Assembly (NCBI RefSeq): GCF_017894365.1
Contig: NZ_CP059467.1
Span: 1,116,001 to 1,180,000 of the forward strand
Direction: 5' to 3'
Source: Aromatoleum bremense
GTDB lineage: Bacteria; Pseudomonadota; Gammaproteobacteria; Burkholderiales; Rhodocyclaceae
DNA length: 64,000 bases
Part shown: positions 1 through 64,000 of the stretch, one piece after another
Layout of the letters: every line of letters starts with the position of its first letter
How positions within the stretch are numbered: the stretch's first letter is position 1
Made by a program: the position numbers and the translations under genes
The notes under the pieces: generated by a model
Databases searched by the model: none
Seen by the model: the letters and a program-made list of their open reading frames with translations, nothing else
Told to the model about the DNA's origin: nothing

Positions 1-1516
1 CGCGCGTAAAGGCGAAGATGTCCTTCGCGAGCTCCTTGCCGGCCTCAAAGCCCGGCGCGAGGATCACGTAGGCTTTCGGCACCGCGAGGCGCAGCGGGTC
101 CGGGCTCGGAACGACCGCGGCTTCGGCGACCGCCGGGTGCTCGATCAGCACCGACTCGAGCTCGAACGGGCTGATGCGATAGTCCGACGCCTTGAACACG
201 TCGTCGGCACGGCCGACGTACGTGATGTAGCCGTCGGCGTCGATGCTCGCGACGTCCCCGGTGTGGTAGTGACCGTTGCGCATGACCTCGCTGGTCTTCT
301 CGGCGTCACCGGCGTAGCCGAGCATCAGGCCGAGCGGACGCTTCGCCAGCACCAGCGACACTTCGCCCTCTTCGGCCGGCTTGTCGTCGGCGTCGAGCAG
401 CGCGATCGTGTAGCCGGGCAACGGTCGGCCCATCGAGCCGGGCTTGAGCACCTGCCCCGGCGTGTTGCCGATCTGCGCCGTCGTTTCGGTCTGGCCGAAG
501 CCGTCGCGGATCGTGATGCCCCACGCCTTCTTCACTTGGTCGATGACTTCAGGGTTGAGCGGCTCGCCGGCGCCGATCAGCTCGCGCAGGTTCGTCTTCA
601 CCGACGCGAGGTCCTGCTGGATCAGCATGCGCCACACCGTCGGGGGTGCGCACATCGTCGTGATCTCGTATTTCACGAGCACGTCGAGCAACGCGCGCGC
701 GTTGAAGCGATTGTAGTTGTACAGGAACACGCAGGCGCCGGCATTCCACGGCGCGAAGAAGCAGCTCCACGCGTGCTTCGCCCAGCCCGGCGAGCTGATG
801 TTCATGTGGCGGTCGCCGGGCTGCAGGCCGATCCAGTACATCGTCGACAGGTGGCCGACCGGGTAGGACTGGTGGCTGTGCTCGACGAGCTTCGGCTTCG
901 ACGTCGTGCCGGACGTGAAATACAGCAGCAGCGGATCGGTGACGCGGGTCACGCCTTCGGGCGTGAATTCGGGCGACGCCGCGTACGCGTCCTCGAACGA
1001 GAGCCAGCCGCCGGTCGCGCCGCCGACGCTGATGCGCGTGTAGCTGCCGGCGAGCTCCGCGAATTTGTCGGTGTGGGCCTTGCCGATGACGACATGCCTG
1101 ACCTGGCCGCGGTCAAGACGGTCGAGCAGATCTTCCGGCGTCAGCAAGGTGGTCGCCGGGATCACGACCGCGCCGAGCTTGATCGCGGCGAGCATCGTTT
1201 CCCACAGCGGCACTTCGTTGCCGAGCATGATCAGGATGCGGTCGCCGCGCGCGACACCGTGGCTCCTCAGCCAGTTCGCGACGCGGTTCGAGCGCACCGA
1301 CATCTCGGCGAACGACAGCTTCGCCTCGTGCCCGTCCTCCTCGACGATCCACAGCGCCGGCTTGTCGTTGCCCTGCGCCATCGTGTCGAAATAGTCCAGC
1401 GCCCAGTTGAACTCGGTCAGTTGCGGCCACTGGAAACCGGCGTACGCAGTGGCGTAGTCGGTCCGGTTGGCCAGCAGGAAGTCCCGCGCTTTCAGAAACT
1501 CGGCAACTGCAGTCAT
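1..1516 (-). CDS. AMP-dependent acyl-CoA synthetase (3' end beyond the left edge)
   Basis: ANL-superfamily ligase that would activate a carboxylic acid to its CoA thioester through an acyl-adenylate. The reverse strand reads without interruption from ATG 1516, preceded by a GGAAAGGAG ribosome site. About 505 residues are visible: the phosphate-binding loop TSGTTSKPK near residue 200, GFGQTET near 337, YHTGD near 415 and the hinge GRADDVFKASDYRIS near 437. The C-terminal lid with the late catalytic lysine is cut by the window edge. The Asp in ASDYRI, where many relatives have Gly, resembles medium-chain or aromatic acyl-CoA synthetases of this group, but the substrate cannot be read from sequence. 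It is monocistronic here and faces a long upstream region with a palindrome. Confidence 0.9.
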   Translation of the reverse strand, partial: MTAVAEFLKARDFLLANRTDYATAYAGFQWPQLTEFNWALDYFDTMAQGNDKPALWIVEEDGHEAKLSFAEMSVRSNRVANWLRSHGVARGDRILIMLGNEVPLWETMLAAIKLGAVVIPATTLLTPEDLLDRLDRGQVRHVVIGKAHTDKFAELAGSYTRISVGGATGGWLSFEDAYAASPEFTPEGVTRVTDPLLLYFTSGTTSKPKLVEHSHQSYPVGHLSTMYWIGLQPGDRHMNISSPGWAKHAWSCFFAPWNAGACVFLYNYNRFNARALLDVLVKYEITTMCAPPTVWRMLIQQDLASVKTNLRELIGAGEPLNPEVIDQVKKAWGITIRDGFGQTETTAQIGNTPGQVLKPGSMGRPLPGYTIALLDADDKPAEEGEVSLVLAKRPLGLMLGYAGDAEKTSEVMRNGHYHTGDVASIDADGYITYVGRADDVFKASDYRISPFELESVLIEHPAVAEAAVVPSPDPLRLAVPKAYVILAPGFEAGKELAKDIFAFTR

Positions 1517-1695
1517 GTGCTCTCCTTTCCCATATGCAACGCCCCGGACGCCCGTCCGCGACGCGTGTTGTACGCCGGCTCGCATCCCTGGCCGCGGTCG
1601 CCCCGCGGCAGGGCGCGGCGAAGAAGCGGGGGAACAGTCCGCTGCTGGCGGAGTGATTGGAATCCGGCGATCCCTGAAGATCGCCGGGCGGTATT

Positions 1696-1717
1696 GTGAC
1701 GTTGACGTCAACGTCAC
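1696..1717. promoter_or_regulatory. 22-bp perfect palindrome, candidate operator
   Basis: A perfect inverted repeat with centre TTGACGTCAA and outer arms GTGACG and CGTCAC lies 180 bp upstream of the acyl-CoA synthetase start. Its size and symmetry fit a dimeric repressor of the TetR or MerR (LiuR-like) type, which often control acyl-CoA metabolism. Regulator identity is inference; no regulator gene is adjacent in the window. Confidence 0.5.
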
Positions 1718-1798
1718 GCAATCATCCCTCGACGGTAGCCTCCCTGGCGCCGAGCGGCCCGCCACTTTCGAGCACCTCATGTTCATCGAATCAGCGTA

Positions 1799-1993
1799 TC
1801 GATCCATCCGACGGCCGCCGGGCACCGCGCACTCGCCGAGGCACTGTTCGCCGCACTCCAGATCCCGGAACCGGGAATGTTCGCGTTGCTGCTCGCGCGT
1901 CGCGGCGGCTCGTCGCAAGCCGCCGCGCCCCGGGCACAAGCGCGGGCGCCGCGCTTCAGGCTGCGCGGCGCCCCGCCGCAACGAGCCGCCTGA
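1799..1993 (+). pseudogene. 3' remnant of an SGNH/GDSL-type hydrolase with a PEP-CTERM-like tail
   Basis: The forward frame 1799-1993 reads SIHPTAAGHRALAEALFAAL, matching the last catalytic block (DxxHPT) of SGNH/GDSL esterases, followed by IPEPGMFALLLA, which resembles the PEP motif and start of the membrane helix in PEP-CTERM sorting signals. The expected Asp before the HP pair is lost, no hydrolase sequence is visible upstream in this frame, and the tail degenerates before a TGA that lies inside the nasA 3' end. I read it as a decayed gene fragment left by a rearrangement. A chance resemblance remains possible because the fragment is only 65 codons long. Confidence 0.35.
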
Positions 1994-4772
1994 TCTGCGG
2001 CACGCACGACCCGCACGTGGTCCCGCACCTGAGCTTCGCCTGCAGGTCGTCGAAACCCGCGCCGCCGGCGATCGCTGCGGCGATGTCGCTCTCCGACACG
2101 TTCAGGCACGTACAGACGATGCGGCCGCGGCTCTTCGCCGCCTCCGGCGGGTTCGCGAGCGGCGCGAGGATCCAGCGGCGCAGGTCCGCAGTCGGCTGGC
2201 GCTCGACGAGCACGTCGCGCAGCCAGCCGGCGGCCGCGGTCTCGCCGGTAAGGCGCAGGCCGACAAGGAGCCCGTCGTCGATGCGCGCGCGCTTCGTGAT
2301 GCCGCGCCGGGTGTCGCTGTACGCGAGGCAATGCTCGTCGTCGAGCCCGAGCAAGGCGTCGAGTTCGGCGAGCCACTCGGGCGGAATCGGCTGGTGGTGC
2401 GCGATGCGCAGCACGACCGCGGGATGGTCGCGACCGGCGAGCGCGAGCGACGCGTAGCTGAAGCGCTCGAGCCAGGGCGCGAGCGCTTCAGCGCGTTCCA
2501 GCGCGAGGCCGGCAGCGTTGGCCGTGACGCCGCCCGCGGTGACCTTGCCAGGGACATCGATCGGCGCAGCGTCATCGTTCCCGTTCCCCTCCTCGTCGCC
2601 GGCCGCACCGGGCTCGCCGCGCATGATCAGCGCCTGGAACGGCAGCACCGCCTTCTCGACCTGTACCGTCGCATGCTTGAGCTCCGGCTGCTTCGAGTAC
2701 GGGTCGAAGTCGCGCAGCGTCAGCGCGTTCGCACCAGCCGAGTTCAGGCTGTTGCCTCCCCAGTGCATCGCGATGAAAGCCTGACCGGAGCGGATTTCGG
2801 CGGAGGCTTCGGCGCGCAGCACGACGTCGCCGCGGCGGCTCTTGACGTGCACCAGATCGCCGCTCTTGAGCCCGCGCAGCGCGAGGTCGTCGGCGTGCAT
2901 CTCGATGCGGGCCTCGTCGACGTGGTTGTACAGCCGCGCGACCTTGCCGGTGCGGCTCATGCCGTGCCACTGATCGCGCAGGCGGCCGGTCGTCAGGTGC
3001 AGCGGATAGCGCGCGTCGGCGCGCTCGGCGGTCAGCGCCTGGGTCGGCACGACGAAATGCGCCCGGCCGTCCGCGGTCGGGAAACGGCCGTCGGCGTAGA
3101 GGCGGTCACGGCCGGCCGCATCGGCAACATTCACGCCTTTTGGAAATGGCCACTGCTGCGGACCGGCCGCATCGAGCAGCGCGTACGAGAGTCCCGTGAT
3201 GTCGAGATCGCGCCCGGCGGTCGAGGCCGCATGCTCGGCGAAGATCCCGGACGGCGCCGCGTACGGGAAGAGCCGCGCTGCATCCTTGCCGATGCGCGGC
3301 CCGAGTTCGCGCGCGAAATCGCAGACGATGCGCCAGTCCGGCCGCGCTTCGCCCGGCGGCGTCAAAGCGCGATGAACGTGCGTGATGCGCCGCTCCGAGT
3401 TCGTCACCGTGCCTTCCTTCTCGCCCCACGTCGCGGCGGGCAGCAGCAAGTCGGCAAACGGCGCCGTCTCAGTGTTGTGGTAGGCCTCCTGCAGCACGAC
3501 GAAGTCGCAGCGCGCGAGCGCTTCGCGCAGCCGCTCCTGCTCGGGCAGCGACTGCGCGGGGTTCGTGCAGGCAATCCACAGCGCCTTGATCTTGCCGTCG
3601 TGCGCCGCGTCGAAGAGTTCGATCGCGGTCAGGCCCGGCGTCGAAGGCACGCTGTCGACGCCCCACAGCCGCGCGACTTCGGCGCGCTCGTCCGGGTTCG
3701 CGAGGTCGCGGTGGCCGGACATCAGGTTCGCCATGCCGCCGACTTCGCGCCCGCCCATCGCGTTCGGCTGGCCGGTCAGCGAGAACGGGCCGCATCCGGG
3801 CTTGCCGATCTTGCCGGTCGCGAGCGAGAGCGCGATCAGCGCGGTGCCGTTGTGCGTGCCGTGCGTCGACTGGTTCAGCCCCTGGCACCACAGCGACATC
3901 GCGGCCTTCGCCTCGCCCCACCAGCGCGCGGCCGTGACGATGTCGTCAGCGCCGCGCTTGCCGAGCCCGCAGACTTCGGCGGCGATCGCCGGCGTGACGT
4001 CGCGCACGTGGTCGCGCAGCGCCGCGAAACCTTCGGTGTGTTCGCGCACGAAAGCCTGGTCGACGTGGCCTTCCCATAGCAGCACGTTGAGCATCGCGTT
4101 ATACAGCCAGATGTCGGTGCCCGGCAGGACGGCCAAGTGCAGGTCGGCGGTCGCGGCAGTGTCGGTGCGGCGCGGGTCGACGACGATGATCTTCATCTGC
4201 GGGCGCGCGGCCTTCGCGTCCTCGATGCGGCGGAACGCGACCGGGTGCGCGTACGACGGGTTCGCGCCGGCGATCAGCAGGCAGTCGGTGTGCGCGAAGT
4301 CCTCGTACGAACAGGGCGGCGCGTCGGCGCCGAGCGTCTGCTTGTACGCCGCAACCGCGCTCGACATGCACAGGCGCGAGTTCGAATCGATGTTGTTGCT
4401 GCCGATGAGCCCTTTCACGAGCTTGTTGAAGACGTAATAGTCCTCGGTCAGCAGCTGGCCGGAGATGTAGAACGCGACCGAGTCCGGGCCATGCTCGTTG
4501 ATCGCGGCTGCAAAGCGTTCGGCGGCGGTCGCGAGCGCGATGTCCCAGCTCACGCGTTGGCGCGGCAAGCCGCGGGCGGCGCGCAGCTGCGGGTGCAGCA
4601 GCCGGGTTTCGGGCCGCGCGGAGAGGTGCAGCGTCGCCCCCTTCGTGCACAAGCGGCCGAAGTTCGCCGGATGTTCGGGGTCGCCGGCGACGCCGGTGAT
4701 GCGGCGACCGTCATGTTCGATCAGGACGCCGCAGCCGACGCCGCAGTAGGGACAAGTGGCTTTCGTTTTCAT
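1956..4772 (-). CDS. nasA: assimilatory nitrate reductase catalytic subunit
   Basis: Cytoplasmic molybdenum enzyme reducing nitrate to nitrite for nitrogen assimilation. The 938-residue protein opens with a [4Fe-4S] motif (Cys7, Cys10, Cys14, Cys42), followed by the bis-MGD molybdopterin oxidoreductase domain and, near residue 600, the molydopterin-dinucleotide-binding domain (YPLHLTTGRLRDQWHGMSRTG). The last 60 residues form a BFD-like [2Fe-2S] domain (CTC and CGTTCGSC), as in one-subunit NasA/NasC enzymes that receive electrons without a separate small subunit. There is no Tat signal, consistent with assimilatory function. It is the last gene of the nitrate operon, 32 bp after the kinase/phosphatase gene. 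Confidence 0.96.
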   Translation of the reverse strand: MKTKATCPYCGVGCGVLIEHDGRRITGVAGDPEHPANFGRLCTKGATLHLSARPETRLLHPQLRAARGLPRQRVSWDIALATAAERFAAAINEHGPDSVAFYISGQLLTEDYYVFNKLVKGLIGSNNIDSNSRLCMSSAVAAYKQTLGADAPPCSYEDFAHTDCLLIAGANPSYAHPVAFRRIEDAKAARPQMKIIVVDPRRTDTAATADLHLAVLPGTDIWLYNAMLNVLLWEGHVDQAFVREHTEGFAALRDHVRDVTPAIAAEVCGLGKRGADDIVTAARWWGEAKAAMSLWCQGLNQSTHGTHNGTALIALSLATGKIGKPGCGPFSLTGQPNAMGGREVGGMANLMSGHRDLANPDERAEVARLWGVDSVPSTPGLTAIELFDAAHDGKIKALWIACTNPAQSLPEQERLREALARCDFVVLQEAYHNTETAPFADLLLPAATWGEKEGTVTNSERRITHVHRALTPPGEARPDWRIVCDFARELGPRIGKDAARLFPYAAPSGIFAEHAASTAGRDLDITGLSYALLDAAGPQQWPFPKGVNVADAAGRDRLYADGRFPTADGRAHFVVPTQALTAERADARYPLHLTTGRLRDQWHGMSRTGKVARLYNHVDEARIEMHADDLALRGLKSGDLVHVKSRRGDVVLRAEASAEIRSGQAFIAMHWGGNSLNSAGANALTLRDFDPYSKQPELKHATVQVEKAVLPFQALIMRGEPGAAGDEEGNGNDDAAPIDVPGKVTAGGVTANAAGLALERAEALAPWLERFSYASLALAGRDHPAVVLRIAHHQPIPPEWLAELDALLGLDDEHCLAYSDTRRGITKRARIDDGLLVGLRLTGETAAAGWLRDVLVERQPTADLRRWILAPLANPPEAAKSRGRIVCTCLNVSESDIAAAIAGGAGFDDLQAKLRCGTTCGSCVPQIRRLVAAGRRAA

Positions 4773-4804
4773 CAGGGGCTCCGCGGGAGAGGCTCATCAT
4801 CGGT

Positions 4805-6592
4805 CTAGCGCCGACTGAGCAGAAACAACAGGATCAGGTTCAGCAGCAGCGACGCACCGGCCAGGAGCTTGACCGCGAGCGCCGGGTTGCGCGCGACGAG
4901 CGGCACGCGGCGATGCGTCGCGAGCGGGCGGTGCGCGCCGCGTTCGAGCGCGAGCAGGAACTCTTCGGCGGTCTCGAAGCGGTCGTTTGCCTCGTGCGCG
5001 CAGGCCTTCAGCAGCACCGCTTCGAGCCACGCCGGAGTGTCCGGACGGTAGCGTGTCGGCGGTACCGGCTCGCCAAAGCGCGGCCGCTGGAACGGCTCGA
5101 CCTCGCCGTACGGGTACTTGCGCGTCAAGAGTTCGTACAGCGTCACGCCGCACGCGTAGAGGTCCGACGACTCGTTCGCCGTCCCGCCGTTGAAGAGTTC
5201 CGGCGCCATATACGACGGCGTGCCAGGGTTGTTGATCTCGCGCAGGTCATCGGCGTCGGACGCGGCGACGCCGAGGTCGAGCAGCCGCAGCCGGCCGTGG
5301 CGGTCGACATGCACGTTGTCGGGCTTGACGTCACGGTGCACGATGCCGAGCCGGTGCAGGCTGCCGACCGCGCGCAGCAGCGGCATGCCGATCGCGACAA
5401 GCTCGTGCGGCGCGAAGCGGTGGCCGCGCGCGAGCCGCGCTTTGAGCGTCTCGCCTTCGTGCCAGCTCATCAGGTAATACAGGGCGCTGCGCGCGTCGGC
5501 ATCCGCGACGGTGGGGAAGCTTTGCGACGGGGCGCGTCGCGCGAGCCATTCCTCGCGCAGCAAGGCGCCGCCCGCTTCGTCGTCGTCCGCTTCCGGGCGC
5601 AGGGTCTTCAGCACCAGCGCTTCGCCGGTCGCGATACGCGTGACGCGGTACAGCAGCGTGACGCGCGATTCGTGCAGCAGCTCCTCAACCCGCAGGCCAT
5701 CGATCAGGTCGCCGGCCTTCAACCGCGGCGGCAGCGTCAGGCGGCGCGCGGTTGCGAGCCGGTCGCGCAGGTTGTCCGGCGGCACCGCCTCGACGTTCGC
5801 GACCAGCGCGGTGCAGTTGTCGGTCGCGCCGCGCGCAAGCGCTTCGAGCGTCAGCACGTCGGCCGCGTCTTCGGCGCACGGGTGGCGCTTCAGGATCTCG
5901 ACGATGCCGCCGTCGCCGAGCGCGCCCCACACGCCGTCGGTGACGAGCACAAAGCGATCGTCGGCAGCCAGCTCGCCGTCGTCATAGTCGACAGCGAGCT
6001 GCGCATCGAGTCCGACCGCGCGGCGCAGCACGTTGCTGAGCTCGGGGTGTTCCCAGGTGTGGTCCTCGGTCAGGCGGCACAGCTCGCCATCGCGCAGCAG
6101 GTACGCGCGCGAATCGCCGACGTGCGCGACGTGGTAGCGGCGCCCGCGCAGCACGAACGCGGTCAGCGTCGTCGCCATGCCGGCGTACTCGCGAGACTTC
6201 GCCGACTGGGCGAGCAGCCAGCTGTTCAGCGCGCCGATCACGGCGTCGAGCGATTTCTCGACGCTCCACGTGTCGGGCGTCGAAAAATAGTCGGAGAGCA
6301 GTCCGCGCACCGAATATTCGGCCGCCTCCCGGCCGCGCGCATGGCCGCCGACGCCATCGGCGATCGCGAGCAGCAGCCCCTTGGCTGCAAGCGCCGCGCC
6401 GTCGGGCGTCACCGCGCCGACGAAGTCCTCGTTGTCGGGCCGCAGCCCCTGCTGCGAGGCGTGGCCGAGCGTGACTTCGAGCGATTTCGCCACGGCGCGA
6501 TGCGACGACGACGCGGGAACGGGGACAGCCGCCTTCCGCACCGGCGCCGATGCCGGCTTGAACCGCGAACTCGCATCGATGATCCGCGCCAC
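4805..6592 (-). CDS. fused PP2C phosphatase / Ser-Thr protein kinase with C-terminal membrane anchor
   Basis: Predicted bifunctional signalling protein of 595 residues. Residues ~35-255 are a PP2C phosphatase domain with the metal-ligand motifs DNEDFV, ADGVGGHARG, VTDGVWG and ATDNCTALVA. Residues ~285-560 are a Hanks-type kinase with HRDVKPDNV, DLG in place of DFG, and MAPE. The N-lobe has a lysine (LVLKTLRPE), but the loop before it (LHESRVTLLYRV) lacks the glycine-rich pattern. A hydrophobic C-terminus (KLLAGASLLLNLILLFLL) should anchor it in the inner membrane. I chose the GTG at 6592 because GGGGAG precedes it; the open frame continues upstream into narK as an artefact. A kinase gene beside nasA and nirBD is also known in Pseudomonas, suggesting a role in nitrate assimilation; targets are unknown. 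Confidence 0.88.
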   Translation of the reverse strand: MARIIDASSRFKPASAPVRKAAVPVPASSSHRAVAKSLEVTLGHASQQGLRPDNEDFVGAVTPDGAALAAKGLLLAIADGVGGHARGREAAEYSVRGLLSDYFSTPDTWSVEKSLDAVIGALNSWLLAQSAKSREYAGMATTLTAFVLRGRRYHVAHVGDSRAYLLRDGELCRLTEDHTWEHPELSNVLRRAVGLDAQLAVDYDDGELAADDRFVLVTDGVWGALGDGGIVEILKRHPCAEDAADVLTLEALARGATDNCTALVANVEAVPPDNLRDRLATARRLTLPPRLKAGDLIDGLRVEELLHESRVTLLYRVTRIATGEALVLKTLRPEADDDEAGGALLREEWLARRAPSQSFPTVADADARSALYYLMSWHEGETLKARLARGHRFAPHELVAIGMPLLRAVGSLHRLGIVHRDVKPDNVHVDRHGRLRLLDLGVAASDADDLREINNPGTPSYMAPELFNGGTANESSDLYACGVTLYELLTRKYPYGEVEPFQRPRFGEPVPPTRYRPDTPAWLEAVLLKACAHEANDRFETAEEFLLALERGAHRPLATHRRVPLVARNPALAVKLLAGASLLLNLILLFLLSRR

Positions 6593-6618
6593 GCCGCTTC
6601 TCCCCGAACGCCTCAGAC

Positions 6619-7830
6619 TCAGATTTTCGCCGACGTCAGGTGGGCCGCACCCCACGTCGTGCGCCAGCGTGTCTTGACCGCGGTGAGCCCGACCAGCGCC
6701 GCGAGCGCAAGGGCGGCGAAGATCAGGAACCCGGATTGATAGCTGCCGGTCGCCTGTTTCGCGTAGCCGAGCGAGGACGCGAGATAGAAACCGCCTACAC
6801 CGCCGGCCATGCCGACGAGTCCCGTCATCACGCCGATCTCCTTGCGAAAGCGCTGCGGCACGAGTTGGAACACCGCGCCGTTGCCCATGCCGAGCGCGAG
6901 CATCGCGGCGACGAACACCATCAGCGCCATCCACGCCGCCGGCAAGCCGACGCTGACGATGCCGAGGAACAGTGCCGCGAGCACGTACATCACCGACAGG
7001 CTCTTGATGCCGCCGATGCGGTCGGCGACCGCGCCGCCGATCGGACGCACCATCGAGCCGGCGAACACGCACGCGGCGGTGAAGTAGCCGGCCATCTTCG
7101 CGTCGAGGCCATACTGGGTATTGAAGTAGATCGTCAGCGACGACGCCAGGCCGACGAAGCCGCCGAAGGTGACCGCGTAGAAGAACATGAACCACCACGC
7201 GTCCTTGTCCTTCAGCACCTTGAAGTACTCGGCGAGGGGCTTCGCCGGCGGGCACTCGGGCGCGTCCTTCGCGACGACGAGGTAGAACACGAACACCAGC
7301 ACGAGCGGGATCAGCGCGAGGCCGAACACGTTCGTCCAGCCGTAGGCCGCGGCAAGCCCCGGCGCAATCAGCGCCGCAAGCGCGGTGCCGGAGTTGCCGG
7401 CGCCGGCGATGCCGAGCGCGGTGCCCTGGTGCTGCGGCGGATACCAGCGCGACGCGAGCGGCAGCGCGACTGCGAACGAGGCGCCGGCGACGCCGAGAAA
7501 GACGCCGAGCACGAGCGTCTGCTCAAAGCTGTGGATGCCGAACTGCCACGCGAAGGCGAGCGCCGCGATGACGATGACCTGACCGATCGCGCCGGCCATC
7601 TTCGGCTTCAGATGGTCGACGAGCACGCCCATGAAGATCCGCAGGATCGCGCCGGCGAGCACCGGGATCGCGACCATCAGGCCTTTCTGCGCGTGGTCGA
7701 GGCCGAGGTCGGCGGCGATCTGCACGCCCAGCGGCCCGAGGATCACCCACACCATGAAGGCGAGGTCGAAATACAGGAAAGCCGCGAGCAGGGTTGGCGG
7801 ATGGCCGGCTTTGAGGAAGTCTTTGTTCAT
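6619..7830 (-). CDS. narK: MFS nitrate/nitrite transporter, NarK/NasA family
   Basis: Inner-membrane transporter of 403 residues with about twelve hydrophobic segments, most likely importing nitrate for NasA. It carries both nitrate-signature-like glycine motifs of the nitrate/nitrite porter family: GAGNSGTALAA in the middle and GMAGGVGGFYLASSLG near the C-terminus. The start MNKDFLK at 7830 is preceded by GAGG, and an open frame extending further upstream has no transporter character. It lies between nirD (105 bp upstream) and the kinase/phosphatase (26 bp downstream), so it should be co-transcribed with them. Import of nitrate rather than export of nitrite is inferred from operon context. 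Confidence 0.93.
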   Translation of the reverse strand: MNKDFLKAGHPPTLLAAFLYFDLAFMVWVILGPLGVQIAADLGLDHAQKGLMVAIPVLAGAILRIFMGVLVDHLKPKMAGAIGQVIVIAALAFAWQFGIHSFEQTLVLGVFLGVAGASFAVALPLASRWYPPQHQGTALGIAGAGNSGTALAALIAPGLAAAYGWTNVFGLALIPLVLVFVFYLVVAKDAPECPPAKPLAEYFKVLKDKDAWWFMFFYAVTFGGFVGLASSLTIYFNTQYGLDAKMAGYFTAACVFAGSMVRPIGGAVADRIGGIKSLSVMYVLAALFLGIVSVGLPAAWMALMVFVAAMLALGMGNGAVFQLVPQRFRKEIGVMTGLVGMAGGVGGFYLASSLGYAKQATGSYQSGFLIFAALALAALVGLTAVKTRWRTTWGAAHLTSAKI

Positions 7831-7935
7831 TTCTCGAACCTCGAATGGGTCGTTGGGTCGCTGACGGGGTTGGGATGCGCGGGGCAGTGTCATGCCGGGC
7901 CGGAGCGCGCGTAGCACGGCTTCCGGCCCCGGCGC

Positions 7936-8283
7936 TCAGACTTTCAGCAGCACCTGGCCGTCGACGAGCTTCACTGCGAACGGCTTCGTGCAGCCGACGT
8001 CGGGCGCGGCAGCCTCGCCGCTGTCGAGCTGGATCTTCCAGCCGTGCAGCGGGCACGTGACTTGGCGGCCATGCACGATGCCCTGCGACAGCGGGCCGTT
8101 CTTGTGCGGGCATTTGTCGTGCATCGCGAAGACCTCGTCGTCGGCGGTGCGGAAGATCGCGATGTCGCCGCTCTTCGAGGCGACGACGCGCGCACCGAGC
8201 ACCGGGATGTCGTCGAGCGCGCAGATCGTTTTCCAGCCGGCATCGGTATCGGCATCGGTCTTGCGAAGGGTCATGGCATTCAT
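7936..8283 (-). CDS. nirD: nitrite reductase (NADH) small subunit, Rieske-type
   Basis: Small subunit of the cytoplasmic siroheme nitrite reductase NirBD, which reduces nitrite to ammonium. The 115-residue protein has a Rieske-type fold with intact cluster ligands: CPH in KCPHKNGPLSQG and CPLH in TCPLHGW. The Escherichia coli NirD lacks these cysteines and histidines, so this version may carry a real [2Fe-2S] centre. I chose the ATG at 8283, 8 bp after the nirB stop; a second in-frame ATG three codons later is possible. Confidence 0.94.
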   Translation of the reverse strand: MNAMTLRKTDADTDAGWKTICALDDIPVLGARVVASKSGDIAIFRTADDEVFAMHDKCPHKNGPLSQGIVHGRQVTCPLHGWKIQLDSGEAAAPDVGCTKPFAVKLVDGQVLLKV

Positions 8284-8291
8284 CGTCTTTC

Positions 8292-10763
8292 TCACGCTTC
8301 CAGGGTTTCGAATTGCGCGCGCAGCGCCGGTGCCGCATCGGCCGCGTAGCGCTCGGCCCACGGGTCCTTGTAGTCCTGCACCGCGTACAGCAGGCGCTCG
8401 TACAGGGCCTTCCGGTTCGCCGCGTCCTCAACGACGCGCTTCTTGACGTGCTCGAGGCCGACGCGGTGCACGTAATGCACAGTGCGTTCGAGGTAGTAGC
8501 CTTCCTCGCGGTAGAGCTGCAGGAACGCTGCGGAATACTCGAGCACTTCCTCGCGCGTCGCGACCTTGCACAGGAACTGCGCGACTTCGGTCTTGATGCC
8601 GCCGTTGCCCGCGACGTACAGCTCCCAGCCGGAATCGACGCCGATCACGCCGACGTCCTTGATGCCGGATTCGGCGCAGTTGCGCGGGCAGCCGGACACC
8701 GCGAGCTTGACCTTGTGCGGGCTCCACATGCCGAACAGCATGCGCTCGAGATCGACGCCCATCGCCATCGAGCGCTGCGTGCCGAAGCGGCAGTGCTCGG
8801 CGCCGACGCACGTCTTCACGGTGCGGATGCTCTTGCCGTAGGCGTGGCCGGTCGGCATGCCGAGGTCCTTCCACACTTTCGGCAGGTCGTCCTTCCTGAT
8901 GCCGAGCAGGTCGATGCGCTGGCCGCCGGTGACTTTCACCGTCGGCACGTTGTACTTCTCGGCGACGTCGGCAATGCGGCGCAGCTCGGCCGGCGTCGTC
9001 AGCCCGCCGAGCATCTGCGGCACGACCGAGTACGTGCCGTCCTTCTGGATGTTCGCGTGCGCGCGCTCGTTGATGAAGCGGCTCTGCGGATCGTCCTTCG
9101 CCTCGTGCGGCCAGGTCGAGATCAGGTAGTAGTTCAGCGCCGGGCGGCAGGTCGCGCAGCCGTTCGGCGTTTTCCACGCCATCATGTCCATCGCGTCGGG
9201 GATCGTCAGCAGCTTGTGGTCGCGGATGGCCTTCCTGACGTCGCCGTGCGACAGCTCCGTGCAACCGCACACCGCTTTGTCGTGCGCGCTGACCGCCTGG
9301 TAGGCCCCGCCGATCGTCGAGGCGAGGATCTGCTCGACAAGCCCGGTGCACGAGCCGCAACTGGAGGCCGCCTTCGTGTGCTTCTTGACGTCGTCGAGCG
9401 TGAACAGGCCTTTCTCCTGGATCGCCTTGACGATCGTGCCCTTGCACACGCCGTTGCAGCCGCACACTTCGGCGCTATCGGGCATCGCAACCGCCTTGTG
9501 CTCGCCCTTGTGGCCCGCGTCGCCGAGGTGGTTCTGGCCGAACATCAGGTGGTCGCGGATCGCGCCGATGTCCTGGCCGTCCTTCATCAGCTGGAAGTAC
9601 CACGCACCATCCGCGGTGTCGCCGTACAGCACCGAGCCGACAATGCGGTTGTTCCTGAGGATGATGCGCTTGTAGACACCGCCCTGCCTGTCGTGCAGCA
9701 CGATCTCCTCGGTGTCGGCACCACCGGAAAAATCGCCGGCCGAGAACACATCGATGCCGGTCACCTTGAGCTTTGTCGAGGTCACCGAGCCCTCGTAGCG
9801 GCCGATGCCGAAGTTCGCGAGGTGGTTCGCACACACCTTGCCCTGCTCGAACAGCGGCGCCACCAGCCCGTAGGCGATGCCGCGATGCGCGACGCATTCG
9901 CCGACCGCGTAGACGCGCGGATCGGTGATCGTCTGCATCGTGTCGGAGACGACGATGCCGCGCACGCGGCCTTCGCCGCAGTACAGGCCCGCGGACTCGG
10001 CGAGCGCGTAGTTCGGGCGGATGCCCGCGGCGACGACGACGAGGTCGGCCGGGATCTCGCCGCCGTCCCTGAAGCGTACCGCGGCCACGCGGCCGCTGTT
10101 GCCGTCGTCATCTTCACCCTCGACGAGCGCGTCGGTCTGCTTTGACAGCAGGAACTTCATGCCCTTCGCTTCGAGCGAGGCCTGCAGCATGTCCGCGGCG
10201 GCGCGGTCGAGCTGGCGCTCCATGATCCAGTCCGCCAGATGCACGACGGTCACGTCCATGCCGCGCAACATCAGGCCATTCGCGGCCTCGAGGCCGAGGA
10301 GGCCCGCGCCGATGACGACCGCGTGCCGGTAGCGGGCGGCCGCGTCGATCATCGCCTCGGTGTCGGCGATGTCGCGGTACGCGAGGACGCCCGCCAGGTC
10401 CTTGCCGGGGATCGGCGGAATGAACGGCGTCGAGCCGGTGGCGATGAGCAGGCGGTCGTACTCGGCGGAGATCGAATCGGAAGCGACGACACGCCGACGC
10501 ACACGGTCGATCTTCGTGACCAGCTTGCCGGCGTGGAGCGTAATGCCGTTGTCGCGGTACCAGTCGAGATCGTTGAGCATGATCTCCGGCAGCGTCATCT
10601 CGCCGGCGAGTACCGGCGACAGCAGGATGCGGTTGTAATTGCCATGCGGCTCGGCGCCGAACACGGTGATGTCATAGAGGTCGGGTGCGTGCTTGAGCAG
10701 TTCCTCGAGCGTGCGCACGCCGGCCATGCCGTTGCCGATCATCACGAGTTTCATTTTCTTCAT
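8292..10763 (-). CDS. nirB: nitrite reductase (NADH) large subunit
   Basis: Large subunit (823 residues) of the assimilatory nitrite reductase. In order: an FAD/NAD(P)-binding oxidoreductase module (GNGMAGVRTLEELL at the N-terminus, VVIGAGLLGLEAANGL near residue 150), two BFD-like [2Fe-2S] segments (CGCNGVCKG and CGSCTG; CGCTELS and CATCRP) between about 430 and 550, then the sulfite/nitrite reductase ferredoxin-like half and the siroheme/[4Fe-4S] domain with CVGAEHC and SGCPRNCAESG. All four cysteines for the cluster-siroheme site are present. It follows the truncated methyltransferase gene by 23 bp and precedes nirD by 8 bp. Confidence 0.97.
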   Translation of the reverse strand: MKKMKLVMIGNGMAGVRTLEELLKHAPDLYDITVFGAEPHGNYNRILLSPVLAGEMTLPEIMLNDLDWYRDNGITLHAGKLVTKIDRVRRRVVASDSISAEYDRLLIATGSTPFIPPIPGKDLAGVLAYRDIADTEAMIDAAARYRHAVVIGAGLLGLEAANGLMLRGMDVTVVHLADWIMERQLDRAAADMLQASLEAKGMKFLLSKQTDALVEGEDDDGNSGRVAAVRFRDGGEIPADLVVVAAGIRPNYALAESAGLYCGEGRVRGIVVSDTMQTITDPRVYAVGECVAHRGIAYGLVAPLFEQGKVCANHLANFGIGRYEGSVTSTKLKVTGIDVFSAGDFSGGADTEEIVLHDRQGGVYKRIILRNNRIVGSVLYGDTADGAWYFQLMKDGQDIGAIRDHLMFGQNHLGDAGHKGEHKAVAMPDSAEVCGCNGVCKGTIVKAIQEKGLFTLDDVKKHTKAASSCGSCTGLVEQILASTIGGAYQAVSAHDKAVCGCTELSHGDVRKAIRDHKLLTIPDAMDMMAWKTPNGCATCRPALNYYLISTWPHEAKDDPQSRFINERAHANIQKDGTYSVVPQMLGGLTTPAELRRIADVAEKYNVPTVKVTGGQRIDLLGIRKDDLPKVWKDLGMPTGHAYGKSIRTVKTCVGAEHCRFGTQRSMAMGVDLERMLFGMWSPHKVKLAVSGCPRNCAESGIKDVGVIGVDSGWELYVAGNGGIKTEVAQFLCKVATREEVLEYSAAFLQLYREEGYYLERTVHYVHRVGLEHVKKRVVEDAANRKALYERLLYAVQDYKDPWAERYAADAAPALRAQFETLEA

Positions 10764-10786
10764 GCCATATCTCCTTGCGAATTCAT

Positions 10787-11182
10787 TCAGGCTGCCCGGC
10801 GTGCCGGGATGCCGGCGAGCGCGGCGACGTCACCGATAACGACGATCGCGGGCGAAGCAAAGCCTTCCGCGGCGACGCGCGCCGGCAGTTCGGCGAGCGT
10901 CGCCGCGAGGTGCCCTTGCATGTCGGTCGGGCCGGAGGTGATTGCCGCCGCAGGGGTATCCGGCGGCAGGCCCGCGGCGATAAGCCGCGCGACGATGTTC
11001 AGCAGCCGCGCGAGCCCCAGGTGGATCACGAGGGTCGTGCCGCTTTTCGCGAGCGCCAGCACGTCGGCGCCGACCAGCCCGTCAGCGAGCGCCTCGTCGG
11101 CCTCCCCGAGCGCGCGGGCGGCACGCAACGTCAGCAGATCCACTGCGCCCGGTCCGGCTCCGACGATCAACACGTTGGCCAT
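10787..11182 (-). CDS. uroporphyrinogen-III C-methyltransferase remnant with large internal deletion
   Basis: First gene of the nitrate operon, in the position where a CobA/NirE-type SUMT supplies siroheme to NirB. Only 131 residues remain instead of about 250. The N-terminus (MANVLIVGAGPGAVDLLTLRAARALGEAD) and C-terminal part (SGTTLVIHLGLARLLNIVARL through SPAIVVIGDVAALAG) are clearly SUMT, but everything between residue ~45 and the SGTTLV strand is missing, including GGDPFVFGRG and the active-site segments. The frame is kept across the junction at ADVLALA-KSG, whose two flanks both have an ALA-type sequence in complete family members. It should be inactive as a methyltransferase, so siroheme must come from a complete enzyme elsewhere. 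Confidence 0.8.
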   Translation of the reverse strand: MANVLIVGAGPGAVDLLTLRAARALGEADEALADGLVGADVLALAKSGTTLVIHLGLARLLNIVARLIAAGLPPDTPAAAITSGPTDMQGHLAATLAELPARVAAEGFASPAIVVIGDVAALAGIPARRAA

Positions 11183-11192
11183 GATCGAACTC

Positions 11193-11250
11193 CAAAAACG
11201 AAAAAAGGAAGCCGCACCAAATGCCCCCGGAAGCTCCCCTTCGGGAGAAG
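11193..11250 (-). promoter_or_regulatory. possible attenuator in the nitrate-operon leader
   Basis: In the predicted leader RNA a CTCCC/GGGAG hairpin (11234-11247) is followed by a second weak pairing region and two T-tracts (six T at 11206-11201, five at 11198-11194) just before the first start codon. Such a terminator-like leader is where NasT/NasR-type antitermination acts in nitrate operons of other proteobacteria. The second stem is imperfect, so this is tentative. Confidence 0.3.
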
Positions 11251-11329
11251 CGACGCACGCCGTGGTCCGCATGCATTGCGTCAGGCGCTGCACCGGAGCC
11301 TCATTGCCCCGACCTGTATTTCAGTTATC

Positions 11330-11344
11330 GCAAGACCGGTGCCA
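11330..11344 (-). promoter_or_regulatory. sigma-54 promoter of the nitrate-assimilation operon
   Basis: The reverse strand reads TGGCACCGGTCTTGC, an exact match to the -24/-12 consensus TGGCAC-N5-TTGC of RpoN promoters. Transcription should start near 11318, giving a leader of roughly 136 nt before the first gene. Regulation by nitrogen status through NtrC is inferred from the upstream sites. Confidence 0.8.
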
Positions 11345-11432
11345 GCTTCGTTTAAATACACCAACACATTGTTTTAAATGTAATTTTCAGACAAACAGCA
11401 ATCGAAAGAGGCGATTACCGGCTCACATCGGG

Positions 11433-11479
11433 GTCACCAATCCGGTGCATCGTTCGGCATGCTGCACCACAACATTGCG
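11433..11479 (-). promoter_or_regulatory. two NtrC-like enhancer sites
   Basis: On the reverse strand TGCACCGGATTGGTGAC (11449-11433) matches the NtrC consensus TGCACC-N5-GGTGCA in nearly all conserved positions. A second, weaker site, CGCAATGTTGTGGTGCA, lies at 11479-11463 with one perfect half. Their centres are 30 bp apart, three helical turns, and about 123 and 153 bp upstream of the predicted start, the usual layout of NtrC enhancers. Confidence 0.6.
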
Positions 11480-11513
11480 CGAGGCACCGACAGGCGCGCT
11501 CCTCATGCATGCA

Positions 11514-12114
11514 TCAGCGCCGGCTTTCCGGTTCGACGCCGGCGCGGCGCACGGCGATGCTCTCCACCTTGCGCTGCTTCTCGTGCAGGAAACTCAGCAC
11601 TTCGTGCCGGTAGTGGTTGTAGCGGGCGTCGTCGGCGAGCGCGACCGTCAGCCGCAGCCCTTCGCCCAGGCGCAGGCCGAGACTATAGAGGGGTGGAGAA
11701 AAAGACGCGGTAACTGAGTACCTGCGTGGCCAGAAAAATCCGCTCGGTCTCCTCGACCGTGACGATGTCCGGCAGGCGCTGTGACCGCGGCGGCTTGATC
11801 AGACCCGGCGCCACCCAGGGCTTCTTCAGCACGTGCTCGTGATAAAACTTGAGACCATACAGATCGAGCTTGACCGAACTCCACGAGTGCGTCTCGCGCA
11901 GGTCGGTGAAGTAATCCATCAGGTCGGCCTCGGTCAGATCGTCGGTTCGATGATCAAAGTAGTCTCCAACCCGGCGGATGGCGCGCGAATACGCCTCGAT
12001 CGTCTTCGGCTGCAAGCCCTTGAGCTTCAGGCGCTTCTGGTGCAGCGCGTAGTTCTTGTCGAAGATCGTAGCTGCGACAGCGAACATGTCTTCCATCTTG
12101 CGGCAACCTCGCAT
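11514..12114 (-). pseudogene. truncated, frameshifted tyrosine recombinase
   Basis: The frame from 12114 to 11690 encodes the N-terminal SAM-like core-binding domain of a phage-integrase family recombinase (LKGLQPKTIEAYSRAIRRVGDYF, VLKKPWVAPGLIKPPRSQRLPDIVT) up to the start of the catalytic domain. It then stops at FFSTPL. One extra C in a C-run explains this: the next frame continues LYSLGLRLGEGLRL, the expected first catalytic block. That frame soon diverges into sequence I do not recognise and ends at 11514, so the R-H-R-Y catalytic half is missing. It resembles recombinases carried with IS91-type elements more than integron integrases. Non-functional. Confidence 0.75.
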
Positions 12115-12204
12115 TCGTCATGAATATCCCTCGACTGAGGGGCGAGGCGGCATCTTGACTTCAACACGACTGCAGCACCGGGGTTTCCTCCGCGTAGCGG
12201 CTTC

Positions 12205-12260
12205 GTCCAACCCGGCGCTGCAGCCGACGGCTACGCCGCGGCTGAGCTTTCACGTTGGCA
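12205..12260 (+). repeat. attC recombination site (left)
   Basis: This 56-bp site starts with R'' GTCCAAC (RYYYAAC) and ends with GTTGGCA, an imperfect R' (GTTRRRY). The inner arms pair as GCT[G]CAGCCG with CGGCTGAGC, leaving one unpaired G, the extrahelical base typical of attC sites. It ends 15 bp before the start codon of the RcsF-like gene, as expected for the attC of the preceding cassette. Confidence 0.75.
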
Positions 12261-12275
12261 CCAGGAGAGCGAAAG

Positions 12276-12665
12276 ATGCGTATTCGACATGAGACTCCAT
12301 TGTTTGTCATGCTTCTGACGCTCGTAATCTCAACTGGGTGCGCTACCAATCCTGATGTTGGAACCCTTACGAGCGATCAACGTGCCGGGGTTGCCTCGAT
12401 GGAGGTTGTGCGTGGCGCGACTACACGGTCGCATACCATTCTCGGTGCCGTTAAGGGGATTTCGTGCCATCGCAATGCTTATCAACGCCAACAACTCACC
12501 GAGGCCGAGGCAATTGAAGGAGTGAAGCTACGAGCCGCTTCACTTGATGCTGATGCAGTCGTCAACGTAGTCTGTCAAGACAACTCCGGCATGGACTGGG
12601 TAAACAATTGCTGGTCGTCGATTGTTTGTGTCGGTGACGCCGTTCGATACAAGGACAGACGGTGA
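12276..12665 (+). CDS. RcsF-like lipoprotein on an integron cassette
   Basis: Predicted exported lipoprotein of 129 residues. The start at 12276 has AGGAG upstream; a type II signal peptide (PLFVMLLTLVISTGC) ends at a lipobox cysteine. The C-terminal half resembles the RcsF fold: VKGISCHRN, a helix (LTEAEAIEGVKLRAASLDADAVVNVVC) and a Cys-rich end (NNCWSSIVCVGDAVRY), consistent with the disulfide-bonded domain of RcsF. In enterobacteria RcsF is the outer-membrane stress sensor for the Rcs phosphorelay; there is no evidence that this homologue does the same. It overlaps the next gene by four bases (GTGA), so the two are probably translated together. Confidence 0.75.
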   Translation: MRIRHETPLFVMLLTLVISTGCATNPDVGTLTSDQRAGVASMEVVRGATTRSHTILGAVKGISCHRNAYQRQQLTEAEAIEGVKLRAASLDADAVVNVVCQDNSGMDWVNNCWSSIVCVGDAVRYKDRR

Positions 12666-13033
12666 TTTCTATTGAGGCACTCTCCGAAATGGTCGCCTCG
12701 TGGGCCAAGTCACAGCCTATTGTCGAGAAGGCGTACCTGTTTGGAAGTCGTGCCAAGGGCAACGCCAAATGCGACAGCGATCTCGATGTCGCCATTGAAC
12801 TCACCCCACGGCGGGGTGACTCCGGCCCTCTTGCCACTTGGATTGCCGAAGCGGCCCACCTTCGCACGTCAATTTCGTCGCACATTCCACTCACAGTCGA
12901 CCTGCAGTGGCACGGGGACGCCATTGATACGCCGGTTGTTCACGCAGGGCTCGCCGGCGGAAGCCGCCTCGTTTACGAGCGGTCAGCCCAACCAGACGCT
13001 GCACGGGACGCTCCGCAAGCGTCGCGCCCCTGA
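12662..13033 (+). CDS. minimal nucleotidyltransferase (MNT) domain protein
   Basis: A 123-residue protein with the polymerase-beta-like nucleotidyltransferase signature GSRAKGNAKCDSDLDVAIEL near residues 28-47 (GSxA and DxD metal-binding acids) and a third acidic strand (PLTVDLQW). MNT proteins are often antitoxins paired with HEPN toxins, but no HEPN gene is adjacent; here the partner is a lipoprotein. It starts with GTG inside the stop of the lipoprotein gene. Its last ~16 codons are read from the attC site, as is common for cassette genes, so the tail is probably not functional. Adenylyl- or nucleotidyl-transfer activity is inferred from the motif. Confidence 0.8.
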   Translation: MISIEALSEMVASWAKSQPIVEKAYLFGSRAKGNAKCDSDLDVAIELTPRRGDSGPLATWIAEAAHLRTSISSHIPLTVDLQWHGDAIDTPVVHAGLAGGSRLVYERSAQPDAARDAPQASRP

Positions 13034-13048
13034 GCGATTACGTTAGAC
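12986..13048 (+). repeat. attC recombination site (right)
   Basis: This 63-bp site has perfect core sites: R'' GCCCAAC and R' GTTAGAC. The arms pair as CGCT[G]CA with TGAGCG around an extrahelical G, and the tip is a perfect GACGCT/AGCGTC hairpin with loop CCGCA. Orientation matches a cassette whose genes read rightward. Confidence 0.8.
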
Positions 13049-13063
13049 CTTGGACCAAGCATC

Positions 13064-13177
13064 ATGAGAGTCCGGAAAGAAGTCCGAAGGACCAAGATCT
13101 CCACCACAGGCGTTTTGCTGGAACTGCGCTTTGTACATCAATCACTCGTGCGCGCAACACCCTCAAGATCGCGGTGA
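13064..13177 (+). CDS. short ORF of a truncated following cassette
   Basis: A 37-codon ORF starts 16 bp after the right attC, the distance typical for cassette genes. The product is basic (MRVRKEVRRTKISTTG...) with no recognised domain. The cassette lacks its own attC and abuts the 3' end of rlmB, so it looks truncated. It may be non-coding. Confidence 0.2.
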   Translation: MRVRKEVRRTKISTTGVLLELRFVHQSLVRATPSRSR

Positions 13178-13205
13178 TTGGCAGCGCGTTGTTGACAAAG
13201 GGGGG

Positions 13206-14114
13206 TTAGTGTCCGCGCTGGCGCCGCGCCTCGAACAGGCAGATGCCGCTCGCGACCGAGACGTTCAGGCTCTCGACGGTGCCGAGCATCGGGATGCGCG
13301 CCAGTTCGTCGCAGGTCTCGCGCGTGAGCCGGCGCAGGCCGTCGCCTTCGGCGCCGAGAACCCACGCGACCGGCCCTTTCTGGTCGACTTCGTACACCGA
13401 TTTATCCGCTTCGCCGGCCGCACCGACGACCCAGATGCCCGCTTCTTGCATTTCGCGCAGCGCGCGGGCGAGATTCGTCACGGTGACGTACGGCACGCTG
13501 TCCGCCGCGCCGCTGGCGACCTTGATCGCGGTCGCGTTGAGGCCGACCGCGCGGTCCTTCGGCGCCACGACCGCGTGCGCGCCGGCGGCGTCCGCGACGC
13601 GCAAGCAGGCGCCGAGGTTATGCGGGTCCTGCACGCCATCGAGCACCAGGATCAGCGCATTTTCCTCCAGCACTTCAAGGACGTCGGCGAGTTTCAGCTC
13701 GCGGCTGCGCGCATCGACGCGGGCGACGACCCCCTGGTGGCGGCGTGTGCCGACCATGCCGTCAAGACGCTCCGCCTCAGCCTGGATCAGGCGCACGTTC
13801 TGCGACTCGGCGAGCCGGACGACGTCTTTCGCACGCGCATCGGTGCGCTGTGCGGATAGATAAAGCTCGAACACCGCCTCCGGGTCGCGTCTCAGCTTGC
13901 CGAGCACGGCATGGAAACCGTAGATCAGCCGCGACTCTCCCCGGCCTTCACGGGCCGCAGGCGCCTCGGGAGCGTCTCCCGCGTCGGACTCCTCGTGAGT
14001 TCGTGTCGGGCCCCGGCTGTTCGCGGCGGGGCCGGCGTCGCGCTGATGCGCCGGGCGCCTGCCAGCTGCCGTCGTGTGGATCGGGCGTTGATTGCTTGAG
14101 GGCTTGTTAGCCAC
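13206..14114 (-). CDS. rlmB: 23S rRNA 2'-O-methyltransferase (SpoU family)
   Basis: TrmH/SpoU-family enzyme methylating G2251 of 23S rRNA in relatives. The family core begins at [14 protein letters not shown] near residue 55 (SpoU substrate-binding domain), with the knotted SAM-binding motifs [29 protein letters not shown] and [19 protein letters not shown] at the C-terminus. From GTG 14114 the protein has 302 residues, about 50 more than usual, with a basic, low-complexity N-terminal extension. No in-frame ATG exists nearer the core, and the GTG overlaps the rnr stop by 8 bp, suggesting translational coupling. Confidence 0.93.
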
Positions 14115-16653
14115 GGGCTGTGCCTTTCTTTTTGCCTGTTGCGGGTTTATCGGTGGCCGGTTCGCCGGCCGTTTTCGCCTTGCGGGGCTTCTTCGCGCCC
14201 CCCTCTTGCGGCGATGCCGCCTGCTGATCAGCCGTGACCGCGCCAGGAGGCTGGAACAGCGCGGCGACCTGCTTGCGTCCGCGTCCACCCCGGGCGGCAA
14301 CGGGCGCATCGACGACCACGGTAGCGACCTCATCGACTTGGACGACCTCGGCCACCTCACCGGCCTCGAGCATCTCGGCCCGCTTGCGCTCCTTGCCGGT
14401 TTTGCCGACCCGTTCGGTCGGCCGTTGCGGCCCTTCGATCAGGCGGAAATCGATCTTTGTCGTCTCCAGATCGACACGCACCAGTTGCACGCGTACGCGG
14501 CCGGAGAGCCGGTAACGCGCCCCGGTGCGCTCGCCGGCCAGTTCGTGGCGCGTTTCGTCATAGTGGAAATAGTCGCTACCCAGATCCGAGATATGCACCA
14601 GCCCCTCGATGAAAATGTCGTCGAGGGCGACGAAGAGGCCGAAGGGTACCACCGCCGATACGCTGCCGGAAAATTCCTCGCCGACCTTGTCCCGCATGTA
14701 ATAGCACTTCAGCCATGCGACGACGTCGCGCGTCGCCTCGTCGGCGCGCCGCTCGGTCGCCGAGCAGTGCAGGCCGATCTGGTCCCAGTCGCCGGCCTCG
14801 TACGTCCGGCTCTCGAGCGCGGCCTTGATCGAGCGATGCACGAGCAGGTCCGGGTAGCGCCGGATCGGCGACGTGAAGTGCGTGTAGGCCTCGTACGCGA
14901 GGCCGAAGTGGCCGACGTTGTCCGGGCTATACACTGCCTGGCGCAGCGAACGCAACATCACCGTCTGCAGCAGCTGCGCGTCCGGGCGCTCCTTGACCTT
15001 CTCGAGCAGCTTGCCGTAATCGCCCGCCTTCGGCTCATCGCCGCCGCCCAGGCCGAGGCCGAACTCGGCAAGGAAGTTGCGCAGCTTCTCGAGCTTCTCA
15101 GGCGTCGGCCCCTCGTGCACCCGGTACAGCGCCGGATGTTCGCGAGTCTGCAGGAATTCCGACGCGCAGACGTTCGCCGCCAGCATGCATTCCTCGATCA
15201 GGCGGTGCGCGTCGTTGCGCACTTCCGGCACGATGCGCTCGATCTTCCCGGTATCGTCGAAGATCATCCGCGTCTCGGTCGTCTCGAAGTCGATCGCGCC
15301 GCGCTTCGCCCGTGCCTTGAGCAGCACGCGGAACAGCTTGTCGAGGTTCTCGAGGTGCGGCAGCAGCGAGCCGGCCGCATCGCGCGCGCGAGGATCCTGC
15401 TCATACAGCGCGGTGGCGACCTGGTTGTAGGTAAGCCGCGCGTGCGAGAACATCACTGCCGGGTAGAAGCGGTATGCCTTGATCGCGCCGGTCGGCGAGA
15501 TGCTCATGTCGCACACCATGCACAGGCGCTCGACCTGCGGATTCAGCGAGCACAGGCCATTGCTGAGCTTTTCCGGCAGCATCGGGATCACGCGGCGCGG
15601 GAAATACACCGAGTTGCCGCGGTCCTGGGCGTCCCCGTCGAGACCGCTGCCGGTCTGCACATAGTGCGACACGTCGGCGATCGCGACGATGAGCCGGAAG
15701 CCCCGGCCCTGGCGCTCGCAATACACCGCATCGTCGAAGTCCTTCGCCGTCTCGCCGTCGATCGTCACCAGAGGCAGGTTCGTGATGTCCTCGCGACCGG
15801 TCCAGTCCTTCTTGCGCACCTTGAGCGGCAGCTTGCGTGTCTCGGCCTTTGCTTCGGGCGAAAACTCGTACGGCAGTTCGTGCTTGCGCAGCGCGATCTC
15901 GATTTCCATGCCGGGATCGGCATAGTTGCCGAGCACCTCGACAATCTTGCCGATCGGCTGCGCGAACTTCGTCGGCTGTACGACCAGCTCGACGGTCACG
16001 ACCTGGCCCGGCACCGCCTTCTTGCCCCCCGGGGCGAGCAGGATGTCCTGGGCGAGACGGCGGTTTTCCGGCACGACCACCTGGACGCCGTGCGCATCGA
16101 GCACGCGCCCGACGACGCGGGTGTTCGCGCGTTCGAGCACTTCGACAATCTTCCCTTCGGGCCGGCCTCGCCGGTCGACACCGGTGACACGGGCGATCAC
16201 ACGGTCGCCGTGCAGCACCTCGCGCATTTCCTTCGGCCCGAGAAAGACATCAGGCTGCCCGTCGTCACGGATCAGGAAGCCGAAGCCGTCGGCATGCCCC
16301 GCGACGCGGCCGCGGATCAGGTCCGCCTTGTCCGGCAGCAGGAAGGCATCGCGCCGGTTGCGGATCACCTGGCCATCGCGCTCCATCGCGCGCAGACGGC
16401 GCTCGAACAGCGGCGCTTCGTCGGCGGTGACGTCCAGCGCACTGCACAGCTCCGCGAAACTCATCGGCACGCCCTGTTCGGCGAGCGTCTGCTCGACATA
16501 TTCGCGGCTCGGCAGCGGATTCTCGTACTCCGCCGACTCGCGCTCGAAGAACGGATCGGCGCGCCGAATATTACTCGGCGAGTGGCTCCCGGCAGGGGCG
16601 GCAGGACTCTTCGTTTTCGGTCTGGAATTTTTTGGTCTTGTAGTCATTGACAT
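14107..16653 (-). CDS. rnr: ribonuclease R
   Basis: Processive 3'-5' exoribonuclease (848 residues) that degrades structured RNA. An N-terminal winged-helix region (residues ~50-110) is followed by cold-shock/OB domains, the RNB catalytic domain with the acidic motif [15 protein letters not shown] near residue 300, an S1 domain near 650-740 ([32 protein letters not shown]) and a Lys/Ala-rich tail. The first ATG (16653) lies inside the divergent tRNA-Leu promoter, and a second ATG two codons later (16647) has GAGAA in front of it and could be the true start. It forms an operon with rlmB. Confidence 0.96.
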
Positions 16654-16674
16654 TCTCTAATTGATGCTTATAAT
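16647..16674 (+). promoter_or_regulatory. sigma-70 promoter of the first tRNA-Leu
   Basis: Perfect hexamers TTGACA (16647-16652) and TATAAT (16669-16674) with 16-bp spacing, 11 bp before the tRNA. The -35 box overlaps the divergent rnr start codon. Confidence 0.85.
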
Positions 16675-16685
16675 GCGCGGCTCTT

Positions 16686-16770
<85 letters not shown>

Positions 16771-16781
16771 GTTCTGCAGGA

Positions 16782-16807
16782 AAGCCGACCTTGAGTCGGC
16801 TTTTTTG
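16782..16807 (+). terminator. rho-independent terminator after the first tRNA-Leu
   Basis: Stem AAGCCGAC/GTCGGCTT with loop CTTGA, followed by a T-tract. Confidence 0.85.
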
Positions 16808-16860
16808 TTGCCTGTCCTTCTTGTCATACAGTCGTTGCAGGCGGGCATCGGCGACCCGCT

Positions 16861-16888
16861 TTGCCAAAATCAGACTTGCCGGTATACT
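16861..16888 (+). promoter_or_regulatory. sigma-70 promoter of the second tRNA-Leu
   Basis: TTGCCA (16861-16866) and TATACT (16883-16888) with 16-bp spacing, 10 bp before the second tRNA gene. Confidence 0.65.
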
Positions 16889-16898
16889 CCGTCCGCCT

Positions 16899-16983
<85 letters not shown>

Positions 16984-16990
16984 GATCCAA

Positions 16991-17025
16991 GCAAAAGCCG
17001 GTCATTCGACCGGCTTTTGCTTTTT
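16991..17025. terminator. rho-independent terminator between tRNA-Leu and purA
   Basis: Long stem GCAAAAGCCGGTC/GACCGGCTTTTGC with loop ATTC, then T5. It ends the tRNA transcript, and because the stem base is A/T-rich on both sides it may also stop purA. Confidence 0.8.
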
Positions 17026-17057
17026 CCAGCCCTCCGCGAGCGTCGGGACTCCCGCTC

Positions 17058-18368
<1,311 letters not shown>

Positions 18369-18373
18369 TTACT

Positions 18374-19528
18374 TCATTCTCCCTGAAGCGATTCGACCGT
18401 CCAGCGGCCCTCACGCCTGATCAGTTGCCGATCGCAACCGGCCTCGTTCCAGCTTCCGTCATGTCCGGGGAGCTCGGTCATCACGACCTCGCCCCGGCTG
18501 CGCAATTGTGCGACGACCGCGGCCAGCGCGGCGTCGCCGTCGGCCGGCGCAAGGATCGCGCCGGGCTGCACCGGATCGGCCAGGCGCACCGCCAGTTCGC
18601 GCAGATCGAGGCTGAAGCCGGTGGCCGGCCGTCCGCGGCCGAAGGCCTCTCCGATGCGGTCGTAACGCCCGCCGAGCGCGAGTGCCGCCGGCGAGCCGCC
18701 GCCGTAAGCCGCAAACACGACCCCGCTGTGGTAATGGTAGCCGCGCAGATCCGCCAGATCGAAGCTGATCGGCAGATCGCCGAGCGCCGCGGCGAGACGA
18801 CCCAGATCGTCCAGCGCCGCCCGGATCTCGGCGTCGTCAGGCAGGCACGCGCGCGCTTCGTCGAGCACCTCGGCGCCGCCGTAGAGGCCCGGCAACGCGA
18901 GCAGTGCGGAGCGCACCGGCTCGGCGACGCCGGCGACGAGCTCACGCAGGTCCGGCAGGTCCTTCGCCTGGAGCAGGTCGAAGAGTTCCTCCTCGCGCCC
19001 CGGCACCATCCCGGCACGCGCGGCGAGCACGCGGAACAGACCGACATGCCCGAGGTCGATGCGGCTCGCCGGCACCTCGGCCAGGCGCATCACCTCGGCG
19101 AGCAGCCGGATGATTTCGATGTCGGCGTCGAGGCCGGCATGGCCGTACAGTTCGGCGCCGAGCTGCAGCGGCTCGCGCGTCGCGGTAAGCGTCGAAGGCA
19201 GGGTATGCAGGACGCTGCCGCAGTAGCACAACCGCGACACGCCGCGGCGGTTCAACAGGTGCGCGTCGATGCGCGCGACCTGCGGCGTCATGTCGGCGCG
19301 CACGCCCATCGTGCGGCCGGACAACTGGTCGACGAGCTTGAAAGTCCGCAGCTTGAGGTCCTGCCCGGCTCCGGTCGTCAGGGAGTCGAGATATTCGAGC
19401 AGCGGCGGCACCACCAGCTGATAGCCGTGGGAGCGGAACGCATCGAGCAGGCGACGGCGCAGACGCTCGATCTTGTCTGCCTCGGCCGGCAACGCGTCCT
19501 GGATGTGATCGGGAAGAACCCAGCGCAT
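18374..19528 (-). CDS. hisZ: ATP phosphoribosyltransferase regulatory subunit
   Basis: HisZ is a catalytically inactive paralogue of histidyl-tRNA synthetase that binds short-form HisG and is needed for its activity and histidine feedback. The 384-residue protein has the class II synthetase-like core ([39 protein letters not shown]) but lacks the anticodon-binding domain. A short HisG is encoded at 47.8-48.4 kb, so the two-subunit system is complete. Its position between DUF2065 and purA is conserved in many betaproteobacteria. Confidence 0.95.
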
Positions 19529-19533
19529 GATAG

Positions 19534-19719
19534 TCAGGAAAGGAGAAACAGCAGCAGGACGCCGGTCAGCATCGACGACAGTCCGATGAACCGGATCTGA
19601 CCGTCAGCCATTTGCGCCAGCCGCAAAAAAGTTTCGCGCCAGGCGGCCGGCGCGACAAAGGGCAGGATGCCTTCGATCACCAGCATCAGTGCGAAGGCCA
19701 TCAACAAGGTGTTGCCCAT
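19534..19719 (-). CDS. DUF2065 small inner-membrane protein (YjeT-like)
   Basis: A 61-residue protein with two hydrophobic helices ([21 protein letters not shown] and the C-terminal [17 protein letters not shown]). It matches the DUF2065/YjeT family in length, the E-G-x-x-P motif and location between hflC and hisZ or purA. Its function is not known; proximity to hflC hints at membrane protein quality control, which is only inference. It ends 5 bp before hisZ. Confidence 0.88.
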
Positions 19720-19723
19720 CCGT

Positions 19724-20605
19724 TCAGTTCTTGCTGCCCCCGCCGGAATCCTTCATGAATCTGAAAAACTCCGAACTCGGGTCTACGACCAGCAGGTCGT
19801 TCTTGCTGGCGAAGGTCTGACGGTAGGCCTCGAGGCTGCGGTAGAACGAGTAGAACTCGGGATTCCGGCCGTACGCTTCACCATAGATGCTGGTCGCCTT
19901 GGCGTCGCCTGCACCCTTGGACTGCTGCGCGTCGCGGTACGCCTCGGCGATGATGACTTCGCGCTGACGATCCGCGTCGGCACGTATCTTCTCGGCAATT
20001 GCGCCGCCTTCGGAGCGCAGCTCGTTGGCGACGCGCTTGCGCTCCGCCTCCATGCGGCGATAGACCGACTCCGACACCTCGAGCGGCAGATCGACCCGCT
20101 TGAGCCGCACATCGAGGATCTGGACGCCGATCTTGCGTGCGTCCTCGTCGGCACGGGTGCGCATGTCCTCCATGATCTGGTCGCGCCCGCCGGACACCAC
20201 GTCATGCACGGTGCGCCGACCGAATTCCTCGCGCAGTCCCGAATTGACCGTCTGCAGCAGGCGGATGCGCGCGCGCGCCTCGTCACCGGCAACCGACACG
20301 TAATAGAGCTTCGGGTCGATGATCCGCCACTTGACGAAGTGGTCGACGAGGACGTTCTTCTTCTCCGCGGTGATGAAGCGCTCCGGCTCCGGCGTATCCA
20401 TTGTCAGGATGCGGCGGTCGAAAAAGCGCACGTTCTGGATCATCGGCCACTTGAAGTTCAGGCCCGGCTTGTCGATGACGTCCTTGACCTCACCGAGCTG
20501 GAATACGACCGCGAACTGACGCTGATCGACGGTAAATAGCGTCATTGACGCAAGGACGCCGATAAACAGCAGCGCGCCCGCAACGAGCGACATCTTGTCA
20601 CGCAT
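19724..20605 (-). CDS. hflC: FtsH protease modulator HflC
   Basis: SPFH/prohibitin-family protein (293 residues) with one N-terminal membrane helix (LVAGALLFIGVLASMTLFTV) and a large periplasmic SPFH domain. With HflK it forms the cage around FtsH that regulates degradation of membrane proteins. EIIRADAD-type coiled-coil regions (AERKRVANELRSEGGAIAEKIRADADRQ) are clear. The ATG at 20605 overlaps the hflK stop (TGATG); a TTG one codon earlier also fits the frame but is less likely. Confidence 0.95.
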   Translation of the reverse strand: MRDKMSLVAGALLFIGVLASMTLFTVDQRQFAVVFQLGEVKDVIDKPGLNFKWPMIQNVRFFDRRILTMDTPEPERFITAEKKNVLVDHFVKWRIIDPKLYYVSVAGDEARARIRLLQTVNSGLREEFGRRTVHDVVSGGRDQIMEDMRTRADEDARKIGVQILDVRLKRVDLPLEVSESVYRRMEAERKRVANELRSEGGAIAEKIRADADRQREVIIAEAYRDAQQSKGAGDAKATSIYGEAYGRNPEFYSFYRSLEAYRQTFASKNDLLVVDPSSEFFRFMKDSGGGSKN

Positions 20606-21864
20606 CAACGCTCTCCCCGCTCACGGTCACGCAACACATCGCGGCTGCGGGCATCAAAAGAACTGTCGGCCCGCGGTGTCGGGGCCGGTGCGGCCGGGGC
20701 CGCGGGCGATGAAGTCACCGGCTCCTGCGCCGACTGCGCTGTTCCGACGCCCTGCAGCAGCTTGTCGAGCGGCATCAGGAGAAGATTTCCGTTGCCCTTC
20801 GCATCCACCATGACCTTGCTGGAATTCGACATCACGTGCTGCATCGTGTCCAGATACATCCGCTCGCGCGTCACCTCCGGCGCGCGCCGGTATTCTTCGA
20901 GCACCTGCGTGAAGCGGCTGGCCTCGCCCTGGGCATTGGCGATTACCCGCTCCCGATAGGCGTTCGCCTCCTCGATGAGGCGCGATGCCGTCCCGCGCGC
21001 GCGCGGTATCACGTCGTTCGCGTAGGCCTCGCCCTCGTTGCGCGCGCGCTCGCGGTCCTGACCCGCCTTCACCGCGTCGTCGAAGGCTGCCTGAACCTGC
21101 TCCGGGGGTTGCGCATTCTGCATCGTCACACGGCTGACCTGAATGCCGGTTTCGTAACGATCGAGAATTTTCTGGATCAGTTCGTGGGCGCTCGCCGCGA
21201 TCTGCTCGCGCCCTTCATACAGCACGAAGTCCATCTTGCTTCTGCCGACGATCTCGCGCATCGCCGATTCGGCGGCCTGGATCACCGATTCGTCCGGAAA
21301 GCGGTTGTTGAACAGGTAGTTCTCGGGACTGCTCAGCACATACTGGACCGCGAACTGGATATTGATGATGTTTTCGTCATCGGTGAGCATCAGCGACTCG
21401 CGCAGCACCTTGTTGCGCTCGGTGCCGCGATAGCCGACCTCGACGGTCCGCACCCCGGTCAGATCGACAATCTCGTTGCTCTCGATCGGATAAGGCAGGC
21501 GCCAGCGCAGGCCGGGATCGGTGGTTTGCACGAAATTCCCGAAGCGCAGCACGACGCCGCGCTGGTTCGCGTCGACGATGTAGAAACCGCTCGCGAGCCA
21601 GACGATGAAGATGAGCGCCAGCAGCGCGCCGATTCCGCCGCCGAACTGGCGGAACGAAATCTGCGGCATCTGCGGGCCGCCCCCTCCACCGCTGCCGCCG
21701 TTGCGCCCCCCCCGCTTGCCGCCGAACATGCTCGACAGCCGCTGGTTGAAATCACGCCAGATGTCTTCGAGATCCGGGGGCCCCTGGTTCCCGCCGCGAT
21801 TTCCGTCGCCGCGTTTGCCGTCGTCATTACCCTGATTGCCCCAGCGAGGGTCATTGAGTGACAT
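20605..21864 (-). CDS. hflK: FtsH protease modulator HflK
   Basis: Partner of HflC, 419 residues. A Gly/Asn/Asp-rich cytoplasmic N-terminus (residues 1-70) precedes a single membrane helix (GALLALIFIVWLASGFYIV), the SPFH domain (DANQRGVVLRFGNFVQTTDPGL), a coiled coil and a Pro/Ala-rich tail. The ATG at 21864 (MSLNDPRWGNQG) matches the usual N-terminus; an upstream in-frame start is not supported. It lies 14 bp after hflX and overlaps hflC. Confidence 0.95.
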   Translation of the reverse strand: MSLNDPRWGNQGNDDGKRGDGNRGGNQGPPDLEDIWRDFNQRLSSMFGGKRGGRNGGSGGGGGPQMPQISFRQFGGGIGALLALIFIVWLASGFYIVDANQRGVVLRFGNFVQTTDPGLRWRLPYPIESNEIVDLTGVRTVEVGYRGTERNKVLRESLMLTDDENIINIQFAVQYVLSSPENYLFNNRFPDESVIQAAESAMREIVGRSKMDFVLYEGREQIAASAHELIQKILDRYETGIQVSRVTMQNAQPPEQVQAAFDDAVKAGQDRERARNEGEAYANDVIPRARGTASRLIEEANAYRERVIANAQGEASRFTQVLEEYRRAPEVTRERMYLDTMQHVMSNSSKVMVDAKGNGNLLLMPLDKLLQGVGTAQSAQEPVTSSPAAPAAPAPTPRADSSFDARSRDVLRDRERGER

Positions 21865-21878
21865 TAGAACGCCTGTAA

Positions 21879-23036
21879 TCACGTTTGAATAGGATCGATA
21901 TCGGTGAGATTCGGCGAAGATCCCGCAGGATCTTCCGGGGCAGCCGCGCCTGCGCGTGCCGCTTCGGCCAGAGCATCGCGGAGCAGGCCCAGTCCTTCGC
22001 CTGTCCTGGCGCTCAAAAAAACGCGGTCGATCTTACCATACTCATCCCGATTGACCGCCGCTTCGGCCTGGGTGAGGTCGATCTTGTTCATCACCATGAT
22101 TTGCGGCACCTCGCCCGCGCCGATCTCGACGAGCACGCGATTGACCGCATCGACCTGCGCCTCCCGATCCTCGCTGGCCGCGTCGACAACGTGCAGCAGC
22201 AGGTCGGCACTGGCGGTTTCCTCGAGCGTCGAGTGAAAGGCCGCGACCAGTGAATGCGGAAGATCGCGGATGAAGCCGACGGTATCCGAGAGCACGACGT
22301 TGCCTCCCTCGCCGACATACAGGCGGCGCGAGGTCGTGTCGAGCGTCGCGAACAACTGGTCGGCCGCGTACGCCCCGGCTTTCGTCAGCGCGTTGAAGAG
22401 CGTCGATTTGCCGGCGTTGGTGTACCCGACGAGGGACACCGACAACACGCCGCGCCCCAGCCGGCCGCGCCGGCGCACGCGCCGCTGCTTCTCGATGCGG
22501 GCGAGCCGCTCTTTCAGCGTCTTGACCCGCGTGCCGAGCAGGCGGCGGTCGGTTTCGAGCTGCGTCTCGCCCGGCCCGCGCAGGCCGATGCCGCCCTTCT
22601 GCCGCTCGAGGTGAGTCCAGCCGCGGACGAGCCGTGTCGACAGATGGTCGAGCTGCGCGAGTTCGACCTGCAGCTTGCCTTCGTGGCTGCGCGCGCGCTG
22701 CGCGAAGATGTCGAGGATCAGCGCGGTGCGGTCGATGACACGACACTCGAGCGAACGCTCGAGGTTGCGCTGCTGTGCCGGCGACAGCGCATGATTGAAA
22801 ATGACGAGATTGGCGTCATGAACGCGCAACGTCTCGGCAATCTCGTCGACTTTCCCGCGCCCGGCGAACAACGCCGGATCGGGCTTCGCACGCCGCCCGC
22901 CGATGACCGCTTCGACACTCGCGCCCGCGCTGACGGCGAGCAGCCTGAGTTCGGAAAGGCGCTCGTCGAGTGCGCCCTGATTCAGATCGAGTTGAACAAG
23001 AACGGCCCGCTCACCGGCAGCAGGACGCTCAAACAT
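21879..23036 (-). CDS. hflX: ribosome-associated GTPase HflX
   Basis: Obg-family GTPase (385 residues) that splits stalled 70S ribosomes in relatives. The N-terminal HflX domain carries VIGGRRAKPDPALFAGRGKV and the glycine-rich linker GGIGLRGPGETQLETDRR. The G domain starts near residue 200: Walker A GYTNAGKST, switch DTVGFIRDLP and NKID. It is 44 bp downstream of hfq, the conserved order. Confidence 0.96.
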   Translation of the reverse strand: MFERPAAGERAVLVQLDLNQGALDERLSELRLLAVSAGASVEAVIGGRRAKPDPALFAGRGKVDEIAETLRVHDANLVIFNHALSPAQQRNLERSLECRVIDRTALILDIFAQRARSHEGKLQVELAQLDHLSTRLVRGWTHLERQKGGIGLRGPGETQLETDRRLLGTRVKTLKERLARIEKQRRVRRRGRLGRGVLSVSLVGYTNAGKSTLFNALTKAGAYAADQLFATLDTTSRRLYVGEGGNVVLSDTVGFIRDLPHSLVAAFHSTLEETASADLLLHVVDAASEDREAQVDAVNRVLVEIGAGEVPQIMVMNKIDLTQAEAAVNRDEYGKIDRVFLSARTGEGLGLLRDALAEAARAGAAAPEDPAGSSPNLTDIDPIQT

Positions 23037-23080
23037 GGAGACTCGACAAAGCCGGGAATGACCGCTCGATGGGTCGGGGC

Positions 23081-23326
23081 TCAGCTATTGCCGTCACCCG
23101 AATCCTGCTGCTGGATATTGACCGGACGTGCAGGCACGACCGTGGAGATCGCATGCTTGTAGACCATCTGGGTAACGGTGTTCTTCAGCAGAACGACGTA
23201 TTGGTCGAAGGATTCGATCTGGCCCTGCAGCTTGATGCCATTCACCAGGTAAATCGCGACCGGCACATGCTCCCTGCGCAGGGTATTCAGAAACGGGTCT
23301 TGTAGAAGTTGCCCTTTATTGCTCAT
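23081..23326 (-). CDS. hfq: RNA chaperone Hfq
   Basis: Hexameric Sm-like protein of 81 residues that pairs small RNAs with mRNAs. It shows the Sm1 motif ([37 protein letters not shown]) and Sm2 motif with YKHAIST. The ATG at 23326 is clear; the frame is open further upstream, but that part lies inside der in another frame. Rather AT-rich DNA before it (TTTACA near 23370) may hold its promoter. Confidence 0.98.
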
Positions 23327-23418
23327 TTTAAAACCTCGAAACTCTATCTTCTTGTGAATGTAAAGGATTTTATGCTGCGCCGCAATATTGGCGCCGGCAC
23401 ATCCTCCCGGTGCGGAGC

Positions 23419-24747
23419 CTATTCTTTTCCTATAAACGGATTGTGCGCAGTACGGAATTGTATCCGCAACGGCGTCCCCTGCAGCTTGAACGCCTCCATG
23501 AAGGTCCGTTCGAGATAGCGCACGTACGAGGTCGGCACATGATCGAGTGCCGCGCCGTGAATGACGACGACTGGAGGATTGTTGCCGCCCTGGTGCGCAT
23601 AGCGCATCTTCGGCCGGAAAACACCGTGGCGCGGTGGTGCCTGTTTCGCGAGCGCAGCCTGCATCGTGCGTGTGAGGCGCGGGGTCGACAGGTTGATCAT
23701 CGCTGCGGCATAGGCCGCGTCGACCGACTTCATGACTGCGGCAACGCCCGCCCCCTTCAGCGCCGAAATGTAGTGAAAGCGTGCGAACGAGAGGAAATTG
23801 AGCTTGCGGGCGAGATCCTGCTTGATGAGCTCGCGGCGGTAGTCGTCGACGTCGTCCCATTTATTGACCGCGACGACCAGCGCGCGGCCCGCCTCGAGGA
23901 TGAATCCCGCGATATGCGCGTCCTGGTCGGAAATGTCCTGCGATGCGTCGAGCACCAGGACGACCACGTTCGCCTGCTCGATCGCCTGCAGCGTCTTGAT
24001 CACCGAGAACTTCTCGACCGCCTCGAAGACTTTGCCGCGCCGGCGCAGGCCGGCGGTATCGATCAGCGTATAGCGGCGCCCGTCCCGTTCGAACGGGATC
24101 GCGATCGCATCGCGTGTCGTGCCCGGCATGTCGAACGCGATGACGCGCTCCTCGCCGAGCAGGCTGTTGACGAAGGTCGACTTGCCGACGTTCGGACGGC
24201 CGACGATCGCGATCCGCGGCGTGCGCCCCTCGTCCTCTTCGGGCTCGACATCGGGCGGAAAGGCGCCGAGCACGAGGTCGAGGAGCTGTTTCACGCCCTC
24301 GCCATGGGAGGCGGAAACCGGCAGCGGGTCGCCGAGCCCGAGCGCATGGAATTCGGCCGCGACCATCGTCCGCTCCATGCCTTCCGACTTGTTGACGACG
24401 AGATAGACCGGGCGCCCGGCGCGGCGCAGGCGTGCGGCGATCTGCTCGTCATGAGGCGTGAGGCCGCTGCGGCCGTCGACCATGAACAGCAGCGCGTCGG
24501 CCTCGGCAATCGCCTGCTCGGCCTGCCGCGCCATCTCGTGCATGATGCCGTCCTTGGCCACGGGATCGAAACCGGCCGTGTCGACGACCAGATAATCGCG
24601 GTCGCCGACGCGGCCGATGCCGTAGTGGCGGTCGCGCGTCAACCCGGGCTGGTCGGCCACGAGTGCGTCACGGGTTTTCGTCAGCCGGTTGAACAGCGTG
24701 GACTTGCCGACATTGGGCCGGCCAACCAGAACTATTGTGGGTTTCAA
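23419..24747 (-). CDS. der: ribosome biogenesis GTPase Der (EngA)
   Basis: Essential GTPase for 50S subunit assembly, with two consecutive G domains and a C-terminal KH-like domain in 442 residues. Both Walker A motifs read GRPNVGKST (residues ~9 and ~184), with DTAGFDP and [10 protein letters not shown] switch II motifs and NKSE and NKWD specificity motifs. It follows bamB by 14 bp, the typical bamB-der pair. Confidence 0.97.
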
Positions 24748-24761
24748 GCGCTCATTCCCGC

Positions 24762-25904
24762 CTAGCGGACCTCAAAGACGCGGACGTTGCCGTCACGCGT
24801 CTGGATGACAAAACCCTGTGCACCGAAGCGGCGCGGATCGGCAACGATCGCGCTGTCGTCGGCGCGTGCTCGCGCCGCGAAGGCACCGCTCTCGCGGTCG
24901 AGCAGGTGCACGTAACCTTCCCTGTCGCCCACGGCGACGAAATTGCCCGCGACAAGCGGGCGCGACACCATTCGCCGCGCCAGCGCATCCTGTTTCCAGG
25001 CGCTCGCGCCGCTGCCGGCATCCAGCGCGTGGACCGCGTCCTTGTCGTCCGTGATGTAGACAAAGCGCGTGTCACGGTCCATGCCCGCGCTGCTCGAGAA
25101 CTCGCGCGACCAGAGCGCGTTGCCGTTGCTCGCGTCGAAGCACGCCGCGCGTCCCTGGTAGGCCACCGCGCACACTTCCCGCCGGCCGAGCACCGGCGTT
25201 CCGACGACGTCGGCAACCCGCTCGAGCTCGGTTGCGCCGCGCGGTGTCGCCACCGTCAGCTCCCACATCGGCCCGCCGTTCGCGAGATTGACCGCGACCA
25301 GCTTGCCTCCCGGATAGCCGACGATCGCCACGCCGCCTTCGATCGTCATGCCGGCGAAACTGCGCAGCGCCAGCGGCGGCGTCGGCCGCTGGAACACCCA
25401 GCGACGACTGCCATCCCGGGCGTCGAGCCCGATCAGGCGGCTGTCCGACGCGCGCACGACCACGACCGCCTCGCCGACCGCGGGCGGGGCGAGGACCTCG
25501 ACGCCTGCCGGAACTCGCCAGCGCGGCGCGCCGGTGGCGGCGTCGTACGCGACCACTTCGCCGCCGGTCGTCACGACGACGGCCAGGCGGCCGTCGCTGC
25601 CGACTCCCGCGGACAGGCGCTTGCCGACCTTCGCCGTCCACACGGCTTTTCCATCCTGGTAGCGCGCGACCGTGCCGTCATGCGCCGCCGCATAGACCTC
25701 CTCGCCGACGACGGCCGGCTGGAACACGTACGGTCCCGACGAGCCGATCTTCGCCTGCCACACCGTATGCAGCTCGGCCGAAGGCTTGAAGGCGACGAGT
25801 TGGGCCGGCTTGGGCGTCGACGAGGCAAAAGGATTCAGTGACGAGCAGCCGGCGGAAAGCGCGAGCGCGCCCACAAGCAGCAGGGTAACCAGAGGACGCG
25901 TCAT
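24762..25904 (-). CDS. bamB: outer-membrane assembly lipoprotein BamB
   Basis: Lipoprotein of the BAM complex that inserts beta-barrel proteins. A signal peptide with lipobox LSAGC (Cys20) precedes an eight-bladed PQQ-like beta-propeller; repeated segments such as [31 protein letters not shown] and [12 protein letters not shown] are visible. Its 380 residues are normal. The stop of yfgM lies 3 bp before its start. Confidence 0.95.
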
Positions 25905-25907
25905 CGC

Positions 25908-26555
25908 TCAGCCCTCCAGTGCCTGAAGCTTCACGCGGACCACTTCACGCAGCGTCTCGCCGCCTTCGGTGCCGCCCTGCGCAATCGCGTCCAGCGCACC
26001 CTGGTACGCGCTGCGGGCCTCGGCAGGCTTGCCGCTCGCCGCCAGCACGTCGCCGCGCAGATCGGCGAAACGCCCCTTCAGTGCCGCATCCGGCTCGGCT
26101 TGCAGCCGGGCGAGCGCATCGGCATGGGCGCCTTCGTCGAGCAACACGCTCGCGAGCCGCAGGCGCGCGATGTCCCGCAGTGCCGGATCGCTGCCGTGTT
26201 CCACCAGCCACTCGAGTTGGGCGCGCGCGTTCTTTCCCTCACCGGCGCTGAACTGCACGCCGGCCGACAGCAGCGCAGCCATTTCGGCATAGGCGGTGCC
26301 GGAGAATTTTTCGATGATCTGCCCCGCGGCCTCGCGGGCCTTCTGCGCGTCGCCTCGCTCGGCCGCCTGCTGCACGACAAAATACAGCGCGCCGGCCTCG
26401 CTCGCCTGCTTGTTCTGGTACCACCCGAAGCCCTGCCAGCCGACCGACGCGAGCGCCGCCGCTACCGCGAGCGTCGTCACGAACTTGCCGTACTGCGCCC
26501 ACCAGGCCTTCAGCTCGGAAATCTGCTCCTGTTCTTCCAGGTCATAGACTGCCAT
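25908..26555 (-). CDS. yfgM: YfgM-like tetratricopeptide inner-membrane protein
   Basis: A 215-residue protein with one N-terminal membrane helix ([22 protein letters not shown]) and a periplasmic TPR-like domain (YfgM/DUF2133 family) that in Escherichia coli links the Sec translocon to periplasmic chaperones. The start [19 protein letters not shown] at 26555 matches the family N-terminus. Its start overlaps the hisS end by 14 bp. Confidence 0.92.
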
Positions 26556-27858
26556 CTTCTTCCTCATTTTCCGTGAACAGGCATTCGGCCACCGCATTGG
26601 CGAGACCGTTGAGCGCGACACGCTGCTGGCCGCCGGGGCCGCGCAACGGCTTGAGGCCGACTTCGCCCGTCGCCGCCTCGTCGTCACCGATCACGACCGC
26701 GACCGGTGCCCCGCTTGCGTCCGCTTTCTTCATCTGCGACTTGAAGCTGCCGCCGCCGCAATGCGTCAACACTGCGAAGCCGTGGCTGCGCAGGGCCTCG
26801 GCGGCGCGAAACGCGAGGCGCTGCGCCTGCTCGCCGAGATGGACGACGTACACGTCCGGCTGGGCCGGTTCGGCCTCGCCGCCGCTTTCGCGCCACAGCG
26901 CGAGGAGCCGCTCGATGCCCATCGCGAAACCGGCCGCCGGCGCCGGACGGCCGCCGAGCTGTTCGACGAGACCGTCGTAGCGGCCGCCCGCGCACACCGT
27001 GCCCTGCGCGCCGAGCCGCGTCGTGACCCACTCGAACACGGTACGGTTGTAATAGTCGAGGCCGCGCACGAGCCGGTGGTTGATGCGGTATGGAACGCCG
27101 GCGTCCTTGAGCAGCACCTGTACGCCATTGAAGTGCTTCAGCGAGTCCTCGCCGAGGAAATCGAGCAGCTTGGGCGCGTTATCGACGAGGTCCTGCAGTT
27201 CGGGGTTCTTGGTGTCGAGGATGCGCAGCGGATTCGTGTGCAGGCGTCGCTTGCCATCGTCGTCGAGGCGCTCGCGATGCCCCTCGAGGTACGTGACGAG
27301 TTCCGCCCGGTGGCGCGCCCTCTCGTCCGACGAGCCCAATGAGTTCAGCTCGAGTCTGACGTCCTCGAGCCCGAGGTCGTCCCACAGGCGCGCGCACATC
27401 AGGATGTGTTCAGCGTCGATGTCGGGTCCGTCGAAGCCCAGCGCCTCGACACCGATCTGGTGAAACTGGCGGTAGCGCCCTTTCTGCGGCCGCTCGTGGC
27501 GGAACATCGGGCCGTGGTAGTAGAGGCGTTGCGCGCCGGCGGACAGCATCTTGTGCTGGATCGCGGCGCGCACGCAGGATGCCGTGCCTTCGGGGCGCAG
27601 CGTCAGCTGTTCGCCGTTGAGCGCGTCCTCGAAGGAGTACATCTCCTTCTCGACGATGTCGGTGACTTCGCCGATCGCGCGCTTGAACAGCGGCGTCGGC
27701 TCGACGATCGGCATGCGGATCGGCCGGTAGCCGTAGCTGCGCAGCCAGTCCCGGACGATGTCCTCGAAATGCTCCCAGGCTTCGGCCTCGTCGGGCAGGA
27801 TGTCGTTCATCCCGCGTACGGCCTGCAAGGCCTGAATCATCGGTTTTTTTTCTGTCAT
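26542..27858 (-). CDS. hisS: histidyl-tRNA synthetase
   Basis: Class IIa aminoacyl-tRNA synthetase, 438 residues. Motif 2 region ([14 protein letters not shown] near residue 85, with [19 protein letters not shown]), histidine signature [13 protein letters not shown] and motif 3 [10 protein letters not shown] are present, followed by the anticodon-binding domain. The ATG at 27858 (MTEKKPM) begins just after the ispG stop; the open frame extends upstream only by chance. HisZ at 18.4-19.5 kb is its inactive paralogue. Confidence 0.97.
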
Positions 27859-27869
27859 AAGCTGACGGT

Positions 27870-29114
<1,245 letters not shown>

Positions 29115-29120
29115 TTCAGC

Positions 29121-30059
29121 TCACTTCACGGTCAGCTTTGCGACGCCGACGCGAATATGGGGAACAAGGTCCAGCGGCTGTCCGCGAAATTCCGTCGTGA
29201 CCTTGTGCGCGTTGCCGACGACGAGTCCGAACGGCGGCTTGCCCTGGATCGTACGCGTGCTGCCCGCCGCATTGATGCCGGAAAAAATGATCGCGCCCGT
29301 CGCGTCACGCACCTCCACCCACGATTCACCGGCGAAACGGAACACGAGGTGCTCCACGCCCGGCAGTTCAGCAGGAACTGTCGTGGCCGCACTGCCTCCC
29401 GGAATGGAGGCGGGGGCGACTCCCGGCGAGGCCGCTGCGGCAGGCGCTTGCGGTGGTACATCGTCCGCCGCCACGCCATCCGCCGCCAGCGCAGCCGGCG
29501 AAGACACTTGCGGCGCCACGGCGGACTCGGCCGCCGGGGACGGAGGTTCGAGCGGCACCGGCGGCAGCGGCGTCGCCCCCCCTTCGGACGGCGTCAATTC
29601 GACCGTTGTGGTATCGGCGTCCGGCATCTGGAACCAGTCGAAAAACCACCCCGCGACGACCACGGCCAGCAAGCCGCCGGCAACCAGCGCCGCCGGCAGA
29701 CGGGCGGAACGCGCCGCCCTGCCGCTCGGCATCACGCCCTCGGCATTCGACACCGGGGCGAGTTCGACCGGCATCGCAGCGGCGTTTTTTGCGAGGCCGG
29801 CGAGCAGCGCGGCCGGGTCGATCCCGAGGTACCGCGCGTAATTGCGCAGGAAGCCGCGAACAAACGCCGGTCCGGGCAGCAGATCGAAGCGCTCGGCTTC
29901 CATCGCCTCGATCTGCCTGGAGGTCAGTTTCAATGCGTACGCGACGTCGCCGAGGGTCTCGCCGCGGGCTTCGCGTGCGCGGCGCAGGATCTCTCCGACA
30001 GAAGCTGCAGCAGCCGGTTCGACCGGGGTCGCGCCCTCTTCACGATGAACGTCGTTCAC
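29121..30059 (-). CDS. rodZ: cell-shape protein RodZ
   Basis: Inner-membrane morphogenesis protein (312 residues) linking MreB to the envelope. An N-terminal helix-turn-helix domain (VGEILRRAREARGETLGDVAYALKLTSRQIEAME) is followed by a basic stretch, one membrane helix (LPAALVAGGLLAVVVAGWFF), a Pro/Ala-rich periplasmic linker and the C-terminal DUF4115 beta domain (FRFAGESWVEVRDATGAIIFSG). Start is GTG 30059 with AGGGAAA in front, overlapping the pilW stop by four bases. Confidence 0.93.
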   Translation of the reverse strand: MNDVHREEGATPVEPAAAASVGEILRRAREARGETLGDVAYALKLTSRQIEAMEAERFDLLPGPAFVRGFLRNYARYLGIDPAALLAGLAKNAAAMPVELAPVSNAEGVMPSGRAARSARLPAALVAGGLLAVVVAGWFFDWFQMPDADTTTVELTPSEGGATPLPPVPLEPPSPAAESAVAPQVSSPAALAADGVAADDVPPQAPAAAASPGVAPASIPGGSAATTVPAELPGVEHLVFRFAGESWVEVRDATGAIIFSGINAAGSTRTIQGKPPFGLVVGNAHKVTTEFRGQPLDLVPHIRVGVAKLTVK

Positions 30060-30856
30060 TCGTAATTTCCCTGATTCATTGCCCGATGTTCCACGCTGTC
30101 GGCAAAACGGCCGCGCAGTTGCGCCGCGTAGCTCGACTCGGCCTCGCGGTTGCCGAGCCTGTGCTCGGTGCGCACACCGAGCCATACGGACTCCGCCGTC
30201 GGCTCGCTTTGCTGGTGCAACTGCACGAGATGGTTCCGCGCAAGCTCGTAGGCGCCACCGCGGTAGGCGATCGCGGCAAGGTGGTAGAGCGCCTGCGCGT
30301 TGGATGCGTCGAGCTCTATGGCGCGCTGGAACTCGGCCTCGGCCGCGGCCTCGTTGCCGCGCCGCAGGTGGCACAGGCCCGCGTTCGTGTAAGGCCGCGA
30401 GGGCGTGCGGTAATACGGGTTGCGCGCGGCGCGCGCGAGCCGTTCGAGCCCTTCCGCTTCCTGCCCCGACACGCACAGGAACCAGCCGTAGCTGTTGTTG
30501 AACTCGGGGTCGTTCGGCGCGCTCTGCAGCGCGCGCAGGAAATTGTCGCGCGCCGCGTTCCGGTCGTCGATGAACATATAGACGAGACCCATCAGGTGAT
30601 ACGCCGGCGAGTACGCAGAATCGCTCGCGAGAGCCGCCCGCGCCTCGTCGAGCGCGACCGCGTAGCGCCCGACCTGAAGATACGCCATGCCGAGATCCAC
30701 GTGGACCTTGGCGCTCGCCGTCGCGGCATTCGTCACCGGCACTTCAGAGACCGGCCGCTCCGCCAGCGGGCGTCCGGCGCCCGATGGCGCCGCGCACGCA
30801 GCCAGCCCGAGCACGACAGCGCAGAGGAGCAGCGGCGCCGCGAACCAGCGCATCAT
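30056..30856 (-). CDS. pilW: type IV pilus biogenesis/stability lipoprotein PilW (PilF)
   Basis: Lipoprotein pilotin, 266 residues, that assembles the PilQ secretin in relatives. A signal peptide ends in the lipobox LAAC, followed by several TPRs (VHVDLGMAYLQVGRYAVALDEARAAL, YHLMGLVYMFIDDRNAARDNF, FNNSYGWFLCVSGQEAEGL). The tandem order rlmN-pilW-rodZ-ispG is standard in beta- and gammaproteobacteria. Confidence 0.92.
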   Translation of the reverse strand: MMRWFAAPLLLCAVVLGLAACAAPSGAGRPLAERPVSEVPVTNAATASAKVHVDLGMAYLQVGRYAVALDEARAALASDSAYSPAYHLMGLVYMFIDDRNAARDNFLRALQSAPNDPEFNNSYGWFLCVSGQEAEGLERLARAARNPYYRTPSRPYTNAGLCHLRRGNEAAAEAEFQRAIELDASNAQALYHLAAIAYRGGAYELARNHLVQLHQQSEPTAESVWLGVRTEHRLGNREAESSYAAQLRGRFADSVEHRAMNQGNYE

Positions 30857-31986
30857 CAGCGCCCCTCCATCGACTTCACCAGCCTGACCGTGCGCCGCGA
30901 CCGGTCCTGCACTTGTCCCGCGAGCTGCCCGCAGGCCGCGTTCACGTCGTCGCCGCGCGTCTTGCGGGTCGTCGTGACGATGCCCGCGTCGATCAGGATC
31001 CCGCCAAAGCGCCGGATGCGTTCAGTCGAGGAACGATCGAAGCCGGAATTCGGGAAAGGGTTGAACGGGATCAGGTTGAACTTGCACGGCACGTCGCGCA
31101 CCAGTTCGACGAGCGCGCGCGCATGCGCGTCCGAGTCATTGATGCCGTCGAGCATGACGTATTCGAAGGTCACGAAGTCGCGCGGCGCCCGTTCGAGGTA
31201 GCGCTGGCACGCCGCCATCAGCTGGCGCAACGGATATTTGCGATTGATCGGCACCAGGCGGTCGCGCAACGCATCATCCGGCGCATGCAGCGACACCGCC
31301 AGCGCGACCGGACATTCGTCGCGCAGGCGATCCATCGCCGGAACGATTCCCGACGTCGACACCGTCACGCGGCGGCGCGACAGTCCGTATGCGTGATCGT
31401 CGAGCATCAGCCGCAGCGCAGTGACGACATTGTCGAAGTTCGCGAGCGGTTCGCCCATCCCCATCATCACGACGTTGCTGATGACACGGCCGTTGTCGGG
31501 CTCGCCGTCTCCGTCCTTCGAACCTGCCGGCGACGCGCTGCCGCCGAGGAGCTTGTTCGCGAGCCACAGCTGGCCGATGATCTCGGCCGCCGAGAGGTTG
31601 CGGTTGAAGCCCTGCTTGCCGGTCGAGCAGAACGCGCAGTCGAGGGCGCAGCCGGCTTGCGACGAGATGCACAATGTGCCGCGGTTGGTCTCGGGAATGA
31701 ACACCGCTTCGACCGCGTTCGCGCTGCCGACATCGAGCAGCCATTTGCGCGTCCCGTCGGCCGACACCGAATCGCGGATCGCGCAGGGCGCCCGGATGCA
31801 GGCCTCTTCGGCGAGCTTCGCGCGCAGGCTCTTCGCCACGTCGGTCATGTTGCCGAAATCGGTTTCGCCGAAACGGTGCATCCAGCGCATCACCTGACGC
31901 GCACGAAAAGGCTTCTCGCCCCGTTCAGCGAACCAGTTGACGAGACCGTCGACGTCGAAATCGAGCAGGTTGACCGGTGTAAGCAT
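30856..31986 (-). CDS. rlmN: dual-specificity 23S rRNA/tRNA adenine-C2 methyltransferase
   Basis: Radical-SAM enzyme methylating C2 of A2503 in 23S rRNA and A37 in some tRNAs. The 376-residue protein has the CxxxCxxC cluster motif (CALDCAFC near residue 105), [12 protein letters not shown], and the C-terminal catalytic Cys (DVNAACGQL). It ends one base inside the start of pilW. Confidence 0.96.
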
Positions 31987-32014
31987 CTGTGTCCTGTACA
32001 GCTCCCATAATGCA

Positions 32015-32049
32015 ATCGGCCCGCTATCGATGAAGATGCGCGGGCCGAT
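32015..32049. repeat. inverted repeat between ndk and rlmN
   Basis: ATCGGCCCGC and GCGGGCCGAT form a perfect 10-bp stem with a 15-nt loop. There is no T-tract, so it may be an mRNA processing or stability hairpin rather than an intrinsic terminator. Confidence 0.4.
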
Positions 32050-32073
32050 GCGCGGGCTTTCCCCGTGAGGGGT

Positions 32074-32499
32074 TCAGCGGGTGTACACGTTCATGCCGGG
32101 AAAGAAGAAGGCAATCTCGACGGCGGCCGTTTCCGGCGCATCGGAACCATGGACCGCGTTTGCGTCGATGGATTCCGCAAAATCCGCACGAATCGTGCCG
32201 GCATCGGCTTTTTTCGGATCGGTGGCGCCCATCAGGTCGCGGTTCTTCGCAATCGCGCTCTCGCCTTCGAGCACCTGGATCATCACCGGGCCGGAAATCA
32301 TGAAGGACACCAGATCCTTGAAGAACGGGCGCTCCTTGTGCACGGCGTAAAACTGGCCGGCTTCGCGCTCGGACAGATGCACCATCTTCGACGCGATGAT
32401 CTTCAGGCCTGCATCTTCGAAGCGCTGGTAGATCTTGCCGATCACGTTCTTCGCGACGGCGTCGGGCTTGATGATGGACAGGGTACGTTCAATTGCCAT
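32074..32499 (-). CDS. ndk: nucleoside diphosphate kinase
   Basis: Equilibrates NTP and NDP pools through a phosphohistidine intermediate. At 141 residues it is full length, with the family start [17 protein letters not shown] and the active-site motif NAVHGSD (His near 117). It is likely the first gene of the rlmN cluster. Confidence 0.98.
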
Positions 32500-32580
32500 G
32501 AAAAACTCCGGATGGACGATAAGCGAAAAAAAGCGCAGCGGAGGATTCTAGCAGTTTTTCCCTGCCGGCTCCCAGCAACG

Positions 32581-32608
32581 AAAAGCGCCGGTCCAGCCGG
32601 CGCTTTTC
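32581..32608. terminator. bidirectional rho-independent terminator after sucD
   Basis: AAAAGCGCCGG and CCGGCGCTTTT with loop TCCAG; flanked by A and T runs so it works leftward for sucCD. Confidence 0.85.
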
Positions 32609-32630
32609 TACCGCTCGGGGCGAATCGTGC

Positions 32631-33524
32631 TTACAGCATCGCCTTCAGCAGCTTGGCCATCTCGGACGGATTGCGGGTCACCGTGAAGCCGCATTCTTCC
32701 ATGATCGCGAGCTTGGCGTCGGCAGTATCCGCGCCACCCGAGATCAGCGCACCGGCGTGGCCCATACGCTTGCCGGCCGGCGCGGTGACGCCGGCGATGA
32801 AGCCGACGATCGGCTTCTTCATGTTGGCCTTGCACCACTGCGCCGCTTCCGCCTCGTCCGGCCCGCCGATCTCGCCGATCATGATCACCGCGTCGGTGTC
32901 CGGATCGTCGTTGAACATGCGCATCACGTCGATGTGCTTCAGACCGTTGATCGGGTCCCCGCCGATGCCGACTGCTGACGACTGGCCCAGACCGATCTCG
33001 GTCAGCTGTGCGACCGCCTCGTAGGTCAGCGTGCCCGAGCGCGACACGACACCGATGCGGCCCTTGCGGTGGATGTGACCGGGCATAATGCCGATCTTGA
33101 TCTCGTCCGGCGTGATCAGGCCCGGGCAGTTCGGCCCGAGGAGCAGCGTTTCCTTGCCGCCGGCCGCAACCTTGGCCTTCATCCTGTTGCGCACTTCCAG
33201 CATGTCACGAACCGGGATGCCTTCGGTGATGCAGATCGCGAGGTCCAGATCCGCTTCGACCGCTTCCCAGATCGCCGCGGCGGCGCCGGCCGGCGGCACG
33301 TAGATCACGGAGACGGTCGCGCCCTGAGCTTCCTTCGCTTCCTTGACAGTGGCGTAGATCGGCACGCCTTCGAAATCCTCGCCGGCCTTCTTCGGGTTGA
33401 CACCGGCGACGAAGCAGTTCGCACCGTTCGCGTATTCGCGGCACTTCGAGGTGTGGAACATCCCGGTCTTGCCGGTGATGCCCTGGGTGATGACCTTGGT
33501 GTCTTTATTGATGAGAATCGACAT
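32631..33524 (-). CDS. sucD: succinyl-CoA ligase (ADP-forming) subunit alpha
   Basis: TCA-cycle enzyme subunit, 297 residues, binding CoA in an N-terminal Rossmann domain ([18 protein letters not shown]) and carrying the catalytic phosphohistidine near residue 246 ([13 protein letters not shown]). It is 11 bp downstream of sucC and followed by a strong terminator, so sucCD forms a two-gene operon. Confidence 0.98.
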
Positions 33525-33535
33525 TCGATGGCTCC

Positions 33536-34696
33536 TTACTTGACGGCAGCGACGATCTTCTCGGCCGCTTCGGCCATCGTATCGGCGGCGATGATCGGCA
33601 GACCGGAATCCTTGAGGATCTGCTTGCCGAGGTCCTCGTTCGTGCCTTTCATGCGCACGACGAGCGGCACCGCCAGATGCACTTCGCGCGCGGCGGCGAC
33701 GACGCCGGCAGCGATCGTGTCGCAGCGCATGATGCCGCCGAAGATGTTGACGAGGATGCCCTTGACCTTCGGGTTCTTGAGCATGATCTTGAAAGCTTCG
33801 GTGACCTTCTCGGTCGTCGCACCGCCGCCGACGTCGAGGAAGTTCGCCGGTTCGGCACCGTACAGCTTGATCGTATCCATCGTCGCCATCGCCAGACCGG
33901 CGCCGTTCACCAGGCAGCCGATGTTGCCGTCGAGCGAGATGTACGCAAGGTCGAACTTCGAGGCCTCGATTTCGGCCGGATCTTCTTCATCCAGATCACG
34001 GAACGCGACGATGTCGGGATGACGGAACAGCGCGTTCGAGTCGAAGTTGAACTTCGCATCGAGCGCCTTGATGTTGCCGTTGCCCTCGAGGATCAGCGGA
34101 TTGATTTCCGCCAGCGAGGCATCGGTTTCCATGTAGCAGGTGTAGAGCTTCTTGAACGTGTCGACCGCCTTGTCGATCGACGCGTCGGGCACACCGATGC
34201 CCTTCGCGAGTTCGGTCGCCTGCGCGTCGGTCAGGCCGACGAGCGGATTCACGAACACCTTGATGATCTTCTCGGGGGTGTTGTGCGCGACCTCCTCGAT
34301 ATCCATGCCGCCTTCGGACGAGGCCATGATCGCCACCGATTGCGTTGCACGGTCGGTCAGCGCCGCGACGTAGTATTCCTTCTTGATGTCTGCGCCTTCC
34401 TCGATCAGCAGGCGGCGGACTTTCTGCCCCTCGGGGCCGGTCTGGTGGGTCACCAGTTGCATGCCGAGAATCTCGCCGGCGTGCTGTTGCACTTCATGGA
34501 TCGACCGCGCGAGCTTCACGCCGCCGCCCTTGCCACGCCCCCCCGCGTGAATCTGGGCCTTCACGACCCAGACCGATCCGCCCAGCTGCTCGGCGGCCTT
34601 GACTGCTTCATCCACGGAAAAGCAGGGGATGCCGCGCGGCGTGACGACGCCGTACTTTCTCAACAGCTCTTTTGCCTGATACTCATGAATCTTCAT
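33536..34696 (-). CDS. sucC: succinyl-CoA ligase (ADP-forming) subunit beta
   Basis: ATP-grasp subunit (386 residues) that supplies the nucleotide for succinyl-CoA synthesis or cleavage. The start [17 protein letters not shown] at 34696 is the canonical N-terminus; [18 protein letters not shown] and the C-terminal GGGATTEKV and [10 protein letters not shown] motifs are present. No sdh or odh genes lie next to it in this window. The ~250 bp upstream hold its promoter region, with a CGGAGC/GCTCCG hairpin at 34757-34771, and no gene. Confidence 0.97.
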
Positions 34697-34944
34697 GGTT
34701 GCCCTTCGATCGAAGACGCGACGCACAAGCGGCGCGAACAGGTTGATGGGACGCTTCGGAGCTTCGCTCCGCGACGGGCGCCGTCTCCCTCGTCCGACGC
34801 ACGCCGCTGCCGACCGGACAATGCAGCCCGGCCCCGTCTCATGACTCGCCCCCGAAACGGGCGCGATCGCCGCAAGATCGCGGGATTATAACCGGAATTG
34901 CGCAGTGCGGAATTTCAGCCCGGGCTGCCCGTACCCGACAGGGA

Positions 34945-35499
34945 TCACGGGTCGTTCGCCCGCCCCCGATGCCACTTCGGGTAGTACAGGCGCACGGTCT
35001 GCGTCGAGGTTTCCAGGGCGTGGCAACGATCGAGCTGGAACGGCTTCTCGTCCCCGTCCTCGTTGTCGCGGCGAAAAGTGGCCAGCGTCTGGATTGCGGC
35101 GGTCGGCAGGCTCAGCAGCAGCTCGGTCATGTGGGAGCAGCCGCGGACGTCGCTGAACATCTCGCTGACGGTCCGGCGAAAACCCCGCATCAGGTTCAGC
35201 CCGACCAGTTGCCGGTACGCGGGCGCAATGGTGTCGCAGCCCCCCGGGTACGGCACGCTGTCGGAACAGGCTTGCGCGTCGACGATCGTGAAATCGGCGT
35301 CGAGGGTAACCCGGACCCTCATCTCGTGGATCGCGTCGCCGGCCCGACGGACACCGGAAGCGAGCACGTAGTCGATCTCTTTCGTGTCCCGCAGGCACGC
35401 TTCGAGCTCGAGCATTCCGTCGTCGCGCCGATATCCCTCGACGCTTATCTGGCGCAGATGGACTTTCTGGCGGGGAGCACGCGGAGGAGGAAGAGGCAT
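34945..35499 (-). CDS. DUF2889 family protein
   Basis: A cytoplasmic-looking protein of 184 residues, MPLPPPRAPRQKVHLRQISVEGYRRDDG onward. The pattern (RRDDGMLELEACLRDTK, HEMRVRVTLDADFTIVDAQACSDSVPYPGGC, GFRRTVSEMFSDVRGCSHMTELL) matches DUF2889 proteins, which have no established function and often occur near aromatic-degradation genes. The ATG at 35499 begins the conserved region; longer open frames at both ends are not supported. It is monocistronic. The 269 bp between it and the divergent FimV-like gene contain only promoters. Confidence 0.82.
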   Translation of the reverse strand: MPLPPPRAPRQKVHLRQISVEGYRRDDGMLELEACLRDTKEIDYVLASGVRRAGDAIHEMRVRVTLDADFTIVDAQACSDSVPYPGGCDTIAPAYRQLVGLNLMRGFRRTVSEMFSDVRGCSHMTELLLSLPTAAIQTLATFRRDNEDGDEKPFQLDRCHALETSTQTVRLYYPKWHRGRANDP

Positions 35500-35768
35500 C
35501 TTTACGTACGGTAGCGTATGGGATGTCGATACTACCGTGAATTCCGAAGTCGTGGCTGGAGCGCCAACGTAGAATACGAACCCTGCCAGGCACCGACAAC
35601 CCCGTCGCGAGGCGGAGAGCCGCAAACCAGATCGGGCGTTTTCCGAATTACTGCACATCCCCTGATGAATGCCCGCTCCCTGAACATGCAGACTGTTTAA
35701 AATGGCGCCACGAATTTGACACAAGATGTAACGCCATCCTGGGCCCCTGCGGCGTCGACGAGCCGACA

Positions 35769-37505
35769 ATGAACAGAACCGCACACCTGGCCGCCTCCTT
35801 TTCCGTTGTGCTGAGCGTCACGGCGCTCGCGGCATCGCCGGGCATGGCAGCCGTCGCGCTCGGCGAGCCGGTAGCGTTGTCGGCGATCGGAGCACCGCTG
35901 CGGGTGGAGATCGCGATCGCTGGCGGGGAGCCGGCGCGCGCGGGCGAATGCCTGAAGCTGACGGCAGGCACGAGCGAAGACGGCGTGCCATGGGTACGGA
36001 ACGGACGGATAAGCGTCGTCGGCCACGGTCGCGCGGCGCGGATTGTCGTGTCCGGGACGGCACCGGTCGTCGAACCGATCGTGAAACTCGGGATCGAGGA
36101 TACGTGCGACGCGCACCTGCGTCGCGAATACACGCTGCTCCTGTCCTTCCCCGACTTTCCACCGGAGGCGCCGGCGGTTCCCGCGGGGATCGGACACGGC
36201 GCCGAAACGCGCCCGGCGGCGGCGCCAGAGCCCTCCGCCGTCAGGACGAAACCGCGCACCGTCCCGGGCGCCGGCACGTCGTCCGTGCAGCCTGCACGCT
36301 CGGCAAGAAAAACAACGCGAGCGCCCGTATCCGCCTTCGTCTCTGCCGCCGAAAGAGAACCGGTGCTCCGGCAAGAAGGTCATCCGCTTCCCCCCGGCAC
36401 AGAGGTTCGCCATGGAGACGGCTTGCGCCTCAGCAGCGAACTCCCCAAAACGGAGCCGGCCAAGGCGGCAACGGATACCGGGCAGGATCAGTTGCAGCGC
36501 GAACAAAGCGCAATCAGCGCGATCGACCGGACGATCGTCGCCCAGCTCGAACTGAACGAACGCATCCGCCGGCTGGAGCAAATCCAGGCGGCGATGATGG
36601 AGCGAGTGCGCGCAACTGCGGACCCCGCTTCCCGAACGAGCGCAATCGCCCCCCCCGCAGTGACGCCGCCCGCGATGATGCCCGCCTCGTCATCGCGCGA
36701 CTGGATCGTTCCGGCGACTGCGCTCGGCACCCTGTTGCTCGCCCTGGCCGGAGGGGGGCTGTGGCTGCGCAGACAGCGGGCGGAGGCCGCAAGCCGGTCC
36801 GGCAGGACACCGCTTGCGAACATCCCATCGCCTCCTGCCCTGCACAGGCGACTCGACGCCCCGTCCGCAACACGTGGCACTCCCGCCGCGCCGGCCCCGG
36901 CAGTACCGGGATTCCCGCTGTCTGCAGAAACCTCCGTCCCGGCTCGCCCGCCCGTTTCACTATCCGGGGCCCCGCGCCTGGAGCTCCCGGCGGCGGCGCT
37001 CCTCGTCGAGGACGATGCGGAAGAGCATGACTCGGCGATCGAGCTGGCTGAAATCATGATGGCTTTCGGCCGCGTGCAAGGGGCGGCCGAGACGCTCGCC
37101 GAGTTCATCCAGTCGAACCCGAAGAAAGCCATCACGCCGTGGCTGAAACTGCTCGAGGTGTATCGTGCCGCGGGATTGCGGCCCGAGTTCGACACGCTCG
37201 CGCGGCAGCTGAACAAGACGTTCAACGTCAAGGCGGTAACCTGGGACACATTCGACGAGGCGCGCCGGCCCACGAGCACGATCGAACAGATGTCCCACGT
37301 CATGAGCCGGATCCAGAACCTGTGGGGGAGTCGCGACTGCCAGGCCTACCTGGAGAACCTGCTCCGCGACAACCGCGACGGCATGCGGGAAGGCTTCCCG
37401 CTCAGCGTGATCGACGAGATCCTCGTCCTGGCAGGCGTTCTCGAAGAGCACCTCGGCCCGTATCAGCCGGACGTCCGGGCAAAGGAGCTATCCCTCTCGT
37501 CCTGA
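35769..37505 (+). CDS. FimV-related inner-membrane protein
   Basis: A 578-residue protein resembling FimV, a hub for type IV pili and polar organisation. A signal peptide (LAASFSVVLSVTALAASPGMA) is followed by the FimV N-terminal domain (LGEPVALSAIGAPLRVEIAI, then PVVEPIVKLGIEDTCDAHLRREYTLLL), a Pro/Ala-rich linker, a short coiled coil (RIRRLEQIQAAMMERV), one membrane helix (VPATALGTLLLALAGGGLWL) and a cytoplasmic helical domain. The LysM peptidoglycan-binding domain of classical FimV is not visible, and it is shorter than classical FimV. Its link to pili is inferred only from homology. Confidence 0.78.
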   Translation: MNRTAHLAASFSVVLSVTALAASPGMAAVALGEPVALSAIGAPLRVEIAIAGGEPARAGECLKLTAGTSEDGVPWVRNGRISVVGHGRAARIVVSGTAPVVEPIVKLGIEDTCDAHLRREYTLLLSFPDFPPEAPAVPAGIGHGAETRPAAAPEPSAVRTKPRTVPGAGTSSVQPARSARKTTRAPVSAFVSAAEREPVLRQEGHPLPPGTEVRHGDGLRLSSELPKTEPAKAATDTGQDQLQREQSAISAIDRTIVAQLELNERIRRLEQIQAAMMERVRATADPASRTSAIAPPAVTPPAMMPASSSRDWIVPATALGTLLLALAGGGLWLRRQRAEAASRSGRTPLANIPSPPALHRRLDAPSATRGTPAAPAPAVPGFPLSAETSVPARPPVSLSGAPRLELPAAALLVEDDAEEHDSAIELAEIMMAFGRVQGAAETLAEFIQSNPKKAITPWLKLLEVYRAAGLRPEFDTLARQLNKTFNVKAVTWDTFDEARRPTSTIEQMSHVMSRIQNLWGSRDCQAYLENLLRDNRDGMREGFPLSVIDEILVLAGVLEEHLGPYQPDVRAKELSLSS

Positions 37506-37536
37506 CCCCGTGACCGCTGCGAACGGCGTCCGGCGA

Positions 37537-38283
37537 TCAGACCGGATTGTCGAGATCGGCAAACCGGGCGTCGAGCCCGAAAACCTCGGACAGGTGCTGC
37601 GCGAGCGCGTGCACGCCGTAGCGCTCGGTCGCGTGGTGCCCGGCGGCGATGAACGCGACACCGGATTCGCGGGCAACGTGCACCGTCTGCTCGGAGATTT
37701 CCCCGGAGACATAGAGATCCGTCCCCGCGGCGATGGCCTCTTCGAAATAACTCTGGGCACCGCCGGTGCACCATGCCACCCGCCGGACGACGCGCTCGGG
37801 ATCGCCCACCAGCAACGGCTCCCGGCCGAGCCTCGCAGCGAGCGAACGGGCGATATGGCCGGCGCTGTTCGGCTGCATCGGGGTTCCGATCCAGCCCAGC
37901 TCCTGATCGCCGAACCGCCCTTCCCCACGCCAGCCCAGCAGCTTGCCCAGTTGAGCGTTGTTGCCCAATTCCGGGTGGGCATCGAGCGGAAGATGATAGG
38001 CGAGAAGACTGATATCGTTGCGCAGCAGCCCGGCGAGGCGGCGCTTGCGGATCCCCGTGATGCGGCCGTCCTCGCCGCGCCAGAAGTAGCCATGGTGCAC
38101 GAGCAGCGCGTCGGCGCCTTCGGCGACCGCCAGATCGACCAGTGCCTGGCTCGCCGTCACCCCGCACAACACCCGTCTCACCTCCGGGCGTCCTTCCACT
38201 TGCAATCCGTTTGGGCAATAATCCCTGAATCGCGCGACATCCAGCAGTTCATCCAGATGGGTTTGCAGCTCGATGAGTTGCAT
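37537..38283 (-). CDS. Nif3-like dinuclear metal-centre protein (YbgI family)
   Basis: A 248-residue NIF3/YbgI family protein, forming hexamers with two metal ions per subunit. Metal-binding residues are seen in ADALLVHHGYFW, LLAYHLPLDAHPELGNN and the C-terminal HHATERYG. The biochemical role is unsettled; a GTP cyclohydrolase I type 2 annotation is common but not proven. The ATG at 38283 has GGAG at the right distance, favoured over the GTG at 38298. It is divergent from the protease gene by 74 bp. Confidence 0.9.
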   Translation of the reverse strand: MQLIELQTHLDELLDVARFRDYCPNGLQVEGRPEVRRVLCGVTASQALVDLAVAEGADALLVHHGYFWRGEDGRITGIRKRRLAGLLRNDISLLAYHLPLDAHPELGNNAQLGKLLGWRGEGRFGDQELGWIGTPMQPNSAGHIARSLAARLGREPLLVGDPERVVRRVAWCTGGAQSYFEEAIAAGTDLYVSGEISEQTVHVARESGVAFIAAGHHATERYGVHALAQHLSEVFGLDARFADLDNPV

Positions 38284-38357
38284 GCGGTCTCCGCTCACTG
38301 ACTTGTCCGATTCCTCCGCGGGTAGCTGTCCGGCCGCTCGCGCATCAGAGCAACATT

Positions 38358-39521
38358 ATGCGCCGCCTGTGGCTGATCTTCGCGCAGGCCGTGACGATCA
38401 GCGTCGCGGTGCTGTTTGTCCTCACCACCCTGAAGCCCGAGTGGCTCAAAGGTGCTGCGCCGTCCTCGGTGGTGGAAATCCTCGAAGCACCCGGCGCTGC
38501 CTCCGATTCGGTCGTCGTTGCCCCGGGTTCGTATGCAGAAGCCGCCAAACGTTCGATGCCGGCGGTGGTGCACATCTACACGACAAAGGACGTCGAGCGC
38601 CCGCGTCATCCGCTTCTCGACGATCCGATCTTTCGTCATTTCTTCGGCGAGCGCCAGGACAACGCGCCGCCACAGCGCGCCTCGGGGCTGGGCTCGGGCG
38701 TCGTCGCGAGCCCCGACGGATTCATCCTCACGAACAATCACGTGATCGAGGCCGCGGACGAGATCGAGGTCGCGCTCAACGACGGGCGGAAATTCCCGGC
38801 CAAGCTCGTCGGCCGCGACCCGGAGACCGATCTCGCGGTGCTGAAGCTCGAAGACAACGGAAAGCTTCCGGCGATCACCTTTGCAGCCACCGACGCCGTC
38901 GAGGTCGGCGACGTCGTGCTCGCGATCGGCAATCCGTTCGGGGTCGGCCAGACGGTGACGATGGGGATCGTTTCGGCGCTCGGCCGCAGCCAGCTCGGGA
39001 TCAATACGTTCGAGAACTACATCCAGACCGATGCGGCGATCAATCCGGGAAACTCCGGCGGCGCGCTCGTCGACAGCCACGGGAATCTGGTCGGGATCAA
39101 TACCGCGATCTACTCGCGCTCGGGGGGCTCGCTCGGTATCGGTTTCGCGATACCGGTCTCGATTGCGCGCAACGTCCTCGAGCAGATCGTTTCCACCGGC
39201 GAAGTGACGCGCGGCTGGATCGGCGTCGAGATACAGGAAATGACTGCCGAACTGGCCGAATCCTTCGGCCTGCCGAAGGCCGATGGCGCCCTGATCGCCG
39301 GGGTGCTGCGCGGCAGCCCCGCCGAACGCGCGGGAATCCGGCCGGGCGACGTGCTGCTCAGCGTCGATGGGACGTCAGTGCACGACCCCAGGGGAATGCT
39401 GGAGACCGTCGCGGCCCTGCCCCCGGGACACGAAGCCCGGTTCCGCATCCGTCGCCCGGCCGGCGAAGTCGATCTGAAAGTGCAGGTCGGACGCCGGCCG
39501 ACACCACCGGCCGAGCGCTGA
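38358..39521 (+). CDS. DegS/HtrA-type periplasmic serine protease
   Basis: S1C trypsin-like protease of 387 residues with an N-terminal membrane anchor (LIFAQAVTISVAVLFVLTTL) and one PDZ domain. The catalytic triad is clear: His in TNNHVIEA, Asp in DPETDLAVLK, Ser in NPGNSGGAL. The PDZ domain covers residues ~275-380 (RGWIGVEIQEM, GSPAERAGIRPGDVLLSVDG). One PDZ domain and the anchor resemble DegS/AlgW, which start the sigma-E response by cutting the anti-sigma factor; no rpoE cluster is nearby. It converges on tatC. Confidence 0.92.
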   Translation: MRRLWLIFAQAVTISVAVLFVLTTLKPEWLKGAAPSSVVEILEAPGAASDSVVVAPGSYAEAAKRSMPAVVHIYTTKDVERPRHPLLDDPIFRHFFGERQDNAPPQRASGLGSGVVASPDGFILTNNHVIEAADEIEVALNDGRKFPAKLVGRDPETDLAVLKLEDNGKLPAITFAATDAVEVGDVVLAIGNPFGVGQTVTMGIVSALGRSQLGINTFENYIQTDAAINPGNSGGALVDSHGNLVGINTAIYSRSGGSLGIGFAIPVSIARNVLEQIVSTGEVTRGWIGVEIQEMTAELAESFGLPKADGALIAGVLRGSPAERAGIRPGDVLLSVDGTSVHDPRGMLETVAALPPGHEARFRIRRPAGEVDLKVQVGRRPTPPAER

Positions 39522-39552
39522 TCCCGCTTGCGCGTCCGGCGGCAGCCCTTGC

Positions 39553-40344
39553 TTATTTCCTGTCCGGCTCCGGGGCTTCGATGCGATCGAGGCCCGGCTC
39601 GACTCGCGCAGGCTCTCCCGTTCCCGCATCGCGCTTGGCGACGAACTTCGCCAGCAGGATCCCGACTTCGTAGAGCAGGCACATCGGCACCGCGAGCATG
39701 AACTGCGACACGACATCGGGAGGCGTGATGATCGCCGCGATGACAAACGCGCCGACAATGACGTAGGGTCGGACTTCGCGGAGCTTGGCAATGCTGACCA
39801 CCCCTGCCTTGACGAGCAGGATCACCGCCACGGGAACTTCGAACGTCAGGCCGAAGGCGATGAACAGGGTCATCACGAACGACAGGTACTGCTCGATATC
39901 CGGCGCGGGGACGATGCTCTTCGGCGCGAATTCGGCAATGAACTTGAAGACGGTACCGAACACGAAGAAATAGCAGAAGGCCATGCCGAGCAGAAACAGC
40001 AGCGTGCTGCCGAGCACCAGCGGCAGGCCGAGGCGGCGCTCGTGGGCATACAGTCCCGGGGCGATGAACGCCCAGGCCTGATAGAGCACGAAAGGCAGCG
40101 CCAGAACGAAAGACACCATCATCGTGACCTTGACCGGCACGAAAAACGGCGTGACCACGCCGGTCGCGATCATGTGCGTGCCTTCCGGCAGCGTATTCAT
40201 CATCGGCCGGGCAAGCAGGTCGTAGATCTCGCCGGCCCAGGGCATCAGGCAGACAAACACCACGATGACCGCAACCATCGCCCGCAACAGCCGGTCGCGC
40301 AGCTCGACGAGATGCGAAATGAAGGTTTCCTGAAGCTCGCTCAT
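39553..40344 (-). CDS. tatC: twin-arginine translocase subunit TatC
   Basis: Core receptor of the Tat system, 263 residues with six membrane helices. The N-terminus ELQETFISHLVELRDRLLRAM and the FAFGLTFEVPV-type motif (AFGLTFEVPVAVILL) in the middle are diagnostic. Its start overlaps the tatB stop by four bases. Confidence 0.96.
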   Translation of the reverse strand: MSELQETFISHLVELRDRLLRAMVAVIVVFVCLMPWAGEIYDLLARPMMNTLPEGTHMIATGVVTPFFVPVKVTMMVSFVLALPFVLYQAWAFIAPGLYAHERRLGLPLVLGSTLLFLLGMAFCYFFVFGTVFKFIAEFAPKSIVPAPDIEQYLSFVMTLFIAFGLTFEVPVAVILLVKAGVVSIAKLREVRPYVIVGAFVIAAIITPPDVVSQFMLAVPMCLLYEVGILLAKFVAKRDAGTGEPARVEPGLDRIEAPEPDRK

Positions 40345-40844
40345 GCTTTCTCCGCCCGCTGCCCGGGGACGGCAGCCGGCTCCAGGTCCCTGCCCGCCGA
40401 AGCGGAATCACCTTGCGGCGCAAGAGAGACGGGAGCAAGGGTCACCGGCGCTTCCACCGTGTGCGCGACCGGCCGGGTGCCGGAAGCAGCTGCCGGTTCG
40501 CCCGCCTCGGACCGATCGGCGACCGGCGCGGGAGCGGCGTCGAGCGTCACCCCGGCTTTCACCTCCGCGACGGTCTCATTCACGTCCGCCTCGATTTTCG
40601 CCGCCTCGCCACGCACCGATGATTCCAGTTCGCGTGCCTGTTGTTCGACCTGCTGCTGCAGCGCCTTGAGCTCTTCGAGCTGCATTTCACGCTGAATGTC
40701 CGACTTCACGTCCGAGACGTAACGCTGCAGCCGGCCCAGCAGGTGGCCCGCGGTGCGCGCCACCTTCGGCAGGCGCTCCGGGCCGACGACGATCAGCGCC
40801 ACCACTGCGATGACGACAAGTTCCGAAAAACCGAAATCAAACAT
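40341..40844 (-). CDS. tatB: Tat translocase subunit TatB
   Basis: A 167-residue protein with an N-terminal membrane helix (MFDFGFSELVVIAVVALIVVGPERLPKVAR), the FGxxE...VGPxxLP signature of TatB, an amphipathic helix and a charged, Ala-rich C-terminus. It works with TatC as the signal-peptide receptor. It is 104 bp downstream of tatA, with a hairpin in between. Confidence 0.94.
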   Translation of the reverse strand: MFDFGFSELVVIAVVALIVVGPERLPKVARTAGHLLGRLQRYVSDVKSDIQREMQLEELKALQQQVEQQARELESSVRGEAAKIEADVNETVAEVKAGVTLDAAPAPVADRSEAGEPAAASGTRPVAHTVEAPVTLAPVSLAPQGDSASAGRDLEPAAVPGQRAEKA

Positions 40845-40898
40845 GATCTAGCTGGTTGTCCCGCCCGGATGCTTCGCTCGCGGATCGCGCCAAAACGA

Positions 40899-40923
40899 AG
40901 GGGCGCACTGCAGCGGCGCCCCT
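40899..40923 (-). terminator. hairpin between tatA and tatB
   Basis: AGGGGCGC and GCGCCCCT form an 8-bp GC-rich stem with a 9-nt loop, followed on the reverse strand by TCGTTTT. It may act as a partial terminator or RNA end-stabiliser. Confidence 0.5.
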
Positions 40924-40948
40924 TTGAGCGGGTAAGTCCCGTGGGAGG

Positions 40949-41179
40949 TCAGTGGCTGACCTTGTTGTGGCTCTTGTCCGTCGCCTGCGCGTCGAGCGTG
41001 TCACCGCCGATCTTCTGCTGCACGTCGTCACCGGACTTTTCGGAATCCCGCATGCCGTCCTTGAAACCCTTGACCGCGCCACCCAGATCCTGGCCCACAT
41101 TGCGCAGCTTCTTCGTACCGAAGACCAGCACGACGATCACCAGAACGATCAGCCAGTGCCAGATACTGAATGAACCCAT
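40949..41179 (-). CDS. tatA: Tat translocase pore subunit TatA
   Basis: A 76-residue protein starting [40 protein letters not shown], the canonical TatA membrane helix, FGTKKL hinge and amphipathic helix. It oligomerises to form the protein-conducting element. It starts 11 bp after hinT, in the common hisIE-hinT-tatABC arrangement. Confidence 0.96.
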
Positions 41180-41190
41180 TACTTCTCTCC

Positions 41191-41538
41191 TTAACGCCTC
41201 AACATTGCCGGAAGCACCTCCGGGCCGCCCACGATGTGGACGTGCAGATGATACACCTCCTGTCGTCCCACCCGACCCGTGTTGATGATCATTCGAAAGC
41301 CGTCGGCGCAACCTAGTTCCCCGGCGATCCGGGCAGATTCGGTCATCAACCGGCCCATCACCGCTGCGTGCTCCGGCCGCAACTCGGCCATCGACGGAAT
41401 GTGCAGCTTCGGGATCACCAGGAAGTGAACCGGCGCGACAGGATGGATGTCGTGAAATACGAGGATGTCCTCGTCCTCGTGGATCTTCTTCGCCGGGATC
41501 TCGCCGGCCACGATCCTGCAGAAAATACAGTCGCTCAT
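41191..41538 (-). CDS. hinT: HIT-family purine nucleoside phosphoramidase
   Basis: A 115-residue histidine-triad protein with [15 protein letters not shown] at the N-terminus and the catalytic triad motif HLHVHIVGG near the C-terminus. Such proteins hydrolyse AMP-lysine or aminoacyl-adenylates; the cellular role is uncertain. It follows hisE by 12 bp. Confidence 0.94.
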
Positions 41539-41550
41539 GGTTTGTTTGCC

Positions 41551-41877
41551 TCACGAAGCCGTGCGGGATTTCTTCTCGTCGATGCCAGAGACCCCTTCGC
41601 GACGCCGGAACTCCGCGAGCACGTCATCGACCGACAGGCCAAAATGAGTCAGCAGCACCAGCGAGTGGAACCACAGGTCGGTGACTTCCCAGACCACGTG
41701 GAGCATGTCCTTGTCCTTGGCTGCCATGATCGTCTCGGCCGCCTCTTCGGCGACCTTCTTGCAGATCGCGTCGGTACCCTTGGCATACAGGCTTGAAACG
41801 TAAGACGAATCCGGATCGGCTTTCTTGCGCTCGGCAAGGGTCGCGGCGACTCGGTGCAGCACTTCGATATCGATCAT
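41551..41877 (-). CDS. hisE: phosphoribosyl-ATP pyrophosphatase
   Basis: Second step of histidine synthesis. The 108-residue protein has the all-alpha NTP pyrophosphohydrolase fold with the acidic motif [15 protein letters not shown]. The start [10 protein letters not shown] at 41877 overlaps the hisI stop. Encoded separately from hisI. Confidence 0.96.
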
Positions 41878-42275
41878 TTGTAGATATCCTTCGGATCTTT
41901 GACGACCGGATCGACAGCTTCCCATGAACCGTCGGCCAGGTAGCGCTGGAAAAAACAACTGTGGCGGCCGGTATGGCAGGCGATGCCGCCGACCTGCTCG
42001 ATCTTCAGGAGGACGACGTCGCTATCGCAGTCGACGCGGATCTCCAGCACTTTCTGAACATGGCCGGACTCCTCGCCCTTGTGCCACAGGCGGCGGCGCG
42101 AACGCGACCAGTAGATCGCCTCGCCGGTTTCGGCGGTGCGCTGCAGCGCCTCGCGGTTCATCCATGCGAACATCAGCACATCCCCGGTCGCCGCTTCCTG
42201 CGCAATCACCGGCACGAGCCCCTGGTCGTCCCACTGCACCTCGTTGAGCCAGCGTACGGAATTCGGTTTGCTCAC
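41874..42275 (-). CDS. hisI: phosphoribosyl-AMP cyclohydrolase
   Basis: Third step of histidine synthesis, a 133-residue zinc enzyme. Motifs: [43 protein letters not shown], and the zinc-binding [11 protein letters not shown]. It starts with GTG (42275), overlapping the hisF stop (GTGA). Confidence 0.97.
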
Positions 42276-43030
42276 AATCTCACCTCGATGCCCCGGCTGC
42301 GCATCAGCTCCTTCGCTTCGCGCACCGTATGCTGCCCGAAGTGAAAGATGCTGGCGGCGAGCACCGCATCCGCACGCCCCTCGGAGACGCCCTCGGCGAG
42401 ATGTTCGAGCGTCCCGACACCGCCGCTGGCGATCACGGGAATCGGCACTGCGTCGGCGACCGCGCGCGTCAGTGCGAGGTCGAAACCGATTTTCGTGCCG
42501 TCCCGATCCATGCTGGTGAGCAGGATTTCACCGGCGCCGAGCGCGGCGACCTGCTGCGCCCATTCGACTGCGTCGAGCCCGGTGTTGTTGCGCCCGCCGT
42601 GCGTGAACACCTGCCACTTGCCGGGCGCCGTCTGTTTCGCATCGATCGCGACGACGATGCACTGGCTGCCGACCTTGCCGGCGGCCTCGGCGACGACCTG
42701 CGGGTTATTCACCGCAGCAGTGTTGATGCTGACCTTGTCGGCGCCGGCGTTCAGCAGCCGGCGCACATCCTCGACGGTGCGCACGCCGCCACCCACCGTC
42801 AGCGGGATGAAAACCTGCTCGGCAACCCGTTCGACGACATGCAGGATGATGTCGCGAGCATCCGAGCTGGCAGTGATATCGAGAAAGGTGATCTCGTCGG
42901 CACCCTGCTCATCGTAGCGGCGCGCGATTTCGACCGGATCGCCGGCATCGCGCAACTCGACGAAATTCACCCCCTTGACGACGCGCCCCGCACTGACATC
43001 GAGACAGGGGATGATGCGTTTGGCAAGCAT
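42272..43030 (-). CDS. hisF: imidazole glycerol phosphate synthase cyclase subunit
   Basis: TIM-barrel cyclase, 252 residues, that with the HisH glutaminase makes imidazole glycerol phosphate and AICAR. Catalytic Asp11 (IPCLDVSAG) and Asp near 130 (VVAIDAKQ) are present, with the phosphate-binding GGVGTLEHL. It overlaps hisA by one base. Confidence 0.97.
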
Positions 43031-43779
43031 CAGGCTTCGCCGCCGTTGAGTTCGTCGGCACGCGCCTGTGCGGCGGCAAAATCCAGCGTCCCTTCATAGA
43101 TGGCACGCCCCGTGATCGCGCCCATCACGCCTTCGGCTTCGACCGCGCACAGCGCGTCGATGTCCGCGATACTGGCAATGCCGCCGCTCGCGATGACCGG
43201 AATGCGCAGCGCCTGGGCAAGGCGGACGGTGGCTTCGACATTGACGCCCGAAAGCATGCCGTCGCGGCCGATGTCCGTGTAAATGACCGCTTCGACCCCG
43301 TAGTCCTCGTATTTCTTCGCCAGGTCGACGACGTCGTGGCCGGTCATCTTCGACCAGCCGTCGACGGCGACCTTGCCGTCCTTGGCATCCAGGCCGACGA
43401 TGATGTGACCCGGAAACGCACCGCAGGCGTCATGCAGGAAGCCCGGATTCTTCACCGCGGCAGTGCCGATGATGATGTACGAAATGCCGTTGTCGAGATA
43501 ATGCTCGATCGTGTCGAGGTCGCGGATGCCTCCGCCGAGTTGCACCGGAATGTCGTCGCCGACCTCATCGACGATCGAACGGATCGCGGCGCCGTTCTTC
43601 GGCTTGCCGGCGAACGCACCGTTCAGATCGACCAGGTGCAGGCGTCTCGCCCCCTGCTCGATCCAGTGCCGAGCCATCGCGGCAGGATCCTCGGAAAATA
43701 CGGTGGCATCGTCCATTTCGCCCTGCTTCAGGCGTACACAATGGCCGTCCTTGAGATCGATAGCGGGAATCAGCAGCAT
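43030..43779 (-). CDS. hisA: ProFAR isomerase
   Basis: TIM-barrel isomerase of histidine synthesis, 249 residues; catalytic Asp8 (IPAIDLKDG) and Asp near 129 (YTDIGRDGM), with phosphate-binding GGGIRD and GGIAS motifs. The ATG at 43779 gives the standard N-terminus MLLIPAIDL; the open frame upstream is not conserved. Confidence 0.97.
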
Positions 43780-43834
43780 ACGGGGGATGGGGTCAATATC
43801 AGAAGTGGATGGGAAACGGCAAGGGCCAGACGAG

Positions 43835-44473
43835 TCAGGGCGCCCAGGAAATGAAATTCGCAAGCATTTTCAGGCCCGCCTGGGCGCTCTTTTCCGGGTG
43901 GAACTGAACCGCAAAGATGTTAGCCCGGGCGACTGCACTGGTAAACCTTATCCCGTAGTCGCTTTCGGCGGCGACCAGCGCCGCGTCGGCTGGCGCGACG
44001 AAATAGCTATGGACGAAATAGAAACGTTCGTTGTCCGGAATCCCCTCCCACATCGGATGAGGCTTGCGCTGGCGCACTTCGTTCCAGCCCATGTGCGGCA
44101 CTTTCAGCCGGCTGCCGTCGGCGGCGACCATCTTCGCGTCGGGGAAGCGAACCACGCACCCCGGCAGGATTCCCAGTCCGGGCACGTTGCCTTCCTCGCT
44201 GTGCTCGAACAGCATCTGCTGGCCGATGCAGATGCCAAGGAAAGGCTTCGACGCGGCGGCGGCCTTGACCACGTCGCGCAGTCCGCGCAGGTCGAGTTCG
44301 CGCATGCAGTCGGGCATCGCGCCCTGCCCGGGGAACACCACTCGTGCGGCGGCGGCCACGACGGCCGGATCGGAGGTCACGACCACCCGCTTGTCGGGCG
44401 CTATATGTTCGATCGCCTTGGCAACCGAGCGCAGATTGCCCATGCCATAGTCGATGATGGCTACGTCGCTCAT
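43835..44473 (-). CDS. hisH: imidazole glycerol phosphate synthase glutaminase subunit
   Basis: Class I glutamine amidotransferase, 212 residues, feeding ammonia to HisF. The nucleophile Cys is in [17 protein letters not shown], and His/Glu in VQFHPEKS; the N-terminus [17 protein letters not shown] is typical. Confidence 0.97.
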
Positions 44474-44515
44474 CGCGGAATCGCTCGTATCGTAATCAGA
44501 TGAATCGGGAAGGAA

Positions 44516-45103
44516 TCAGAGTGCGCCCTTGGTCGAGGGGATCGCTCCCGCCGCACGCTCGTCGCGTTCGGCCGCCATCCGCAACGCACGCCCAAAGGCC
44601 TTGAAAATCGTTTCGCACTGGTGGTGGGCATTGTCGCCGCGCAGGTTGTCGATATGCAGCGTCACGCCGGCGTGATTGACGAAACCCTGGAAAAATTCGC
44701 GCGCGAGATCGACATCGAAGCTGCCGATCCGCGCCCGCGTGTAGCTGACAAAATAGTGCAACCCGGGGCGTCCGGAAAAATCGACGACAACGCGCGACAG
44801 CGCTTCGTCGAGCGGCACGTAGGCGTGACCATAGCGGCGGATACCCCGCTTGTCGCCGAGCGCCTTGGCGAAAGCCTGCCCGAGCGTGATGCCGACATCC
44901 TCGACGGTATGATGGTCGTCGATGTGTGTATCGCCTTCGGCCCGGATATCGAGATCGAACGCGCCGTGGCGGGCGATCTGGTCGAGCATGTGATCGAGGA
45001 ACGGCACTCCGGTGGCGAGAGCGGCCTTGCCGCTGCCATCGAGGTCGACGCGCGCGATGATCCGGGTTTCGAGGGTGTCGCGAGTAACTTCGGCTTGCCG
45101 CAT
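44516..45103 (-). CDS. hisB: imidazoleglycerol-phosphate dehydratase
   Basis: Mn-dependent dehydratase, 195 residues, single-function form. Metal-binding motifs [12 protein letters not shown] and [14 protein letters not shown] are present. Start [10 protein letters not shown] at 45103. The next gene, hisC, lies on the opposite strand 178 bp away, so hisB should begin a separate transcript; TATCAT at 45164-45159 is a possible -10. Confidence 0.97.
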
Positions 45104-45281
45104 GGGAGTGTGAACGATAATGAAAGGATCGGATGCCGGCAGGCATCGTTCTCGCGTCATGATACCATCGCCCGCGAGTCGCGCTGCAATGCTGCCGTTC
45201 CGGTACCTGCGCGGGCGCGCGGCATGCGGGGCGCACCAGCGATCCCCGTCCCTTTCCGGTCCGACACACCCTGATCCGCTG

Positions 45282-46352
45282 ATGAGCCAATACTGGAGCG
45301 CCGTCGTCCACGGCCTGACCCCTTATGTCCCGGGCGAGCAACCCAAGCTCGCCAACCTGGTCAAGCTCAACACCAACGAGCATCCGTACGGGCCGTCGCC
45401 CCGCGCGATCGCGGCGATCCGCGCCGAAGCGTCGGACGCATTGCGGCTCTACCCCGATCCGCGCGCCGACCGGCTGAAGGCGGCGATCGCGGCGCGCTTC
45501 GGCGTCGAGCCGCGCGAGGTGTTCGCCGGCAACGGCTCGGACGAAGTGCTCGCGCACGCGTTCATGGCGCTGCTCAAGCACGAGCGTCCGCTCCGCTTTC
45601 CGGACATCTCGTACAGCTTCTACCCGGTCTACTGCGGCCTGTACGGCATCGCGTTCGAGACCGTGCCGCTCGACGACAACTTCGCGATCCGCCCGGCCGA
45701 CTACCTGCCGCACGGCCCGGCCGCCGCCGGCGGCATCATTTTCCCGAACCCGAATGCACCGACCGGCCGGCTGATGCCGCTGGCCGACATCGAACGCATC
45801 GTCGCGGGCAATCCGCAGTGCGTCGTCATCATCGACGAAGCATATGTCGACTTCGGCGGCGAATCGGCGATTCCGCTGGTGCGGCACTATCCGAACCTGC
45901 TCGTCGTCCAGACGCTGTCGAAATCGCGTTCGCTCGCCGGCCTGCGCGTCGGCTTCGCGGTGGGCCATCCGGACCTGATCGAAGCGCTCGACCGCGTCAA
46001 GGACAGCTTCAATTCCTATCCGCTCGACCGGCTCGCGATCGCCGGCGGCGTCGCCGCGATCGAAGACGAAGAGCACTTCCAGCGCACTCGCACGGCGGTG
46101 ATCGCCACCCGCGACCACCTTTCAGCGGATCTCACGTCGCTCGGCTTCGACGTGCTGCCATCGGCCGCGAACTTCGTGTTCGCCCGACATCCGCGGCGCG
46201 ATGCCGGGGAACTCGCCGCGGAGCTGCGCCGACGCGCGATCATCGTGCGGCACTTCCGCCAGCCGCGGATCGAGCAGTTCCTGCGGATTACGGTCGGCAC
46301 CGACGAGCAATGCACCGCGCTCGTCGAGGCGCTGCGCGACATCCTGCAGTAG
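45282..46352 (+). CDS. hisC: histidinol-phosphate aminotransferase, inverted relative to the his cluster
   Basis: PLP-dependent class II aminotransferase, 356 residues, converting imidazole acetol phosphate to histidinol phosphate. [14 protein letters not shown] at the N-terminus, [14 protein letters not shown] in the middle and the PLP lysine in [20 protein letters not shown] are present. The start at 45282 ([12 protein letters not shown]) is the family N-terminus; longer reading upstream is unsupported. It is the only his gene here on the forward strand, placed exactly between hisD and hisB. Confidence 0.96.
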
Positions 46353-46459
46353 TTCAACGAGGCGGGGCAAGCGGCCCTGCCGCAGCGCGTTGCCGCTCGC
46401 CCCGGAAGCCGGCTTCGAGAGTCGCCGGCCCGGCCGACGGCTTTTGGCCCGCGGTGCGG

Positions 46460-47776
46460 CTACCGATCGCGCAGCCGCATCTCGGCCGAGCGCGCATGCG
46501 CCTGCAGGCCCTCGCCGCGAGCGAGGATCGACGCCACCCGGCCGAGGGTCTGCGCACCGGCTTCCGAAATCTGCACGATGCTGGTGCGCTTCTGGAAATC
46601 GTACACGCCGAGCGGCGACGAAAAGCGCGCGCTGCGCATCGTCGGCAGAACGTGGTTCGGTCCGGCGCAGTAATCGCCGAGCGCCTCGACCGACCAGTGC
46701 CCGACGAAGATCGCACCGGCATGGCGGATGCAGCCGATCCATGGCTCGGCATCGTCCACCGACAGTTCGAGGTGTTCCGGCGCGATGCGGTTCGCGATCG
46801 CGCAGGCTTGTTCGAGGCTGTCGACGTGAATCAGCGCACCGCGGTTCGCGAGCGACGCGGCGATCGTCTCGCGGCGCGGCATCGTCGGCAGCAGGCGATC
46901 GATCGATGCGGCAACCGCGTCGATGAAATCCGCGTCCGTGCACAGCAGGATCGACTGCGCGAGTTCGTCGTGCTCAGCCTGCGCGAACAGGTCCATCGCG
47001 ACCCAGTCGGCGTGGCCGCTGCCGTCCGAGATGATCAGCACTTCAGACGGACCGGCGACCATGTCGATGCCGACGGTGCCGAACACGCGGCGCTTCGCCT
47101 CGGCGACATAGGCATTGCCGGGGCCGACGATCTTGTCGACCTGCGGCAGGGTCTGCGTACCGTACGCGAGTGCGGCCACCGCCTGCGCGCCGCCGACCGT
47201 GAATACGCGGTCGACGCCGGTAATCGCGGCCGCGGCGAGCACCAGCGGGTTCTTCTCGCCGTTCGGCGTCGGCACGACCATGATCAGCTCGCCGACACCG
47301 GCGACCTTGGCCGGAATTGCGTTCATCAACACGGAACTCGGGTACGACGCGCGCCCGCCCGGCACGTACAGGCCGACGCGGTCGAGCGGCGTGACTTTCT
47401 GGCCGAGTCGGGTGCCGTCGGCTTCGACGTAATCCCAGGATTCGGCGCGCTGGCGTTCGTGATAGACGCGCACGCGGTCGGCCGCGAGGCGCAGCGCCTC
47501 GCGCTGCTCGATGGTGAGACTGTCGAGCGCCGCCTTCAGCTCCGACTTCGGCAGTTCCAGCTGCGCCATCGACTTCACGTCGAGATGATCGAAACGCCGC
47601 GTGTATTCGAGCACCGCCGTATCGCCGGTAGTGCGCACTGCGCACAGGATCTCGCTGACCGCAGCGTCGATGCGCGCGTCCGCGCTGCCTTCGAATGCGA
47701 GCAGCGCGTCGAGCGTCGTCAGGAATTCGGGTTCGCGCGCGTCGAGGCGGCGGATCGCCGCAGCCGGGGCAGTCAT
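46460..47776 (-). CDS. hisD: histidinol dehydrogenase
   Basis: Zn-dependent NAD enzyme for the last two steps of histidine synthesis, 438 residues. [44 protein letters not shown] and the catalytic Glu-His pair (RIAPEHLEL) are present. The ATG at 47776 overlaps the hisG stop (ATGA). Confidence 0.97.
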
Positions 47777-48414
47777 TTCACGGCTCCTGCAAAGGCCTCC
47801 AGCAGCGGCTGGATGAGTTCGCGCTTGAGCTTGAGCGAAGCCTGGTTGACGATCAGGCGCGAGCTGATCGGCATGATTTCCTCGACCTCTTCGAGATTGT
47901 TCGCGCGCAAGGTACCGCCGCTCGACACGAGGTCGACGATCGCATCGGCGAGGCCAACGAGCGGCGCGAGCTCCATCGAACCGTACAGCTTGATCAGGTC
48001 GACGTGCACGCCTTTCGCGGCGAAATGCGCCTTCGCGCTGTTGATGTATTTCGTCGCGACGCGGATCCGGCCGCCGGGTCGGGAAGCCGCAGCGTAATCG
48101 AAGCCTTTGCGCGTCGCGACGCACAACCGGCATTTGGCGATATCGAGGTCAAGCGGCTGGTACAGCCCGGCGCCACCGTGCTCAAGAAGGACGTCCTTGC
48201 CGGCGATGCCGAGGTCGGCGGCGCCATACTGCACATAGGTCGGCGTGTCGGTCGCGCGTACGATGACGAGGCGCACGTCCGGGCGGTTGGTGTCGATGAT
48301 CAGCTTGCGCGAGGTTTCCGGATTGTCGGCAGGTACGATGCCGGCCGCCGCGAGCAGCGGTAGCGTTTCCTCGAAGATGCGGCCCTTCGACAGGGCGAGG
48401 GTGATGCTGGACAC
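47773..48414 (-). CDS. hisG: ATP phosphoribosyltransferase, short form
   Basis: First step of histidine synthesis. The 213-residue protein is the short HisG type that lacks the regulatory C-terminal domain and requires HisZ, encoded at 18.4-19.5 kb. Family motifs [14 protein letters not shown] and [14 protein letters not shown] (PRPP loop) are clear. Start is GTG 48414 with GAGG upstream; the frame is open to 48708 but the extra part has no homology character. TACAAT at 48450-48445 may be its -10 box. Confidence 0.95.
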
Positions 48415-48547
48415 AGACGGCGCCTCGGAAGAAATCGGGCCGACATTGTAACCCGGCACGCCTTCTGTTAGCCTGCAGCGGTTGGCTGAACCGCGCGGCG
48501 GTTCGGCCATTTTTACTTTTTCCACCAACGATTTGAGGTGAGATGAG

Positions 48548-48943
48548 ATGAAACCCGAGATCGTGATCTCTTCAAGCGACCTGGAGCGCCTGGAGGGGCT
48601 GCTGTTCTCGCCCGCCGCTCGCAACCGTGGCGACCTGAATGGCCTGCGCGATGAACTGGAGCGCGCCGTGGTGCGCGAACCGGAGGAGATGCCGGTCGAC
48701 GTGATCACGATGAACAGCCGGGCGCGCTTTCGCGAACAACCCAGCGACCGGGAATACGAGCTGACTCTCGTCTATCCGGGCGATGCCGGGCAGGGTCCCG
48801 GCAAGGTGTCCGTATTCTCGCCGGCTGGCAGCGCGCTGCTCGGCCTGTCGGTCGGCCAGGCGATCGACTGGAAGACCGACGACGGGCGTTCGATCCACCT
48901 CGAAGTGCTCGAAGTCCGACAGCCGGAAGCCGCCGGACACTGA
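48548..48943 (+). CDS. rnk: nucleoside diphosphate kinase regulator Rnk
   Basis: GreA/GreB C-terminal-like protein of 131 residues that binds RNA polymerase in Escherichia coli. Motifs: [26 protein letters not shown] and the FKBP-like end ([22 protein letters not shown]). A strong site GAGGTGAG precedes the ATG. It lies on the opposite strand between hisG and murA; a GGCTGAACCGC hairpin with T-rich flank at 48484-48508 is in its leader. Confidence 0.94.
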
Positions 48944-48973
48944 GCTGCCGGGCCGCACCGCCGCGCCTGCCGC

Positions 48974-50500
<1,527 letters not shown>

Positions 50501-51271
50501 TCAGGCGCGCAGCTTGTAGCCCCGGGCGAGCATCGCCAGGGTCAGAGCCGCAAGTAACATCAGACAGACACTAACGACACCCAGGCTCAGCCACGGCGAC
50601 ACGTCGGACTGGCCGAAAAAGCCGTAGCGGAAACCGTCGATCATGAAGAAGAACGGGTTGGCGTGGGACACGTCCTGCCACAGTTGCGGCAGGGAATGCA
50701 GCGAATAGAACACGCCGGACAGCATCGTCAGCGGCATGATCAGGAAGTTCTGGAAGCCGGCGAGCTGGTCGAATTTGTCGGCCCAGATGCCGGCGATGAC
50801 GCCGAGCGAAGCGAGGATCGCGCTGCCCATCAGTGCGAACGCCAGCGCCCAGCCCGGCGCGGCGATCGACAGATCGACGAACGGGATCGACACCAGCAGC
50901 ACGCCGGCGCCGACGAACAGCCCGCGCAGCATCGACGCGATCACGTAGGCGGCATAGAACTCGCGGTACGACAGCGGCGGCAGCAGGACGAAAATGATGT
51001 TGCCGGTGATCTTGCTCTGGATCAGCGACGACGAGCTGTTGGCGAACGCGTTCTGCAGCAGCGACATCATCACCAGCCCCGGCACGAGGAACGCCGTGTA
51101 GGCGATGTCGCCGTAGACGGTGACGTGGCGGTCGAGCACGTGCGAGAAGATCAGCAGGAACAGCATCGCGTTGATCACCGGCGCCAGGACGGTCTGGAAC
51201 GCGACTTTCCAGAAGCGCAACACTTCCTTGTACAGCAGCGTGCGAAAACCCGCGAGGCGCGATTCAGGCAC
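50501..51271 (-). CDS. ABC-2 type transporter permease (YadH-like)
   Basis: Inner-membrane permease of 256 residues with six hydrophobic segments and the ABC-2 signature (LIMPLTMLSGVFYSLHSLPQLW). It pairs with the ATPase upstream, overlapping it by 8 bp and starting with GTG. The YadGH exporter is conserved next to the mla genes; its substrate is unknown. Confidence 0.9.
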   Translation of the reverse strand: MPESRLAGFRTLLYKEVLRFWKVAFQTVLAPVINAMLFLLIFSHVLDRHVTVYGDIAYTAFLVPGLVMMSLLQNAFANSSSSLIQSKITGNIIFVLLPPLSYREFYAAYVIASMLRGLFVGAGVLLVSIPFVDLSIAAPGWALAFALMGSAILASLGVIAGIWADKFDQLAGFQNFLIMPLTMLSGVFYSLHSLPQLWQDVSHANPFFFMIDGFRYGFFGQSDVSPWLSLGVVSVCLMLLAALTLAMLARGYKLRA

Positions 51272-52160
51272 GGTGCATGACCTCGACGAAGACCCGTTCG
51301 AGATCGGCTTCGCCGAGCTGCATCTCGACGATCCGCCCGCCTGCTTCGCGCAGGCGCGCGAGCGTCGGTTCGAGCTCGTCGTAGGTGTCGAGCGCGAACT
51401 CCGCCCAGCCGCCTTCGGCGAGCGCCGCGCCGAGGCCGCTGGCGATTTCGGGACGCTCGAGACGCACGCGCAGCGAATGCGTCGCGAAACGCCGCAGCAG
51501 GTTGTCGGTCGTGTCGAGCGCGACGACGCGACCCGCCTTCAGCATCGCGATGCGTCCGCACAGCGCCTCGGCCTCTTCGAGGTAGTGCGTCGTCAGCACG
51601 ATCGTATGGCCGTCGCGGTTCAGCTTGCGGATGAACTGCCACAGGCCCTGGCGCAGTTCGACGTCCACGCCGGCGGTCGGCTCGTCGAGCACGATCACCG
51701 GCGGCCGGTGCACCAGCGCCTGGGCAACCAGCACGCGACGCTTCATGCCCCCCGACAACATGCGCATGTTCGCACCCGCTTTCGCGGTCAGGTCGAGGCT
51801 CGCGAGAATCTCGTCGATCCAGTCGTCGTTGTGGCGGATGCCGAAGTAGCCGGACTGGATGCGCAGCAGCTCGCGCACCGTGAAAAACGGATCGAATACC
51901 AGCTCCTGCGGCACCACGCCGAGCTTGCGGCGCGCATTGCGGTAATCGGACACGACGTCGTGGCCCATCACTTCGAGCGTGCCGCTGTCGGCGCGCACCA
52001 GCCCCGACAGGGACGAGATCAGCGTCGTCTTGCCGGCACCGTTCGGGCCGAGCAGGCCGAAGAACTCGCCGCGGTCGACCTCGAGGTCGACGCCGGCGAG
52101 CGCCTGCACGGCGCCATACCGCTTCGTCGCCGAAACAATGCGGATCGCCGGCAGGCTCAT
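51264..52160 (-). CDS. ABC transporter ATP-binding protein (YadG-like)
   Basis: A 298-residue ATPase with Walker A GPNGAGKTTLI, signature LSGGMKRRVLVAQAL, Walker B VIVLDEPTAGVD and a C-terminal extension. It forms a heteromeric exporter with the permease encoded downstream. Start overlaps the mlaB stop (ATGA). Confidence 0.93.
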   Translation of the reverse strand: MSLPAIRIVSATKRYGAVQALAGVDLEVDRGEFFGLLGPNGAGKTTLISSLSGLVRADSGTLEVMGHDVVSDYRNARRKLGVVPQELVFDPFFTVRELLRIQSGYFGIRHNDDWIDEILASLDLTAKAGANMRMLSGGMKRRVLVAQALVHRPPVIVLDEPTAGVDVELRQGLWQFIRKLNRDGHTIVLTTHYLEEAEALCGRIAMLKAGRVVALDTTDNLLRRFATHSLRVRLERPEIASGLGAALAEGGWAEFALDTYDELEPTLARLREAGGRIVEMQLGEADLERVFVEVMHRA

Positions 52161-52459
52161 TGAGTCGATGCAGCCGGGGCTTGCGCCGGCAACAGCTCGT
52201 CGACGCCGTACAGCGCGGCGAGGCTGCGCAATCCCGCGGGGACGCCGCTCAGCGTCATCCGGTGGCTGGCGCCACGGGCCGCCCGCAGCCAGTCAAACAG
52301 CAGCGCCAGCGCCGCGGAATCGGCTGCGGTGACGCCGGACAGGTCGACCGTCAGGTCGCCGGCCGCGGCCTTCGCGCGCCCGGCCTGCACGAACCCGTTC
52401 ACGGTCGTCATCGTCAGCGGTCCGTCGAGCCGCAGCACCCCGGTCACGTTGCCGTTCAT
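52157..52459 (-). CDS. mlaB: STAS-domain protein MlaB
   Basis: A 100-residue STAS protein (VLRLDGPLTMTTVN, DLSGVTAADSAALALLFDWLRAARG) that activates the MlaFE ABC complex in relatives. The TAADSAALA segment matches the conserved phosphorylation-site region. Overlaps mlaC by four bases. Confidence 0.9.
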   Translation of the reverse strand: MNGNVTGVLRLDGPLTMTTVNGFVQAGRAKAAAGDLTVDLSGVTAADSAALALLFDWLRAARGASHRMTLSGVPAGLRSLAALYGVDELLPAQAPAASTQ

Positions 52460-53112
52460 GAACGCTCGGCGGGGCCGCTCAGTTCCTGCGTCTTGGCATG
52501 CAGGGAACGGATCAGCCCGTCGATGCCGCCAGCGCGGATTTCCTGCGCGAACGTGCCGCGATAATTCGTCACCAGGCTGACGCCGGCGACGACGACGTCG
52601 AACACTTTCCAGCCGCGATCGGTCTTTTCGAGCACGTAGTCGATGTTGATCGGCTGCGCCCCGGCCTGGCGGACCTCGGTCTGCACACGCACCGTGGTAT
52701 CGGCGGCGCCGAACCGCGCCGGCTTGTATTCGATGACCTGGTTGCGGTACTGCGTCAGGGCATTGGAATAGGTGCGGACCAGCAGCGTGCGGAACACGTC
52801 GACCAGTTCCTTCTGCTGCTCGGGAGTCGCCTGGCGCCAATCCTTGCCGACGGCGAGCATCGTCATGCGGCGGAAGTTGAAGTGCGGCAGCACTTTTTCC
52901 TCGACGAGACTGACGACGCGGCCCGTATCGCCCGCCCGGATCGCGTGGTCGTCGCGAACGATCGCCAGCACGTCGCTGCTCACGTCACGAACCAGCGCGT
53001 CGGGAGCAATCAGCGCAGCCGTGGCTCGGGCACCGGGCGGCGTGACGGGGTCGGCCGCCATACTCGCGCCGATCGACAGGAACAGACACAGAGAAAGGAA
53101 GAGTTTTTTCAT
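52456..53112 (-). CDS. mlaC: periplasmic phospholipid carrier MlaC
   Basis: A 218-residue secreted protein: signal peptide MKKLFLSLCLFLSIGASMAAD, then the Ttg2D/MlaC fold (NFRRMTMLAVGKDWRQATPEQQKELVDVFRTLLVRTY). It shuttles phospholipids between MlaA in the outer membrane and MlaD. Confidence 0.94.
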   Translation of the reverse strand: MKKLFLSLCLFLSIGASMAADPVTPPGARATAALIAPDALVRDVSSDVLAIVRDDHAIRAGDTGRVVSLVEEKVLPHFNFRRMTMLAVGKDWRQATPEQQKELVDVFRTLLVRTYSNALTQYRNQVIEYKPARFGAADTTVRVQTEVRQAGAQPINIDYVLEKTDRGWKVFDVVVAGVSLVTNYRGTFAQEIRAGGIDGLIRSLHAKTQELSGPAERS

Positions 53113-53118
53113 CTTGTA

Positions 53119-53958
53119 TTACCTTGTGGCCGGGCGGTCACCACCGGATCCGGCGCTCGCCTGCTGAAATTCGTCGACATTCGTCGCTGCCGCGACACCC
53201 TTGGCGGGCCCATGCGGCGATGCGGCACCGTCACCCCCGTTGAAATCCTCGTATTCCTGCGGCGGGCTCCCGTCATGGACCCGGTAGCGACGCTGCTGCA
53301 GGTAGAAGTCGCGCGCATAGGAATACTTGTCGAGGGTGCCTTCTTCGAGCGTCTTGTCGATGCCGAGCAGGTTCGCCCGGCCATGCACGAGACGCAGCAC
53401 GGTCAGGCTGTTGCGCGCCGCGACGTCGCTCACGCCCCAGACATTGTCGCCGTACAGGTCGATCGGCAGCACGGCGGCGTCGCGCACCGTGCGCGGACCG
53501 AAGAACGGCACGACGAAATAGGCGCCTTCGCCGACTCCCCAGCGCCCGAGCGTCTGGCCGAAATCCTCGTCGCTCTTGGGCAGTCCGAACTCCGACGCGA
53601 CATCGAAGATGCCGAGGATGCCGAGCGTCGAGTTCAGGCCGAACCGGGCACCGTCGGACAGGCCTTCCCTCAACTTGCCCTGCAGCAGGTTATTGACGCC
53701 GTTCCAGACGTCGCCGACGTTGCCGAAGAAGTTGCCGACGCCGGTGCGTACGGGCGTCGGCATCGTCGCATCGTAGGCCTCGGCGACCGGCCGGATCGCG
53801 GCGCGGTCGACCGTTTCGTTGAAACCGAACATCGCGCGGTTGTAGCGCTCGAGCGGATCGTCCGGATTCGCGACCCGCGTCGTGCAGCCGGCGGCGAGCG
53901 TCAGGCAGAGCGCGATCGCCGCGAGCGTCGTGGGCCGGGGGAAGGGATTGTTATTCAT
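53119..53958 (-). CDS. mlaA: outer-membrane phospholipid lipoprotein MlaA (VacJ)
   Basis: A 279-residue lipoprotein (lipobox LAAGC) with the VacJ signature DPLERYNRAMFGFNETVDR and GVGNFFGNVGDVWNGVNNLLQGK. It removes surface phospholipids from the outer membrane. Inclusion of mlaA inside the mlaFED operon, before mlaC, is a betaproteobacterial arrangement. Confidence 0.95.
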   Translation of the reverse strand: MNNNPFPRPTTLAAIALCLTLAAGCTTRVANPDDPLERYNRAMFGFNETVDRAAIRPVAEAYDATMPTPVRTGVGNFFGNVGDVWNGVNNLLQGKLREGLSDGARFGLNSTLGILGIFDVASEFGLPKSDEDFGQTLGRWGVGEGAYFVVPFFGPRTVRDAAVLPIDLYGDNVWGVSDVAARNSLTVLRLVHGRANLLGIDKTLEEGTLDKYSYARDFYLQQRRYRVHDGSPPQEYEDFNGGDGAASPHGPAKGVAAATNVDEFQQASAGSGGDRPATR

Positions 53959-53983
53959 TTTTGTTCGATGCAATGCGGCAGGG

Positions 53984-54451
53984 TCAGTTCGCCGGAGCCT
54001 CCGCTGCCTTGTTGAACAGGAATTGCCCGATCAGCTTTTCGAGCACCACGGCGGACTGCGTGATCTGCACGGCCTCCCCGCTCTTCAGCATCTCGACGTC
54101 GCCGCCCGGCTCGAGCCCGAGGTATTGCTCGCCGAGCAGCCCGGAAGTCAGGATCGTCGCGATCGTGTCGCGGGGGAATTGAAACCGGGTATCGACCACG
54201 AAAGTCACTTCGGCGCGATAGCTGCCGGTATCGAAGCCGATGTTCGTCACGCGCCCGACGACGACCCCCGCGCTCTTCACCGGCGCCCTGACTTTCAGGC
54301 CGCCGATGTTGTCGAACTGCGCCTTGAGGACGTAGGACTCGCTGAAATTGGCGCTCGCGAGATTGCCGACCTTCAACGAAAGGAACAGCAACGCAGCCAT
54401 GCCGATGACGACGAAGAAACCGACCCACAGGTCGAGCGTTGTACGGCTCAT
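53984..54451 (-). CDS. mlaD: MCE-domain phospholipid-binding protein MlaD
   Basis: A 155-residue protein with an N-terminal membrane helix ([21 protein letters not shown]) and one MCE domain ([29 protein letters not shown]). It forms a hexameric periplasmic ring on MlaFE. ATGA overlap with mlaE. Confidence 0.95.
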
Positions 54452-55242
54452 GACTGGCCTCTGAACATGAAGGAAGTAAGCACGAAGTCGAGCGCCAGGA
54501 TCGCCAGCGCGGAACTGACGACGGTGCGGGTGATCGCACGCGAGACACCTTCGGCGGTGGGCGTGCAGTCGTAGCCTTCGAACACCGCGATCAGCGACAC
54601 CGCGGCACCGAAAACCACGCTCTTGATCACGCCGTTGACGACATCGAAGCGAAAATCGACGGCCGCCTGCATCTGCGACCAGAAAGCGCCTTCATCGACG
54701 CCGATCAGCACGACGCCGATCAGCCAGCCGCCGAACACGCCCATCGCGGAAAAAAGCGCGGCGAGCAGCGGCATCGAGATCACGCCGCCCCAGAAGCGCG
54801 GCGCGACGACGCGGGCGATCGGATTGACCGCCATCATGTCCATCGCCTTGAGTTGCTCGGTCGCTTTCATCAGGCCGATCTCGGCCGTCACGGCCGAACC
54901 GGCGCGACTCGCAAACAACAGCGCGGCGACGACCGGCCCCAGTTCGCGCGTCAGCGACAGGGCCACGAGCACGCCGAGCGCATCGCCGGAGCCGAAACGC
55001 TGCAGCGTCTCGTAGCCCTGCAGTCCGAGCACCATGCCGACGAAAAGCCCAGACACGATGATGATCAGCAGCGACAGCACGCCGCTGAAATAGACCTCGC
55101 GGATCGTCAGGTGCACGCGTAGCAGCGACTGCCCGGAATACAGCAGCAGCAAGCCGAAGAAGCGCGCCGCGAAACCGAGCCGCCACACTCCGTCGGTGAC
55201 GGCGCCGCCGAGCCGGCGCACGAGACCCGCCAGGCCGTTCAT
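54448..55242 (-). CDS. mlaE: phospholipid ABC transporter permease MlaE
   Basis: A 264-residue MlaE/permease with family motifs [41 protein letters not shown] and [18 protein letters not shown]. The start at 55242 overlaps mlaF by four bases. Confidence 0.96.
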
Positions 55243-56117
55243 GCCGCACCCCGCCCCAGCAGGCTGTGCGCAAGAGGCTCGGCCGGATAATGGAACGGCA
55301 CCGGGCCATCGGCCTCGGCATGGATGAACTGCTGCACGAAAGGGTCGGTCGACGCGCGGATCTCGTCGGGCGTGCCATGCGCGACGATGCGTCCTTCCGA
55401 GATGAAATAGACGTAATCGACGATCTGCAGCGATTCGAGGATATCGTGGGTGACCATGATCGTGCTTGCCCCGAGCGCATCGTTGAGCCGGCGGATCAGC
55501 TGCCCGATGACCCCCAGCGAGATCGGATCGAGACCGGCGAACGGCTCGTCGTACATGATCAGCATCGGGTCGAGCGCAATCGCGCGCGCAAGCGCGACAC
55601 GGCGTGCCATGCCGCCCGAGAGCTCCGCGGGCTTCAGCGTCGCCGCACCCCGCAAGCCGACGGCATTGAGCTTCATCAGCACGAGGTCGCGAATCAGTTC
55701 GGGCGGCAGGTCGGTATGTTCGCGCAGCGGGAACGCGACGTTGTCGAACACCGACAGGTCGGTGAATAGCGCGCCGAACTGGAACAGCATCCCCATGCGC
55801 CGGCGCAGCGCATAGAGCTCGCGGGTCGACAAGCGCGCCAGATTCTGGCCCGCGACGTTCACGATCCCGCCGCTGGCCCGCAACTGCCCGCCGATCAGGC
55901 GCAGCAAAGTCGTCTTGCCACAGCCGCTGCCGCCCATGATCGCCACCACCTTCCCGCGCGGGATATCGAGATCGATGCCGCGCAGGATGACCCGCTCGCC
56001 GTATGCGAAGCGAACGTCCTGCAACTGCACGAGGGTGGCGGAGGATTCGGATGACAAGCGAGGCAGCCAAAAAAATCTTGTGGAAACACAGACTAACGCA
56101 TCAGGGACGAGCGGCAC
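55239..56117 (-). CDS. mlaF: phospholipid ABC transporter ATPase MlaF
   Basis: ATPase of the Mla system with Walker [14 protein letters not shown], signature [15 protein letters not shown] and Walker [13 protein letters not shown]. The family core begins at [15 protein letters not shown]. The start is uncertain: GTG 56117 gives 292 residues with an odd N-terminus, while TTG 56057 would give 272, closer to the usual length; no in-frame ATG lies between. First gene of the mla operon. Confidence 0.92.
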
Positions 56118-56214
56118 TTCACCAAGATCAAGTGCTTCAGCGCATCACCCCGTGCATCGTCAAACGGCGGAGTTTAGCAGAGCACGGACGGCCGCAGGGG
56201 CACCCGAGAGGCGC

Positions 56215-58185
56215 TCAGACCCCTCCGAGCAGGCGGCGCTCGGCCTGTTCGAGATTGGCCTGAATGCCGATCAGGACGACGACATCGCCTTCCTCCAGCT
56301 GCGTTTCCGGCCCCGGCGACAGCCCCCGGATGTTCCGCCGGCGCACCGCCGACACGCCCACGCCGAGCTCGCCGAGCCCGATCGCACCGATCGTCATGCC
56401 GACTGCGCGGGCGCCGCCCGGCAGCGTCACCGAGCGCAGGCGCGCCTCGTTCGCGTCCGGCCCGTCCGCCGCGTCGCTGGTGCCGTGGAAGAAGCCGCGC
56501 ATCAACGCGTAGCGCTGGTTGCGGATGTCGCGGATGCGCCGCACGATGCGGTTGAGCGGCACGCCGATCAGCGCCAGCGCATGCGAGGCGAGGATGATGC
56601 TGCCTTCGAAAGCCTCCGGCACCACTTCGGTGGCACCTCCTTGCGACAGTCGCGCCATGTCCTTCTCGTCGCTGGCGCGCACAACAATCGGCAGATCCGG
56701 CCGCAGCAGGTGGGCGCGATGCATGACCCGCAGCGCAGCTTCGACTTCGCCGAACGAAATCACCAGCGCACTCGCCCGCATGATGCCCGCGGCCATCAGC
56801 GTTTCGTGACGCGCCGCATCGCCATACACGACGGTATCGCCGGCCGCACCCGCCTCGCGCACGCGCTCCGGATCGAGATCGAGCGCCACGTAGCTGACGT
56901 TTTCCTGCTCCATGAAACGCGCCATGTACTGCCCGCTGCGCCCGTAGCCGCAGACGATGATGTGTTTGCTGGTGTTCATCGTCTGGGCAGCGACGCGCGT
57001 CAGCTCCATCGAGCGCAGCAGCCATTCGGAGGCGACGAAACGCAGCACCAGCCTGTCGCTCAGCTGCACGATCAGCGGCGCAACGAGCATCGACAGCACC
57101 AGCGCGGCAACCGTGATCTGCAGCAGTGCCTCCGGCATCAGGCTGACATCGTCGATATGCGAGATCAGCACGAAGCCGAACTCGCCGCCGGCGCACAGCC
57201 ACAGCGCCGTGCGCAGCGCGGTGCCGCTCGACGAACCGAAGGCTCGCGATGCCGCGAAGACGATCGCCCCCTTGAATACCAGCAGCGCCACCAGCAGTCC
57301 CAGCACCGCCACCAGGTTCGCCACGATCAGCCTGACGTCGAGGAACATCCCGACGGTGACGAAAAACAGGCCGAGCAGCACGTCGCGAAACGGCTTGATG
57401 TCCTCCTCGACCTGGTAGCGGTACTCGGTTTCGGAAATCAGCATGCCCGCCAGGAACGCCCCCAGTGCCAGCGACAATCCCACCGCGGCGGAAAGCCACG
57501 CCAGCCCGAGCGTGATCAGCAGCACGTTGAGCATGAAGAGTTCGCCCGAGCGCCGCTGCGCGACGACGGTAAACCACCAACGCATCACGCGCTGGCCGAC
57601 GACGAGCACCAGCGCGAGCAGCACTGCGGCCTTGAGCGCCGCGATGCCGAGCGTCCCGGCGAGTTCCCCGGCCGGCTGCGACAGCGCGGGGATGAGGATC
57701 AGCAGTGGCACGACGGCAATATCCTGGAACAACAGCACACCGATCGTTTCCCTGCCGTGCGGCCGGTCGAGTTCGAGGCGGTCGGACAGCAGCTTCGAGA
57801 GGATTGCCGTCGAGGACATCGCGAGCGTCGCGCCGAGCGCGAAGCTCGCCCTCCACCCGAGCCCGAAGATCGCCCCGGCCAGCATCGTAAACAGCAACGA
57901 TCCGAGCACCTGCGCCGCGCCGAGCCCGAACACGATGCGTTTCATCGCGAACAGCCGCGGCAGCGAGAACTCGAGTCCGATCGAGAACATCAGGAACACC
58001 ACCCCGAACTCGGCCAGATGGCTCGCGCCGTCCGAGGCTTCGACCAGGTCGAGCGCATGCGGACCGACTCCCGCGCCGACGAGCAGGTATCCGAGCACCG
58101 GAGGCAAGCTCAGGCTGCGAAAAACCGCGACCACGACGACGCAGGCCGCCAGGAGCAACAGGACCAGCTCGAGCGTGTTGTGCAT
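56215..58185 (-). CDS. Kef-type cation:proton antiporter (CPA2) with RCK domains
   Basis: A 656-residue membrane protein. Residues ~1-380 form the Na+/H+ exchanger-like transmembrane domain (LGYLLVGAGVGPHAL, FSIGLEFSLPRL, LSLALGAFLAGMLISETEYRYQVE). A TrkA-N/RCK NAD-binding domain follows (HIIVCGYGRSGQYMARFM near residue 410) and a TrkA-C domain at the end. It resembles KefB/YbaL potassium efflux systems. Substrate ion and ligand are inferred from the family. Confidence 0.9.
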   Translation of the reverse strand: MHNTLELVLLLLAACVVVVAVFRSLSLPPVLGYLLVGAGVGPHALDLVEASDGASHLAEFGVVFLMFSIGLEFSLPRLFAMKRIVFGLGAAQVLGSLLFTMLAGAIFGLGWRASFALGATLAMSSTAILSKLLSDRLELDRPHGRETIGVLLFQDIAVVPLLILIPALSQPAGELAGTLGIAALKAAVLLALVLVVGQRVMRWWFTVVAQRRSGELFMLNVLLITLGLAWLSAAVGLSLALGAFLAGMLISETEYRYQVEEDIKPFRDVLLGLFFVTVGMFLDVRLIVANLVAVLGLLVALLVFKGAIVFAASRAFGSSSGTALRTALWLCAGGEFGFVLISHIDDVSLMPEALLQITVAALVLSMLVAPLIVQLSDRLVLRFVASEWLLRSMELTRVAAQTMNTSKHIIVCGYGRSGQYMARFMEQENVSYVALDLDPERVREAGAAGDTVVYGDAARHETLMAAGIMRASALVISFGEVEAALRVMHRAHLLRPDLPIVVRASDEKDMARLSQGGATEVVPEAFEGSIILASHALALIGVPLNRIVRRIRDIRNQRYALMRGFFHGTSDAADGPDANEARLRSVTLPGGARAVGMTIGAIGLGELGVGVSAVRRRNIRGLSPGPETQLEEGDVVVLIGIQANLEQAERRLLGGV

Positions 58186-58334
58186 GAATGAGGGTGATGG
58201 GTGGAATGTGCACGATGCGGGGCCGCTCGGCCCGTCTGCTATACTTCGCAGCTTCGATTTGCGCCGCCGGGCCTGCTGTTCGCCGCCGGTTTTCCGGCCG
58301 TCTCGTGCGTCAGAGTGTAACCGCTTCGAACCCT

Positions 58335-59330
58335 ATGAACCCAGTCCCGCCCGCTCTCTCCCATGAAGCCCGCTGCGTCGTGCTCGCCCGCCGGGTGCTG
58401 CACATCGAAGCCGCCGCCGTCGCGGCGCTCGCCGAACGTCTCGACGCAGATTTCGAGCGCGCCGTGCAGCTGATCCTGCAGCGCCACGGCCGCGTCATCG
58501 TCACGGGCATCGGGAAATCCGGCCACATCGCGCGCAAGCTCGCCGCGACGCTCGCGAGCACCGGCACGCCGGCCTATTTCGTGCATGCGGCGGAAGCGGC
58601 GCACGGCGACCTCGGCATGATCACCGCCGAAGACGTCGTCATCGCGCTGTCGAACTCCGGCGCCAGCGAGGAGCTGCTGACGATCGTGCCGCTCGTCAAA
58701 CGCCAGGGGGCGAAGCTGATCTCGATGACCGGCAAGCCGGATTCGCCGCTCGCGCGCGAGGCCGATGTCCATCTCGACGCCGCGGTCAGCGAGGAAGCCT
58801 GTCCGCTGAACCTCGCCCCGACCGCCAGCACCACCGCGGCGCTCGCGCTCGGCGACGCGCTGGCGGTTGCGCTGCTCGATGCGCGCGGCTTCGGCGCGGA
58901 CGATTTTGCCCGCTCGCATCCGGGCGGCAGCCTCGGCAGGCGCCTGCTCACGCATGTCAGCGACGTGATGCGCGGCGCGGACCGCGTTCCGCAGGTCCCG
59001 GAAACCGTCCCGATGACCTCGGCCCTGCTCGAAATGACGCGCGGCGGCATGGGCATGACGGCAGTCGTCGACGCCCGCGGGGCGCCGATCGGCATCTTCA
59101 CCGACGGCGACCTGCGCCGGGCGCTCGAGCGCGGCTGCGACGCACGCACCGCGACGCTTGCCGAAGTCATGACACGCGCGCCGCGCAGCATCGGCCCGGA
59201 CGCGCTCGCCGTCGAGGCGGCCGAAATCATGGAACGGCTGCGCATCAGCCAGCTGCTCGTCGTCGGCGCCGACGGCACGCTCGCGGGCGCGCTGACCACC
59301 CACGACCTGATGCTCGCGAAGGTGATCTGA
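58335..59330 (+). CDS. kdsD: D-arabinose 5-phosphate isomerase
   Basis: Makes arabinose 5-phosphate for Kdo synthesis. The 331-residue protein has an N-terminal SIS domain (GIGKSGHIARKLAATLASTG, ALSNSGASEELL) and two CBS domains (VSDVMRGADRVPQV, LAEVMTRAPRSI). Start MNPVPPALSHEA at 58335; TATACT at 58240-58245 is a possible -10. It overlaps kdsC (TGATG). Confidence 0.95.
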   Translation: MNPVPPALSHEARCVVLARRVLHIEAAAVAALAERLDADFERAVQLILQRHGRVIVTGIGKSGHIARKLAATLASTGTPAYFVHAAEAAHGDLGMITAEDVVIALSNSGASEELLTIVPLVKRQGAKLISMTGKPDSPLAREADVHLDAAVSEEACPLNLAPTASTTAALALGDALAVALLDARGFGADDFARSHPGGSLGRRLLTHVSDVMRGADRVPQVPETVPMTSALLEMTRGGMGMTAVVDARGAPIGIFTDGDLRRALERGCDARTATLAEVMTRAPRSIGPDALAVEAAEIMERLRISQLLVVGADGTLAGALTTHDLMLAKVI

Positions 59331-59851
59331 TGCCGGCCTGCGAAAATGCCTCGCGCATCCGCCTGATGGGCTTCGACGTCGACGGCGTGATGACGGACGG
59401 GAGCCTGTATTTCACGCCCAACGGCGAAGAGCTGAAAGTCTTCTCCAGCCTCGACGGCCACGGGCTGAAGATGCTGCAGAGCGCCGGCATCGAAGTTGCG
59501 ATCATCAGCGGGCGCAGCTCGCGCGCGCTCGAGCTGCGGGCGGCGAACCTCGGCATTCGCGAGTTGCACATGGGCGTCGAGGACAAGCGCGCCTGCCTCG
59601 ACGCGCTGCTCGCGCGCCGGAACATCCCCGCCAGCGAAGCCGGCTACATGGGCGACGATGTCGTCGACCTGCCGATCCTGCGTGCGTGCGGATTTTCGGC
59701 CACCCCGTCCGACGGCCACGAATTCGTCCGACGGCATGTCGGCTACGTCGCGAGCAAACCCGGCGGGCGCGGCGCGGTGCGCGAAGTGTGTGACTACCTG
59801 CTGGCCGCACAGGGCAGGCTCGAAGCGATGCTTTCGGCCTATCTCGCCTAA
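59330..59851 (+). CDS. kdsC: 3-deoxy-D-manno-octulosonate 8-phosphate phosphatase
   Basis: HAD-superfamily phosphatase of 173 residues releasing Kdo. Motif I is GFDVDGVMTDG (nucleophile Asp and acid Asp), motif II IISGRSS, motif III GDDVVDLPIL. Overlaps the kdsD stop by one base. Confidence 0.96.
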   Translation: MPACENASRIRLMGFDVDGVMTDGSLYFTPNGEELKVFSSLDGHGLKMLQSAGIEVAIISGRSSRALELRAANLGIRELHMGVEDKRACLDALLARRNIPASEAGYMGDDVVDLPILRACGFSATPSDGHEFVRRHVGYVASKPGGRGAVREVCDYLLAAQGRLEAMLSAYLA

Positions 59852-59859
59852 GGCCGGCG

Positions 59860-60441
59860 ATGCGCCCGTCGATCCTGCAACTCTATCCGGTCGTCGCGCT
59901 CGTCGTGCTGGCCGGTGCGACCCTGTGGCTCGAGCGGGTCACCCGCGGCGAGGACGGCGCGGTCCGCACCGAACAGCGACGCGACCCGGACTTCATCGCC
60001 GAGCAGACGCGGCTGGTCAGTTTCGGCGCCGACGGGCAGCAACGCTACGAACTGCTCGCCGACCGGATCACGAACTACCCTCTGTCGGGCATCACCGAAC
60101 TCGATCATCCACGGCTGCGCTACGATTCCGAAGGCCGCGAACTGCGCATCACGGCAAAGTCCGGCGAGATTCACGAAGGCGGCAGCGAAGTGCTCCTGAG
60201 CGGCGACGTGCGCGTACACCGCGCGGCAACCGTCGGCAGCCCGGCGATGAGTTTCGCTTCCGAGACCCTGAAAGTCTGGCCCGACGACGAGCGCGCCGAA
60301 ACCAGCGACCCCGTCATCCTCACGCAAGGCAAGACGACCGCGCACGCCGGCGGGCTCAGGTCGGACAACATCTTCGGCACCCTCGACCTGCTCGGCGGGG
60401 TCACCGTTCTCATGCCACGCACATCGCGGACCCCACCATGA
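59860..60441 (+). CDS. lptC: LPS export protein LptC
   Basis: A 193-residue bitopic protein with an N-terminal membrane helix (LYPVVALVVLAGATLWLERV) and a periplasmic LptC/OstA-like domain (RYELLADRITNYPLSGITELDHPRLRY). It passes LPS from LptFG to LptA. Overlaps lptA by four bases. Confidence 0.93.
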   Translation: MRPSILQLYPVVALVVLAGATLWLERVTRGEDGAVRTEQRRDPDFIAEQTRLVSFGADGQQRYELLADRITNYPLSGITELDHPRLRYDSEGRELRITAKSGEIHEGGSEVLLSGDVRVHRAATVGSPAMSFASETLKVWPDDERAETSDPVILTQGKTTAHAGGLRSDNIFGTLDLLGGVTVLMPRTSRTPP

Positions 60442-61010
60442 AGCACGTCCCTGCACTCGCCTTCCTCGCGCTCGGGCTCGTTGCCGCACTGCGGCCGCTG
60501 CCGGCGCTGGCGGAACTTGCCGACCGCGAAAAGCCGGTCAACATCGAGGCGAACCACCTGACGGTCGATGACCGCAACAAGGTGCACGTCTTCGAAGGCA
60601 ACGTCGTCCTCACGCAGGGTTCCCTCGTCATCAAGGGCGATCGGCTCGTCGTGACGCAGGGCCCGGACGGTTTCCAGACCGGTGTGGCCACCGGCAGCGA
60701 CAAACGGCCCGCGACGTTTCGCCAGAAACGCGAAGGCAGCAACGAGTTCGTCGAAGGCGAGGCCGAACGGATCGAATACGACAGCCGGGCGGAGCGGGCG
60801 CGCCTTTTCAATCAGGCGCGTGTCGAATCCGGCGGCGACGAAGTGCGCGGGCATTACATCGAATACGATGCCCTGAGCGAGAAATACTTCGTCACGAACC
60901 AGCCGGGCACCAGTTCGGCAACGGCCGGCGACTCACGCGTGCGGGCCGTCATCCAGCCGAAAGGCTCGGCCGCGGAGCCGGGCAACGAAGCGCCGCAAAA
61001 ACCCCAATAA
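60438..61010 (+). CDS. lptA: LPS periplasmic bridge protein LptA
   Basis: A 190-residue secreted protein: signal peptide ending LPALA, then the OstA/LptA beta-jellyroll (PVNIEANHLTVDDRNKVHVFEGNVVLTQGSLVIKGDRLVV). It forms the bridge carrying LPS to the outer membrane. Unusually, lptB does not follow; a short ccccaataaca repeat lies at its 3' end. Confidence 0.94.
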   Translation: MKHVPALAFLALGLVAALRPLPALAELADREKPVNIEANHLTVDDRNKVHVFEGNVVLTQGSLVIKGDRLVVTQGPDGFQTGVATGSDKRPATFRQKREGSNEFVEGEAERIEYDSRAERARLFNQARVESGGDEVRGHYIEYDALSEKYFVTNQPGTSSATAGDSRVRAVIQPKGSAAEPGNEAPQKPQ

Positions 61011-61060
61011 CACCCCAATAACACCCCCAGCAAAGCCTCAATCACCAGGAGATGAGACGC

Positions 61061-61837
61061 ATGAGTTTCCAGAACATCCTCGTTGAAACGCGTGGCCGGG
61101 TCGGCCTGATCACCCTTAATCGCCCGAAGGCGATGAACGCGCTCAACGACCAGGTCGTCGATGAAATGTGGGAGGCGCTCGACCACTTCGAGGCCGACGA
61201 GGGAATCGGCGCCATTGTCATCACCGGCAGCGAGAAAGCCTTCGCCGCGGGCGCCGATATCGGCGCGATGGCCAACTTTTCGCACATGGACGCCTACAAG
61301 GGCGACTACATCACGCGTAACTGGGAACGCGTCAAGACCTGCCGCAAACCGGTCATCGCAGCGGTCGCCGGCTTCGCGCTCGGCGGCGGCTGCGAACTGG
61401 CGATGATGTGCGACATGATCATCGCCGCCGACAACGCGAAGTTCGGCCAGCCCGAAATCAAGCTCGGCATCCTGCCCGGCTCGGGCGGCACGCAGCGCCT
61501 GCCGCGCGCGATCGGCAAGGCGAAAACGATGGACATGTGCCTCACCGCGCGGCTGATGGGGGCCGAGGAAGCGGAACGTTCGGGACTCGTCGCCCGCGTC
61601 GTGCCGACCGACAAACTACTCGATGAAGCGCTCGCGGTCGCCACCGAGATCGCCAACTTCTCGCTGCCGGTCGTGATGATGATCAAGGAATCGGTCAATC
61701 GCGCCTTCGAAGGCAGCCTCAATGAAGGCCTGCTGTTCGAGCGCCGCGTTTTCCACGCTGCGTTCGGCCTCGACGATCAGAAGGAAGGGATGGCAGCCTT
61801 CGTCGAGAAGCGCAAGCCCGACTTCAAGCACCGCTGA
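61061..61837 (+). CDS. enoyl-CoA hydratase (crotonase family)
   Basis: A 258-residue short-chain enoyl-CoA hydratase. Oxyanion-hole segments [11 protein letters not shown] and [15 protein letters not shown] and catalytic glutamates in [23 protein letters not shown] are intact. AGGAG sits 9 bp before the ATG at 61061. Role could be fatty-acid or aromatic-compound beta-oxidation; co-location with a phasin suggests a link to acyl-CoA/PHA metabolism, which is inference. Confidence 0.92.
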
Positions 61838-61904
61838 CCTTGCCGCACCGCCGCATCCCGTCGGCGGTGCACCATACCCTCATCATTCTCAAGTCACTTT
61901 TGCC

Positions 61905-61928
61905 GTGATGTTGCAATTGCAACATCAC
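61905..61928. promoter_or_regulatory. 24-bp perfect palindrome upstream of the phasin gene
   Basis: A perfect inverted repeat centred on TTGCAATTGCAA, with arms ending GTGATG/CATCAC. It contains TGC-N4-GCA, the kind of half-sites reported for PhaR repressors of phasin genes. The surrounding 350-bp gap is AT-rich and has no gene. Confidence 0.55.
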
Positions 61929-62055
61929 TGTAATTTCCGTACCTGCTTTCCGCTCTAAAACTCATCGCATACATTCTGAAACATTATTAAAAAACCGCAC
62001 CTTGCAGCCATTTTTCGGCCTTGTCCTGACAGCCCTGAAAAATATTCCGTAAGTA

Positions 62056-62070
62056 TTGTGCAGCGCACAA
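62056..62070. promoter_or_regulatory. inverted repeat next to the phasin -35 box
   Basis: TTGTGC-AGC-GCACAA, containing TGC-N3-GCA, ends 9 bp before the -35 hexamer. It may be a second PhaR-type operator. Confidence 0.5.
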
Positions 62071-62079
62071 AAAAAACGC

Positions 62080-62107
62080 TTGACAAGGGGCTCGCCATCC
62101 CTATAAT
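62080..62107 (+). promoter_or_regulatory. sigma-70 promoter of the phasin gene
   Basis: Perfect hexamers TTGACA (62080-62085) and TATAAT (62102-62107), spacing 16. The transcript would have a ~77-nt leader before the ATG. Confidence 0.85.
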
Positions 62108-62189
62108 CCAAACCATGTTGCGACGCACCAAGCGGACCGAAAGAGTTGCGGAGCAGATCATTGAAACACTACCCTCAGGAGATGAAAAA

Positions 62190-62750
62190 ATGTTTGCTAC
62201 CCCCGAGCAGTTTGCTGCGACCAACAAAGCCAACGTCGAAACCCTGCTGACCCTGGCCAACAACGTTTTCGCCAGCGCCGAGCGCCTCGCCGCCCTCAAC
62301 CTGAACACCGCCCGTTCGATCCTCGAAGACAGCATCGCCAATTCGAAGGCCCTGCTCGGCGCGAAGGACGTGCAGGAACTGGTGAGCCTGCAGGCCACCC
62401 TGGCCCAGCCGCTGGTCGAAAAGGCCGTCGCCTACAACCGCAGCGTCTACGAGATCGCGTCGCAGGGTCAGGAAGAAGTCTCGAAGCTGGTCGAAACCCA
62501 GATCGCCGAACTGAACAAAAACCTGTCGTCGGTGCTCGACAAGGCCGCAAAATCCGCTCCGGCCGGTTCCGACGTTGCCGTTGCCGCCGTCAAGTCCGCG
62601 ATCGCCGCCGCAAACAGCGCCTATGACAGCGTCAGCAAGGCCGCCAAGCAAGTCGCCGAGATCGCCGAAGCCAACGTGGCTGCCGCGACCAACGCCACCG
62701 TGAAGGCCGTCAGCGCCTCCGCGAAGGCTGGCGCCAAGAAGGCCGCCTGA
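62190..62750 (+). CDS. phasin family protein
   Basis: An Ala-rich, helical, 186-residue protein coating polyhydroxyalkanoate granules. The phasin_2-type pattern is clear: MFATPEQFAATNKANVETLLTLANNVFASAERLAALNLNTAR near the N-terminus, and an Ala/Lys-rich tail (KAVSASAKAGAKKAA). AGGAG is 8 bp before the ATG at 62190; the frame is open further upstream but crosses the promoter. A strong promoter and terminator suggest high expression. Confidence 0.94.
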   Translation: MFATPEQFAATNKANVETLLTLANNVFASAERLAALNLNTARSILEDSIANSKALLGAKDVQELVSLQATLAQPLVEKAVAYNRSVYEIASQGQEEVSKLVETQIAELNKNLSSVLDKAAKSAPAGSDVAVAAVKSAIAAANSAYDSVSKAAKQVAEIAEANVAAATNATVKAVSASAKAGAKKAA

Positions 62751-62773
62751 TACGCTTCGGCTCACACCGAATC

Positions 62774-62800
62774 AAAAAAGCCCCGCTCGCGGGGCTTTTT
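62774..62800. terminator. bidirectional rho-independent terminator
   Basis: AAAAAGCCCCG and CGGGGCTTTTT with a short CTCG loop between the phasin and plsC genes, which converge. Confidence 0.88.
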
Positions 62801-62892
62801 CCATTTCAGCGGCAGGCCGCGGGGGTGTTCACATCAAGCGGGCCGCGACCCGAATGGGGCGCGACCGTCGAAGCGGACTGACCGAGGAAGTT

Positions 62893-63684
62893 TCAACTCT
62901 CGCCAGAGCCCCGGCGCGCCGCTGCGACGACGCCGCTGCCCGGCTCACCGCCGCGTTTCGCGCCGGCTGCATAGTGATGCGGGAACAGCCGGTGCATCTC
63001 CGCCTCGATCCACGCCTCGGCACGGGCATTGACCTCGTTCGCGTCGAGCCCCTCGGGTCCGATCGCCGGCCCGATGCTGACGATGATCTCGCCGGGATAT
63101 TTCAGGAACGCGTTGCGCCGCCAGAACTCGCCGGCGTTGTGGGCCACCGGCACCACCGGCACGCCCGCCTTCTGCGCCAGCCACGCCCCGCCCGGCTTGT
63201 AGCGCCGCGTCGTGCCCGGCGCGACGCGCGTCCCCTCGGGGAATACGACAACCCAGAAGCCTTCTGCCAGGCGCGCCCGACCCTGCTCGACGACTTGCGT
63301 CAGCGCGTCCTTGCCAGCCGCCCGGTCGATCGCGATTCCCGGAATCTGCGCGAGCCCCCAGCCGAAGAACGGCACCTTCAGCAACTCGCGCTTGAGCACG
63401 AAACACAGCGGCGGGAAGATCACCTGCAGCGCCATCGTTTCCCACGCCGACTGGTGCTTCGACAATATCACCGCCGGTCTGGCAGGAATGTTGTCGCGCC
63501 CGAGCACGCGGTAGCGAATGCCGAGCAGGTGCCGCACGAACCACATCACGAGCGGCGCCCACGAGGTGATGATGCGATGGCGCACGTGCGGTGGAAGCGG
63601 AAACGTCAGCATGCCGAAGATCGCGTAAGGCGGCGTGACGATCGCGAGGACGATCGCAAACAACAGGGAGCGCAGGACGATCAC
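62893..63684 (-). CDS. plsC: 1-acyl-sn-glycerol-3-phosphate acyltransferase
   Basis: Membrane-bound acyltransferase, 263 residues, making phosphatidic acid. It has the FPEGTR substrate motif and hydrophobic N-terminus (LRSLLFAIVLAIVTPPYAIF). The catalytic motif reads KHQSAWE, so the usual HX4D is HX4E. It follows gmhB by 8 bp. Confidence 0.92.
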   Translation of the reverse strand: MIVLRSLLFAIVLAIVTPPYAIFGMLTFPLPPHVRHRIITSWAPLVMWFVRHLLGIRYRVLGRDNIPARPAVILSKHQSAWETMALQVIFPPLCFVLKRELLKVPFFGWGLAQIPGIAIDRAAGKDALTQVVEQGRARLAEGFWVVVFPEGTRVAPGTTRRYKPGGAWLAQKAGVPVVPVAHNAGEFWRRNAFLKYPGEIIVSIGPAIGPEGLDANEVNARAEAWIEAEMHRLFPHHYAAGAKRGGEPGSGVVAAARRGSGES

Positions 63685-63692
63685 GGTTTTCT

Positions 63693-64000
63693 TTATGCAG
63701 TGAGGTCAGCGACGACCGTGGCGAGATCGGGATAGATCAGCGTTCCTTCGGGCAGCGCAGGATCGTCGCGCGTCTTGAGCCCCTTGCCTGTCAACACGAG
63801 GTAAGGCTTGCAGCCGACCTCCAGGCCGGCCTGGAGGTCGCGCAGACTGTCGCCGACCGAGGGCACGCCGGCCAGCGTGACGTTGAAGCGCTCGGCGATC
63901 TGCAGGAACAGACCGGGCTTGGGCTTGCGGCAGTTGCACGTGGAGTTCGCCGCATGGGGGCAGAAAAAAATCGCGTCGAGCCGGCCGCCGACCTGCGCAA
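63693..64000 (-). CDS. gmhB: D-glycero-D-manno-heptose 1,7-bisphosphate phosphatase (5' end outside window)
   Basis: C-terminal ~102 residues of a HAD phosphatase for LPS core heptose synthesis. The zinc-binding loop CPHAANSTCNCRKPKPG and motif VGDSLRDLQAG are seen; the catalytic Asp pair lies beyond the right edge. Confidence 0.92.
   Translation of the reverse strand, partial: AQVGGRLDAIFFCPHAANSTCNCRKPKPGLFLQIAERFNVTLAGVPSVGDSLRDLQAGLEVGCKPYLVLTGKGLKTRDDPALPEGTLIYPDLATVVADLTA

Follow-up and report, generated by a model that had tools for sequence, protein, structure and literature searches.

How did two integron-type recombination sites with a gene cassette between them come to lie in this part of the Aromatoleum bremense chromosome, and what adjoins them? 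The window analysed here, a stretch of 64,000 nucleotides, is C1:1116001-1180000 in a genome that consists of a single contig of 4.38 Mb. Across the locus the order is nirB (-), a shortened cobA-like gene (-), an int fragment (-), attC1, two ORFs (+), attC2, rlmB (-) and rnr (-). The names nirB, cobA, rlmB and rnr, as well as mfd below, are those we assume from reading the ORFs; that of the cobA-like gene is backed by a tetrapyrrole methylase domain. Judged from sequence comparison, the region is probably a stranded piece of an integron cassette array (CALIN); the end of an IS91-family element carrying an int gene (IS91-int) abuts attC1 exactly at its R'' core. The features are as follows:

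11641-12204, minus strand: 5' part of an IS91-family int+tnpA element, broken off at about 11641 (BLAST alignment to copies spans 11641-12256)
11701-12111, minus strand: int (tyrosine recombinase), truncated N-terminal part (Phage_int_SAM_4, 58.3 bits)
12205-12260, plus strand: attC1, 56 nt, R'' GTCCAAC, R' GTTGGCA (R1 model, 40.6 bits)
12255-13042, plus strand: gene cassette, 788 bp, from the TT of attC1 R' to the G of attC2 R'
12276-12665, plus strand: RcsF-like lipoprotein gene, 129 aa (PF16358, 29.9 bits, cut-off 29)
12662-13033, plus strand: MNT-type nucleotidyltransferase gene, 123 aa, GTG start (PF18765, 37.3 bits; PF01909, 29.3 bits)
12986-13048, plus strand: attC2, 63 nt, R'' GCCCAAC, R' GTTAGAC (R1 model, 49.0 bits)
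13049-13212, no strand: stretch between attC2 and the conserved flank

Two attC sites and a two-gene cassette

An earlier note, made from the letters alone, had described both sites with their core boxes, paired arms and extrahelical G. The R' of attC1 departs from GTTRRRY at two positions. In one arm of each site the extrahelical base is a G on the top strand (attC1, GCT[G]CAGC vs GCTGAGC; attC2, CGCT[G]CA vs TGAGCG), and the two sites are spaced 781 bases apart. For scoring we used our own covariance model, R1, in place of that of IntegronFinder. R1 was trained on 16 attC near intI from eight other genomes of the same family, the window genome being excluded. In 149 kb it placed both sites, on the plus strand only, at E 2.3e-9 (attC2) and 2.8e-7 (attC1), and genome-wide at 6.7e-8 and 8.2e-6, respectively. 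Other sites outside the training set scored 76.7 (L012), 69.0 (L013) and 53.3 bits (L010), compared to 49.0 and 40.6 bits in the window. As a negative control, attC scans over 155 kb of the same locus from 10 congeners gave a single R1 match at E 1.2 and nothing else. By structure-model score, both attC sites are thus confirmed as genuine, as the earlier note had them, and neither failed.

Simpler tools performed less well. An Rfam search of the window region gave no match at the attC pair. A hand-written core-site scan, which served solely to choose the training sites for R1, missed attC1 because of its deviating R' and gave attC2 a score of 17, inside the shuffle range. Folding alone set the bottom strand of attC1 apart from shuffles (z -3.2), and attC2 folded no better than shuffles (z -0.4).

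The enclosed unit had been taken for one cassette. A cassette it is, yet not a single-gene one: its two ORFs overlap by four bases (GTGA), and the stop codon of the second lies within attC2. The lower GC content ascribed to it was also borne out, with 57.3% G+C as against 66.0% for the window, a value equally low in 1.7% of windows of the same size. The RcsF-like protein has 67 homologues at E<=0.001 and the MNT-type protein 11. Homologues of both genes occur on records of equal size (716182, 7225, 1504 and 1032 bases, the last of which could come from the window itself), an indication that the two genes move as a unit. A type VII toxin-antitoxin (MntA) identity for the second gene was considered and rejected, the MntA model giving 38.6 bits, under its cut-off of 60, and the cassette partner being RcsF-like rather than HEPN. 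Plasmid DNA searches returned no match with the cassette and one weak 82-base match only with 1.75 kb. With the MNT protein, tblastn against plasmids found 11 records at 37-48% identity; the annotation of the two inspected held nothing integron-like. Downstream, 13049-13212 had no BLAST match among the other loci compared and may represent the beginning of a following cassette since lost.

The closest counterpart is found in Aromatoleum anaerobium LuFRes1, where the cassette pair stands first in a chromosomal integron. There it adjoins an intI fragment beside mfd and has a well-formed attC (L013:5711-5773). The window and LuFRes1 cassettes align without gaps over 781 columns at 80% identity, and their boundaries agree, so that a unit bounded by its own attC recurs within an integron.

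The locus and its integron context

In the congeners this locus looks different. The right flank is conserved from base 13213-13215 in 16 other genomes of the genus (17 with its own), left-flank matches stop at 11194-11496 in the 10 congeners compared, and between the flanks these 10 carry 6.0-13.1 kb of other DNA. By tblastn, both the cassette and the int fragment are absent at the locus in 10/10 congeners. With the flanks conserved and cassette and int fragment absent from the congeners, we conclude that the insert is specific to this strain and took the place of native DNA that was lost. The earlier note would have given up its reading had the same sequence been ordinary DNA in many relatives, which the 10/10 absence of the cassette does not bear out. 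Two further observations concern the flanks. Beside nirB, the cobA-like gene (10787-11293, minus strand) seems internally deleted, its halves matching at least ~330 bases apart in five congeners, and at 16686-16770 and 16899-16983 lie tandem tRNA-Leu(CAG) genes with equal scores.

Neither intI nor attI is present beside the array, and no match to the intI model TIGR02249 over its cut-off of 265 was found anywhere in the genome. Across the family, by comparison, 81 of 121 genomes match at E <= 1e-30 and 74 exceed the cut-off. The clearest intI fragment in the window genome lies at C1:4206962 (142 bits, positions 1-131 of 315, one internal stop). Two short intI-like fragments (1579299, 54.5 bits; 3802374, 46.1 bits) were judged to be intI by eye, since other tyrosine recombinases also match the model (14/14 control genomes). 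Genome-wide, R1 gave at least nine matches at E <= 0.0011 and two at E above 5, with 150 of 6237 first-look candidates scored. At least seven further attC are among them: 3799717 and 3797403 (minus strand), 3409728, 3776661, 4207901 and 4211470 (plus strand) and 1429876 (minus strand, 43 nt). Three of these are solitary (C1:3409728-3409797, 3776661-3776747 and 1429876-1429918), remote from each other and from the intI fragments.

The minimum for a CALIN is two attC. As described in PMC9024848, a CALIN is a cluster of attC sites without an integron integrase. The window resembles this type in its two same-direction attC around a cassette, 781 bases apart, without an intact integrase adjoining and without a TIGR02249 match over the cut-off; it differs in having two sites only, one of them with an IS91-int end fused to its R''. 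The CALIN-like remnant proposed in the earlier note is therefore upheld, with both sites scored by R1 and the two-gene cassette first in a relative's integron. "CALIN-type" is the fitting term because no intI over the cut-off was found, yet intI fragments and seven further attC are there. The proposed genome search thus brought to light fragments and additional attC rather than a full-length intI. The alternative mentioned by the earlier note, capture from another replicon, is possible.

The integrons beside mfd in the window genome (L010:1-3455) and in LuFRes1 (L013:2918-6584) are 96.5% identical through a broken intI to the attI crossover. Past this point their first cassettes differ, and the alignment resumes beyond the array. 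Since they share a broken intI yet differ in cassettes, cassettes appear to have changed without an intact integrase in cis; an array swap by homologous recombination, or IntI in trans, would account for it as well. Between mfd and the intI fragment, two small ORFs (L001:765-1455) look by eye like an MNT/HEPN toxin-antitoxin pair.

An IS91-int end at the core of attC1

The statement that no integrase is visible stands for an intact IntI, but it overlooked the recombinase fragment at 11701-12111 on the minus strand. This fragment, a single copy in the window genome, is 49% identical to an integrase adjoining an IS91 transposase on NZ_LT985243.1. We discarded the idea of a decayed IntI: the three relatives inspected first adjoin an IS91-type or other transposase, and a full-length relative has no IntI insertion. 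In L116, L117 and L118 a transposase gene comes next after int, and by model it is of the IS91 type in L116 and L117; of these two genes the window keeps part of int alone. Read on the minus strand, the relic ends in GTTGGACGAAGCCGC, which overlaps the R'' box of attC1, and the R'' heptamer is common to attC1 and the element end. The 5' end GTTGRACGAAGCCGC thus sits at the R'' core of attC1, and because the fragment is joined there, the original gene of attC1 is gone.

On the E. coli plasmid NZ_LT985243.1 an IS91-int element is seen between aadA1 and an attC, which we take to be that of aadA1. With int read forwards, the left junction consists of the attC body and then G/TTGAACGAAGCCGCTTTGCGG (slashes mark junctions), and the right junction of GTTCAAC, a hairpin, and then G/TTAGAC and the aadA1 end. 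The window holds a left end of the same kind, fused to attC1.

How general is this position? A protein search of 199 family genomes yielded 14 places in 12 genomes. Nine had a readable 5' end, and in eight of them, the window included, an R1 attC lay exactly at the junction and opposite to int; the ninth (L141) is damaged (GTC for GTT), shows half an attC by eye without an R1 match, and was scored as a miss. Four of the other five places had no end in the stretch covered and one was left out. A pattern search of 369 class genomes yielded 22 places in 16 genomes, from which the window and six G522 places (L156, L159-L163) were removed, the latter because their context is without GTT and int. 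In the 15 remaining ends, seven of which had int readable within the stretch covered, an R1 attC at the junction was found at E < 0.01 in five (four inverted, L143 not), weakly (E about 0.5) in two and not at all in eight. The plasmid sample comprised six records with an int identity of >=60%: L116 (E 4.8e-8) and L176 (E 0.054) had an R1 attC at the end, and L117, L174, L175 and L180 had none. R1 scores long Vibrio-type attC poorly. By eye, some of the ends without an R1 match resemble such a site (L174), and others show no such resemblance (L117, L153 and L155).

Pooled over the three samples, attC is opposite to the element in 14 of 15 R1-supported junctions; in L143 both share one orientation. 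In a structural test of 31 junctions, 14 reached p<=0.05 and eight p<=0.01. L064, with one base changed in the end motif and no R1 match, came from a different search and stands outside all counts. The ends differ, and R1 finds no attC, in four distant relatives (L118, L177, L178 and L179), whose int is 31-40% identical. At the opposite side, a 3' end of GGGCTYGTYCAAC plus a hairpin was present in 10 of 18 loci of one set and, by eye, in four of seven of another, with GTT following directly in 13 of 14 such loci (the exception being L133). With the far core of the host, the right flank paired better than the element end did in two of five cases and worse in three. Taken on these sequence comparisons, this IS91-int clade tends to sit exactly in attC recombination sites. 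An E. coli IncC plasmid carries one copy inside a resistance integron; for the L116 element, no match was found in E. coli complete genomes, a collection that may omit near records. At L171:1148-1615 (G405:C227) a 463-base element with both IS91-int ends sits at an attC and is too short for int and tnpA, possibly a non-autonomous form.

The enzymes of the element are of two kinds. By its model score (344 bits) and its Y2_Tnp and zinc-binding domains, TnpA belongs to the IS91 transposases. When Int of L116 is aligned to a Xer-like structure, inspection by eye recovers the residues R, K, H-x-x-R, H and Y. Against the XerA, XerD and IntI models, Int scores 170, 159 and 154 bits in L116 and 187, 169 and 170 bits in L117, about equal in L116 and in both cases below every cut-off. 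An assignment to IntI was rejected, as TIGR02249 gives 154.4 (L116) and 170.3 (L117) against its cut-off of 265. Where IntI4 (2a3v) has 57 residues between matched stretches, the IntI-specific insertion, the element has 17, so that ~40 are missing.

Origin of the block and its place among attC-associated elements

Four other explanations have to be weighed. That GC-rich DNA produced both palindromes by chance, and that the block is ordinary chromosome, is hardly conceivable: the simple scan did stay within its shuffles and attC2 folded no better than shuffles, but the R1 E-values with their clean control, and a homologous unit with equal boundaries in the LuFRes1 integron that is absent from the locus in relatives, speak against it. 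IntI might also have put the cassette directly into a secondary (non-integron) site, with no array remnant involved. The missing attI and intI and the flanks of ordinary chromosome agree with this scenario; a single event, however, leaves one attC, and attC1 with its IS91-int end means that two or more attC must have arrived or come together at this spot, which renders it very improbable.

The remaining two explanations concern the element rather than the cassette. If the IS91-int unit were an ordinary passenger cassette moved by IntI, its 3' end would be a normal attC and the element not attC-seeking. R'', hairpin and G/TT at the 3' end are indeed as in attC, L143 is oriented like its attC, and PMC12772301 concludes that ISCR28, which has an attC at its gene or immediately behind it, was shuffled passively. 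Ordinary cassettes face as their neighbours do, though, while inversion, with the junction at R'', is seen in 14 of 15 R1-supported cases, and the element has its own recombinase; we thus regard a passenger cassette as rather unlikely. The known target tetranucleotides of IS91 are GAAC and CAAG. An IS91-type (HUH) transposase alone could therefore pick GRAC beside a hairpin, with Int playing no part in integration, and the end, reading GRAC/GAAGCCGC, recalls these targets; the distant relatives L177 and L178, without attC, also show GRAC before the end. Against it, L116, the one host with a familiar attC seen from both sides, has GTTAGAC as its right flank, and for this reason GAAC seems to be the element's own and only GTT common. 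Exact insertion at a recombinase core, moreover, fits a tyrosine recombinase, and the transposase acting alone is unlikely.

In the preferred reading, a stranded cassette array, a cassette array would have arrived at this chromosomal spot, and an IS91-int element would have inserted at the R'' core of the attC of an upstream cassette, separating this attC from its gene. Later deletions may have taken away the upstream gene, the tnpA half, native genes and a portion of the cobA-like gene, so that the IS91-int end, attC1, the cassette and attC2 were left. Integration probably proceeds from a circular form of the element, whose attC-like 3' hairpin Int would join to the G/TT of a host attC, in most cases against the direction of the cassette, and the HUH-type transposase may provide the single strand that folds. 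That an IS91-type lineage couples single-strand production by rolling circle (HUH) to a tyrosine recombinase recognising folded attC, as a route independent of IntI, is a speculative and rather doubtful proposal, a hint of it being the different first cassettes behind the shared broken intI of the two mfd-side integrons. If true, the lineage would move itself and neighbouring cassettes where their own integrase is dead, scattering cassettes; and if attC is a substrate of the element Int, IntI may not be the only driver of cassette traffic. The cassette itself could in principle be excised by IntI supplied in trans, and it illustrates how integrons fall apart into dispersed orphan cassettes.

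The relic suggests that one more kind of mobile element resides in attC, besides two others. Group IIC-attC introns use attC as their target and face the other way from the cassettes (PMC7923331), and IS1111-attC elements of the IS110 family likewise go into attC (cited in PMC3589745). Both are likewise attC-inserting mobile elements, and the introns share the opposite orientation, but their enzymes are unrelated: the element described here combines an IS91 transposase, a tyrosine recombinase and an attC-like end. ISCR28, near sul4, is similar in being an IS91-like element whose gene has an attC at it or immediately following; the passages of PMC12772301 at hand mention no int gene or R'' junction. 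With IntI the element Int shares the tyrosine recombinase type and about equal IntI, XerA and XerD scores; it differs in lying below all cut-offs and in the missing IntI4 residues. In a literature search that left most subscription papers outside its reach, two papers placed attC next to IS91-like elements, and a general attC preference of IS91-int elements was described in none.

ISShvi3 also carries an int. It has been named IS91-like (PMC9229058). IS91-family elements with int, such as ISAzo26 of EbN1 with its adjoining int, have the same order of int and then tnpA and the same zinc-binding and Y2 domains; the present clade differs by ending in GTTGRACGAAGCCGC and by its attC-like 3' site, the four distant relatives ending otherwise. 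On EbN1 plasmid 2, ISAzo26 (L178:2832-2990) adjoins a perfect palindrome, GACCCTTATGGAAAGCTTTCCATAAGGGTC, followed by GTTGGAC, which is not an attC; the wider IS91-int group may favour hairpins generally.
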